DNA of 44,802 nt from Patescibacteria group bacterium (GTDB lineage Bacteria > Patescibacteriota > Minisyncoccia > Phycocordibacterales > UBA9973): the NCBI GenBank assembly GCA_018816985.1, contig JAHIVA010000042.1:1-44802 (forward strand). Direction: 5' to 3'. How positions within the stretch are numbered: position 1 is the first letter of the stretch; every line of letters starts with the position of its first letter. Made by a program: the position numbers and the translations under genes. Positions 1 through 44,802 of this stretch are shown here, in pieces. The notes under the pieces were generated by a model. That model was given only the letters and a program-made list of their open reading frames with translations, did not search any database and had not been told where the DNA came from.

Positions 1-114
1 AAACTGCACGAAAAAGATATCAAAGCTTTTGCTCAAAAAATAAAAGGTGAATGGAGTAGCACGGTTAAAAAAGCAAAAAAAGCAGTAAGGACTTCGAAAA
101 ATAAAAATAAATAG
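1..114 (+). CDS. C-terminal fragment of a Lys-rich protein (5' truncated by window edge)
   Basis: Open frame 1 from base 1 to TAG at 112-114: ...KGEWSSTVKKAKKAVRTSKNKNK*. Confidence 0.5.
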   Translation, partial: KLHEKDIKAFAQKIKGEWSSTVKKAKKAVRTSKNKNK

Positions 115-132
115 TTTTTAGTCTGAAAAAAT

Positions 133-1065
133 ATGAAAAAAGAAATAGGTTATATTGGGCTTGGAAAAATGGGAAAAAATATGGTTTTTCGCTTACTTAA
201 TGCGGGATGGAATATTGTTGCTTATAATAGAAGTCCAGAAAGTGTTAAAGATGTAGAAGAAAAAGGAGCTCTTGGAACATCCAGTATAAAAGAATTAATT
301 TCTAAACTTTCGACTCCGAGGGTTATATGGGTAATGGTTTCTCACCAGGCGGTTGATGAAATGATAAATGAATTAGCGCCAATGCTTGAAAAAGGTGATT
401 TGATTGTGGACGGTGGGAATTCTCCATATCAGGAATCAATGCGTAGAGCCAAAGAATTAAATAATAAAGGAATTGAATTTTTAGATATTGGTGTTTCGGG
501 TGGACCAGGAGGATCATTGAATGGAGCTTGTATGATGGTAGGTGGAAAAAAAGAATTATATGACAGACTTGAGGAAAGTGGATTTTTTAAGGATACTTGT
601 AAGCCAGAAGGCTGGGGGCATTTTGGAAATTCTGGTGCGGGACATTTTGTCAAAATGGTTCACAATGGAATTGAATATGGAATGATGCAATCTATCGCAG
701 AAGGGTTTGATCTTATGAGACATTCTAAAGAATTTAATTTAGATTTAGAAAAAATAACAGAAGTGTATTCTCATGGAAGTGTAGTTACTTCTAGTTTAGT
801 ATCTTGGATGCATGATGGATATAAAAAATATGGTAAAGATTTAAATGAGATTTCAGGTAAAGCTTCTGCTTCTGGGGAGGGTAAGTGGACAGTGGAAGCA
901 GGAAAGAGAGAGAAAATACCTATGCCAGTTATTCAGGCGTCTTTAGATGCCAGAGAAGCCTCACAAACAAAACCATCTTATCAAGGTAAAGTAGTTTCTA
1001 CGATGCGCGGAGAGTTTGGCCAACATCCTGTAAAAAGAGCTCCTGACGAGCCTGAAATTTTATAA
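133..1065 (+). CDS. gnd: 6-phosphogluconate dehydrogenase (decarboxylating), YqeC/GndA-like short form
   Basis: N-terminal Rossmann motif IGYIGLGKMGKNM, then VDGGNSPYQES and GVSGGPGGSLNGACMMVGG. Confidence 0.93.
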   Translation: MKKEIGYIGLGKMGKNMVFRLLNAGWNIVAYNRSPESVKDVEEKGALGTSSIKELISKLSTPRVIWVMVSHQAVDEMINELAPMLEKGDLIVDGGNSPYQESMRRAKELNNKGIEFLDIGVSGGPGGSLNGACMMVGGKKELYDRLEESGFFKDTCKPEGWGHFGNSGAGHFVKMVHNGIEYGMMQSIAEGFDLMRHSKEFNLDLEKITEVYSHGSVVTSSLVSWMHDGYKKYGKDLNEISGKASASGEGKWTVEAGKREKIPMPVIQASLDAREASQTKPSYQGKVVSTMRGEFGQHPVKRAPDEPEIL

Positions 1066-1075
1066 AAATAATCTG

Positions 1076-1164
1076 CGGAGCCGGGCGGATTCGAACCGCC
1101 GAGGGGTTTTGAAGCCCCTGCCTCTTTAGCAAAGAGGTACGTTAGACCGCTCTGACACGGCTCC
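1076..1164 (-). tRNA. tRNA-Ser(GCT)
   Basis: Minus-strand class II cloverleaf ggagccg...cggctcc-g; anticodon arm cctct-ttGCTaa-agagg; T-arm ggcggttcgaatccgcc. Confidence 0.93.
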
Positions 1165-1233
1165 AGATTCGTATTCGTATATGAATATGTTACTTACTCT
1201 AACATATTACTGCTATTTTTCCATTTTTTCTGC

Positions 1234-1239
1234 TATACT
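1234..1239 (+). promoter_or_regulatory. extended -10 (TGC TATACT) upstream of tRNA-Ser
   Basis: ttctgcTATACT about 17 bp upstream of tRNA start. Confidence 0.5.
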
Positions 1240-1255
1240 CGGAAAGTGAATTTAC

Positions 1256-1345
1256 GGAGAGATGGGTGAGTGGCTTAAACCAACAGTTTACTAAACTGTC
1301 GTCCCCTTAAAAGGACCGAGGGTTCGAATCCCTCTCTCTCCGCCA
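1256..1345 (+). tRNA. tRNA-Ser-like class II tRNA with anticodon ACT, CCA encoded
   Basis: ggagaga...tctctcc-g-cca; anticodon arm acagt-ttACTaa-actgt; variable arm gtcc..ggac; T-arm gaggg-ttcgaat-ccctc. Confidence 0.85.
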
Positions 1346-1352
1346 TCAACAG

Positions 1353-1373
1353 GTAGCACGAGACGCGTGCTAC
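1353..1373 (+). terminator. hairpin after tRNA-Ser
   Basis: 8-bp perfect inverted repeat gtagcacg-agacg-cgtgctac. Confidence 0.5.
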
Positions 1374-1478
1374 TTTAGGCTTATTTTTCAAATTAAAATG
1401 TGATAAAATAAAGCAATGAAAACCGTCCAAAATTCTATTCCAGATCAAATGGGAATAATCCAGTTTTAATTCTCATTT

Positions 1479-2540
1479 ATGGAAGAAGTCAAAAATGATT
1501 ACATCGAAAAAGCACTCAACGAACTTATTCCGACCTTGGGAATAAAAGAGTTTATTGACCATGAAAAGCTTATCGTTCTTATAGGTTCTAAAAAAGTTAA
1601 AGAAGCCATTAAAGGAATTGCCCTATATTTGGGATTACCAATAGAAGTAAATATTTCTTATGTTCCAAAAGGATATCGTCCAAGTTCTAATGATGGTTTT
1701 CAAAGTACACATCTTGTAAAAACAGATCAACACAATCGTGGCGTTGGGGGTATCACCGCACAAGTCTCTATCCCACCCAATCTACCTTTTTATGGAAGCC
1801 CAAGTATGGTTAATTTTCCTATTAATGTCAGATTAAGCGAAAATTGTGCAGAGAATCCCGCAACATTGATTAGTATCATGGCGCACGAACTTTCACATAT
1901 TGTTCTTTACTCCCTATGGAACAGAGAGAAAGAAAATGAATTCTATACTGATCTGACAGCCATGATTCTTGGCTTCGCAAATATAATGAAAACAGGCAGA
2001 AAGGTCGTTAAGGTCACTCAAATTCCAAATGGAACACATACACAAACAACAACTTATGGTTATCTGTCAGACGATAATTTTAATTACGCCTTCCATAAAA
2101 TTAATGGTGTTTTGAATAAGCAAAAATCAGAAAAGAAGAAACTGGCTAGGAAGTTAAAACAATTAAAGAAAAAGTTAAATAAAATTAAAAAATTATCTTT
2201 TTACTTCGAGAGCTATCTTGCTTATTTGGATAAAAATCTTCACCAAAAAATTTCTCAGGAGGATGGTCGCAAAATCATGGCTTTTCACCAGCCCGGACAT
2301 ACTGATAATTTTCAATCCACCATTAGGAAAAATGAAACAATACTAGAGAGTTTCATAAAGTTTGTGGAAAATCTTAAAAATTATACTGGCAAAAACATAG
2401 AAGTAATGAAACAACAGGAAACTCAACTAAAATCCGCTAATGAGGAATTAGATAAACAGCGCTTACTACTTCAAAATGACCTAGATGTTCTCAAGAAATA
2501 TATCGGTTTCTTTTATAGATTAAAGCTGAAGTTCACTTAA
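1479..2540 (+). CDS. putative metallopeptidase-like protein with C-terminal coiled coil
   Basis: HExxH motif (IMAHELSHIVLY) followed by ENEFYTDL; Lys/Glu-rich coiled-coil C-terminal half. Confidence 0.6.
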   Translation: MEEVKNDYIEKALNELIPTLGIKEFIDHEKLIVLIGSKKVKEAIKGIALYLGLPIEVNISYVPKGYRPSSNDGFQSTHLVKTDQHNRGVGGITAQVSIPPNLPFYGSPSMVNFPINVRLSENCAENPATLISIMAHELSHIVLYSLWNREKENEFYTDLTAMILGFANIMKTGRKVVKVTQIPNGTHTQTTTYGYLSDDNFNYAFHKINGVLNKQKSEKKKLARKLKQLKKKLNKIKKLSFYFESYLAYLDKNLHQKISQEDGRKIMAFHQPGHTDNFQSTIRKNETILESFIKFVENLKNYTGKNIEVMKQQETQLKSANEELDKQRLLLQNDLDVLKKYIGFFYRLKLKFT

Positions 2541-2678
2541 AAATGTGTTAAGATGCCCTCATAAATCAATACCGACCTAACCCTCGCAAGAGATATGGTT
2601 AAAAGCCGTCCAAGGAAGTTTCCTCATAAAGAGGGTTTGACCTTTGGTGTCGAACCGGCTTGTGGGGATTTTTTATTA

Positions 2679-3710
2679 TTAATTCAACCAAAAGAAAATG
2701 CTGTTTTTTAAATCTTCTTGTAGGCGAAATGTGCTGCCGTGACTTAAGACACCTAAGTAAGATTGGACTGCTTGGTGAAAATAGTCATACGGCAACAGAC
2801 CATCTTTCACTAGCTTTGCCTTTTCCTTCAATTTCTTGAAGATTCTTTCCTCAGTTTTTAATCTTGGAATAACTGCGTTTGGAAAACAAGTGTATCCAAG
2901 AAAATCGACTCCTTGAGAAAACTTTCTAAGAAGAATTTTGCGAGGGTGAAGATCGAGCTTTAGATTATCAGATAAAAATTTACCCATTGGCTTTATCAAT
3001 TTTAAACAATTATCTCTTTGAGTATGAAGTATAACAAAGTCGTCAGCATAACGAACATAATAACGTTCTTTGAGAGTGTGCTTCATAAATTGGTCGAGCT
3101 CATTGAGATATACATTAGCAAAAAGTTGAGAAGTGAGATTCCCAATCGGTAACCCCTTTGGCTTGTTCGGATCTCGACTTAATTCTGACTTGAAACTTGA
3201 GATAATCTCCTTAAGTAGCCATCGAGTGTCATTATCGTGAACACGGCGAAATAGAATTTCGATAAGCACACCATGGTCTACGCTCGCGAAGAACTTTTTA
3301 ACATCACACTTCAACACCCAACATGGTTGGGTGTAATTCTTACTCTCTCGTCGTGCGTACGAAATAAATCTTTGAACGCCTCGATGACTTCCTTTATTGA
3401 TCCGACATGAATAAGAATCATGAATGAATGTTGGCTCAAAAATGGGGTTAAGAATTTTTACAAGTGCATGATGTAATACTCTATCTCTTACGGAAGCCTT
3501 GTGAATATGACGTACTTTTGGATCATGCACAAAAAAAGATTCATAAGGTAAATGAGAGTAGGTTTTATTGCGGAGTGATTCGTGAAGTTTCCAGATATTA
3601 TCTTCAAGTTTGTGTTCAAATAGCAAAACATCCTCTTTTTCTTTTTTGCCAATTTGAAATTCCTTCCATGAAGCGAATAAGTTCTCAAGATTAATTATTG
3701 AATCAAACAT
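2679..3710 (-). CDS. DGR-type reverse transcriptase (ORF track start 3728; internal Met at 3710 looks likelier)
   Basis: RT motifs WVLKCDVKKFFASVDH, GLPIGNLTSQLFANVYLNELD (DGR-type SQ motif) and YVRYADDFVIL. Confidence 0.95.
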   Translation of the reverse strand: MFDSIINLENLFASWKEFQIGKKEKEDVLLFEHKLEDNIWKLHESLRNKTYSHLPYESFFVHDPKVRHIHKASVRDRVLHHALVKILNPIFEPTFIHDSYSCRINKGSHRGVQRFISYARRESKNYTQPCWVLKCDVKKFFASVDHGVLIEILFRRVHDNDTRWLLKEIISSFKSELSRDPNKPKGLPIGNLTSQLFANVYLNELDQFMKHTLKERYYVRYADDFVILHTQRDNCLKLIKPMGKFLSDNLKLDLHPRKILLRKFSQGVDFLGYTCFPNAVIPRLKTEERIFKKLKEKAKLVKDGLLPYDYFHQAVQSYLGVLSHGSTFRLQEDLKNSIFFWLN

Positions 3711-4088
3711 ATGATTAATGACCCTCATAAATTAAGTGGACAATTTAGTATAGACATTCCGATTTTCAAGAAGACATACGACTTCATGCGTGAGTTTTAT
3801 ATCTTTGAACTTGATTTTCCGAAAAAAGACCGCTATACCCTTGGTCAACGTTGTGAGTTATACATCGTTGATATTTTAGAAGGAATAATGATGGCCGCTC
3901 AAACCGAAAAGAGTAGAAAGTTGCAAATCCTTGAAGGAGTAAGCAACAAACTTGATCTACTAAAAGTATTTATTCGGCTTTCAACAGATCTCAATATTCT
4001 TAGTGACAAACGCTATGTCGTCTGCCAAAATCATCTCCAAGAAATTGGAAGAATGCTTGGTGGCTGGATACGATCCGTGCGCGAGTAA
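3711..4088 (+). CDS. avd: Avd-like four-helix-bundle DGR accessory protein
   Basis: IPIFKKTYDFMREFY...FPKKDRYTLGQRCE...LGGWIRSVRE pattern typical of bAvd-like proteins; adjacent to RT and TR. Confidence 0.85.
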   Translation: MINDPHKLSGQFSIDIPIFKKTYDFMREFYIFELDFPKKDRYTLGQRCELYIVDILEGIMMAAQTEKSRKLQILEGVSNKLDLLKVFIRLSTDLNILSDKRYVVCQNHLQEIGRMLGGWIRSVRE

Positions 4089-4096
4089 TCACTTTA

Positions 4097-4130
4097 CAAG
4101 AGAAGCCTCTTTTAAAAGAGGCTTCTCTTG
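4097..4130. repeat. 34-bp perfect palindrome between avd and TR (terminator and/or RNA hairpin)
   Basis: caagagaagcctctttt|aaaagaggcttctcttg, 17+17 bp. Confidence 0.9.
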
Positions 4131-4149
4131 AGCTACATTAGTGAGACTG

Positions 4150-4267
4150 CCGGGCAGGACACACGCCCAAATTGGAGTTCCGATTGTCGCGCGTATCGTT
4201 GTTGACGTTGAGACCGTCCGAATCGAAGTTCCCAACGTTGACGAACTTGCCGTCGGACGACTGGACG
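4150..4267 (-). repeat. DGR template repeat (TR), 118 bp
   Basis: Minus strand cgtccagtcgtccgacggcaagttcgtcAACgttgggAACttc...ctgcccgg; matches VR1 and VR2 over the full length, with differences at TR adenines (one extra non-A difference in VR2). Confidence 0.96.
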
Positions 4268-4277
4268 CTCAGCCCAT

Positions 4278-4389
4278 GTGTTTTGTTTCCTCTGTTATCA
4301 CCGGAGATTGTCTTAAAATAGACTTTCCCCTGAATTTTACTCGGTGGTAACCCTTAATGAATAAGGACACCCACACTGAAACAAAACAC
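4278..4389 (-). ncRNA. putative structured RNA domain immediately 5' of the TR
   Basis: Nested inverted repeats: gtgttttgtttc (4278-4289)/gaaacaaaacac (4378-4389), gttatcaccg (4294-4303)/cggtggtaac (4342-4351), taaaat (4314-4319)/atttta (4334-4339). Confidence 0.55.
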
Positions 4390-4553
4390 GTAGTTTCATC
4401 TTTGTACTCTGTTCCGGCCACACACTTCGCTAAGCCATAAAGACCTAGTAAACTCCGGTGGATATTGAAACAAGGAGGCTCGCAAGATTAAACCGTAAAG
4501 CCCAATCTCTATAAGCAAGACTCAGCAGATAGTATAACCCAAAAAATTAGGTA

Positions 4554-4582
4554 TTGCAAAAACTAATATTTAGAGTTAAAAT
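4554..4582 (+). promoter_or_regulatory. sigma70-like promoter for the MoxR operon
   Basis: TTGCAA (4554-4559), 17 bp, TAAAAT (4577-4582). Confidence 0.45.
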
Positions 4583-4591
4583 GCAAGCAAT

Positions 4592-6262
4592 ATGGCAAAA
4601 GAATCCTTACCCCACATTCCTAATATCCCAACTACGCCTGAGCGGGTTTTGCGCGAAAAGAAAACAGAGACAAAAGAAGCTAAACCTCTTAGTGCAGAAC
4701 AAATAAAAGAACAGGTAACTGAGCTTTTTGAGCTTTCCTCGGCTAGGGCTGAGGCTGGAAAACATACTCGGGAAGCCTGGGGTGGTCTTACGAAAGAGGA
4801 ACGTGAAGAACTAAAAAGTAAGGGTGAAGATGCAGTTGTCGCACACATAGAAACCGCTCGGCTTGATCCCGAGCTGGTTGAGTTTAGAGAAACAACCTTA
4901 AAGGAATACGACGATAGGATTGCAGAACTTTCTAGTAATCCCCAAGTACTTGATGCATACAAAAATCGTTTTGGAGAACTTAAAGAAACATTAGCCCGTA
5001 CGGTTTCGTATGAACACTTGCGTCATGAAGAGGATGCTGTAGATAAAGCGGAACAAAAACTTCGAAAACTCTATGAAGGAGTTGGTAGAGCACCGGGACC
5101 TATTGAACGCAAAAAATTAACTGCGTTTTCTGACCGTAAAAAAGAAGTTGAGGAAGAATTAAAGGGTTTTGAACTTGATTCCAAAACAATTGACATGCTA
5201 CGTCGCAGAGAAGTTCGTCGCATGCAACACGATCTTGAGCGTTACAGTTTTGCGGAAACAGAATCACGCAGAGAACTTATTAGACAAGTGCTACCCGACT
5301 TACTACAAGGTGCTCCGGTGCTTTTCCAGGGTGAAACTGGATCCGGCAAGTCACAACTTGCAAAATATATTTCTGAGAGATATTTGGGCAAAACTCCTAC
5401 AATAGTTTCCGTGAGTGAACAAATAAAAGAATCTCAAATCATGGGGTCACGTGGACTTGAAGCCGGACAAACGGTTTTCAATTATTCAGAATTTGTGAAA
5501 GCTCAGAAAGAAGGACGACCAGTAATTCTCGATGAAGTAAATCTCATGCCACATGAATTTGCTGGACTTTTGCATGATCTTCTACAAAAGCGCGTTGGAG
5601 ATGTATGGGTACATCCAGTTACTGGAGAGAAAATTCCAATTACTGCCCCCATCATGGCTACAGCAAACTTAAAATCAGAACGCTACAAACAACGCTACGA
5701 GCTTGATGTTGCTACACTTCGACGTTTCATTGGAGGTGCAGGTGCTCGTGAAATTCACTATCTCGACATTGGCAAGAAAGATACAGAAGGAAATCCAATA
5801 GCTCCGGAAACACTGCAAATTCTTTCTGCAGTACTTGCCGATAGACATGGTGATATAGAATGGAGCGAGAAGGAAGCAATGGAAAAAGTTGAAGAACTTA
5901 AACGTTTTGTGCAAGCTTGCAGAAAAATTCAGGAAGATTTTACACTTTCAATTAGAGAAGGTGGTGAAGAATCTCTCGCCCGAGGAGACCGTCTAGCATT
6001 TAAAGAACTTGTGATTACTCTTAAAGATCAGATCGAGATTATGAAAGCTTGGAAGGCCTCGAGTTTCCGTGAGCCACTTGATTCTATTGTACTTAGAGAA
6101 TTTTTCCACAAAGCAGAGATTAGTGGTCGTGCGGCTAAAGATCGTGAAAATATGATTAAGGTCTTTATTGCTAATAAATTATTCCAAAATACCAATCCAG
6201 AAGATTTCAAAATTCAGGGTCTTTCTCCGAAAGCTGTTCGACAGTGGCAAGGTAAAGAATAA
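4592..6262 (+). CDS. MoxR-type AAA+ ATPase
   Basis: Walker A VLFQGETGSGKSQLAKYI; Walker B PVILDEVNLMP; TANLKSERYKQRYELDVATLRRF sensor region. Confidence 0.9.
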   Translation: MAKESLPHIPNIPTTPERVLREKKTETKEAKPLSAEQIKEQVTELFELSSARAEAGKHTREAWGGLTKEEREELKSKGEDAVVAHIETARLDPELVEFRETTLKEYDDRIAELSSNPQVLDAYKNRFGELKETLARTVSYEHLRHEEDAVDKAEQKLRKLYEGVGRAPGPIERKKLTAFSDRKKEVEEELKGFELDSKTIDMLRRREVRRMQHDLERYSFAETESRRELIRQVLPDLLQGAPVLFQGETGSGKSQLAKYISERYLGKTPTIVSVSEQIKESQIMGSRGLEAGQTVFNYSEFVKAQKEGRPVILDEVNLMPHEFAGLLHDLLQKRVGDVWVHPVTGEKIPITAPIMATANLKSERYKQRYELDVATLRRFIGGAGAREIHYLDIGKKDTEGNPIAPETLQILSAVLADRHGDIEWSEKEAMEKVEELKRFVQACRKIQEDFTLSIREGGEESLARGDRLAFKELVITLKDQIEIMKAWKASSFREPLDSIVLREFFHKAEISGRAAKDRENMIKVFIANKLFQNTNPEDFKIQGLSPKAVRQWQGKE

Positions 6263-6267
6263 CCGTT

Positions 6268-7071
6268 ATGCCATTCGAAGCCTATAAAATCTATCAAGAG
6301 TATGAACCCGACAAGTACAAGACTTCTACTCAAGAGAAGGTTGCTAAAGCGTTAGCGGGGGCGAAGAAAGAAGGACTTACACCAGTTAAAGAGTCCCTAG
6401 ACTTCAGTGAAGTTCAGGAGATTTTTGGACAAGACTTTATTGGTATCAAAGAAGTAGAACAATTTACTGGGCGTTCACTCACTCTCGAAGAACAAAGAAT
6501 TGCAGAAGAAAAATGGCATAAAAAAGTTGAGGAGCAGGGCCTTACCAAAGAAAGTTTAGAACGGCTCAAGCAAGAGGGATTCATGGTAGTTCTTCGTGTT
6601 GGAAAGCTTGCTGGAAAAGAAAAAAAAGATAAAGAAATGCCAGTGACCATAAAAAATCTTCGACAAAAATTTCCCCTATTTTACGATCAAGATTGGTACG
6701 ACAACGAACAATTTGCCGGTGAAGCATTAAGTGGTATTGATTGGGGTATTGTTAAAAAAGAACTCCTAGATGAGTCAAAAAGCAAAAACTGGGATGAGCA
6801 ACAAGAAATTCTAAAGGCATGGGCGGATACACATGGTGTTGACCAAAAGTTTGTACGTCGTAGGACACCAACCGAAGTTGCTTATGATATTTTGGCTTAC
6901 TTCCAAGTACGCAACGAACGAATACTTGAGAAGGATTGGGACTGGACCTCCGTCCAGTCGTCCGGCGGCAGGTTCGTCTGCGTTGGGGGCTTCGGTTCGG
7001 ACGGTCTCGGCGTCGCCCACGGTACGCGCGACTTTCGGTTCTCCACTTTGGGCGTGTGTCCTGCCCGGTAG
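6268..7071 (+). CDS. DGR-diversified variable protein 1 (C-terminus encoded by VR1)
   Basis: C-terminus SVQSSGGRFVCVGGFGSDGLGVAHGTRDFRFSTLGVCPAR* encoded by VR1; paralogue of 9148-9960. Confidence 0.92.
   Translation: MPFEAYKIYQEYEPDKYKTSTQEKVAKALAGAKKEGLTPVKESLDFSEVQEIFGQDFIGIKEVEQFTGRSLTLEEQRIAEEKWHKKVEEQGLTKESLERLKQEGFMVVLRVGKLAGKEKKDKEMPVTIKNLRQKFPLFYDQDWYDNEQFAGEALSGIDWGIVKKELLDESKSKNWDEQQEILKAWADTHGVDQKFVRRRTPTEVAYDILAYFQVRNERILEKDWDWTSVQSSGGRFVCVGGFGSDGLGVAHGTRDFRFSTLGVCPAR
6951..7068 (+). repeat. DGR variable repeat VR1, 118 bp
   Basis: 18 differences from TR, all at TR adenines (18 of 25 A positions). Confidence 0.96.
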
Positions 7072-7146
7072 TTTCATCATGGGTACTTGGGTATTGGTTG
7101 CTTGATCCTTTGTATTCTTGGTTTCTTGGTTCGAAAAATTTTTTAA
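7069..7146 (+). repeat. 78-bp post-VR repeat, copy 1 (stop codon plus downstream)
   Basis: tagtttcatcatgggtacttgggtattgg...ggttcgaaaaattttttaa, identical to 9958-10035. Confidence 0.95.
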
Positions 7147-7149
7147 ATC

Positions 7150-9144
7150 ATGAATGAATCATTCCCGAAAAACAAAATAGAAGAATCGTCGGTAAAACCT
7201 CCAAAAACAGAAGGTGTGGTTGATCCATCTAAAGTTGAAGAATTTTTTGACAAGGAAGCTGAAATTCTTGGAGCATATGGTCTTAAAGGAGATGTTACCC
7301 TTGAACGTGGTTCCAACGGTTGGGCTTTTGATTTTCAAAATAAAAAACTCATTTACGACCCAAGTTTTTTTGCAGAACGTGGATACAATATGCAAGAAAC
7401 CCTTTTTGCCACAACTCATGAGCTTATGGCACATTGCGGTGAACTGCTTCGTGACCCCGAACTGATTCTCAGAGAAGCCAAGCGTTATTCCAGAAAAGAG
7501 CACCTACATCTTTTACATAATATTTTTGAAGACGTACTTGGTAATCGTCGTATTGTGGCAGAACTACCATTCCTAGGAGAAACACGAACTAAGCTTTATG
7601 AAGAAAAACTATTCCCTCAAACCGATTACCAAGAGAATGCCTCCCATGTCCAATTTGCCTATGGATTCATTCGTGAAATGATGGTGCCAGGAAAACCCGT
7701 TCAACTTGGTCCGGAAGCGCGCCAAGCTCTTGATAAACTTCGTAGCTTCGGAGAAGACCAAATCGATATTCTTGATCTTGTTACAACTCCTTCTATTGAA
7801 CCAAAAGACCGTTTTCAAATTATGCGAAGTATCGTTGAACCAATCTATTTAGATCTCTATCAAAAAGATCTCGAGAAAGAAAAGAAAAAAGATGATAAGA
7901 AAGATTCTGGTCAAGGGGGTGAGAGTAGCCCATCTGATCAACCTCCTCAAGAAGGAAAAGGTGGACAAGATGATAAAAAACAAACTACAGGGAAAGATAA
8001 AAAGAAGTGGTGGCAGAGTGGTAAAGAAAAAGATAAAGGACAGCCCAAGCCTGGAAAAGAGCCAGGGAAACCAGCACAAGGAAAAGGTGGTGAATCAGGC
8101 GAGGAAGAAGCAAAAAAGAAGTTCCAAAAAGAATACCAACCATATAAAGACTCTCACCCCGAACCATTAAAGCCGGAAGATGAAGAAGAATTCAAAAAAA
8201 CACTTGAATCTCTTGCTAGTAAACGTGGAGGTGCTCCATCTCTTGATAGGGCAATTATCGAACAATGGGCGAAAGAACATGGAGTAAGTGCCGAGGATGT
8301 TTTAGGATACAGAAAAGAGTATGAAGAAATTGCACCCTTGGTCGCAGAGTTGCGAGAAGTGTTCAAACAAATCGTATCCAAACGTCTAAAGGAACGTTGG
8401 AAAATGTCGCCACAACTTCAAACTGAGGGCGAGATGCTAGATGAGGAAACACTTGCGGAATCATATATTGAATCTACTGCCGGAGGAAAGCCTCATGCCT
8501 TCCGAGAGATATCTCGTACCAACAAGGAACAAGTTGGATATGGATCGCTTGACATGACGCTTGTGAATGACCTATCGGGTTCAATGAATGAGGGCGCAAA
8601 ACTTTCTATGGATCGCAAATCAAAAATTCTTTTCCTAGAGTCGCTCGCTGATTTTCAAAAAGAGATCAAAGACGCTGAATATCAAAACGGAGTCTCACTT
8701 GGTCTTGAAGTTCGTACCGAAACACGAGCATTCGGAGATTTTGGAGATACTGAACTAAAAGCATTAAGCCCTGATCTTTCTGAAAAGGATCGGATCACAA
8801 TCTGGAAGCGACTTCATAAAGGATCTGGCGGAACACCTGATTACCTTTCTCTCGAAACCATAGAAAAATCACTTACCTCTGAATATGAAGAAGAATTGAG
8901 AAGTAAAAGAAAACGAAAAGTAATAGTAGTACTTTCTGATGGAGACTCACAAGATGCAAATCGTGTTCAACAAACTTGTGAAAGATTACGCAAAAAAGGA
9001 ATCATCGTTCTTGGTTTCGGAATGACCGCCTCAGGGCAGGCTGTAAAAGAAACTTACAAACCGGATGCCGAAGTTATTGAGGACATTCGTACGTTGCCCA
9101 AAGCTATGCAAAAAGTTATTATTAAATATATACAAGACTTATAA
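7150..9144 (+). CDS. vWA-domain protein (CobT/NorD-like partner of MoxR)
   Basis: MIDAS MTLVNDLSGSMNEG, KVIVVLSDGDSQD; acidic/basic low-complexity linker; N-terminal THELMAH stretch. Confidence 0.88.
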   Translation: MNESFPKNKIEESSVKPPKTEGVVDPSKVEEFFDKEAEILGAYGLKGDVTLERGSNGWAFDFQNKKLIYDPSFFAERGYNMQETLFATTHELMAHCGELLRDPELILREAKRYSRKEHLHLLHNIFEDVLGNRRIVAELPFLGETRTKLYEEKLFPQTDYQENASHVQFAYGFIREMMVPGKPVQLGPEARQALDKLRSFGEDQIDILDLVTTPSIEPKDRFQIMRSIVEPIYLDLYQKDLEKEKKKDDKKDSGQGGESSPSDQPPQEGKGGQDDKKQTTGKDKKKWWQSGKEKDKGQPKPGKEPGKPAQGKGGESGEEEAKKKFQKEYQPYKDSHPEPLKPEDEEEFKKTLESLASKRGGAPSLDRAIIEQWAKEHGVSAEDVLGYRKEYEEIAPLVAELREVFKQIVSKRLKERWKMSPQLQTEGEMLDEETLAESYIESTAGGKPHAFREISRTNKEQVGYGSLDMTLVNDLSGSMNEGAKLSMDRKSKILFLESLADFQKEIKDAEYQNGVSLGLEVRTETRAFGDFGDTELKALSPDLSEKDRITIWKRLHKGSGGTPDYLSLETIEKSLTSEYEEELRSKRKRKVIVVLSDGDSQDANRVQQTCERLRKKGIIVLGFGMTASGQAVKETYKPDAEVIEDIRTLPKAMQKVIIKYIQDL

Positions 9145-9147
9145 TTT

Positions 9148-9960
9148 ATGCCATTCGAAGCTTACAAAATTTACCAAGAATACGAGCCAAACAAGTATAA
9201 AACTTCTACTCAAGAGAAGGTTGCTAAAGCATTAGCTGGAGCTAAAAAAGAGGGGCTTGTTCCCAAACCTGAAGCTATTGATTTTCGAGAAGCCAAAGAA
9301 ATAATGGGTAAAGACTTTCTCGGACCCGAGGCTATTGAGGCAACTTTGGGTATTAAGCTTTCTCCTGAAGAACTTGAGCAAGTAGAGAACATTCCATTTA
9401 CCCCGGAGGAGCTGGAACAAGCAAAAGAACTTGGCATGATGCTTGTGCTTCGCATATCGCATGATAAAGATAACAAACCACTTACGTTAAACCGTATGCG
9501 AGAAATTCTCGCTGGAGAAGACAAACTCGGAGATCCTCAGAAAAAGAAAACGAAACTATTTTATCGACAGCCTGGCGATGGATGGTATAAAGACGAAACA
9601 TTCGCAACTGAAACAGTCGCTGGTTTTGGATGGGGTTTATCTAAAAAAGAAGTTTTACAAGAATCTTTGAGTAAAAACTGGGACGAGCAAGAAGAAATTC
9701 TCAAAAAATGGGCGGAGGAAAATAATATAGATCCACAAACCATTCGACGCAGAACGCCGATTGAAGCTACCTATGACACTATGCTTTACTATGGAGCAAA
9801 CAAAGAAAGTTTACTTGAAGGGACTTACGACTGGACCTCCGTCCAGTCGTCCGACGGCAAGTTCGTCCTCGTTGGGAGCTTCGTTTCGGTCGGTCTCTAC
9901 GTCGGCAACGATACGCGCGCGGATCGGCTCTCCACTTTGGGCGTGTGTCCTGCCCGGTAG
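9148..9960 (+). CDS. DGR-diversified variable protein 2 (C-terminus encoded by VR2)
   Basis: C-terminus SVQSSDGKFVLVGSFVSVGLYVGNDTRADRLSTLGVCPAR*; N-terminus MPFEAYKIYQEYEPNKYKTSTQEKVAKALAGAKKEGL nearly identical to protein 1. Confidence 0.92.
   Translation: MPFEAYKIYQEYEPNKYKTSTQEKVAKALAGAKKEGLVPKPEAIDFREAKEIMGKDFLGPEAIEATLGIKLSPEELEQVENIPFTPEELEQAKELGMMLVLRISHDKDNKPLTLNRMREILAGEDKLGDPQKKKTKLFYRQPGDGWYKDETFATETVAGFGWGLSKKEVLQESLSKNWDEQEEILKKWAEENNIDPQTIRRRTPIEATYDTMLYYGANKESLLEGTYDWTSVQSSDGKFVLVGSFVSVGLYVGNDTRADRLSTLGVCPAR
9840..9957 (+). repeat. DGR variable repeat VR2, 118 bp
   Basis: 13 differences at TR adenines plus one C-to-G difference. Confidence 0.96.
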
Positions 9961-10035
9961 TTTCATCATGGGTACTTGGGTATTGGTTGCTTGATCCTTT
10001 GTATTCTTGGTTTCTTGGTTCGAAAAATTTTTTAA
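9958..10035 (+). repeat. 78-bp post-VR repeat, copy 2
   Basis: Identical to 7069-7146. Confidence 0.95.
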
Positions 10036-10043
10036 GAACTAGG

Positions 10044-11363
10044 TTATTTAGATAGAAAAATCTGTTTTTGTTTTAGTATTATTTTACCCTTAAGACAACC
10101 GAGTAATTCTCTTTTCTGAAAATCCTCACCTTCTTGTAAAACGTACTTCGTATAACTCCGTATATCAACACCCGACACATTCACTTTTTCCTTGTTTCCT
10201 AAAAAGAATTTCTGCATCCTGGTAAATTTCTCAACATCAGCCTTAATTTTTTGCTTGATCTCAATTTCATTGATATTTAGATTTTCAATCAGGTTTTCAA
10301 ACTGCTTAATTAGTTCTTTCTCTTCAATGTAGCCACATTTGCAATTGCCGTCCTTGGCTTTCGTGCAACCATAATATACATAACGATGAGTAGCATTTTT
10401 AAACTTTTTAAATTTTTCACAAGCCGAGATGCCGGAATCGCATAAACCACAAGCCATCATTTTAGTAAAAGCGAATTCTTTTCCTTCGGATCTTAGAATT
10501 TGACTTTTAACCTGCTCTTGGACTAAATCAAAAAGTTCTTTAGTAATAAGGGGTTCATGCTTTCCCGTATACCAATTTCCACTTCCTCTAGGATATTCAA
10601 ATACTCCGTAGTAAAAAGTATTACTTAAGGTTCTATAAATATTTCCCAAACTAAGATGTTTCTTCCCTGCGGCAGTCCTAAAATTGAGATCAAATCGGAG
10701 CCAATTGTATACTTTTCTACCACTCCATTTTTCATAGGCGACTTTCTCAAAGATTTTTTTAATAACGTGACCTCGTTCAGGATCTATGATTACTTGGCAT
10801 TTTCTGTCCATCATTTTTTGGTTTAAGTAGCCGGTCGGTGCTACTCCTGGCCATAACCCCATTTCTACCCTAGTTCTTAGCCCTCTTTTTACATTCACGC
10901 TTTTATTATCATTTTCAAGTTTCGCTTGAGAACATAGAATCATTAATAGGAACTTTTCATTTGGTGAATTTTTAAAGTGCTGTCCATAAGTGCGAATTTC
11001 CATTAATAACTTTTGATCCATGAGATCAACAATGCTTCCGAGGTCGCCTGCATTACGAGATAGTCTGTCTGGTGCCCATGTCAGAATTCCATTAAACCTA
11101 CCTCGTCGTATATCTTCAAGAATTTCCTTATAGACAGGTCTTTGCCCTGATTCTTTTGCCGAGTGAGATTCTCTCCTGATTTCTACAACTTCTAATCCTT
11201 CTCTTTCAGCCATACTAAGCATTTCTTTGATCTGGGAATCAATAGACAAAACTTGGCGTTCTTCTGATTCAGTACTCTTTCTGGCATATAGAACATATTT
11301 AATTTTTACTGTTGGAATAACGGCCATATTGCCTATCAATCCAACGCTTGCTTGTGTTTCCAT
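10044..11363 (-). CDS. large serine recombinase / site-specific integrase
   Basis: Resolvase N-terminus YVLYARKSTESEERQVLSIDSQ, LTWAPDRLSRNAGD; recombinase domain and zinc-ribbon CGLCDSG...CTKAKDGNCKC. Confidence 0.92.
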   Translation of the reverse strand: METQASVGLIGNMAVIPTVKIKYVLYARKSTESEERQVLSIDSQIKEMLSMAEREGLEVVEIRRESHSAKESGQRPVYKEILEDIRRGRFNGILTWAPDRLSRNAGDLGSIVDLMDQKLLMEIRTYGQHFKNSPNEKFLLMILCSQAKLENDNKSVNVKRGLRTRVEMGLWPGVAPTGYLNQKMMDRKCQVIIDPERGHVIKKIFEKVAYEKWSGRKVYNWLRFDLNFRTAAGKKHLSLGNIYRTLSNTFYYGVFEYPRGSGNWYTGKHEPLITKELFDLVQEQVKSQILRSEGKEFAFTKMMACGLCDSGISACEKFKKFKNATHRYVYYGCTKAKDGNCKCGYIEEKELIKQFENLIENLNINEIEIKQKIKADVEKFTRMQKFFLGNKEKVNVSGVDIRSYTKYVLQEGEDFQKRELLGCLKGKIILKQKQIFLSK

Positions 11364-11526
11364 ACCCTAATGATGTCAGAGAACTAGTCGTTTGCTAAGC
11401 TATGATCGTTGGTAACGTGTTGGTAACTTTCCTTAACAAAATAGCTATTCTGCGATAGGGTGAAGTTGGAATAATAGTGTAAAAAATGCTATTATTTCAT
11501 TAACAATTTAATATTATTCAAATAAT

Positions 11527-11680
11527 CTAACCCCTTATATACATTAAGGATATGATTAAAAATCCGTCCAAAGTAAAAAACTCCTAGTCAGAGTTACTTT
11601 GGACGGTTATATCTCGAAAGGGATATAGGCATTCCCTACGGGGCTTGTCGACCTTGGCTAGGAGCTTTTTGCTACCTATC
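11527..11680 (+). ncRNA. candidate structured intergenic RNA / regulatory element
   Basis: 13-bp perfect hairpin ccgtccaaagtaa (11564-11576)/ttactttggacgg (11594-11606); loop CTCCTAG (11581-11587) complementary to CTAGGAG (11658-11664). Confidence 0.45.
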
Positions 11681-11706
11681 TGTGGTTTAAAATCCGTCCA
11701 AAGTTT

Positions 11707-12366
11707 ATGAATATAATAGAAAGTTTAAAAGATTCTTATAAAAAGAGTCCGGTGAAAGTGATAGCTGTATCGTTGTTTATTTTAGTAGGTTTGATGTTCG
11801 CTTGGTATATAACTGTTCCGTTAGCTATAGCCGTATATTTTGGTAAAAAATTTAAAAAGGAAGAACACGACAAAAAAGATACGAAGAAAAAATGTCCGCA
11901 TTGCCAAACAGAAATTGATTGGCTTGCAACAAGATGTCCAAACTGTCACGGTAAAATGCATGTCTGGACGGCAGACAGAAAAATAATAGCACTGGTTATA
12001 GTCATGCTATTTTTTATAGGAGTAGTTAAAATGAGTTCATCTTCACCAAGTACTTCTAGTGTAAGTAGCATCCCAAGTACACCTTCTCCTGAACAAGCAA
12101 AAAAGGATCGAGAAATAATGTCTATTGTATTTGCTAAAAGTGTGATTGAAAAGACTTTGAAAGCTCCTTCAACAGCGAAATTTGTTGACGTTCAAGCGTA
12201 CGAACTTTCAAACCTCAAAGATGTTTGGGCTGTGAATGGCTACGTAGACAGTCAAAACAGTTTTGGAGCTATGATACGTAGCCAATGGGAAGTTCAACTT
12301 GATTATAGAGACGGAAAAGGTGGATCGGTAAAAAGTGTCCTATTTGATGGAAAAAAAATACTTTAG
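11707..12366 (+). CDS. membrane protein with zinc ribbon
   Basis: TM segments and CPHCQTEIDWLATRCPNCHGKM. Confidence 0.7.
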   Translation: MNIIESLKDSYKKSPVKVIAVSLFILVGLMFAWYITVPLAIAVYFGKKFKKEEHDKKDTKKKCPHCQTEIDWLATRCPNCHGKMHVWTADRKIIALVIVMLFFIGVVKMSSSSPSTSSVSSIPSTPSPEQAKKDREIMSIVFAKSVIEKTLKAPSTAKFVDVQAYELSNLKDVWAVNGYVDSQNSFGAMIRSQWEVQLDYRDGKGGSVKSVLFDGKKIL

Positions 12367-12384
12367 TAACTAAAAAATCAAAAT

Positions 12385-13251
12385 ATGAAAAAGAAAATTT
12401 TATATATCCTTGGTGGATTAGTTGCTCTCTTTATTGTTATTGGCATTTTTGGACCCAAACCAGAAAAAGGTGCGGTGCAAAATACGGATCAGGATATACC
12501 TACCGTTGCCATAAATAGCGAAATAGAAAATGGCGATCCAGTCGTTAGTGAAACAAGCTCAACTTCTAAAGTACTAAAAACAACCACTGACACTAATAGT
12601 TATAGATATTATTCTGTATCAAGTGTTGTCGATGGGGATACAGTCAAAATTAACGTCGATGGAACAATAGAAACTTTCCGTCTCATCGGAATGGATACAC
12701 CAGAGACAGTTGATCCTAGAAAAGAAGTTCAATGTTTTGGAGTGGAAGCATCAAATAAAGCAAAAGAATTATTATCAGGAAAGAAAGTTAGAATAGAAAC
12801 TGATGCCTCACAAGGAACGTATGATAAATACAACCGTTTACTTGGTTATGTTTATCGTGAAGATGGATTGTTTTATAACAAATACATGATTGAACAGGGT
12901 TATGCCCATGAATATACCTACAACTCACCATACAAATATCAAACTGAATTTAAAAACGCACAAAAATTAGCTCAGGATAATTTGAGAGGACTTTGGTCAC
13001 CAAATACTTGTAATGGAAACACGACATCTAGCGCAAGCACTTCTACTCCAACAACCACGACTACTCCACCGCCAGCTACACAATCAACTGGAAAGTATTA
13101 CACCTCTTCGGCTTCAAATACCAAGTATTACGCTCCGGAATCCTGTGAATACTGGAAGACTTGGTCTACATCCAACCTAAGATCATTTAATTCTCTTGCA
13201 GAGCTTCAGAAAGTGTATCCTTCCAGAACTTTGAGTCCACAGTGCAACTAG
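12385..13251 (+). CDS. membrane-anchored/secreted thermonuclease (SNase) domain protein
   Basis: N-terminal TM; VVDGDTVKINVDG..FRLIGMDTPETVDPR...CFGVEASNKAKELL...GYVYREDGLFYNKYMIEQGYA. Confidence 0.9.
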   Translation: MKKKILYILGGLVALFIVIGIFGPKPEKGAVQNTDQDIPTVAINSEIENGDPVVSETSSTSKVLKTTTDTNSYRYYSVSSVVDGDTVKINVDGTIETFRLIGMDTPETVDPRKEVQCFGVEASNKAKELLSGKKVRIETDASQGTYDKYNRLLGYVYREDGLFYNKYMIEQGYAHEYTYNSPYKYQTEFKNAQKLAQDNLRGLWSPNTCNGNTTSSASTSTPTTTTTPPPATQSTGKYYTSSASNTKYYAPESCEYWKTWSTSNLRSFNSLAELQKVYPSRTLSPQCN

Positions 13252-14732
13252 ATAAAAGATATTCCTGGTGTAGGCAAGTTCATAAAAAGAATGAACTGAT
13301 TGGTCACAAGAGAAAAAGCATCAGCAAGGTCATCGTGTTTTTCCACTCCGAAACCAGTGAGTTGTCCTATTAATTCCTCGCATCCTTTTCTAGGGAACAA
13401 GATATGACCATTTTGAATAGCCATGCTTGTCATTATCAATCGCTCACGTTTGTCTCCATGTGGTGTTATTCCCTCTACCCACAATCCGTCTTTCTTCAAT
13501 TGTTGGATTAATGCTTCTTGATATGAAACTTTCTCGATATAAATTCGAGGAGTTCTGTCTGATTTCAAACTCCCGGCAAGTATTTTTATTTGTTGAACCT
13601 GTTCCGGAAAAGTAAGGCGTTGATTGATCGGGTATGGCAGGACAAATGCCTTGCGTTCGTTTCCTATGGAATAAACTTTCAACACTACCATTGCCGTATT
13701 GTCCGCACTTTCATTTTGAGAGATGGCCAGATCGACCCCGACCCAATAGCCCACAAATGAATTTTCATCATATGGGATCCCATCGTAGTATTGTAGCCAT
13801 TCCGGTTGCACGGCTCGTCCGGCATCGGACACGATTCGGAGAAGATATTCTCTCTGCCAGGCAATTTCATTGCCGACTTTGCGTTTTTCCATTTCAATAT
13901 ATCCTTCGTTGGGATATTTCCCAAGCCAAGCAATTTTGCCTTCGCTGTTAATGAGCGGGTAGGCTCTGAATTCCGCATCCAGTAGCTTTTCTTCCACATC
14001 CTGTTTTAGACGCATCATCAGACTGTCTTCGTGTAGTAGGTTTCCGACTACGATTAGTTGTGTATCTCTATCTCCGGCTGGAATAACTTCACCACGAAGC
14101 CAAGCGTGGGTTTTGTCGCGACTCTCTCTGGTTTTTACCGAAGCCATATCTTCTATATCGTCACAGATTATGAGATCAGGACGGTATTGATGATGCCTGA
14201 TTCCACGGATGCTCTGCTCGCTTGAGGCGGCCGTGACTCTCGCGTTCGTATTGGAGAAAACCAGAGACGATGCACCCCATTCATCGGTTTCTTCTTGGAA
14301 TGGTCCTAGATCATTTCGTAGAAGCTCGTTGCTTTCCAGTTCACGCTTCAAATTCATCATATGTTGTTTTGCCTGGGTGCGAGTCTGACAAAGAATCAGC
14401 ACGAACTTTTTCTCTTTTACGCCGAGAATCGCCCAAATGGGGTAGGACATAGTAAGTAGAGTTGATTTACCTGAACCACGAAAAGCAACCACAAAAAGAT
14501 TTTTAACATTTTTGTCTTCTGTCAGGCTAAAAATTTCTTTTTGGAATGGTGCAGTTTCATACTTCACATAATGAGCAAAATAGAAGTTAAAGAAATACAA
14601 ATGGCTTTCTCTAGTAATGGCGACACGAATGTCACGATCGTTGAACATCTTGTTGAATAAATTACCCGGTATGTTATTTTTCATCTTTTTTATTTTCGTT
14701 ATTATTAATTTCTTCCGCTCCCTCGTCGACAT
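13248..14732 (-). CDS. phage terminase large subunit
   Basis: ATPase FRGSGKSTLLTMSYPIW, DLIICDDIEDM; nuclease YWVGVDLAISQNESADNTAMVV. Confidence 0.88.
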   Translation of the reverse strand: MSTRERKKLIITKIKKMKNNIPGNLFNKMFNDRDIRVAITRESHLYFFNFYFAHYVKYETAPFQKEIFSLTEDKNVKNLFVVAFRGSGKSTLLTMSYPIWAILGVKEKKFVLILCQTRTQAKQHMMNLKRELESNELLRNDLGPFQEETDEWGASSLVFSNTNARVTAASSEQSIRGIRHHQYRPDLIICDDIEDMASVKTRESRDKTHAWLRGEVIPAGDRDTQLIVVGNLLHEDSLMMRLKQDVEEKLLDAEFRAYPLINSEGKIAWLGKYPNEGYIEMEKRKVGNEIAWQREYLLRIVSDAGRAVQPEWLQYYDGIPYDENSFVGYWVGVDLAISQNESADNTAMVVLKVYSIGNERKAFVLPYPINQRLTFPEQVQQIKILAGSLKSDRTPRIYIEKVSYQEALIQQLKKDGLWVEGITPHGDKRERLIMTSMAIQNGHILFPRKGCEELIGQLTGFGVEKHDDLADAFSLVTNQFILFMNLPTPGISFI

Positions 14733-15129
14733 TGAGGGAAGCGAGCCTTAGGGCTTCAGTCACTATTGCTTGTTGCTCCGGAGTCAGTTCATTTTTCGGA
14801 GTTTCGATTTTACCGCTAACTTCTATGCGGTCTTTGAATTTAGGATTACATTTACGAAGCCAGAATGAAATTGCCGGCCAACTTCTCTGTCGGATTAGAG
14901 ATATTAACTGAGATTCACTCATGTCATTGATAAATTCAACACCTTCCGCTAACGCATTATCACTCCGCTCCATAAAACCTTTATCCTCTTTGCGCCAACG
15001 GTAATAAGTCGCACGACTTATACCAGCTTTTTTACACGCTATTTGAATGATTGGCACCTCTTTTAATATTTCCAAGAGAGCCTGTTTATCCTTCTCAGTT
15101 CTTTCATCAACCATTGTGTTGTTTTCCAT
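14674..15129 (-). CDS. terminase small subunit-like HTH protein
   Basis: ACKKAGISRATYYRWRKEDKGF HTH; overlaps terL start. Confidence 0.75.
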   Translation of the reverse strand: MENNTMVDERTEKDKQALLEILKEVPIIQIACKKAGISRATYYRWRKEDKGFMERSDNALAEGVEFINDMSESQLISLIRQRSWPAISFWLRKCNPKFKDRIEVSGKIETPKNELTPEQQAIVTEALRLASLNVDEGAEEINNNENKKDEK

Positions 15130-15164
15130 GTTTTTTGTTTTATTTAACTAATAATGTGTACAAC

Positions 15165-15195
15165 AAAAACACCAACTTTTTAAGTTGGTGTTTTT
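15165..15195. terminator. bidirectional hairpin terminator
   Basis: aaaaacaccaactt-ttt-aagttggtgttttt, 14-bp stem. Confidence 0.7.
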
Positions 15196-15451
15196 GTATT
15201 CGAGGACTAAGCGGATGCAATAACAACAACTAATAAAAGTTGCAATATTGCTTCCGCCAAATCGACAAATGATAGAGAAACTCTACCCGGTCTTTGCTTC
15301 TGACTCATAGAGCGTAAACGCTCCGTCGCCCGTCTCCGTAGGGGCTGATGAAAAGCGAGTATTAGTTTGTGAATGTACTCTTTTATTCTATAACATTTTA
15401 AACAAAAGGGTTAGGTTGCTAATCTGTGTATAACTAATATATTATTTTAGT

Positions 15452-16522
15452 ATGGAAAAACATCTAAAATCACATCAAGAATATATTGACGAATATGATA
15501 AGTTGACTGTTTATCGATGCAGACAAATGGAAGAACTACATAAAAATACCAAGCTTGATCCGATGGTTAAGCAAAACGGCGAGGATATTGATTTATCGCC
15601 GATGATTGATGCCTTTAAGGAAATACGAATGTTCTATCTAACCGGTCAGTGTTATGAGAATAAAAATAAAACAATTAGGGAATGGGAAGAAAAAGATAAA
15701 GCTCGAGACGATCTTTATGAATCAGCCAAGGAACCTGAAAATATTTCTTGCCTTACTTGTGGTCACTTAATGTTTATGACTTCAAAAACATTCGATCTGG
15801 GTTTCGATAAAAAACAAAATCGAGTGATGTTTTTCTATGACTGTCCATTAAAACATATGCCTCGACGTGTGTTCTATAACACGGGTGAAGAATATATCAT
15901 AAAGCCACATGTTTGTTCAAAGTGCCACAGTACAGTTACTGAAGATCATAAGAAAACAGATGCTGGTATTTCAATTACCAGAACCTGCACTAAATGCTCT
16001 CACGTAGAAACTGAGGATATGGATTTCTCCGTCAAAAAAGAAGAAAAGATAGATCCTGATTTTCCAAAAGATAGGGCACGGTTTTGTCTGTCTATTGAAG
16101 AAGGAGAAAAATTCATCGATGACAAAATACGTCAAGAAGGCATGGGCAAGCTGGTAAATGAATGGAAAGAGAAAGATAAGAACAAAGAACTTTATGACAA
16201 AATTGCCCAGCTAAAAAAGCTAACTGTTCTACAATTTGAGGAATTGCTTGTACCACTGCTTGAAAAGAATAAATATTTGAAGTTTCATATGAAGGATCCT
16301 GAAGCCGGTCGTGATGTGTTTGTCCCATTTATTGTCTACGATAGTGATGATAAGCGAGATGAGCGGTCTAGCATCCTTGCCATTCAAAAACTCATGAAAA
16401 AGACACTAGAGAGTACAAATTGGCGTTTAATGTCTGAGGGCGTACATTATCGTTTAGGCATGTTAAATGGACGTTTAAGAGCTTATGAGAAGGAAGAGGA
16501 TCTCCTGAAGTTGGTTAAATGA
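15452..16522 (+). CDS. hypothetical protein with Cys-rich zinc-ribbon motifs
   Basis: CLTCGHLMF..., CSKCHSTVTEDH...CTKCSHVETEDMDF. Confidence 0.7.
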   Translation: MEKHLKSHQEYIDEYDKLTVYRCRQMEELHKNTKLDPMVKQNGEDIDLSPMIDAFKEIRMFYLTGQCYENKNKTIREWEEKDKARDDLYESAKEPENISCLTCGHLMFMTSKTFDLGFDKKQNRVMFFYDCPLKHMPRRVFYNTGEEYIIKPHVCSKCHSTVTEDHKKTDAGISITRTCTKCSHVETEDMDFSVKKEEKIDPDFPKDRARFCLSIEEGEKFIDDKIRQEGMGKLVNEWKEKDKNKELYDKIAQLKKLTVLQFEELLVPLLEKNKYLKFHMKDPEAGRDVFVPFIVYDSDDKRDERSSILAIQKLMKKTLESTNWRLMSEGVHYRLGMLNGRLRAYEKEEDLLKLVK

Positions 16523-16685
16523 GACAGGGTGCGAAACACCCCTTTAAAATGTCTTATTTGTCTTATCCGTGAATTTTGGATAGTGACTCGGAGGCATCAA
16601 ATTAAGTCGCTGAATCGTGCTAGAATATCCTTACTGGGGTTGTACTCATTGGTACTGAACCCTCAGACACCGCCAAGGTAAAAAT

Positions 16686-17885
16686 TTATTTAATTTTTGA
16701 TTCTGGTAATACCAAATCCCAAAGTTTTCCGGCAACATTATTTGGTTGGCCGAAAAGGGGATAGTGATGTAAGTCTATAAAGGGCAAACTATTACATTCA
16801 ATAATTCCGCAATGGGGTGTTTCTTTCCAAGATTTTGTAATATCTTCCATTATAAAATCTACTCCAATAAGTGAATCATTTAAAAATTTTGCTACGCGTT
16901 CTAACATTTCTATATTATCAGGATGTACATTATCAGTAACTTCAGTGGTGGTGCCTCCGCAACTACGACTTGTTTTTTGGGAAAAGGTTATTATCTTTCC
17001 TTTTTCTATTACGTCGTTTAACTTTATGTTTTGTCTTTTTAATTCAATTTCAGCTTCTTTGTCTATTATTATTTTATGAAAAATCGGACCTTCACGTTCA
17101 GGTCTTTTGTTTTCTTCTTCCAGTAACTGTCGTACGGTTTTAATTCCATCACCCTTGACTTTTGGTTGGTCACGCCTGACTACTCCCACTAATTTACCGC
17201 CAATTAAAGTTCCTCGAAAAAGATATCCATTTAACTCTTCTTCAATAATAACGAGCGGAGAGAGTTTTTTGGCTTTTTTGAATCCAATAATCAAATTTTC
17301 CGGTGTGTTTATATGAATCATAGTATGTCGGCTACGAGAGCCCAAATTTGGCTTGGTGATAACCGGTTTTTTTAAGCTGTTAAAAATTTTTAACGCTTTT
17401 CTTTTGGTAAAAGCTACTCCTCCTTGCGCGACTGGTAAACCTTCTTTTAAAAATTTTATTTTCATTATGCCCTTGTCGTCCATCCATTTCAATGCGGGGG
17501 ATTCTTTTGAGCCTGAACGGGGTAGGCCATCAAAAACTAGTATTTTATTTTGTCCACTTTTTTCGTACTCTGCTACAAAACCATCTCGAATAGGGCCCAA
17601 ATGAAATTCGCGCATTTTTATCCCGCGTCTTGTGGCTTCATCCCAGAAACATCTTGTCCGCCAGGTGTCTTTTATGTCAGGTTGGTTAGAGAAATGTCCG
17701 AGTTTTAAGAAAACCATTAAATTAAAAAAGGGCAAAGTAATCTTATCAGAAATTGTTTCAGCGGTGCTTTTAAAAATCTTTTCCATTAAGGCAAAAAATG
17801 GCTTGTCTAGCAAGCCTAAAAATACCGAAGTGTAAGCGATAAAATGACTCCTTTGTGCTGGCTCACAATCTTTACAGTATTTCAT
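16686..17885 (-). CDS. ATP-grasp protein (cyanophycin-synthetase/ligase-like)
   Basis: KKPVITKPNLGSRSRH, VIIEEELNGYLFRGTLIGGKLVGVVRR, GVDFIMEDI..GIIECNSLPFIDLH. Confidence 0.8.
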   Translation of the reverse strand: MKYCKDCEPAQRSHFIAYTSVFLGLLDKPFFALMEKIFKSTAETISDKITLPFFNLMVFLKLGHFSNQPDIKDTWRTRCFWDEATRRGIKMREFHLGPIRDGFVAEYEKSGQNKILVFDGLPRSGSKESPALKWMDDKGIMKIKFLKEGLPVAQGGVAFTKRKALKIFNSLKKPVITKPNLGSRSRHTMIHINTPENLIIGFKKAKKLSPLVIIEEELNGYLFRGTLIGGKLVGVVRRDQPKVKGDGIKTVRQLLEEENKRPEREGPIFHKIIIDKEAEIELKRQNIKLNDVIEKGKIITFSQKTSRSCGGTTTEVTDNVHPDNIEMLERVAKFLNDSLIGVDFIMEDITKSWKETPHCGIIECNSLPFIDLHHYPLFGQPNNVAGKLWDLVLPESKIK

Positions 17886-18520
17886 TTCTTCAAAAATAAT
17901 TGCCAGTCTTTTTTAAACAAGGATTGGCAAATATGGAAAATAGTAAAAGTAATAAAATAAGCCGATAGGACGTCTATGGAATAGTGTAGATGCCCCAACA
18001 AGACCACTATTGCAAACATAATAGAAAATGAAAGGAAAACTATACGCAAGGTTTTATTTTCCCAAAAAATTAAAGCTAAAAGGAAAGGGATGCCTGTGTG
18101 TCCAGAAAAGAAAAGATCATTTCCTGTGAAGATACCAGTAAAGACTTCTCTATTAAAAAAAGTTGAATCTATTATGGCGCGAGTGGGAAAAGGGCTAATA
18201 TGAGTAAGACTAATAAAAACAGATCTGATAAAAGTAAAAATAGCAACGCTTTTCATAAGAAAAGGTAAATAATTGGGTCGTTTTAGGGCCAGAAAAAGAC
18301 AAAAAAGAGTTAGAATTACAGATCCCCAGACAAAAATTCCCCCTACATCGTAAACTCGAGTATTAGAGAGAATAATGTCAGTAACAAAGGCACTACTAGA
18401 ACGAGCAACATAGCCGTTTATGAAAAATTGTAGGATGAGGCTTGTCCCTAGTAAAATTACACCACCTAAAAAAGAAAGAAGAAAATTTTTGTCGGTAAAG
18501 TGAATTTTGTAAGACTGCAT
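17882..18520 (-). CDS. PAP2/sphingomyelin-synthase-like membrane phosphatase
   Basis: Multiple TM; FFSGHTGIPF and GHLHYSIDVLSAYF motifs. Confidence 0.75.
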   Translation of the reverse strand: MQSYKIHFTDKNFLLSFLGGVILLGTSLILQFFINGYVARSSSAFVTDIILSNTRVYDVGGIFVWGSVILTLFCLFLALKRPNYLPFLMKSVAIFTFIRSVFISLTHISPFPTRAIIDSTFFNREVFTGIFTGNDLFFSGHTGIPFLLALIFWENKTLRIVFLSFSIMFAIVVLLGHLHYSIDVLSAYFITFTIFHICQSLFKKDWQLFLKK

Positions 18521-18524
18521 ATAT

Positions 18525-19343
18525 TTATTGTATCAGATTTTTATTTTTTTCAATAAAAGATTCTAGGGCTTCTGATATTTCTTTTACGGCATCACGGGCG
18601 GTATTGTGATTAATGCTTGGAATAATCGCAAATTCAGCATTTTTTATATTTTTTGACATTTTAATAACATTTTTCACTGGCACCATAGAATCTTTTTCTC
18701 CGTGTAGAATAAGCGTTGGTACATTTATTTTTTCTAAAAAATATTCCTGTTCTGGTTTCAAAGATTGTCTTAGAGTATAAAAATGCGCGCGAAATCCCGT
18801 ATTTCTCATGTCTGCTAAATTTCTTTTTATATTCCAATCTCCTGTATTTAGATATGGGCGATAATCTACATGGCCACGAGGTTTCGGATTAAAGGGTAAG
18901 AATCTTACTATAGCTGTTAGTGTTTTTAAAATTAATCGCATTATTTTTCCCAGCAATCCTTCGTGTAGATATATTTCTGGAGAAGTAAAAACATTAGCAA
19001 TTATTTTCTCCCTCCATAGCTTTAAATATTCCAAATGGACTAGTCCGGCAAAAGAATTACTGATCAAAATAAATTTTGGAATATTTAAATGTGAAATTAA
19101 ATCGTGTAAGTCATTAGCAAAATTCTTAACTTCATAATTTTCATAATGAGGATATTTTTTTGACATACCGTGTCCGCGGATATCGTAAAATAAAAGATTG
19201 TATTTGTTTTGAAATATTTTTTCATAGGGCCAATAAGCCGAGGATGAACCAGAAACCCCGTGGGCAAAAACCAGAGTCAGTTTGTTCGGCTCAAATTTAT
19301 TTGTTCGGTAATAAATTCTATTATCAAAAACGTGTTCTTGCAT
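18525..19343 (-). CDS. alpha/beta hydrolase
   Basis: VFAHGVSGSSSAYW, YDIRGHGMSKK, ISNSFAG, LILHGEKDSMVP, NHNT. Confidence 0.87.
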   Translation of the reverse strand: MQEHVFDNRIYYRTNKFEPNKLTLVFAHGVSGSSSAYWPYEKIFQNKYNLLFYDIRGHGMSKKYPHYENYEVKNFANDLHDLISHLNIPKFILISNSFAGLVHLEYLKLWREKIIANVFTSPEIYLHEGLLGKIMRLILKTLTAIVRFLPFNPKPRGHVDYRPYLNTGDWNIKRNLADMRNTGFRAHFYTLRQSLKPEQEYFLEKINVPTLILHGEKDSMVPVKNVIKMSKNIKNAEFAIIPSINHNTARDAVKEISEALESFIEKNKNLIQ

Positions 19344-19344
19344 T

Positions 19345-20577
19345 TTATTTTTTTAAAGCTGAATAATAAACCTCTTCAAGTCTGTCGGCGCTTCTATTTA
19401 TATCATAATTTTTAACTTTTTCTAAACTGTTTTCTCCCATTTTCTTGCGCAAATCCTTATCCTTAATTAATTTCAGAATTTTATCCGCTAGGTCAAGGTG
19501 GTCTTTGGTCTTAAACAAAAAGCCATTATTGTCTACAAAAAATTTTGCTGCATTCATTTCGGCATCGGGAATAATAATTGGTTTGCCACAAGCCATTGCC
19601 TCAAGGACGGTCATTCCTTCCAGCTCGGCGAAAGATGGGGAAACAAATATATCTCCGGCATTATAAGCCAAGATTTTATCTTCATCACTGACCAGACCAA
19701 GAAAAGTAACATATTTGCCAATCTTCAAGTTCTGAATTAATTTTTCTAATTTAGGTCGAACATGTCCGGTTCCCGCTAATATTACATGTATCTTTTGGTG
19801 TTTTTTAATAATATGAGGAATTGCCTTGATTAAAGTTTCTAAAGATTTTTCTGGAAAGAGTCTTCCGACATAGGTTATGTTTATGGTATCTTTTGGAATA
19901 TTAAAACGGTCGTGAAAATCACCCGTGTCCGTTGGTTTATATATATCAATACTTACTCCGTTTGAAACTATTGCTGAACTTTTATTTTTTTCCGTTAAAT
20001 GGTGAAGTAATTTACGACCAAACTCTGTTGGATAAATAATTAATTCTGCTTTGGAGTAGACCCAAGCCAGATATCTGTTCCAGATTTTTCCCATCGTGGG
20101 TTGGATTATTTTGGGCATATCCATAAATAAATTTTCCGGCTGGGAGTGGGAATGCGCGACCATTTTTATATTTAAAGCCTTGGCTGCCCTGATGGCGACG
20201 ATAGCGCCAGACATAGGTAGCAGAATATGCACCACATTTATTTTTTCTGCCTGAAAAACTTTTTTTAATTCTTCAACTGTTGGAAAAGCTAAATTCCAAC
20301 CATTACTTCTGGGAACTGGCAGACTACGGTAACGATAAGCTTTTATTTCACCATGTTGGCTGTGGTTTTTGTGTTCTTTTGATTTGGCAGCGATAAAGAT
20401 AACGTGGTGTCCACGTTCCTTCAATAATTTTCCAAAACGCAAGGTGGAAACGACCACGCCGGATTTATTACTGCCAATTGGATCGCAAATCATAGCAATA
20501 TGCAATTGTTCCTTATTGTTTTGAATCATAGTTCGATTGCACTCACCATGACCCTGAGTTTTTATCGAATGGGTCAT
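19345..20577 (-). CDS. GT4-family glycosyltransferase (true start may be Met at 20529)
   Basis: IAMICDPIGSNKSGVVVSTLRFGKLLKERGH; GRLFPEKSLETLIKA; SPSFAELEGMTVLEAMACGKPII. Confidence 0.9.
   Translation of the reverse strand: MTHSIKTQGHGECNRTMIQNNKEQLHIAMICDPIGSNKSGVVVSTLRFGKLLKERGHHVIFIAAKSKEHKNHSQHGEIKAYRYRSLPVPRSNGWNLAFPTVEELKKVFQAEKINVVHILLPMSGAIVAIRAAKALNIKMVAHSHSQPENLFMDMPKIIQPTMGKIWNRYLAWVYSKAELIIYPTEFGRKLLHHLTEKNKSSAIVSNGVSIDIYKPTDTGDFHDRFNIPKDTINITYVGRLFPEKSLETLIKAIPHIIKKHQKIHVILAGTGHVRPKLEKLIQNLKIGKYVTFLGLVSDEDKILAYNAGDIFVSPSFAELEGMTVLEAMACGKPIIIPDAEMNAAKFFVDNNGFLFKTKDHLDLADKILKLIKDKDLRKKMGENSLEKVKNYDINRSADRLEEVYYSALKK
20523..20577 (-). repeat. palindromic repeat element at glycosyltransferase start
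   Basis: Minus strand ATGACCCATTCGAT..ACTCAGGGTCATGGTGAGTGCAATCGAACTATGATTC; related to 32120-32172. Confidence 0.65.
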
Positions 20578-21137
20578 AAATTTTCTTTTATATTTCTTTT
20601 ATATTTTTTTATAAACAAAAAGAATATCAAGATAACTAAAACAAGAATACTTACTATGGCCACATAATAATCAAAATATTTTCCAATGATTTCGTAAGCT
20701 TGACCGAAGAATATACCAAGCAGCATCATAATAAAAGATTGACCGAGGGAATATAAAGCACAAGTTTTAAAATATTTTTTATAGGATATGTGTAATGCCC
20801 CGGCGGCAATGAGTCCGGCCGTTCCTATTCCCCATAATATTTTAGAACCGGCGATGGCTTTATTGTGATTTTTTTCAAAATATAATTTTGCTTTCTCTAC
20901 TTTTTCTTCGTTTATTTTAAAATAACGAAATAAATTTTTTCCCTTATATCCAATATAATAAAATATACCATCCCCGATAATATCTCCTAAGACCATTACT
21001 ATATAAACTAAAAAAAGATTAAAAATTCCAAGGGTCACCAAAAATCCGGCAATTACGCTGACTATCGGACCTTCAATAATAGCTAGGGGGATGAGAATGA
21101 AGTATTTATATGTCAGCAACAGTTGAACGATGGGCAT
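20574..21137 (-). CDS. DedA/VTT-family membrane protein
   Basis: GPIVSVIAGFLVTLGIFNL, GDIIGDGIFYYIGYKG. Confidence 0.85.
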   Translation of the reverse strand: MPIVQLLLTYKYFILIPLAIIEGPIVSVIAGFLVTLGIFNLFLVYIVMVLGDIIGDGIFYYIGYKGKNLFRYFKINEEKVEKAKLYFEKNHNKAIAGSKILWGIGTAGLIAAGALHISYKKYFKTCALYSLGQSFIMMLLGIFFGQAYEIIGKYFDYYVAIVSILVLVILIFFLFIKKYKRNIKENL

Positions 21138-21176
21138 TAAAGATAATTATAGTGTATTTTTGTATTTTATTTAGCA

Positions 21177-21205
21177 TTGACAAATTACCTTTTTTCTGCT
21201 ATACT
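21177..21205 (+). promoter_or_regulatory. near-consensus sigma70 promoter
   Basis: TTGACA (21177-21182), 17 bp, TATACT (21200-21205). Confidence 0.8.
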
Positions 21206-21271
21206 ATATATAGATAAAGTCAGGTGATGCATCTCGCGTTACCTATAAAAAAAGGAGAAGGAGACGGAAAA

Positions 21272-21868
21272 ATGGAAAATTCAATTGGAAGTTATTATGT
21301 ATTATCAGTGTTGCCCATTTGGGTAACGGCGTTGATCCTTTACATGGTTACGCAGGGCGTATTATTCATTCTGCGTGACCGTTGCGAGGGATTGTATTAC
21401 AATACTTCGTACAGTGCCGTCCTCGGTGACGGCGCGTTGGTGGTCATTGTCTTGATGGCCGCTGAAATCTTGCAACGAGGTGCCCCGTGGCCAGTGTGGG
21501 GGCGAGGTGGATTTTTTGAAAGTGGATTCTTCCACATTACTACTCTCTGTGCTGGTATCTTACTTGGTACTGTGTGGTTAGCACTCGACCGACCTCCGCA
21601 ATGGGGCGACCGATACCACCATGCGGTGATTGCGCCACTTCTAACATATCTTAGTACTACTCTTGTTCCAGTCATTTTTTTAAAAGGAACAGGAATGGAA
21701 ATTACCGCGACGATTTTCCTGATTCTCCTGTGGGTCGGATTGGTTGTTTATGACGTGAGGACTGACCGGCTCGACCAACGAAATTATCGCAATCTGGGTA
21801 GTCATCTTAATGCAGTAAAAGATTACCCTAAATATCGTTATTACTATTACGGGAATCACAAACCCTAA
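21272..21868 (+). CDS. hypothetical integral membrane protein (ORF track start 21224; ATG 21272 has a better RBS)
   Basis: ggagaaggagacggaaaaATGGAAAATTC; several TM segments. Confidence 0.7.
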   Translation: MENSIGSYYVLSVLPIWVTALILYMVTQGVLFILRDRCEGLYYNTSYSAVLGDGALVVIVLMAAEILQRGAPWPVWGRGGFFESGFFHITTLCAGILLGTVWLALDRPPQWGDRYHHAVIAPLLTYLSTTLVPVIFLKGTGMEITATIFLILLWVGLVVYDVRTDRLDQRNYRNLGSHLNAVKDYPKYRYYYYGNHKP

Positions 21869-21904
21869 CAAGGAAGCGGAAGCCGCCTTGTTGGGGTTTT
21901 CGTT
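21861..21904 (+). terminator. Rho-independent terminator
   Basis: aaccctaacaagg..ccttgttggggtttt stem followed by T-rich sequence. Confidence 0.8.
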
Positions 21905-21925
21905 TGCCTTTTTTATAAAATTTTT

Positions 21926-22585
21926 TTAATGTGCCACAGTGAAGGCGATTACTTTGCGGGCGTCGGCTTGTTTGAGAACTTTTTTCGCTTCGGTTAAAGT
22001 CGCGCCGGTGGTGGTAATGTCATCGATTAAAATTATATTTCTATTTTTTATTAATTCGCTATTTTTTACGGCAAAGGAGCCAATTAAATTTTTCAATCTC
22101 TCATTGCGGTTTTTAATGCGGGCTTGATGTTCGGTCTCTTTTATTTTTATTAAAATATTATTTTCTAACTGCATATCTATCTTTTCGCGCAAACTATTTA
22201 TTTTTATTATTTCTTGGCAAATTAATTGCGCTTGATTGTATCCGCGTTCTTGATATCTTTTAGATGAAAGGGGAACAGGGATTAAAATAGGTTCAGTAAA
22301 ATTTTGCAATACGCTTAATTCAGAAAATTCTTCTAAAATTTTTTCATAAATAATTTCTGCAAAAATCTTGGCTAATCTTTTTTTGCCTTTATATTTTAAT
22401 AGCCATAATGATTTTTTAATGGCTGGATGGCGATAATCATAGATGGGGAAAATCCATTTAGCGCTTTCGCGCTCAGCCCCAGGTACATCTTTTAAGCACT
22501 TTAAACATAAATCTATCCCAGTTTGACCGCACAAAATGCATTTTACAGGAAAGATTATGTCTAAGATGGTGTCTAAAAAACGCAT
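21926..22585 (-). CDS. comF: ComF-family amidophosphoribosyltransferase-like protein
   Basis: CILCGQTGIDLCLKC; YQERGYNQAQLI; NIILIDDITTTGATLTEAKKVL. Confidence 0.9.
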   Translation of the reverse strand: MRFLDTILDIIFPVKCILCGQTGIDLCLKCLKDVPGAERESAKWIFPIYDYRHPAIKKSLWLLKYKGKKRLAKIFAEIIYEKILEEFSELSVLQNFTEPILIPVPLSSKRYQERGYNQAQLICQEIIKINSLREKIDMQLENNILIKIKETEHQARIKNRNERLKNLIGSFAVKNSELIKNRNIILIDDITTTGATLTEAKKVLKQADARKVIAFTVAH

Positions 22586-22614
22586 ATATGGTATAATTTT
22601 AGCATAAAACAAAA

Positions 22615-23745
22615 ATGAATAATTTATTAAAAAATCTTTTTTCAAGTTTCAATAAATTAAAAGACGGGTCAGGAGACTCGGCTATTGGTGTGGATATCGG
22701 TTCTAGCGCTATAAAAATAGTGGAAATAAAAAAAAGGGGAAATAAGGCTGTACTTGAAACTTACGGAGCCATCGCTCTTGGTCCTTATGCCGACCTTGAG
22801 GCTGGGCAGGTTACGAATCTGCCGGTGGAAAAAGTTATCTTGGCATTAAAAGAAGTTCTCAGGCAATCTGACGCCAGTGGTAATTCTCTTGCTCTTTCTA
22901 TTCCAGTTCAATCAAGTTTAATTTTTACCATTGAACTCCCGGCTAAATTAGGGGAAGAACAAATAGCCTCTATTATCCCCATTGAAGCGCGAAAATACAT
23001 ACCAGTTCCCATTACTGAAGTTTCAATTGATTATTTTAAAATACCTAAAAAGGAATCTTCTTTTGAGGAAATGAACGCTGTCACGGATGTTCCTAAAAAA
23101 GAAGAGGAAAAAATGAATGTTTTGGTTGTGACAACCCAAAATGACGCGGTAGCCAGATATCGTTCAATTGTTTCAGGGTGTAATCTCAAAGTTTCTTTTT
23201 TTGAAATTGAGATTTTTTCTTCTATTAGGTCAAATTTTGAGCATGAACTTTCTCCTGTTTTACTGATTGATTTTGGTGCATTGCACACCAAACTTTCAAT
23301 GGTTGAATTTGGTATGGTCCAAAGCCATCATACGATTAATAGAGGTGGGTCCAGTATTTCTGATTCAATTTCTAAATCTCTTTCCATTTCTTTTTCTGAA
23401 GCGGAAAAAATGAAGAAGAATTTTGGTTTGTTTGGAAGTCCAACAGAAAAAAGTTTGGCGGACATCATTAAAGTTCATATTGATTATATCTTTTCCGAAA
23501 CAAATAATGTATTATTAGAATATGAAAAGAAAAATAAAAGAATTATTAGTAAGGTAATATTAACTGGAGGGGGATCTCTTTTGAAAGGACTGAAAGAAAT
23601 GGCTATAAATAATTTTCAAGCCGAAGTAGAAATTGGCAATCCTTTTTCTAAAGTTACTGCGCCGGCCTTTTTGGAGAAAGTTTTACTTGCTATGGGTCCT
23701 GAGTTTGCAGTTGCCTTAGGTTTAGCATTGCGCAAATTACAATAA
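22615..23745 (+). CDS. pilM: type IV pilus assembly protein PilM
   Basis: AIGVDIGSSAIKIVEIKKRG...RQSDASGNSLALSIPVQSS; actin-like fold motifs. Confidence 0.9.
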   Translation: MNNLLKNLFSSFNKLKDGSGDSAIGVDIGSSAIKIVEIKKRGNKAVLETYGAIALGPYADLEAGQVTNLPVEKVILALKEVLRQSDASGNSLALSIPVQSSLIFTIELPAKLGEEQIASIIPIEARKYIPVPITEVSIDYFKIPKKESSFEEMNAVTDVPKKEEEKMNVLVVTTQNDAVARYRSIVSGCNLKVSFFEIEIFSSIRSNFEHELSPVLLIDFGALHTKLSMVEFGMVQSHHTINRGGSSISDSISKSLSISFSEAEKMKKNFGLFGSPTEKSLADIIKVHIDYIFSETNNVLLEYEKKNKRIISKVILTGGGSLLKGLKEMAINNFQAEVEIGNPFSKVTAPAFLEKVLLAMGPEFAVALGLALRKLQ

Positions 23746-23777
23746 GTGCGATAATATAGTAGTAGAGAAAAGGGAAA

Positions 23778-24374
23778 ATGGAACAAAATTTTCAAACATC
23801 ATTTATACCCAAAAAGCCCATAATTAAAGAAGAGGCTATTTCTTCGCGACCCGTTGGTATATTTTTAATTATTCCTTTATTTATTTTATTTACTACTTTA
23901 TTAGCTACTGGTGGTATGTTTTTTTATAAAGGAATTTTGGTTAAAAAGATTGTTGATATGGAAAACACTCTTAATTTAGCTAAAAATCGTTTTGAGCCTT
24001 CAAAAATAACCGAATTACAGGCCTTGGACAAGCGCTTAAAGGCATCAAGCGAAATTTTATCCAAACATACTACTGTTATTCCAATTTTTGATGCTTTGGA
24101 ACAAATTACTATGAAAAGTGTTCGCTTTACTAAGTTTAGTTATGATTTAGGTGTTGATGATACGGCCGTCATAAATATAAAAATGTCTGGTGTTGCTATT
24201 GGTTACCGCTCAGTTGCATTGCAGTCCGATTTGTTTGCTAAAAATAAAAATTTAATTAATCCAATTTTTTCCAACCTAGCCCTTGATAATAGTGGCAATG
24301 TTCTTTTTGACCTTGAGTTTTTAGTTGATCCGGCTTTTATTAATTATAAACAAACACTGATGAACCAAAGTTAA
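23778..24374 (+). CDS. PilN-like type IV pilus protein
   Basis: Position after pilM, single N-terminal TM, PilN-like size. Confidence 0.65.
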   Translation: MEQNFQTSFIPKKPIIKEEAISSRPVGIFLIIPLFILFTTLLATGGMFFYKGILVKKIVDMENTLNLAKNRFEPSKITELQALDKRLKASSEILSKHTTVIPIFDALEQITMKSVRFTKFSYDLGVDDTAVINIKMSGVAIGYRSVALQSDLFAKNKNLINPIFSNLALDNSGNVLFDLEFLVDPAFINYKQTLMNQS

Positions 24375-24378
24375 ACTT

Positions 24379-24993
24379 ATGACCAGATTTATAATGCCAA
24401 TTATTTTAATAGGAATTGCTCTCTCTTTCTTTTTTGTATTTACCAATCCTATTTATAATGATATATTAACCCTTAATTCAGAAATTAAATCGTATGATGA
24501 TACGTTGGATAATTCTAAAGTGTTGGAAAGCGAGCGTGACAATCTAACTGCAAAATATAATGCAATTATTCCCGATAATTTAATAAAATTAGAAAAACTC
24601 TTGCCTGGCAATGTTGATAATGTTCGTTTAATTTTAGAGATTGGACAAATAGCTTTGCCTTATGGAATGGTTTTGAAAAATGTAAAATACAATGTCACAA
24701 CAAATACAGACACTACTGCTACGGCGACTGCTCCACAAAGTATTTTACAAGGCGGGTTGACCTCTAAGACACCCAAAGATTATGGAATTTTTGATTTAGA
24801 ATTTTCTATTTCTGGAACTTATGATAATTTTATTAATTTTACCAAAGATTTAGAAAGTAATCTTAGAATTGTTGATATCTCCTCAATTACCTTTTCATCT
24901 AATACGGGGGCTACTGGCGGAAATTCAAAAATAAATTCCACTGAAGTTTATAACTATGATTTTAAAATTAAAACTTATTGGTTAAAAAATTAA
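24379..24993 (+). CDS. PilO-like type IV pilus protein
   Basis: Position, single TM, coiled coil then small C-terminal domain. Confidence 0.65.
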   Translation: MTRFIMPIILIGIALSFFFVFTNPIYNDILTLNSEIKSYDDTLDNSKVLESERDNLTAKYNAIIPDNLIKLEKLLPGNVDNVRLILEIGQIALPYGMVLKNVKYNVTTNTDTTATATAPQSILQGGLTSKTPKDYGIFDLEFSISGTYDNFINFTKDLESNLRIVDISSITFSSNTGATGGNSKINSTEVYNYDFKIKTYWLKN

Positions 24994-25002
24994 AATAAAA
25001 AA

Positions 25003-25380
25003 ATGCCAAAAATTAGAAACATTATTATATTTATAGCAATTGCCGCAACTTTTGTTTTAATTTATATTTTTTTTATAAAACCATCTTCCGACGAACAGGC
25101 TAATTTAATTTCTTCAGGAACAAGCTCTACGTTGCCGGATATGAATGGTTCTGCTAATAGTGTGGGTTTAACTGATACAAATTCTTTTGTGGCTGGTGAT
25201 TTTCTCATCCTATTTTCAGGTGTTAAAAATATAAAGTTGAATGATGCTATTTTCTCTGATCCGGCTTTTGATAGTTTGCATGACTCTAGCATTGTCCTTA
25301 TTCCAGATGGAACCGAGGGTAGACCTAATCCATTTGCTCAATTTGGTAACGATGGTGTTATTACTATTCCCTCTTTATAA
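25003..25380 (+). CDS. hypothetical pilus-operon membrane-anchored protein
   Basis: N-terminal TM; embedded in pil operon. Confidence 0.6.
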   Translation: MPKIRNIIIFIAIAATFVLIYIFFIKPSSDEQANLISSGTSSTLPDMNGSANSVGLTDTNSFVAGDFLILFSGVKNIKLNDAIFSDPAFDSLHDSSIVLIPDGTEGRPNPFAQFGNDGVITIPSL

Positions 25381-25385
25381 TTTTT

Positions 25386-27125
25386 ATGAGTTTTTTAGAA
25401 GAATTAGCTAAAAGAGGTTTAATAAACAAAAGCCAAATAAGTGAGATAAATATTCGTGCTCAAAAAGAACACGGCGGAGATGTGGAAAAAACACTGATTG
25501 AATCTGGCCTTTCGGAGAAAAAAATTATTGAAATAAAAGGAGAATATTTTGGTCTTCCAGTAAAAACTATAAATTCCGAAGAGATATCTTTTGATGCCTT
25601 GAAATATATTTCAGAAGATTCGGCAATTCACTATCATTTTGCTCCAATTGAATTAAAAGATGGGGTGCTCCAGGTGGGTATAATGGATCCGGAAAATATT
25701 CAGGCCATGGATGCACTCCAGTTTATTTCTACCAAGCTCGGTATTCCTTTTAAAATTTTTTTAATTTCTCAAAGTGATTATGAAATTATTATGCAGACTT
25801 ATAAAGGCATAGGAAGTCAAGTTGAAAAAGCTTTGGATGAATTAAACCAAGAAGAAACAAGTGAGATAAAAAGTTTAAATGAGGAAAAATTAAATAAAGA
25901 AATAAAAAATATAAAAGGAGATGAAGCAAAAATCGTGGAAGATGCACCTATTATAAAAATTGTGGCTGTTATTTTACGTAACGCCATAGAAGGAAATGCT
26001 TCAGATATCCACATTGAATATACTGGTGAGAAGGTTAAGGTTCGTTTTCGTGTAGACGGGATATTACATACTACCATAGTTTTACCCCCAAATGTTTATG
26101 GGGGGATTGTGGCTCGTATAAAAATTCTTTCTAAACTAAGATTAGATGAGAAACGCAAACCTCAAGATGGATCTTTCAGCACAAATATTAATGGGCATAA
26201 GATAGATTTTCGTATTTCTACAATGCCAGCTTATTATGGCGAGAAAATTGTGATGCGTATTTTGGATTCTGAAAAAGGGGTCAAGCCACTTGACCAATTG
26301 GGTTTATCAGAAACTAATTTAAAGATAATAGAAGAAGCAATTAAAAAACCCTATGGACTTATTTTAATTACTGGCCCGACCGGGTCTGGAAAATCTACCA
26401 CTCTCTATTCAATGATGAATGCGCTTGATAAAGAAAAAAGTAATATCGTATCCCTGGAAGACCCGGTGGAATATCATATGCCAGATATTAATCAGTCGCA
26501 AGTAATGCCGGAGATTGGCTATACATTTGCCTCAGGTCTTCGTTCAATACTTCGCCAAGACCCCGATATAATTATGGTTGGAGAAATACGCGACAAAGAA
26601 ACAGCTCAATTAGCAATTCAGGCGGCTTTAACTGGACACCTAGTTCTTTCCACCCTACATACCAATAATGCTATTGGTGCGATTCCTCGTCTAGTTGATA
26701 TGGGGGTTGATCCTTATTTAATTGCGCCGACATTGATTGTTTCTATTGCGCAACGTCTTGCTAGAATGACTTATCCATCTTCACGCAAAGAAGTACCACT
26801 AGACGAAAGTATTAGAAAGCAAATAGAAGAGCAAACAAAAGACCTACCCGATGAATTCAAACTGAAAATCGGGGACAAGATGTATGACACTGTGCCTTCT
26901 CCCGACTGTCCTTCTGGAACACGTGGGCGCATTGCTATTTTTGAAATGTTTAAAATTGATAAGGAAATGCAAGCAGTTATTCTAAAGAATCCCACCAATG
27001 CAGCTATTTATAAATTGGCTCGCAGCAAAGGAATGTTAATGATGAGAGAAGATGCTATGTTGAAATTTTTACAAGGTATTATTCCTTATACTGAGGTCTA
27101 TAATTTTAGTAACGACAGTGAATAG
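25386..27125 (+). CDS. pilB: type IV pilus assembly ATPase PilB
   Basis: GLILITGPTGSGKSTTLYSMMNAL, RQDPDIIMVGEIRDKETAQLAIQAALTGHLVLSTLHTN. Confidence 0.95.
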   Translation: MSFLEELAKRGLINKSQISEINIRAQKEHGGDVEKTLIESGLSEKKIIEIKGEYFGLPVKTINSEEISFDALKYISEDSAIHYHFAPIELKDGVLQVGIMDPENIQAMDALQFISTKLGIPFKIFLISQSDYEIIMQTYKGIGSQVEKALDELNQEETSEIKSLNEEKLNKEIKNIKGDEAKIVEDAPIIKIVAVILRNAIEGNASDIHIEYTGEKVKVRFRVDGILHTTIVLPPNVYGGIVARIKILSKLRLDEKRKPQDGSFSTNINGHKIDFRISTMPAYYGEKIVMRILDSEKGVKPLDQLGLSETNLKIIEEAIKKPYGLILITGPTGSGKSTTLYSMMNALDKEKSNIVSLEDPVEYHMPDINQSQVMPEIGYTFASGLRSILRQDPDIIMVGEIRDKETAQLAIQAALTGHLVLSTLHTNNAIGAIPRLVDMGVDPYLIAPTLIVSIAQRLARMTYPSSRKEVPLDESIRKQIEEQTKDLPDEFKLKIGDKMYDTVPSPDCPSGTRGRIAIFEMFKIDKEMQAVILKNPTNAAIYKLARSKGMLMMREDAMLKFLQGIIPYTEVYNFSNDSE

Positions 27126-27256
27126 GTTTAATAAATATGATTTTTTAAATTCTGAGTTATCCACAGTTTCTTTGAGTGGGTGTCGTTTTGATGTATAATA
27201 AAAAAGGTGTTATTTCTTTTGGTGTACATTTCACGAAGTGATTTTGTAAAATAGAT

Positions 27257-27676
27257 ATGGAAGGCGAAAAAAGAAAAATTTTAATTGTTGATGATGATAG
27301 TTTTCTTTTGGACATGTATGCTCTTAAGTTCAGCCAAAATAACTTTGAAGTCTATACGGCTGAAAGCGGTATTCATGCATTAGAAAAGCTTAAAGGTGGA
27401 CTTTCTCCAGATCTTCTTTTGATTGATATAATTATGCCAGAGATGGATGGTTTTGAGGTGTTGGAGCAAATAAATATGCAAAAGTTATGCCCTAATTGCG
27501 TGAAAATAATTTTATCCAATAAAAGCGAACAGGGGGATATAGATGAAGGCAAGAGACTGGGGGCAGTAGGTTATATTGTGAAAGCAAATTTTACTCCAGC
27601 CGAAGTTATTGATCAAGTAGTAAAAATTTTAGAAAAATCGTCCCAGCAACAATCAGCCAAGGGAGTAGAAAAATAA
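27257..27676 (+). CDS. single-domain response regulator (CheY-like)
   Basis: ILIVDDDSFLLDMYALKF, LLIDIIMPEMDGFEVLE, VKANFTPAEV. Confidence 0.92.
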   Translation: MEGEKRKILIVDDDSFLLDMYALKFSQNNFEVYTAESGIHALEKLKGGLSPDLLLIDIIMPEMDGFEVLEQINMQKLCPNCVKIILSNKSEQGDIDEGKRLGAVGYIVKANFTPAEVIDQVVKILEKSSQQQSAKGVEK

Positions 27677-27690
27677 ACATAAAAAATATA

Positions 27691-28749
27691 ATGGATTATA
27701 AAAAAAAACTTGGGGAGCTTATTTCTAACGTTATTCATGAAAATGGTTCTGATTTGCATTTAGGCGTCGGACGCGTGCCAGTTATCCGAGTATCCGGAGA
27801 ACTTATTTTTCTGGTTAAGCATCCAGTTTTAACCCAAGAAGATTTATTGGGTTTTTTGGGTGAAATATTAGAAAAAATAAAAATTGAAAAATTTAAAGAA
27901 GACCACGAAGCAGATTTTTCTTATGATTTTCAGGGAGAAGCTCGACTTCGTGGCAATGCTTTTTTTCAAAAAGGTTTGATTAATATAGTTTTTCGTTTAG
28001 TGCCCAAAGTTCAAACTTTAGAAGAATTACATTTACCCCCTGTTTTAGCAGAGCTTGCTCGTAAAAAACAAGGTTTTTTTCTAGTGGTGGGCCCTGTGGG
28101 TCAGGGCAAATCAACCACTTTGTCTGCTATGATTAATGTGGTTAACAATGAACAAACGCGTCATGTTATTACTATTGAAGATCCAATTGAACATGTTTAT
28201 ATAGCCAATAAATCTATTATTAACCAGCGTGAAGTTGGTATCGATACTAAAGATTTTCACACAGCTCTTAAAGAAGTTTTTCGTGAAGATGTAAATGTAA
28301 TTATGGTTGGCGAAATGCGTACACCGGAAACCATTGCGACTGCCGTAACGGCTGCTGAGACCGGACATTTGGTTCTTTCTACTTTGCATACCAACAATGC
28401 TTCTCAAACTATTGACAGAATCATAGATTCTTTTCCGGGAGACCAACAAGACCAAATTCGTGCCCAGCTTGCTTCTTCTTTGCTCGGGATTTTTTCCCAG
28501 AGGCTTATTCCTAGAATTGCCGGTGGACTTATTCCGGCCTATGAGCTTCTTTTAAATAATAATGCGGTAGCTAATTTAATTCGCGAAAAACGTACGCACG
28601 AGGTAGATGTTGTTATCGAAACAGGAATGGAATCTGGGATGGTTGATTTAAATCATTCACTAATGGAACTTGTGCGGACTGGGGAAATTTCTATTGAAAA
28701 TGCTTATCAGTATTCACTTAATCCAAAAGGGCTTGAACGCTTGATATAA
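27691..28749 (+). CDS. pilT: twitching motility ATPase PilT
   Basis: GSDLHLGVGRVPVIRVSGEL, GPVGQGKSTTLSAMI, VIMVGEMRTPETIATAVTAAETGHLVLSTLHTN. Confidence 0.95.
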   Translation: MDYKKKLGELISNVIHENGSDLHLGVGRVPVIRVSGELIFLVKHPVLTQEDLLGFLGEILEKIKIEKFKEDHEADFSYDFQGEARLRGNAFFQKGLINIVFRLVPKVQTLEELHLPPVLAELARKKQGFFLVVGPVGQGKSTTLSAMINVVNNEQTRHVITIEDPIEHVYIANKSIINQREVGIDTKDFHTALKEVFREDVNVIMVGEMRTPETIATAVTAAETGHLVLSTLHTNNASQTIDRIIDSFPGDQQDQIRAQLASSLLGIFSQRLIPRIAGGLIPAYELLLNNNAVANLIREKRTHEVDVVIETGMESGMVDLNHSLMELVRTGEISIENAYQYSLNPKGLERLI

Positions 28750-28754
28750 AATAA

Positions 28755-28798
28755 CCCTATGTCGGACTTAGGGGAATTCCCCTAAGTCCGACATAGGG
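28755..28798. repeat. 44-bp perfect palindrome between pilT and pilC
   Basis: ccctatgtcggacttaggggaattcccctaagtccgacataggg. Confidence 0.95.
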
Positions 28799-28810
28799 AA
28801 CAAATAATTT

Positions 28811-30019
28811 ATGTTATTTAAATATAAAGCCATCGATGATAAGGGGTCAAATAAAGAAGGAGAAATTGACGCGCCCAGCCGGGATATAGCTATCAGTGGA
28901 TTACAGCGCCGAGGGCTTGTGGTTATTTTTGTCAAAGAAGAGAAAGGAGACAAATCGATTTTTCAATTTTCTTTTTTTGAAAGAGTGAAGACAAAAGACG
29001 TAGTGGTCCTTTCTCGTCAGATTGCTTCTTTATTTGAAGCACAGGTTTCTGCCCTGAAAGCTTTTACTATGTTGTCCGCCAATACCGAGAATAAACTTCT
29101 CAAACGCAAGCTCGTTCAGGTTAGTGATGATCTTCAGGCGGGAGTTTCTATTTCAGGAGCTCTTTCTCGCCATCCGGACGTCTTTTCCGATTTTTATGTA
29201 AATATGGTTAAGGTGGGCGAAGAGACAGGAAAACTGAACCAAACTTTTTTGCACCTAGCGGACTATTTGGACCGTCAATATTCTCTCACTTCTAAAACTA
29301 AAAATGCGCTTATCTATCCGGCTTTTGTTATTATTACTTTTTTTATAGTGATGACCTTAATGTTTACGGTTGTTATTCCAAAATTGGCCTCTATTATTGA
29401 AGATTCTAGCCAAGAAATTCCTTTTTTTACCAAAATAGTGATTACTGTGTCGGACTTATTTGTTCATTATGGTTTTTTTATTCTAATCTTTTTTGTGCTT
29501 TTGGGGATTTGGGCGTGGCGACTGTCAACAACTACTAAGGGAAAAACATATTTAGACAATTTAAAACTTTCCACTCCGGCTGTTGGTGATTTGTATAAAA
29601 AACTTTATCTTTCCAGAATAACCGACAATTTAAGCACAATGCTTGAATCGGGAGTTCCGATTATTCGAGCGATAGACATTACAGCGCAAGTTGTGGGGTC
29701 TTTAGCTTATAAAGATATTCTAGGAGAAGTAGCTGATGGAGTGAAATCAGGTTTATCTCTATCGGTGGCTTTTTCCAAACACAATGAACTAGTGCCAAAT
29801 ATTCTTGTCCAAATGATACAAGTAGGCGAAGAAACAGGTTCCTTGGGGACTATTTTGAAAACTTTGACTGATTTTTATAAACGTGAAGTGGACGAAGCAA
29901 TTGATACCTTGGTTGGTTTAATAGAACCGGTGATGATCGTAATTTTGGGTTTAGGGGTAGGGATACTGCTTGTTTCTATATTAATGCCAATTTACAATAT
30001 GGCGGGAAGCATAAGTTAG
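28811..30019 (+). CDS. pilC: type IV pilus inner membrane platform protein PilC
   Basis: LSRQIASLFEAQVSALKAFTML...MVKVGEETGKL... repeated GspF domains. Confidence 0.93.
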   Translation: MLFKYKAIDDKGSNKEGEIDAPSRDIAISGLQRRGLVVIFVKEEKGDKSIFQFSFFERVKTKDVVVLSRQIASLFEAQVSALKAFTMLSANTENKLLKRKLVQVSDDLQAGVSISGALSRHPDVFSDFYVNMVKVGEETGKLNQTFLHLADYLDRQYSLTSKTKNALIYPAFVIITFFIVMTLMFTVVIPKLASIIEDSSQEIPFFTKIVITVSDLFVHYGFFILIFFVLLGIWAWRLSTTTKGKTYLDNLKLSTPAVGDLYKKLYLSRITDNLSTMLESGVPIIRAIDITAQVVGSLAYKDILGEVADGVKSGLSLSVAFSKHNELVPNILVQMIQVGEETGSLGTILKTLTDFYKREVDEAIDTLVGLIEPVMIVILGLGVGILLVSILMPIYNMAGSIS

Positions 30020-30212
30020 GTGCTAGTAACTAGGGGCTAGTGAGCTAGTAAAATGCAAATTCCTAGAACCTATTCTGCCCTGTGGATAACTTAATTGCTC
30101 TTATATTATCATTCGCGTGATATAATCAGTATATTAAAAATAAGTCGAAATTTCAGCCTTATCGGCTGATTCGCCAAAGAGGCGAAATTATTATTAGGTA
30201 AAATATTTTAAT

Positions 30213-30620
30213 ATGAAGAATTTTAAAAAAGGTTTTACGTTGATTGAACTTTTGGTGGTCGTGGCGATTATTGGTATTTTGGCTTCGGTAGTGTTGGCAT
30301 CACTTAACACAGCACGAGCCAAGGGTGCAGATGCAGCCATTAAGGCAAATCTATCAAATATTCGTGCACAAGCAGAAATCGTGTATGATGGAGCTTCTCC
30401 AAACTCTTATGCTACAGTATGCGCGAATACTACCGTGGATGCAGCTTTTGATGCTGCGGTTTTGGCTGGTGGCAATGACGGAGCTTGTGCCAATGCTGAA
30501 AATACTTGGTCTGCTTGGGCCGGTCTTAAAGTTACCGCAACCGATGCTTGGTGTGTCGACAGTAACGGTGTTTCAAAACAAATCACAAAACCAGTAGCAG
30601 CCATTGTAACCTGCCCATAA
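30213..30620 (+). CDS. type IV pilin
   Basis: MKNFKKGFTLIELLVVVAIIGILAS class III prepilin signal. Confidence 0.92.
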   Translation: MKNFKKGFTLIELLVVVAIIGILASVVLASLNTARAKGADAAIKANLSNIRAQAEIVYDGASPNSYATVCANTTVDAAFDAAVLAGGNDGACANAENTWSAWAGLKVTATDAWCVDSNGVSKQITKPVAAIVTCP

Positions 30621-30642
30621 TTTTGTTTGATTTTTAAATCAA

Positions 30643-30680
30643 GCAAAAACCACCCTTGCTTTGGCTTGGGTGGTTTTTGC
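30643..30680 (+). terminator. Rho-independent terminator after pilin
   Basis: gcaaaaaccaccc..gggtggtttttgc 13-bp stem. Confidence 0.85.
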
Positions 30681-30781
30681 TTTTTAACCTATGATATTCG
30701 AATTACCATATATCATTTGCTTATATTCCTCACTTATTGATATAATATAAGAAGGTTTGATTATTATATTAATTATATTTT

Positions 30782-31267
30782 ATGAAGAATTTTAAAAAAG
30801 GTTTTACATTAATAGAGCTTTTAGTAGTGGTAGCGATTATCGGACTTTTGGCTAGCATTACTATGGGATATCTGGGTAGTGCAAGAAAAAAAGGGAATGA
30901 TACAGCGGTAAAGACTAACCTGGCGACAGCGAGAACTTCAATTGAAATATTTTTCTTGAATAACAATAATACATATTTACCAGCTGGTGATACTGCAGCC
31001 AATGGTGAAGCTTGTCCTCTTGTTTATAATGCGTCTGGAGCCAATATGTTTTCTAGAAGCAAGGAAACTGTTGATTCCATTGCCGAGGCGGTTAAAAGGG
31101 GGGGGAACGGAAGTGCTTGTTATAATTCTGACAATTTGTGGGCGGTGGCTGTTGGCTTAAGTTTAACCGAAAACACCTCTTGGTGTGTGGATGTCGCTGG
31201 GGGAGCAAAAATAGTAAATGCTATCCCGTCTGCGGCCATTAATCCTTTAACTCTTCTTTGTAATTAG
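30782..31267 (+). CDS. type IV pilin paralogue
   Basis: MKNFKKGFTLIELLVVVAIIGLLAS. Confidence 0.92.
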   Translation: MKNFKKGFTLIELLVVVAIIGLLASITMGYLGSARKKGNDTAVKTNLATARTSIEIFFLNNNNTYLPAGDTAANGEACPLVYNASGANMFSRSKETVDSIAEAVKRGGNGSACYNSDNLWAVAVGLSLTENTSWCVDVAGGAKIVNAIPSAAINPLTLLCN

Positions 31268-31277
31268 TTACTATTCT

Positions 31278-32084
31278 ATGATCGTATTTTTTACAATTAT
31301 TTTTTTTGTTCTAGGCTTGATTATCGGAAGTTTTTTAAATGTTGTCATTTTTCGGTTAAATACGGAACGGTCTTTCGGTGGAAGAAGTGGATGCTTGTCT
31401 TGTCAAAATAAACTTGCTTGGTATGAGCTAATTCCTATCTTTAGTTTTCTGGGTCTTCTGGGAAGATGCCGAAATTGTAAAGATAAAATCTCAATTCAAT
31501 ATCCATTAGTTGAATTTATTACTGGACTAATTTTTGCTCTTTTATTTCTAAAGTTTTATGTTCCTGGTGAAAACTTTTCTCTCTTTACTCCTTTGTTTTT
31601 CATCACTTATGCCTATTATGCTGTTATTTTTTCCTTGTTAATAGTAATTGCTGTTTATGATTTAAAACATAAAATAATTCCGGATGTGCTTTCTTGGGTT
31701 CTTGGTATTTTAGCTTTTGTGGGTTTGTTTTTTATTAATCTCGATAACTCTTTTATTTTTCCTGTATTTTCTTTACATTTTCCAACCTTTTTAGAATTTT
31801 TATCCGGTCCGATAATTGCTGCTCCTTTTGCTTTTCTTTGGCTAATTTCTTCCGGAAAATGGATGGGGTTGGGGGATGCCAAATTGGCAATTAGTTTGGG
31901 TTGGTTGCTGGGTTTTTCTCTGGCTCTCTCTGGGGTAGTTTTTGCTTTTTGGACCGGAGCTGTTGTTGGCCTCTTTTTAATTATTTTTTCCAAAAAATAT
32001 GGAATGAAAAGTGAAATTCCTTTTGCTCCGTATTTAGTTTTCGGTGCATCTTTGGTGTTTCTTTTTGGTTTGTATATTTTTTAA
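31278..32084 (+). CDS. pilD: prepilin peptidase PilD
   Basis: GLIIGSFLNVVIFRL, CLSCQNKL..CRNCK; KWMGLGDAKLAISLGWLLG. Confidence 0.93.
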   Translation: MIVFFTIIFFVLGLIIGSFLNVVIFRLNTERSFGGRSGCLSCQNKLAWYELIPIFSFLGLLGRCRNCKDKISIQYPLVEFITGLIFALLFLKFYVPGENFSLFTPLFFITYAYYAVIFSLLIVIAVYDLKHKIIPDVLSWVLGILAFVGLFFINLDNSFIFPVFSLHFPTFLEFLSGPIIAAPFAFLWLISSGKWMGLGDAKLAISLGWLLGFSLALSGVVFAFWTGAVVGLFLIIFSKKYGMKSEIPFAPYLVFGASLVFLFGLYIF

Positions 32085-32089
32085 CATAG

Positions 32090-32725
32090 ATGAATAAAGA
32101 AATAAAACAAAATGGCGGAATGACACATTCGATGCTTACTCAGTGTCATCCCGAGTATTCCCGAGGGATGACTTATGTAGAACTAATTGTTGTTCTTTCT
32201 ATTTTTGCTGTTTTGTCTTCTGTGGCGGTGTTTAATTATGGAGATTTTCAGGCTAAAGTAGATATAAAAAATTTAGCCAGCGACATTGCCTTAAAAATAG
32301 TTGAAGCACAAAAATCATCTATAAATGGTGCTTTGCCAATGTCTGGTTATGATCCAGATACTTGGAAACCATCTTATGGAGTTTATTTTGATCTTAGTAC
32401 ACCGAAACAATTTATTTATTTTGCTGACTTAGATAATAATCCTAACACCTATGATGCCGGAGAATTACTAAATACTATTAATATTACAAAAAATAATTAT
32501 ATACTAAACATAGATAAATGTTTGAATAATTCCTGTCTTTCAGGTAGCAATCCAATTGATATTTTATTTATTACTTTTAAAAGACCAGATTCAGAGGCTA
32601 ATTTTTTAACTAGTCCTTCGTTAAGCTTTTTTGGTTCTGAGTATGTTCAAATTACGATTATGTCACCCAAGGGAGTAAAAGCTTTAATAAAAATATATCC
32701 TTCAGGTAGATTAGAGATAAATTAA
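32090..32725 (+). CDS. prepilin-like (type II pseudopilin) protein
   Basis: SRG^MTYVELIVVLSIFAVLSS processing motif. Confidence 0.85.
   Translation: MNKEIKQNGGMTHSMLTQCHPEYSRGMTYVELIVVLSIFAVLSSVAVFNYGDFQAKVDIKNLASDIALKIVEAQKSSINGALPMSGYDPDTWKPSYGVYFDLSTPKQFIYFADLDNNPNTYDAGELLNTINITKNNYILNIDKCLNNSCLSGSNPIDILFITFKRPDSEANFLTSPSLSFFGSEYVQITIMSPKGVKALIKIYPSGRLEIN
32120..32172 (+). repeat. palindromic repeat element within the prepilin leader
   Basis: ATGACACATTCGAT..ACTCAGTGTCAT and GTCATCCCGAGTATTCCCGAGGGATGAC; related to 20523-20577. Confidence 0.7.
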
Positions 32726-32727
32726 TT

Positions 32728-33279
32728 ATGTTTAAAAAAATATTAAAAAACAAAAAAGGCTACACCATAATCGAAACAATGATTGCCGTCTCTCTTTTTG
32801 TAGTTATTGTGATTATCGGTATGGGAGCACTTTTAAATGCTAATTTACTCCATCGAAAATCACAAAATATGCTTTCAATTATTGATAACTTAAATTTCAT
32901 AATGGAAGATATGTCCAGAAATTTAAGAACCGGATATAACTATGGATGTATGGTGCCATCAAATGGTTATTGCTCGGGGGTTATATTTGAATCTACTAAA
33001 GGCGACGTTTCTGATCCTAGCGATCAATGGATTTATGCCATAATTAATGGGAAAGCATATAGATCAACTGATGGTGGTAGTAGTACTATACAATTAACTC
33101 CCGATGAAATTGTTCTCGACCCAGCTTCCGCGTTTGTGATTGTCGGGGCGGAGCCTCCTCCAGGTGATAGCCGACAACCTTTTATTACCATTAAGTTAGT
33201 TGGAAAGATAACTTTTAAGAATGTTGTCACTCCTTTTTCTTTACAAACTTCCGTGTCTCAAAGACAGATAGATATATGA
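32728..33279 (+). CDS. prepilin-like protein
   Basis: KKGYTIIETMIAVSLFVVIVIIG. Confidence 0.85.
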   Translation: MFKKILKNKKGYTIIETMIAVSLFVVIVIIGMGALLNANLLHRKSQNMLSIIDNLNFIMEDMSRNLRTGYNYGCMVPSNGYCSGVIFESTKGDVSDPSDQWIYAIINGKAYRSTDGGSSTIQLTPDEIVLDPASAFVIVGAEPPPGDSRQPFITIKLVGKITFKNVVTPFSLQTSVSQRQIDI

Positions 33280-33704
33280 GTAAATTTTTTAAACAAAAGA
33301 ATAAGGGGTTTACATTGGTAGAAACTCTTGTGGCCATATCAATTTTTTCTGTTTCACTTTTAGGTTTGATGTCAATTTTAGCATCTAGTATTTCTGATAC
33401 TAACTATACAAAAAAGAAAATTGCCGCTGAATATTTAGCGCAAGAAGGAATTGAGTGTGTTAGAAATGTGCGCGATACTTATGTTTTATATCCAGACGCA
33501 ACTCACGACTGGAGCAAATTTGTGGCGCTTAATGTAAATAACATTACTTGCCCAAGTTATGATACTGCTACTTTTAGCCGTACTATTCAAAAAGTTGTAA
33601 TAAGTTCAGATGAAGTAAAAATTTCCACTACTGTTTCGTGGACTCAGTCCTCTGGGAATTATAGTATTACTTTTTCGGAAAATTTATTTAATTGGATAGA
33701 ATGA
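33276..33704 (+). CDS. prepilin-like protein (PilV-type)
   Basis: KGFTLVETLVAISIFSVSLLGLMS. Confidence 0.85.
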   Translation: MSKFFKQKNKGFTLVETLVAISIFSVSLLGLMSILASSISDTNYTKKKIAAEYLAQEGIECVRNVRDTYVLYPDATHDWSKFVALNVNNITCPSYDTATFSRTIQKVVISSDEVKISTTVSWTQSSGNYSITFSENLFNWIE

Positions 33705-34126
33705 TTATGATTAAAGAAAAAATACAAAAAAATAAGGGGTTTGTGATACTTTTTGCAGTTACAATTTCTGCTATTCTTTTATCAATTACTTTGGGTGTTT
33801 CCAATATTGCATTTAGAGAAATTAAATTTAGCACTAATGCTCGATATACCAATGATGCTTTCTTTGCTGCTGATACCGGCGCTGAGCATGCTCTTTTTAA
33901 TGAAAAATCAACGGGAACTTTTTGCGAGGATATGACTTCTTGTGATTTTGTTTTTACTGGGTTAGGAAATAATGGTCAAGCTTGCGCCTTGGTGACGATA
34001 AATAAAACTGATTCAACTTACGTAACTGTTATTTCAAGGGGATATAGTATTGGTGATTCTCCAACTTGCAATTCAGCAAATCCTAATCGTGTTGAGCGTA
34101 GGTTAGAAGTAACTTACCTAAAATAG
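33692..34126 (+). CDS. PilX-like pilus assembly protein
   Basis: NKGFVILFAVTISAILLSITLGVSN; ADTGAEHALF. Confidence 0.7.
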   Translation: MDRMIMIKEKIQKNKGFVILFAVTISAILLSITLGVSNIAFREIKFSTNARYTNDAFFAADTGAEHALFNEKSTGTFCEDMTSCDFVFTGLGNNGQACALVTINKTDSTYVTVISRGYSIGDSPTCNSANPNRVERRLEVTYLK

Positions 34127-34134
34127 TTTTTAAG

Positions 34135-36231
34135 ATGGCAAAACTTGAAGATCAAAAAAGAATAAAAAAATTGCGAAATGAAATCGCTAGATTAAGAAGT
34201 GAGTACCACACTAAAAATGCACCCAATGTTACCGATGATGTTTATGATTCGTTAACTCGTGAACTGAAAGAACTTTTAAAGAAATATCCAGAATTTGAAG
34301 ACCCCAATTCTTCAGAGAATCGAATTGCGGGTAAGGCCTTAGATAAGTTTGAAAAAATAAAACATAAAATCAGGATGCTCTCACTGAATGACGTTTTTGG
34401 TGTTGAAGAACTTTATGATTGGGAGAAAAGAATAAAAAAATTAATACCCAACCAAAAATTTAATTATTTTTGCGAAGTAAAATTTGATGGTTTGGCTGTC
34501 TCGCTTATTTATCAGGACGGAAAATTTATCAAAGGTGCTACGCGTGGAGACGGGTTAATTGGGGAAGACATAACGCAAAACTTAAAAACCATAAAATCCA
34601 TACCGTTGCAACTGGAATTTAATTTTGGAAAAGGCAAACGACTGCCTACCAGCATCGTAAAATTTCTGGAAGTTCGAGGTGAAGTTCTAATGTCCAAGCA
34701 GACCTTGATTTCCTTGAACCAAAAAAACAAAAAAGACGGGAAGCTCCCTTTTGCTAATACCAGAAATGCTACGGCGGGAAGTATGCGTCAGTTAGACCCA
34801 AAACTTGCGGCAGAAAGAAATTTAGATTTTTTTGCTTACGATATAGCCCAGTGGGAGTCCCATGAAAATGATTTTTTTCCTTTACATTCTGCTGAACACA
34901 AAATTTTGCGGGATTTTGGTTTTAATGTAGATAAACACCAATCCGTGTGTAAAAATTTAGATGAAGTTATTGATTTTATTAAAAAATTTGAAAAAATACG
35001 CCCCAATTTTCCCTATGGAACAGATGGTGTTGTTATTTCTGTTGATGACTCAAATTTGCAAAACATTCTAGGCGTTGTTGGTAAAGCTCCGCGTTATATG
35101 GCGGCCTTCAAATATCCAGCGGAAAAAGCGACGACCATTGTGAAAGATATAAAAATTAACGTTGGGCGTACTGGAGTATTGACTCCGCTTGCGATTTTTG
35201 AGCCGACCCTCGTGGCCGGTTCTAGGGTATCCAAGGCTACTTTGCACAATATGGACCAAATAGAACGTTTGGATTTGCGGATTGGGGATACGGTGATAAT
35301 AGAGAAAGCCGGAGATGTGATTCCCAAGGTGGTAGAAGTGCTAACTCGCTTGCGTACTGGTCATGAAAAAAAATTTAAAATGCTTGAAAATTGTCCAACT
35401 TGCGGGGGGAAAGTGGAGAAGAAAAATTCTGGCGGGAAAAGGCAAGACCTTAAGAATTCAAAAAGGTCTTGCCTTGAGGAGTCAGAATTGTCTGTAGCAT
35501 ATTATTGCACTAATTCAAAATGTCCGGCCAAAAATGAAAGATATTTAGAACATTTCATCTCAGTTTTTGAAATTTATGAATTAGGTCCAAAAATTTTGAG
35601 ACGATTTAAAGATGAAGGTCTAATAACCGATGCAGCTGATATTTTTACTTTAACCAAGGAAGACATTGCGCCTTTGGAGAGATTCGGAGAAAAAAGCGCA
35701 GAAAATATAATAAAAGAAATAGAAAACAAGAAACATATTTCTTTTTCAAAATTTCTCTGGGCTCTTGGAATATTACACGTAGGGGAGGAAACGGCACGAG
35801 ATTTAGCTTCTCATTTTGGTAATTTAGAAAATTTAATATCTACTGCCAAACAAAATTTGGGAGAGATAGACAGCATAGAAAACATTGGTCCAGCAGTAGC
35901 AAAAAGTATTTGTAGTTTTTTTAACGATATTAATAATTTAAATTTTATAAAAAAACTACAAAAAAATGGGGTGGTGGTGGAAAAAGTGCTCAAGAAAAAA
36001 GCAGGTAAATTTACTGGGTTAAATTTCGTTTTGACCGGGACTTTTTCTTCTATGTCGCGGGAAATTACTAAGGAAAAAATATTGGCTTTGGGTGGAAAAG
36101 TAGTTGGTTCAGTATCAAAAAACACTTCCTGTGTAGTAGCTGGGGAGGAGCCGGGGTCCAAACTGGCTACGGCCCAAAAATTAGGAGTAAAAATTTTAAA
36201 TGAAAAAGAATTTTTAAATATGCTAGGATAG
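34135..36231 (+). CDS. ligA: NAD-dependent DNA ligase LigA
   Basis: EVKFDGLAVSLIYQDG active-site region, zinc finger, HhH and C-terminal BRCT. Confidence 0.96.
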   Translation: MAKLEDQKRIKKLRNEIARLRSEYHTKNAPNVTDDVYDSLTRELKELLKKYPEFEDPNSSENRIAGKALDKFEKIKHKIRMLSLNDVFGVEELYDWEKRIKKLIPNQKFNYFCEVKFDGLAVSLIYQDGKFIKGATRGDGLIGEDITQNLKTIKSIPLQLEFNFGKGKRLPTSIVKFLEVRGEVLMSKQTLISLNQKNKKDGKLPFANTRNATAGSMRQLDPKLAAERNLDFFAYDIAQWESHENDFFPLHSAEHKILRDFGFNVDKHQSVCKNLDEVIDFIKKFEKIRPNFPYGTDGVVISVDDSNLQNILGVVGKAPRYMAAFKYPAEKATTIVKDIKINVGRTGVLTPLAIFEPTLVAGSRVSKATLHNMDQIERLDLRIGDTVIIEKAGDVIPKVVEVLTRLRTGHEKKFKMLENCPTCGGKVEKKNSGGKRQDLKNSKRSCLEESELSVAYYCTNSKCPAKNERYLEHFISVFEIYELGPKILRRFKDEGLITDAADIFTLTKEDIAPLERFGEKSAENIIKEIENKKHISFSKFLWALGILHVGEETARDLASHFGNLENLISTAKQNLGEIDSIENIGPAVAKSICSFFNDINNLNFIKKLQKNGVVVEKVLKKKAGKFTGLNFVLTGTFSSMSREITKEKILALGGKVVGSVSKNTSCVVAGEEPGSKLATAQKLGVKILNEKEFLNMLG
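35439..35475. repeat. palindromic element inserted in the ligA zinc-finger coding region
   Basis: aaggcaagacctt (35439-35451)/aaggtcttgcctt (35463-35475) 13-bp inverted repeat; same arms as 42405-42440. Confidence 0.85.
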
Positions 36232-36237
36232 CTTATT

Positions 36238-36324
36238 GGAGGGTTCGCATAGCGGTCTAGTGCGCCACCTTGGAAAGGTGGTATGGGAGCAATCTCATCG
36301 AGGGTTCAAATCCCTCACCCTCCG
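36238..36324 (+). tRNA. tRNA-Ser(GGA)
   Basis: ggagggt...accctcc-g; anticodon arm ccacc-ttGGAaa-ggtgg; T-arm gagggttcaaatccctc. Confidence 0.93.
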
Positions 36325-36383
36325 CAAATAAAAATGGTATAATATAAAAGTCGATTTTAAAACTTTAATTAAAAATAAATTTT

Positions 36384-36782
36384 ATGAAAGGATTTAATGC
36401 AAATATAGAAAAAGAGACTTTAGAAAATACGAATTTTCGCAAAGTTTTATACACGGGCAAGCATAGTCAATTAGTTCTAATGAGCCTTAAGCCAAGGGAA
36501 GAAATTGGAATGGAGGTTCACACCGACAATGATCAATTTTTTCGTTTTGAAAAAGGAGAAGGAAAATGTATTATTGATGGCAATGAATACAAACTTGCTG
36601 ATGGGTCAGCTATCGTAGTGCCTTCTGGTGCAGAACATAATGTGATAAATACTTCCGACACGGAAGATTTAAAGCTTTACACCGTTTATTCCCCAGCTCA
36701 TCATCAGGATGGGGTAGTTAGAGCCACTAAAATAGAAGCAGAAGCTGACGGTCCAGAATTTGACGGAAAAACAACTGAATAA
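36384..36782 (+). CDS. cupin-domain protein
   Basis: MEVHTDNDQFFRFEKGEGKCIIDG...VPSGAEHNVIN. Confidence 0.88.
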   Translation: MKGFNANIEKETLENTNFRKVLYTGKHSQLVLMSLKPREEIGMEVHTDNDQFFRFEKGEGKCIIDGNEYKLADGSAIVVPSGAEHNVINTSDTEDLKLYTVYSPAHHQDGVVRATKIEAEADGPEFDGKTTE

Positions 36783-36792
36783 TTAGGTAGAT

Positions 36793-39777
36793 ATGCTAGA
36801 AGGAATTTTTGAAAAGGAATACAAAACACTTAATCCTGCCCAAAAAATAGCAGTAGATAGCATTGATGGGCCAGTAATGGTGGTGGCGGGTCCGGGGACG
36901 GGGAAAACCACGATTCTCACTTTACGAATCGCCAAGATATTAAGAAAAACTGACACTAATCCGGAAAATATCTTGGCATTAACTTTCACAGAGGCAGCCT
37001 CGATAAATATGCGCAGAAAACTTTCCGAAATTATCGGTTCACGTGCGTATCAGGTAACCATTAGTACTTTCCATTCATTTGCCGAAAGCATTATAAGAAA
37101 ATATCCAGAGGAATTTCCGCGTATTATCGGTTCGCGTCCAATAGGAGAAGTTGACCAAGTTTCCATTATTGAATCGCTGATTGACTCCTCTTCGCTTAAA
37201 ATTCTGCGTCCGTATGGTGACCCATATCTTTATACAAAAGATATCTCATCTAATATTTCCACCTTAAAAAGAGAAGGTCTTTCCCCAGAAGAATTTCTTG
37301 AATTAATAAAAGAAGAAGAAATAAATTTTAAGAAAATTCCCAATCTTTATCACGAAAAAGGTGTATATAAAGGTAAAATGAAAGGGGAATATCAAAAGCT
37401 TGAAAAAATAATTGAAAAAAATAGAGAGCTGTACGATGTTTACAAAGCTTATCAGGAAGAACTTTTTAAAAATAAATTTTATGATTTTTCAGATATGATT
37501 ATGGAAGTGCTTCAGGCGATAGATAAGAGCAAATTTTTACTTCAAGTATTACAAGAAGAGTATCAATATATTTTAGTTGACGAGCATCAGGACACAAATA
37601 ATGCTCAAAATAAAATAATAGAAAGATTGTCTTCGTATCATGCGCCTAATCCAAATCTTTTTGTGGTGGGGGATGAGAAACAGGCAATTTTCAGATTTCA
37701 AGGAGCTTCGCTTGAAAATTTTTTATATTTTAAAAATCTTTACAAGAATGCTAAACTCATAACTCTTTCGGAAAATTATCGTTCCACTCAGAAGATTCTA
37801 GATTTGGTGCATGGGCTTATGCCTGATTCTATCAGGTTGAATTCAAGTGCGAAACATAAATTAGAAAAAATATTTGTTTATCCTTTTGAGACCCCAGAAA
37901 GTGAAGCGTATTTCATTGTAGAAGATATTAAGAAAAGGATTTCAGGTGGAACAGTACCAGAAGAAATAGCCGTGCTTTATCGGAATAATAAAGATGCGTT
38001 TGCTATTTCCAATTTAATGAAAAAAGTCGGTGTTCCGCATCAGATTGAATCAGACTTGGATTTGTTCTCTGACGGAGATGTAAAGAAACTTCTAACCATC
38101 TTACGAGCGATAAACAATTTTGGTAATGAGAGGGCGATGGTGGAATTTTTACATATAAATTTATTTAAAGTGGAACCCTTGGATGTTTATAGGCTTTTAA
38201 AGAGTGTGGATTTAAAGAAAAAATTCTCACTTTTTGATATGCTTACCAAACTTGATTCTTTCAAAGATTTAGAATTACAAAATAGAAAAGCAATAAACGA
38301 TGCCTTTAAACAACTTTCCGGATGGGTTAAGGAATCCAAAAATAGCGACCTTCTTTCAATTTTTGAAACAGTGGTCAGGGAATCTGAACTTTTAAAATCA
38401 ATATTAGAAAGTTCAAACACCGAACGCAAATTTGACGCGATAAGTTCATTTTTTGATGAAGCAAAAAATCTAGTTTTAAGGAAACCGGATGCAAACTTGG
38501 AAGATTTTTTTACCTATATTGAAACAGTAAAAAAACACAACCTATTTATTAATAAAAAAAGTACGCATAAAAATAAAGGGATGGTTCGTCTTATGACCGT
38601 GCATCGTGCAAAAGGGCTTGAATTTGAGTATGTTTATATAATTCGGGCATACAGCGGACATTTTGGCGATAAGCGTTCTTTGGATAAATTAAAACTCTTG
38701 CCTAGGATTTATATGCTTTCCGATAAAACAATTGAAACAATAACAGACGAAAATGCGGATGAAAGAAGGTTGTTTTATGTCGCATTGACTCGGGCTAAAA
38801 TAGGAATTAGCATTACCTATTCCAAAAAAGACGATGACGGCAAAGAACTTCTACCAAGTTCTTTTATTGGAGAGTTGAAGCCCGAACTGATAGAAATTTG
38901 TGATACCAGTAGTCAAGAAAAAGAATATCAGAAAAATAGGGAAATAATTTTTAAGCCTGAGCTTCGTGAAGCAGACAATTTAAAAGATAAAGATTTTGTT
39001 CGTGAACTTTTTTCTTTACAGGGATTTTCACCAACAGCTCTAAATAATTATCTAGAGTGTCCTTGGAAATATTTTTACCAAAACCTTATTCGAATTCCTT
39101 CTGCGCCGACCAAGTATCAAGCCTACGGTACAGCGATACATCGGGCGTTGAGTGATTTTTTCAGAAGAATGAAAGAAGAAGAAACTGGTAAGAAATTTCT
39201 TCTAAAAAGTTTTGAAGGATATTTGAATAGCTCTGGTTTACGAGATCGTGATACAGTGGAGTTGTTGGAAAAAGGGGGAAAAGCCCTTTCTCTTTGGCAT
39301 GATGTTTACAATAAAAATTGGAACGAAAATGTTTTAACAGAATTTCGTATTAATGGAATTATTCTTGATAAAAACATTAGATTAACAGGGATTTTGGATA
39401 AAATTGAATTCGTAGACGGGAATGTAGTAAATGTGGTTGATTATAAAACGGGTAAATCAAAAACTAGGAATGAGTTGTTGGGTAAGACCAAAAATGCTGA
39501 TGGAAATTATTTTAGGCAACTTGTTTTCTATAAAATTCTCTTAGATAGGTTTGAAGATGGAAAGTTTCAAATGCAGTCAGGAATTATAGATTTTATAGAA
39601 CCGGATGAAAAAGAAAAATTACATAAAGAAATTTTTGAAATTTCCAAAAAGGATACAGAAGAGCTAGTGGAGAAAATAAAACAAGTAGTAAACGAAATTT
39701 TTAATCTATCATTCTGGAATACTCGTTGTGGTAACAAAGATTGTGAATTCTGTTCACTTCGAGATATGATGCGATAA
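36793..39777 (+). CDS. UvrD/PcrA-family helicase fused to a PD-(D/E)XK nuclease (AddA/AdnB-like)
   Basis: VVAGPGTGKTTILTLRI; VDEHQDTNNAQ; RLMTVHRAKGLEFEYVYI; C-terminal VDYKTGKSK and 4-Cys FeS-like pattern CPWK...CGNKDCEFC. Confidence 0.9.
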   Translation: MLEGIFEKEYKTLNPAQKIAVDSIDGPVMVVAGPGTGKTTILTLRIAKILRKTDTNPENILALTFTEAASINMRRKLSEIIGSRAYQVTISTFHSFAESIIRKYPEEFPRIIGSRPIGEVDQVSIIESLIDSSSLKILRPYGDPYLYTKDISSNISTLKREGLSPEEFLELIKEEEINFKKIPNLYHEKGVYKGKMKGEYQKLEKIIEKNRELYDVYKAYQEELFKNKFYDFSDMIMEVLQAIDKSKFLLQVLQEEYQYILVDEHQDTNNAQNKIIERLSSYHAPNPNLFVVGDEKQAIFRFQGASLENFLYFKNLYKNAKLITLSENYRSTQKILDLVHGLMPDSIRLNSSAKHKLEKIFVYPFETPESEAYFIVEDIKKRISGGTVPEEIAVLYRNNKDAFAISNLMKKVGVPHQIESDLDLFSDGDVKKLLTILRAINNFGNERAMVEFLHINLFKVEPLDVYRLLKSVDLKKKFSLFDMLTKLDSFKDLELQNRKAINDAFKQLSGWVKESKNSDLLSIFETVVRESELLKSILESSNTERKFDAISSFFDEAKNLVLRKPDANLEDFFTYIETVKKHNLFINKKSTHKNKGMVRLMTVHRAKGLEFEYVYIIRAYSGHFGDKRSLDKLKLLPRIYMLSDKTIETITDENADERRLFYVALTRAKIGISITYSKKDDDGKELLPSSFIGELKPELIEICDTSSQEKEYQKNREIIFKPELREADNLKDKDFVRELFSLQGFSPTALNNYLECPWKYFYQNLIRIPSAPTKYQAYGTAIHRALSDFFRRMKEEETGKKFLLKSFEGYLNSSGLRDRDTVELLEKGGKALSLWHDVYNKNWNENVLTEFRINGIILDKNIRLTGILDKIEFVDGNVVNVVDYKTGKSKTRNELLGKTKNADGNYFRQLVFYKILLDRFEDGKFQMQSGIIDFIEPDEKEKLHKEIFEISKKDTEELVEKIKQVVNEIFNLSFWNTRCGNKDCEFCSLRDMMR

Positions 39778-39792
39778 ATAACTAGGTCTTGC

Positions 39793-39912
39793 CTAGTAGA
39801 CTTTAAAAAAACTTGGGTTATTGTCTAGCCAATCAAGATAAAAACCAATTAGGGCAAAAATGATAGTGGCAATAATTAAAATTGTGTAAATTTTCTTTGT
39901 TTTTGGATCCAT
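39793..39912 (-). CDS. 39-aa single-TM small protein
   Basis: Minus-strand ORF MDPKTKKIYTILIIATIIFALIGFYLDWLDNNPSFFKVY*; below the ORF-track size cutoff. Confidence 0.5.
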   Translation of the reverse strand: MDPKTKKIYTILIIATIIFALIGFYLDWLDNNPSFFKVY

Positions 39913-39968
39913 ATTTTAATTGTAGCAAAATCTTGTGATTTTGGTATAATTACTTATTATAAGTTTAA

Positions 39969-40199
39969 TTGAAGAATGTTATGGATATACATGGACATGA
40001 GGTTCATTTTGGTGAGCATTTAAATGCTAGAGATTTTTTAAAACACCCAGAAAATAAACATATGGCAGTGAACTACTTAAAACATGCGGACGAGCACGGT
40101 AAAGCTGATTTTTTTGCTGAAGGGAAAAGATATCAAATAATAAGTAAAGAGACAGAGGGTGGTAAAAAAGAATTCTCTGTTCACGAATTTCACCATTAA
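39969..40199 (+). CDS. small His-rich hypothetical protein
   Basis: ORF; ATG at 39981 also possible. Confidence 0.55.
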   Translation: MKNVMDIHGHEVHFGEHLNARDFLKHPENKHMAVNYLKHADEHGKADFFAEGKRYQIISKETEGGKKEFSVHEFHH

Positions 40200-40204
40200 A
40201 ATAA

Positions 40205-40915
40205 ATGAGCGAAGAAAAAAAACAAGGCAAAGAGCATCCGCTTTCAATAGTTATTAATGAGGCTGTAAAGATTTTTACGGACTTGGGTTTTGAAGTTGCT
40301 ACTGGACCGGAGTTGGAAGATGAATGGCATAATTTTGATGCGCTCAATTTTCCTAAAGATCATCCAGCTCGTGATATGCAAGATACTTTTTTTATCAAAG
40401 ATAAGCCTGGATACGTATTGCGTACCCACACTTCTAATACTCAAATTCATTTTATGGAAAAATTTGTGAAAGATGGGAGAAAACCACCTTTTGCAATAGT
40501 TGTTCCTGGAAAAGTTTTTCGGAATGAGGCCACTGATGCTGGACATGAAATGCAATTTTATCAACTTGAAGGATTAATGATAGGTGAGAATGTCAGTGTT
40601 GCCAACATGAAATGGGCACTTCTTGAATTTTTCAAAAGATTTTTAGGAGAGGATGCTGAGATTCGTCTTCGTCCTAGCTTTTTTCCTTTTGTTGAGCCTG
40701 GATTTGAAGTAGATGTAAAACATAATGGAAAGTGGATGGAGCTCTTGGGTGCTGGCATGGTTCATCCGAATGTTTTAAAAAATTGCGGAATTGACCCTAA
40801 GAAGTATCAAGGATTTGCTTTTGGTTTCGGGCTTGACCGTGTCGCTATGATTAAATTCGGAATTCCGGATATTCGTCTTTTTTATCAAGGAGATTTGAGA
40901 CTTAATCAGTTTTAA
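40205..40915 (+). CDS. pheS: phenylalanyl-tRNA synthetase alpha subunit (lacks N-terminal coiled coil)
   Basis: HPLSIVINEAVKIFTDLGFEVATGPELEDEWHNFDALNFPKDHPARD; GFGLDRVAMIKFGIPDIRLF. Confidence 0.95.
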   Translation: MSEEKKQGKEHPLSIVINEAVKIFTDLGFEVATGPELEDEWHNFDALNFPKDHPARDMQDTFFIKDKPGYVLRTHTSNTQIHFMEKFVKDGRKPPFAIVVPGKVFRNEATDAGHEMQFYQLEGLMIGENVSVANMKWALLEFFKRFLGEDAEIRLRPSFFPFVEPGFEVDVKHNGKWMELLGAGMVHPNVLKNCGIDPKKYQGFAFGFGLDRVAMIKFGIPDIRLFYQGDLRLNQF

Positions 40916-40919
40916 ATAT

Positions 40920-42752
40920 ATGCTGATTTCTTACAACTGGCTAAAGTGGTACATACCGGAAGTTCCAGAACCAGAAAAACTGGCGGAGGTTTTTTCTTAT
41001 CATTTATGCGAAGTTGAAAGCCTAGAGAAAATACCAGACAAGCTTGTGGCCAATGGCGAAGATGCTATTTTTGATATAAATATTTTACCAAATCGCGCAC
41101 ATGATTTACTTTCACATCAAGGGGTTGCTCGTGAGTTAGCTTCGCTTTTAAATATAAGATTTATTGATCCGATGCCAAAATATAAAATTCCAAAATCCCA
41201 ACCAACAAAATTAGAAATAGCAGTAAAAAGTGAAAAATGTCGCAGATATATGGGAAGAATTGTGCGTAATATTAAAGTTGGACCTTCTCCAGATTGGGTT
41301 GTTGCCGACTTGGAAGCTATGGGACAGCGTAGCATAAACAACATTGTAGATGCGGCGAATATAGTGATGTTTGATTGCGGGCAACCTGTCCACGCTTTTG
41401 ATTTAGATAAAATGGGTGGAAAACTAATTATCAGACAAGCAAAAAATGGAGAGAATTTAATTACCTTAGACAACAGAGATTGGAAATTAAAATCTTCTGA
41501 CCTTGTGATTGCCGATAAAGAGCATGTTTTAGCCGTAGCTGGAATAAAAGGAGGTAAAAAGCCAGAAGTAGATGATAATACAAAGAATATAATTTTAGAG
41601 GTAGCTAATTTTAATCCGACTTCCATAAGAAAAACTGCTCAAGCATTTAATATTGCAACAGATGCCAGGAAGCGTTTTGAAAATGATTTATCCCCCGAGT
41701 TGGGCTCTTTTGCGATGCAGGAGCTTTCTTCGCTTATTTTGGAGATGTGTCCAGATGCTTCCTTTGAAGAAATTATTGATGTGTATCCAGAAAAACAAGA
41801 AACTAGAAAACTTTCTTTTGGGGTTGAAAAAGTTTCTAAAATTTTAGGGTTAAATATTTCTATTAAGGAAATTGAGGATATTTTGAAAAGGTATTGTTTT
41901 GAATACAAAGAAAACAATGGAAAATTTGAAGTGGTGGTGCCTCCTATGCGTCTTGATTTAACGATTGAAGAAGACATGGCGGAAGAGATAGGTAGGATTT
42001 TGGGATATGATAAAGTAAATCCCAAAGTTCCAAAGGTACAGGATACGTGGAAGCCAAAACAAAATGAAATTTATTCAAAAATACTTTGGGCCCGTCAGAA
42101 ACTTTTAAATGACGGATATTCCGAAGTGATGACTTATGTGTTCAGAGATCAAGGAGAAGTGGAAGTTTTGGCTTCCGCCTCGGATAAAAAATTCTTGCGG
42201 ACAAATTTGAGCGATGCTCTCAAGGTAAGTATGAATTTGAACAATATCAATTTTTATCTTTTTGGTGTGCTTGATACGAAAATTTTTGAAATAGGAACAA
42301 TATTTAAAAAAGGCGGGGAAGAAATGCATATAGCTTACGGAGATAAAAAAGAAATAAAAGAAACAAGTCTCGAACAATTCATTTCGCCAGAATTTATGCG
42401 GGAAAAGGTCTTGCCTTTAGGGAGTCCAAGGCAAGACCTTGAGGAGCATAAATTCAAAATGTGGTCCCTGTTTCCTTTTATTGCACGGGATGTGGCTGTT
42501 TGGGTACCAGAGGGAGTAAAAAGTGAAGAAGTTTCCAAAATAATTAAAGAAAATATGGGTGATATGGTAATCAGGGGGCCAGAACTTTTTGATGAATTTA
42601 AAAAAGGGAGTCAGGTTTCTTATGCGTTTAGGTTGGTTTTTCAGTCTTGTGAGAGAACTTTAACTGACCCAGAAGTGAATGAAATTATGACCAAGATAAC
42701 CAATAAAATCAAGGACAAAAAGACTAATGGCATTGGTTGGCAAGTAAGATAA
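40920..42752 (+). CDS. pheT: phenylalanyl-tRNA synthetase beta subunit (reduced)
   Basis: MLISYNWLKWYIPEVP; INILPNRAHDLLSHQGVARELASL; B5 and C-terminal FDX-ACB-like region; no apparent EMAP/tRNA-bind domain. Confidence 0.93.
   Translation: MLISYNWLKWYIPEVPEPEKLAEVFSYHLCEVESLEKIPDKLVANGEDAIFDINILPNRAHDLLSHQGVARELASLLNIRFIDPMPKYKIPKSQPTKLEIAVKSEKCRRYMGRIVRNIKVGPSPDWVVADLEAMGQRSINNIVDAANIVMFDCGQPVHAFDLDKMGGKLIIRQAKNGENLITLDNRDWKLKSSDLVIADKEHVLAVAGIKGGKKPEVDDNTKNIILEVANFNPTSIRKTAQAFNIATDARKRFENDLSPELGSFAMQELSSLILEMCPDASFEEIIDVYPEKQETRKLSFGVEKVSKILGLNISIKEIEDILKRYCFEYKENNGKFEVVVPPMRLDLTIEEDMAEEIGRILGYDKVNPKVPKVQDTWKPKQNEIYSKILWARQKLLNDGYSEVMTYVFRDQGEVEVLASASDKKFLRTNLSDALKVSMNLNNINFYLFGVLDTKIFEIGTIFKKGGEEMHIAYGDKKEIKETSLEQFISPEFMREKVLPLGSPRQDLEEHKFKMWSLFPFIARDVAVWVPEGVKSEEVSKIIKENMGDMVIRGPELFDEFKKGSQVSYAFRLVFQSCERTLTDPEVNEIMTKITNKIKDKKTNGIGWQVR
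42405..42440. repeat. palindromic element inserted in pheT
   Basis: aaggtcttgcctt (42405-42417)/aaggcaagacctt (42428-42440). Confidence 0.85.
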
Positions 42753-42767
42753 AATTTGCTATAATAG

Positions 42768-44802
<2,035 letters not shown>

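What the first reader, a model, noticed from the sequence alone, without database searches (positions are those of the whole stretch)
2679..9957. Complete DGR with one template and two target genes, mutated at template adenines
Hand alignment of TR (4150-4267, minus) to VR1 (6951-7068) and VR2 (9840-9957) gives ungapped 118-bp matches. VR1 differs at 18 positions, all TR adenines (18 of 25). VR2 differs at 13 TR adenines plus one other base. Six AAC and two AAT codons in the TR are the main hotspots (N to C,G,G,A,H,F,F,T in VR1; N to L,S,Y,G,N,D,L,T in VR2). The RT has the DGR-type IGNLTSQ motif and an Avd-like protein is adjacent. This is the signature of active mutagenic retrohoming.
Basis: partly seen in the sequence, partly recalled or inferred. 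Interest (0 to 1): 0.9.

Follow-up and report, generated by a model that had tools for sequence, protein, structure and literature searches.

The report
Patescibacterial DGR feeding a MoxR-vWA module
A tiny uncultured bacterium carries a machine that deliberately scrambles the tips of two proteins encoded beside a protein-remodelling motor and a likely protease, and the scrambled genes end in a repeat pattern that seems to mark them as targets in place of the DNA hairpin known from other such machines.

Summary
TR 4150-4267(-) matches VR1 and VR2 without gaps; 18/18 and 13/14 differences lie at TR adenines. RT, Avd and both target genes are intact, and three relatives carry the same cassette. 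Across species TR adenines are frozen (0/25 changed) while the same VR sites are saturated (15-19/25). As a DGR it is a new member of a known kind.

Two further points matter more. (1) The targets form an apparent operon with a MoxR AAA+ ATPase and a vWA protein with a zincin-like N-terminus. The linkage recurs across Patescibacteria on three to four RT-tree branches, and in several genomes MoxR and the DGR-varied domain are one protein. This bears on the open question of what CPR DGR targets do. (2) Right behind the VR lies a CTT(K)R array phased at 7-8 nt, seen in most of 78 Patescibacterial VRs. It is absent behind TRs, behind other genes, and behind homologous targets in two genomes with no detected RT. 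The canonical GRNA-loop hairpin was found at none of the 78. I infer that the array is the retrohoming target mark.

Current activity, the sensor role and the array's function are inferred, not shown.

The parts
2679..3728 (-). DGR reverse transcriptase, 349 aa
   Evidence: RVT_1 E 5.7e-23; phrog_1423 RT E 1.4e-110; IGNLTSQ and YADD motifs
3711..4088 (+). Avd, 125 aa, on the strand opposite to RT and TR; 5' ends of Avd and RT genes overlap by 18 bp
   Evidence: NF033474 above cut-off; PF22296 bAvd; phrog_3206; overlap kept in L041
4097..4130 (.). 15-bp perfect hairpin between the convergent Avd and TR; terminator role inferred
   Evidence: fold z -5.2 and -6.3 on the two strands; different sequence but also a hairpin in relatives
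4142..4149 (-). Extension of TR/VR homology holding the IMH*-like differences (CAGTCTCA in TR, TAGTTTCA in VR)
4150..4267 (-). Template repeat (TR), 25 adenines
   Evidence: unchanged adenines in relatives
4592..6262 (+). MoxR-type AAA+ ATPase, 556 aa
   Evidence: AAA_5 E 4.2e-17
6268..7071 (+). Target gene 1, 267 aa, VR at C-terminus
6951..7068 (+). VR1
   Evidence: 18/18 differences at TR adenines
7086..7129 (+). Post-VR1 array: CTTGG ATTGG CTTGA CTTTG CTTGG CTTGG at 7-9 nt steps
   Evidence: survey
7130..7145 (+). TTCGAAAAATTTTTTA tract behind array 1
   Evidence: same tract in relatives
7150..9144 (+). vWA protein, 664 aa, with a zincin-like N-terminal domain (H90 E91 H95 N124 D128 N132)
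   Evidence: VWA E 4e-6; invariant residues in 11 homologues; model pLDDT 86; nearest PDB folds mostly zincins
9148..9960 (+). Target gene 2, 270 aa, VR at C-terminus
9840..9957 (+). VR2
   Evidence: 13/14 differences at TR adenines
9975..10018 (+). Post-VR2 array, identical to array 1
10019..10034 (+). TTCGAAAAATTTTTTA tract behind array 2

Best explanation
This is a genuine DGR of a Nomurabacteria-like Patescibacterium. Shown by sequence: one TR, an RT, an Avd, and two paralogous target genes whose C-terminal VRs carry A-specific substitutions. Inferred mechanism: the RT with Avd copies the TR RNA into cDNA with random bases opposite adenines; the cDNA replaces the VR, using the IMH at its 3' end and a CTT(K)R array phased at 7-8 nt behind the VR that marks the target site in place of the hairpin of phage DGRs. 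Inferred role: the varied proteins are intracellular ligand-binding sensors or adaptors that work with the MoxR AAA+ ATPase and the vWA-peptidase protein of the same operon, so that ligand binding is passed through the ATPase to the vWA-peptidase protein, as proposed for MoxR-vWA conflict systems of multicellular bacteria. Rough likelihoods: DGR identity 0.98; functional link to MoxR-vWA 0.8; array as retrohoming element 0.55; defence or conflict role 0.45.
For: DGR. Same cassette in G005, G044 and Yanofskybacteria. TR adenines 0/25 changed between species while VR sites differ 15-19/25. MoxR/vWA beside RT+Avd in loci from many families, on three to four branches of the RT tree; MoxR and target domain in one ORF in L164, L168, L170 and AAA_5 plus target in L167. 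Zincin-like domain. Array: peak at 0-60 nt behind 78 VRs with 7-8 nt period, absent behind TRs; 45/80 VR ends against 14/970 other gene ends; present in 21 DGR-linked targets, absent in 15 homologous targets of genomes with no RT found; GRNA hairpin 0/78 against 8/21 in other DGRs.
Against: No read-level proof of current activity. Target fold not confirmed: model pLDDT 71.8, poor over the VR, no PDB fold match. Zincin match is not significant alone (E 0.16 or worse) and the window lineage has HExxxH, not HExxH. No VMAP component found. The array is weak or missing in a good part of VRs (35 of 80 have runs under 3). None of about 64 other DGR loci of the same order has MoxR or vWA, so the role cannot be general for CPR DGRs.
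Confidence: 0.65

Rival explanations
1. The post-VR array acts in the target mRNA (3' end formation, stability or translation control) or is a generic 3' intergenic sequence of Patescibacteria, not a DNA mark for retrohoming.
For: It directly follows the stop codon, and some loci have terminator-like hairpins further on.
Against: Runs of three or more phased CTT occur at 45/80 VR ends but 14/970 other gene ends, so it is not generic. Homologous targets in genomes with no RT found lack it. The window copy is not unusually foldable as RNA (z -0.9). An mRNA role restricted to DGR targets is not excluded.
Confidence: 0.35
2. The varied proteins are host- or prey-attachment proteins (adhesins) that happen to lie beside MoxR-vWA genes; MoxR-vWA only matures or folds them as a chaperone.
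For: MoxR-vWA pairs such as NorQ-NorD and RavA-ViaA act as chaperones (literature listed). DGR targets of phages and many cells are attachment proteins (Roux 2021).
Against: No hydrophobic signal or membrane segment is visible in the target sequences (read by eye). In several genomes the target domain is part of the MoxR polypeptide itself, which does not fit a surface adhesin.
Confidence: 0.3
3. The DGR is a relic: VR differences are old and the system no longer works.
For: No read-level data; the only near-identical strain pair (L041/L043) is identical over 9,995 bp, VR included.
Against: RT, Avd, TR and targets are intact with catalytic YADD; in the species compared TR adenines are unchanged and VR sites saturated; non-adenine VR sites hardly differ between VR1 and VR2 of one genome (1/93 and 0/93), which suggests continued copying from the TR.
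Confidence: 0.08

Closest known systems
Bordetella phage BPP-1 DGR (prototype)
   Same: RT, Avd, TR, C-terminal VR, A-specific differences, IMH/IMH*-like asymmetry
   Different: BPP-1 has a GC hairpin with GAAA loop behind the VR (required for homing, PMC3240598); here none, but a phased CTT(K)R array. Avd is antisense between TR and RT. Targets are not tail proteins but lie in a MoxR-vWA operon.
Patescibacteria (CPR) DGRs, clade 2 of Roux et al. 2021
   Same: RT similarity of about 45-53% to the surveyed same-order DGRs, antisense Avd in 51 of 51 pairs with an Avd hit, targets without known domains (PMC8144416). Clade placement itself was not tested.
   Different: Targets here are in one operon with MoxR and vWA and on the strand opposite to RT/TR; the other DGR loci surveyed in the order lack MoxR/vWA
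VMAP (vWA-MoxR-associated protein) ternary conflict systems with DGRs (Kaur 2020, PMC7159879; Dore 2024, PMC10907252)
   Same: MoxR AAA+ ATPase, vWA protein and DGR-varied C-terminal domain encoded together; peptidase-like component
   Different: No VMAP found; variable domain is on separate proteins or fused to MoxR instead of vWA; zincin-like or transglutaminase-like domain on the vWA protein; Patescibacteria instead of multicellular bacteria
Multi-target and inverted DGR cassettes (Yan 2019, PMC6642488; DiGReF 2012, PMC3521204)
   Same: One TR with several VRs and VRs on the strand opposite to RT/TR are already known
   Different: Different organisms and targets; antisense Avd is not described in the passages read

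Membership tests
DGR | RT of DGR type with YxDD and IGNLTSQ-like motif | tested here: met
DGR | TR/VR pair with differences confined to TR adenines | tested here: met
   18/18 and 13/14
DGR | Avd accessory protein | tested here: met
   NF033474 above cut-off
DGR | IMH / IMH* sequence difference at the 3' end of VR and TR | tested here: met
   TAGTTTCA in VRs, CAGTCTCA in TR; differences at this place in all four species
DGR | GC hairpin with GRNA loop behind the VR (reported for phage and many other DGRs; not universal) | tested here: not met
   0/78 Patescibacterial VRs, 8/21 others
DGR | Target with C-type lectin fold | tested here: inconclusive
   secondary structure order is compatible, but no PDB fold match
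DGR | Mutagenic retrohoming in vivo | not testable with these tools
   needs reads or an assay; indirect support
MoxR-vWA (VMAP) ternary conflict system | MoxR AAA+ ATPase and vWA protein in one operon | tested here: met
MoxR-vWA (VMAP) ternary conflict system | VMAP component | tested here: not met
   no VMAP match among cassette proteins in Pfam, PADLOC or NCBIfam; so not filed as a VMAP system
MoxR-vWA (VMAP) ternary conflict system | Effector domain such as a peptidase | tested here: inconclusive
   zincin-like N-terminus of the vWA protein; catalysis untested

The most novel reading that the evidence does not exclude
Patescibacterial DGRs use a new class of target-recognition element, a CTT(K)R array phased at 7-8 nt directly behind the VR, in place of the DNA hairpin; and some of them diversify sensor domains wired by operon or gene fusion to MoxR-vWA peptidase modules, an adaptable sensing system in organisms with genomes near 1 Mb.
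Probability: 0.45. Interest if true: 0.8.

Novelty: new variant of a known kind. Interest (0 to 1): 0.62.

Why it matters
Roux et al. 2021 left open what the domain-less CPR DGR targets do. Operon linkage on several RT branches and MoxR::target fusions give a direct, testable answer for part of them. The array is a candidate cis-element that could explain how these DGRs choose targets without the hairpin that BPP-1 needs, and it may predict from sequence which genes are live targets. It also extends DGR-linked MoxR-vWA systems, so far described mainly for multicellular bacteria, to minimal-genome Patescibacteria.

Tried and rejected
A hairpin spanning the VR 5' border (GACTGGAC/GTCCAGTC) was dropped because Yanofskybacteria does not keep it. 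Fold search with the target model gave nothing usable. Profile searches of PDB sequences with target and vWA alignments found no relatives. A strict DNA pattern for the array in the whole genome gave only chance-level hits (4, equal to the reversed control) and missed the arrays themselves. IMG/VR scans gave a contig identical to Yanofskybacteria over 9,995 bp, so no strain comparison of VRs. Direct repeats bounding a mobile element were sought and not found. Two key surveys of DGRs (Paul 2017, Wu 2018) are not held, so novelty against them is untested.
Full report
OBSERVATION. TR 4267->4150 (minus) matches VR1 6951-7068 and VR2 9840-9957 over 118 nt without gaps. All 18 VR1 differences and 13 of 14 VR2 differences fall on the 25 TR adenines (P 6e-16 and 9e-10). 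The match continues 8 nt with two fixed C>T differences (TR GGCAGTCTCA, VR GGTAGTTTCA), an IMH*/IMH-like pair that also creates the target stop codon. The RT is intact with IGNLTSQ and YADD and the neighbour is a true Avd (NF033474 above cut-off). No other copy of this TR was found in the genome. The genome is a 1.02-Mb, 136-contig assembly with 8% estimated contamination; the same cassette in three relatives makes a chimera unlikely.

RELATIVES. The cassette is present in Nomurabacteria GWF2_43_8 (G005/L045), Nomurabacteria fen_1327 (G044/L046-L047) and, with three targets, Yanofskybacteria (L041). Each has its own A-specific VRs. Among the three Nomurabacteria, TR adenines show 0/25 changes, while the matching VR sites differ at 15-19/25 and all other sites at 4-8 of 91-93. 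In all of them RT and TR lie on one strand with Avd antisense between them. Among other DGRs surveyed in the same order Avd is antisense in 51 of 51 TR/VR pairs with an Avd hit, and the VR is co-oriented with the RT in 49 of those 51. So the antisense Avd is normal for this group and only the divergent target operon is unusual. A 15-bp hairpin separates the convergent Avd and TR; that it ends both transcripts is inferred.

TARGET OPERON. The order is MoxR AAA+ (4592-6262), target 1, vWA protein (7150-9144), target 2. The vWA N-terminus has H90-E91...H95 (HELMAH, one residue longer than the HExxH of its distant homologues), N124, D128 and N132 invariant in 11 homologues. Its model is good (pLDDT 86) and the nearest solved structures are mostly zincins: selecase, jannalysin, IrrE/PprI, SprT, BlaR1. 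E-values are 0.16 or worse, so the fold is supported, not proven. Two other vWA proteins in this set carry a transglutaminase-like domain instead (L164, L178).

PHYLUM SURVEY. In 380 Patescibacterial genomes 14 encode the vWA homologue and 22 the target homologue. Loci with RT and Avd beside MoxR, vWA and/or AAA::target genes are L163 (vWA, target, MoxR, target, RT, Avd, TR), L164, L166-L170, L172, L174, L175, L176 and L178. In L164, L168 and L170 one ORF of 925-959 aa holds both the MoxR profile match and the VR-bearing target domain; L167 has AAA_5 plus target. On the RT tree the linkage needs at least four changes, yet is clustered (12.2 expected by shuffling); one row (L176) is a very long branch, so three to four branches is the safe statement. 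MoxR or vWA matches were not found in about 64 other DGR loci of the same order.

POST-VR ARRAY. Both VRs are followed by the same block: CTTGG, ATTGG, CTTGA, CTTTG, CTTGG, CTTGG at 7-9 nt steps, then TTCGAAAAATTTTTTA. In 78 VRs from 67 Patescibacterial loci CTT-G type motifs peak at 0-60 nt behind the VR (1.46 and 1.29 per 34-nt window, mostly 0.1-0.45 elsewhere, 0.18-0.19 behind TRs), and CTT-to-CTT distances peak at 7 and 8 nt (58 and 71 pairs against 4.3 and 4.5 in shuffles) with a second peak at 15-16. Phased runs of three or more occur at 45 of 80 VR ends, 14 of 970 other gene ends and 3 of 29 VRs outside Patescibacteria (Fisher 1.6e-44 and 1.9e-5). Cyanobacterial VRs show a looser CCCTTTT version. 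The canonical GC stem with GRNA loop is found at 0/78 Patescibacterial VRs but at 8/21 phage or plasmid DGRs, BPP-1 included. A natural control: 21 targets of this family from DGR-bearing genomes average 3.4 motifs, whereas 15 homologous targets of two genomes in which no RT was found (G189, G220) average 0.13; in hand-listing these I took one G309 target (L165) whose RT is on another contig, and left out L179/L180, whose genome has only a partial RT match elsewhere and which show one motif each. An A-tract (AAATTTT) lies at 30-70 nt in 23% of VRs. The VRs are not independent by descent, so P-values overstate, but the TR, other-gene and no-RT controls come from the same loci or the same protein family. 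The motif was noticed before it was counted, so an independent DGR set should be used to confirm it.

MECHANISM. Shown: A-specific template-directed variation; conserved cassette; recurrent MoxR/vWA linkage and fusion; array tied to DGR targets. Inferred: cDNA mutagenesis by RT with Avd; the array as target mark; the varied domain as ligand sensor; signalling through MoxR to the vWA-peptidase protein; a role in conflict with phages or other elements.

AGAINST THE LITERATURE. Multi-VR and opposite-strand DGRs are known. DGR-linked MoxR-vWA systems are known in multicellular bacteria (Kaur 2020, Dore 2024); no VMAP was found here. Roux 2021 left the nature of CPR targets open. A hairpin behind the VR is required for efficient homing in BPP-1 and reported in archaeal DGRs. 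I found no mention of a CTT array or of MoxR-linked CPR DGRs in the open-access texts searched, but key subscription papers are not held.

Noticed in passing
L049 (G000 contig C132): VR 472-605, TR 1165-1298, RT 1348-2394: The same genome assembly holds a second, unrelated DGR in the usual order VR, TR, RT, with 10 of 11 TR/VR differences at adenines and a degenerate TTTG repeat behind its VR.
   Followed up: partly
window 12385-15129: SNase, large terminase (46% identical to that of L043) and small-terminase-like genes lie beside the cassette here and in Yanofskybacteria; terminase homologues also lie in L164, L169, L052 and L096. A phage-derived carrier is possible.
   Followed up: partly
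window 10044-11363 (-): A large serine recombinase gene directly follows target 2; a related stretch (65% identity) lies left of the cassette in L047. No flanking direct repeats were found.
   Followed up: partly
window 11524-11645 (+): A LOOT RNA (RF03000, 74.3 bits), an RNA family of unknown function; a related stretch lies behind the cassette of G044 (L046 3716-3797).
   Followed up: no
L161 and L162 (G189 contigs C2 and C7): At least 14 paralogous target-family genes around a MoxR-vWA pair in a genome where no DGR RT was found; none carries the post-VR array. How their C-termini diversify is unexplained.
   Followed up: partly
L207 and L211 (Microcystis and Acaryochloris plasmids): Cyanobacterial DGR VRs are followed by CCCTTTT-type repeats and not by a GRNA hairpin; a MoxR ATPase and a serine protease lie in the same Acaryochloris locus.
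   Followed up: no
window 1479-2540 (+): A 353-aa protein of unknown function left of the RT contains MAHELSH, an HExxH motif with a weak SprT-like match.
   Followed up: no
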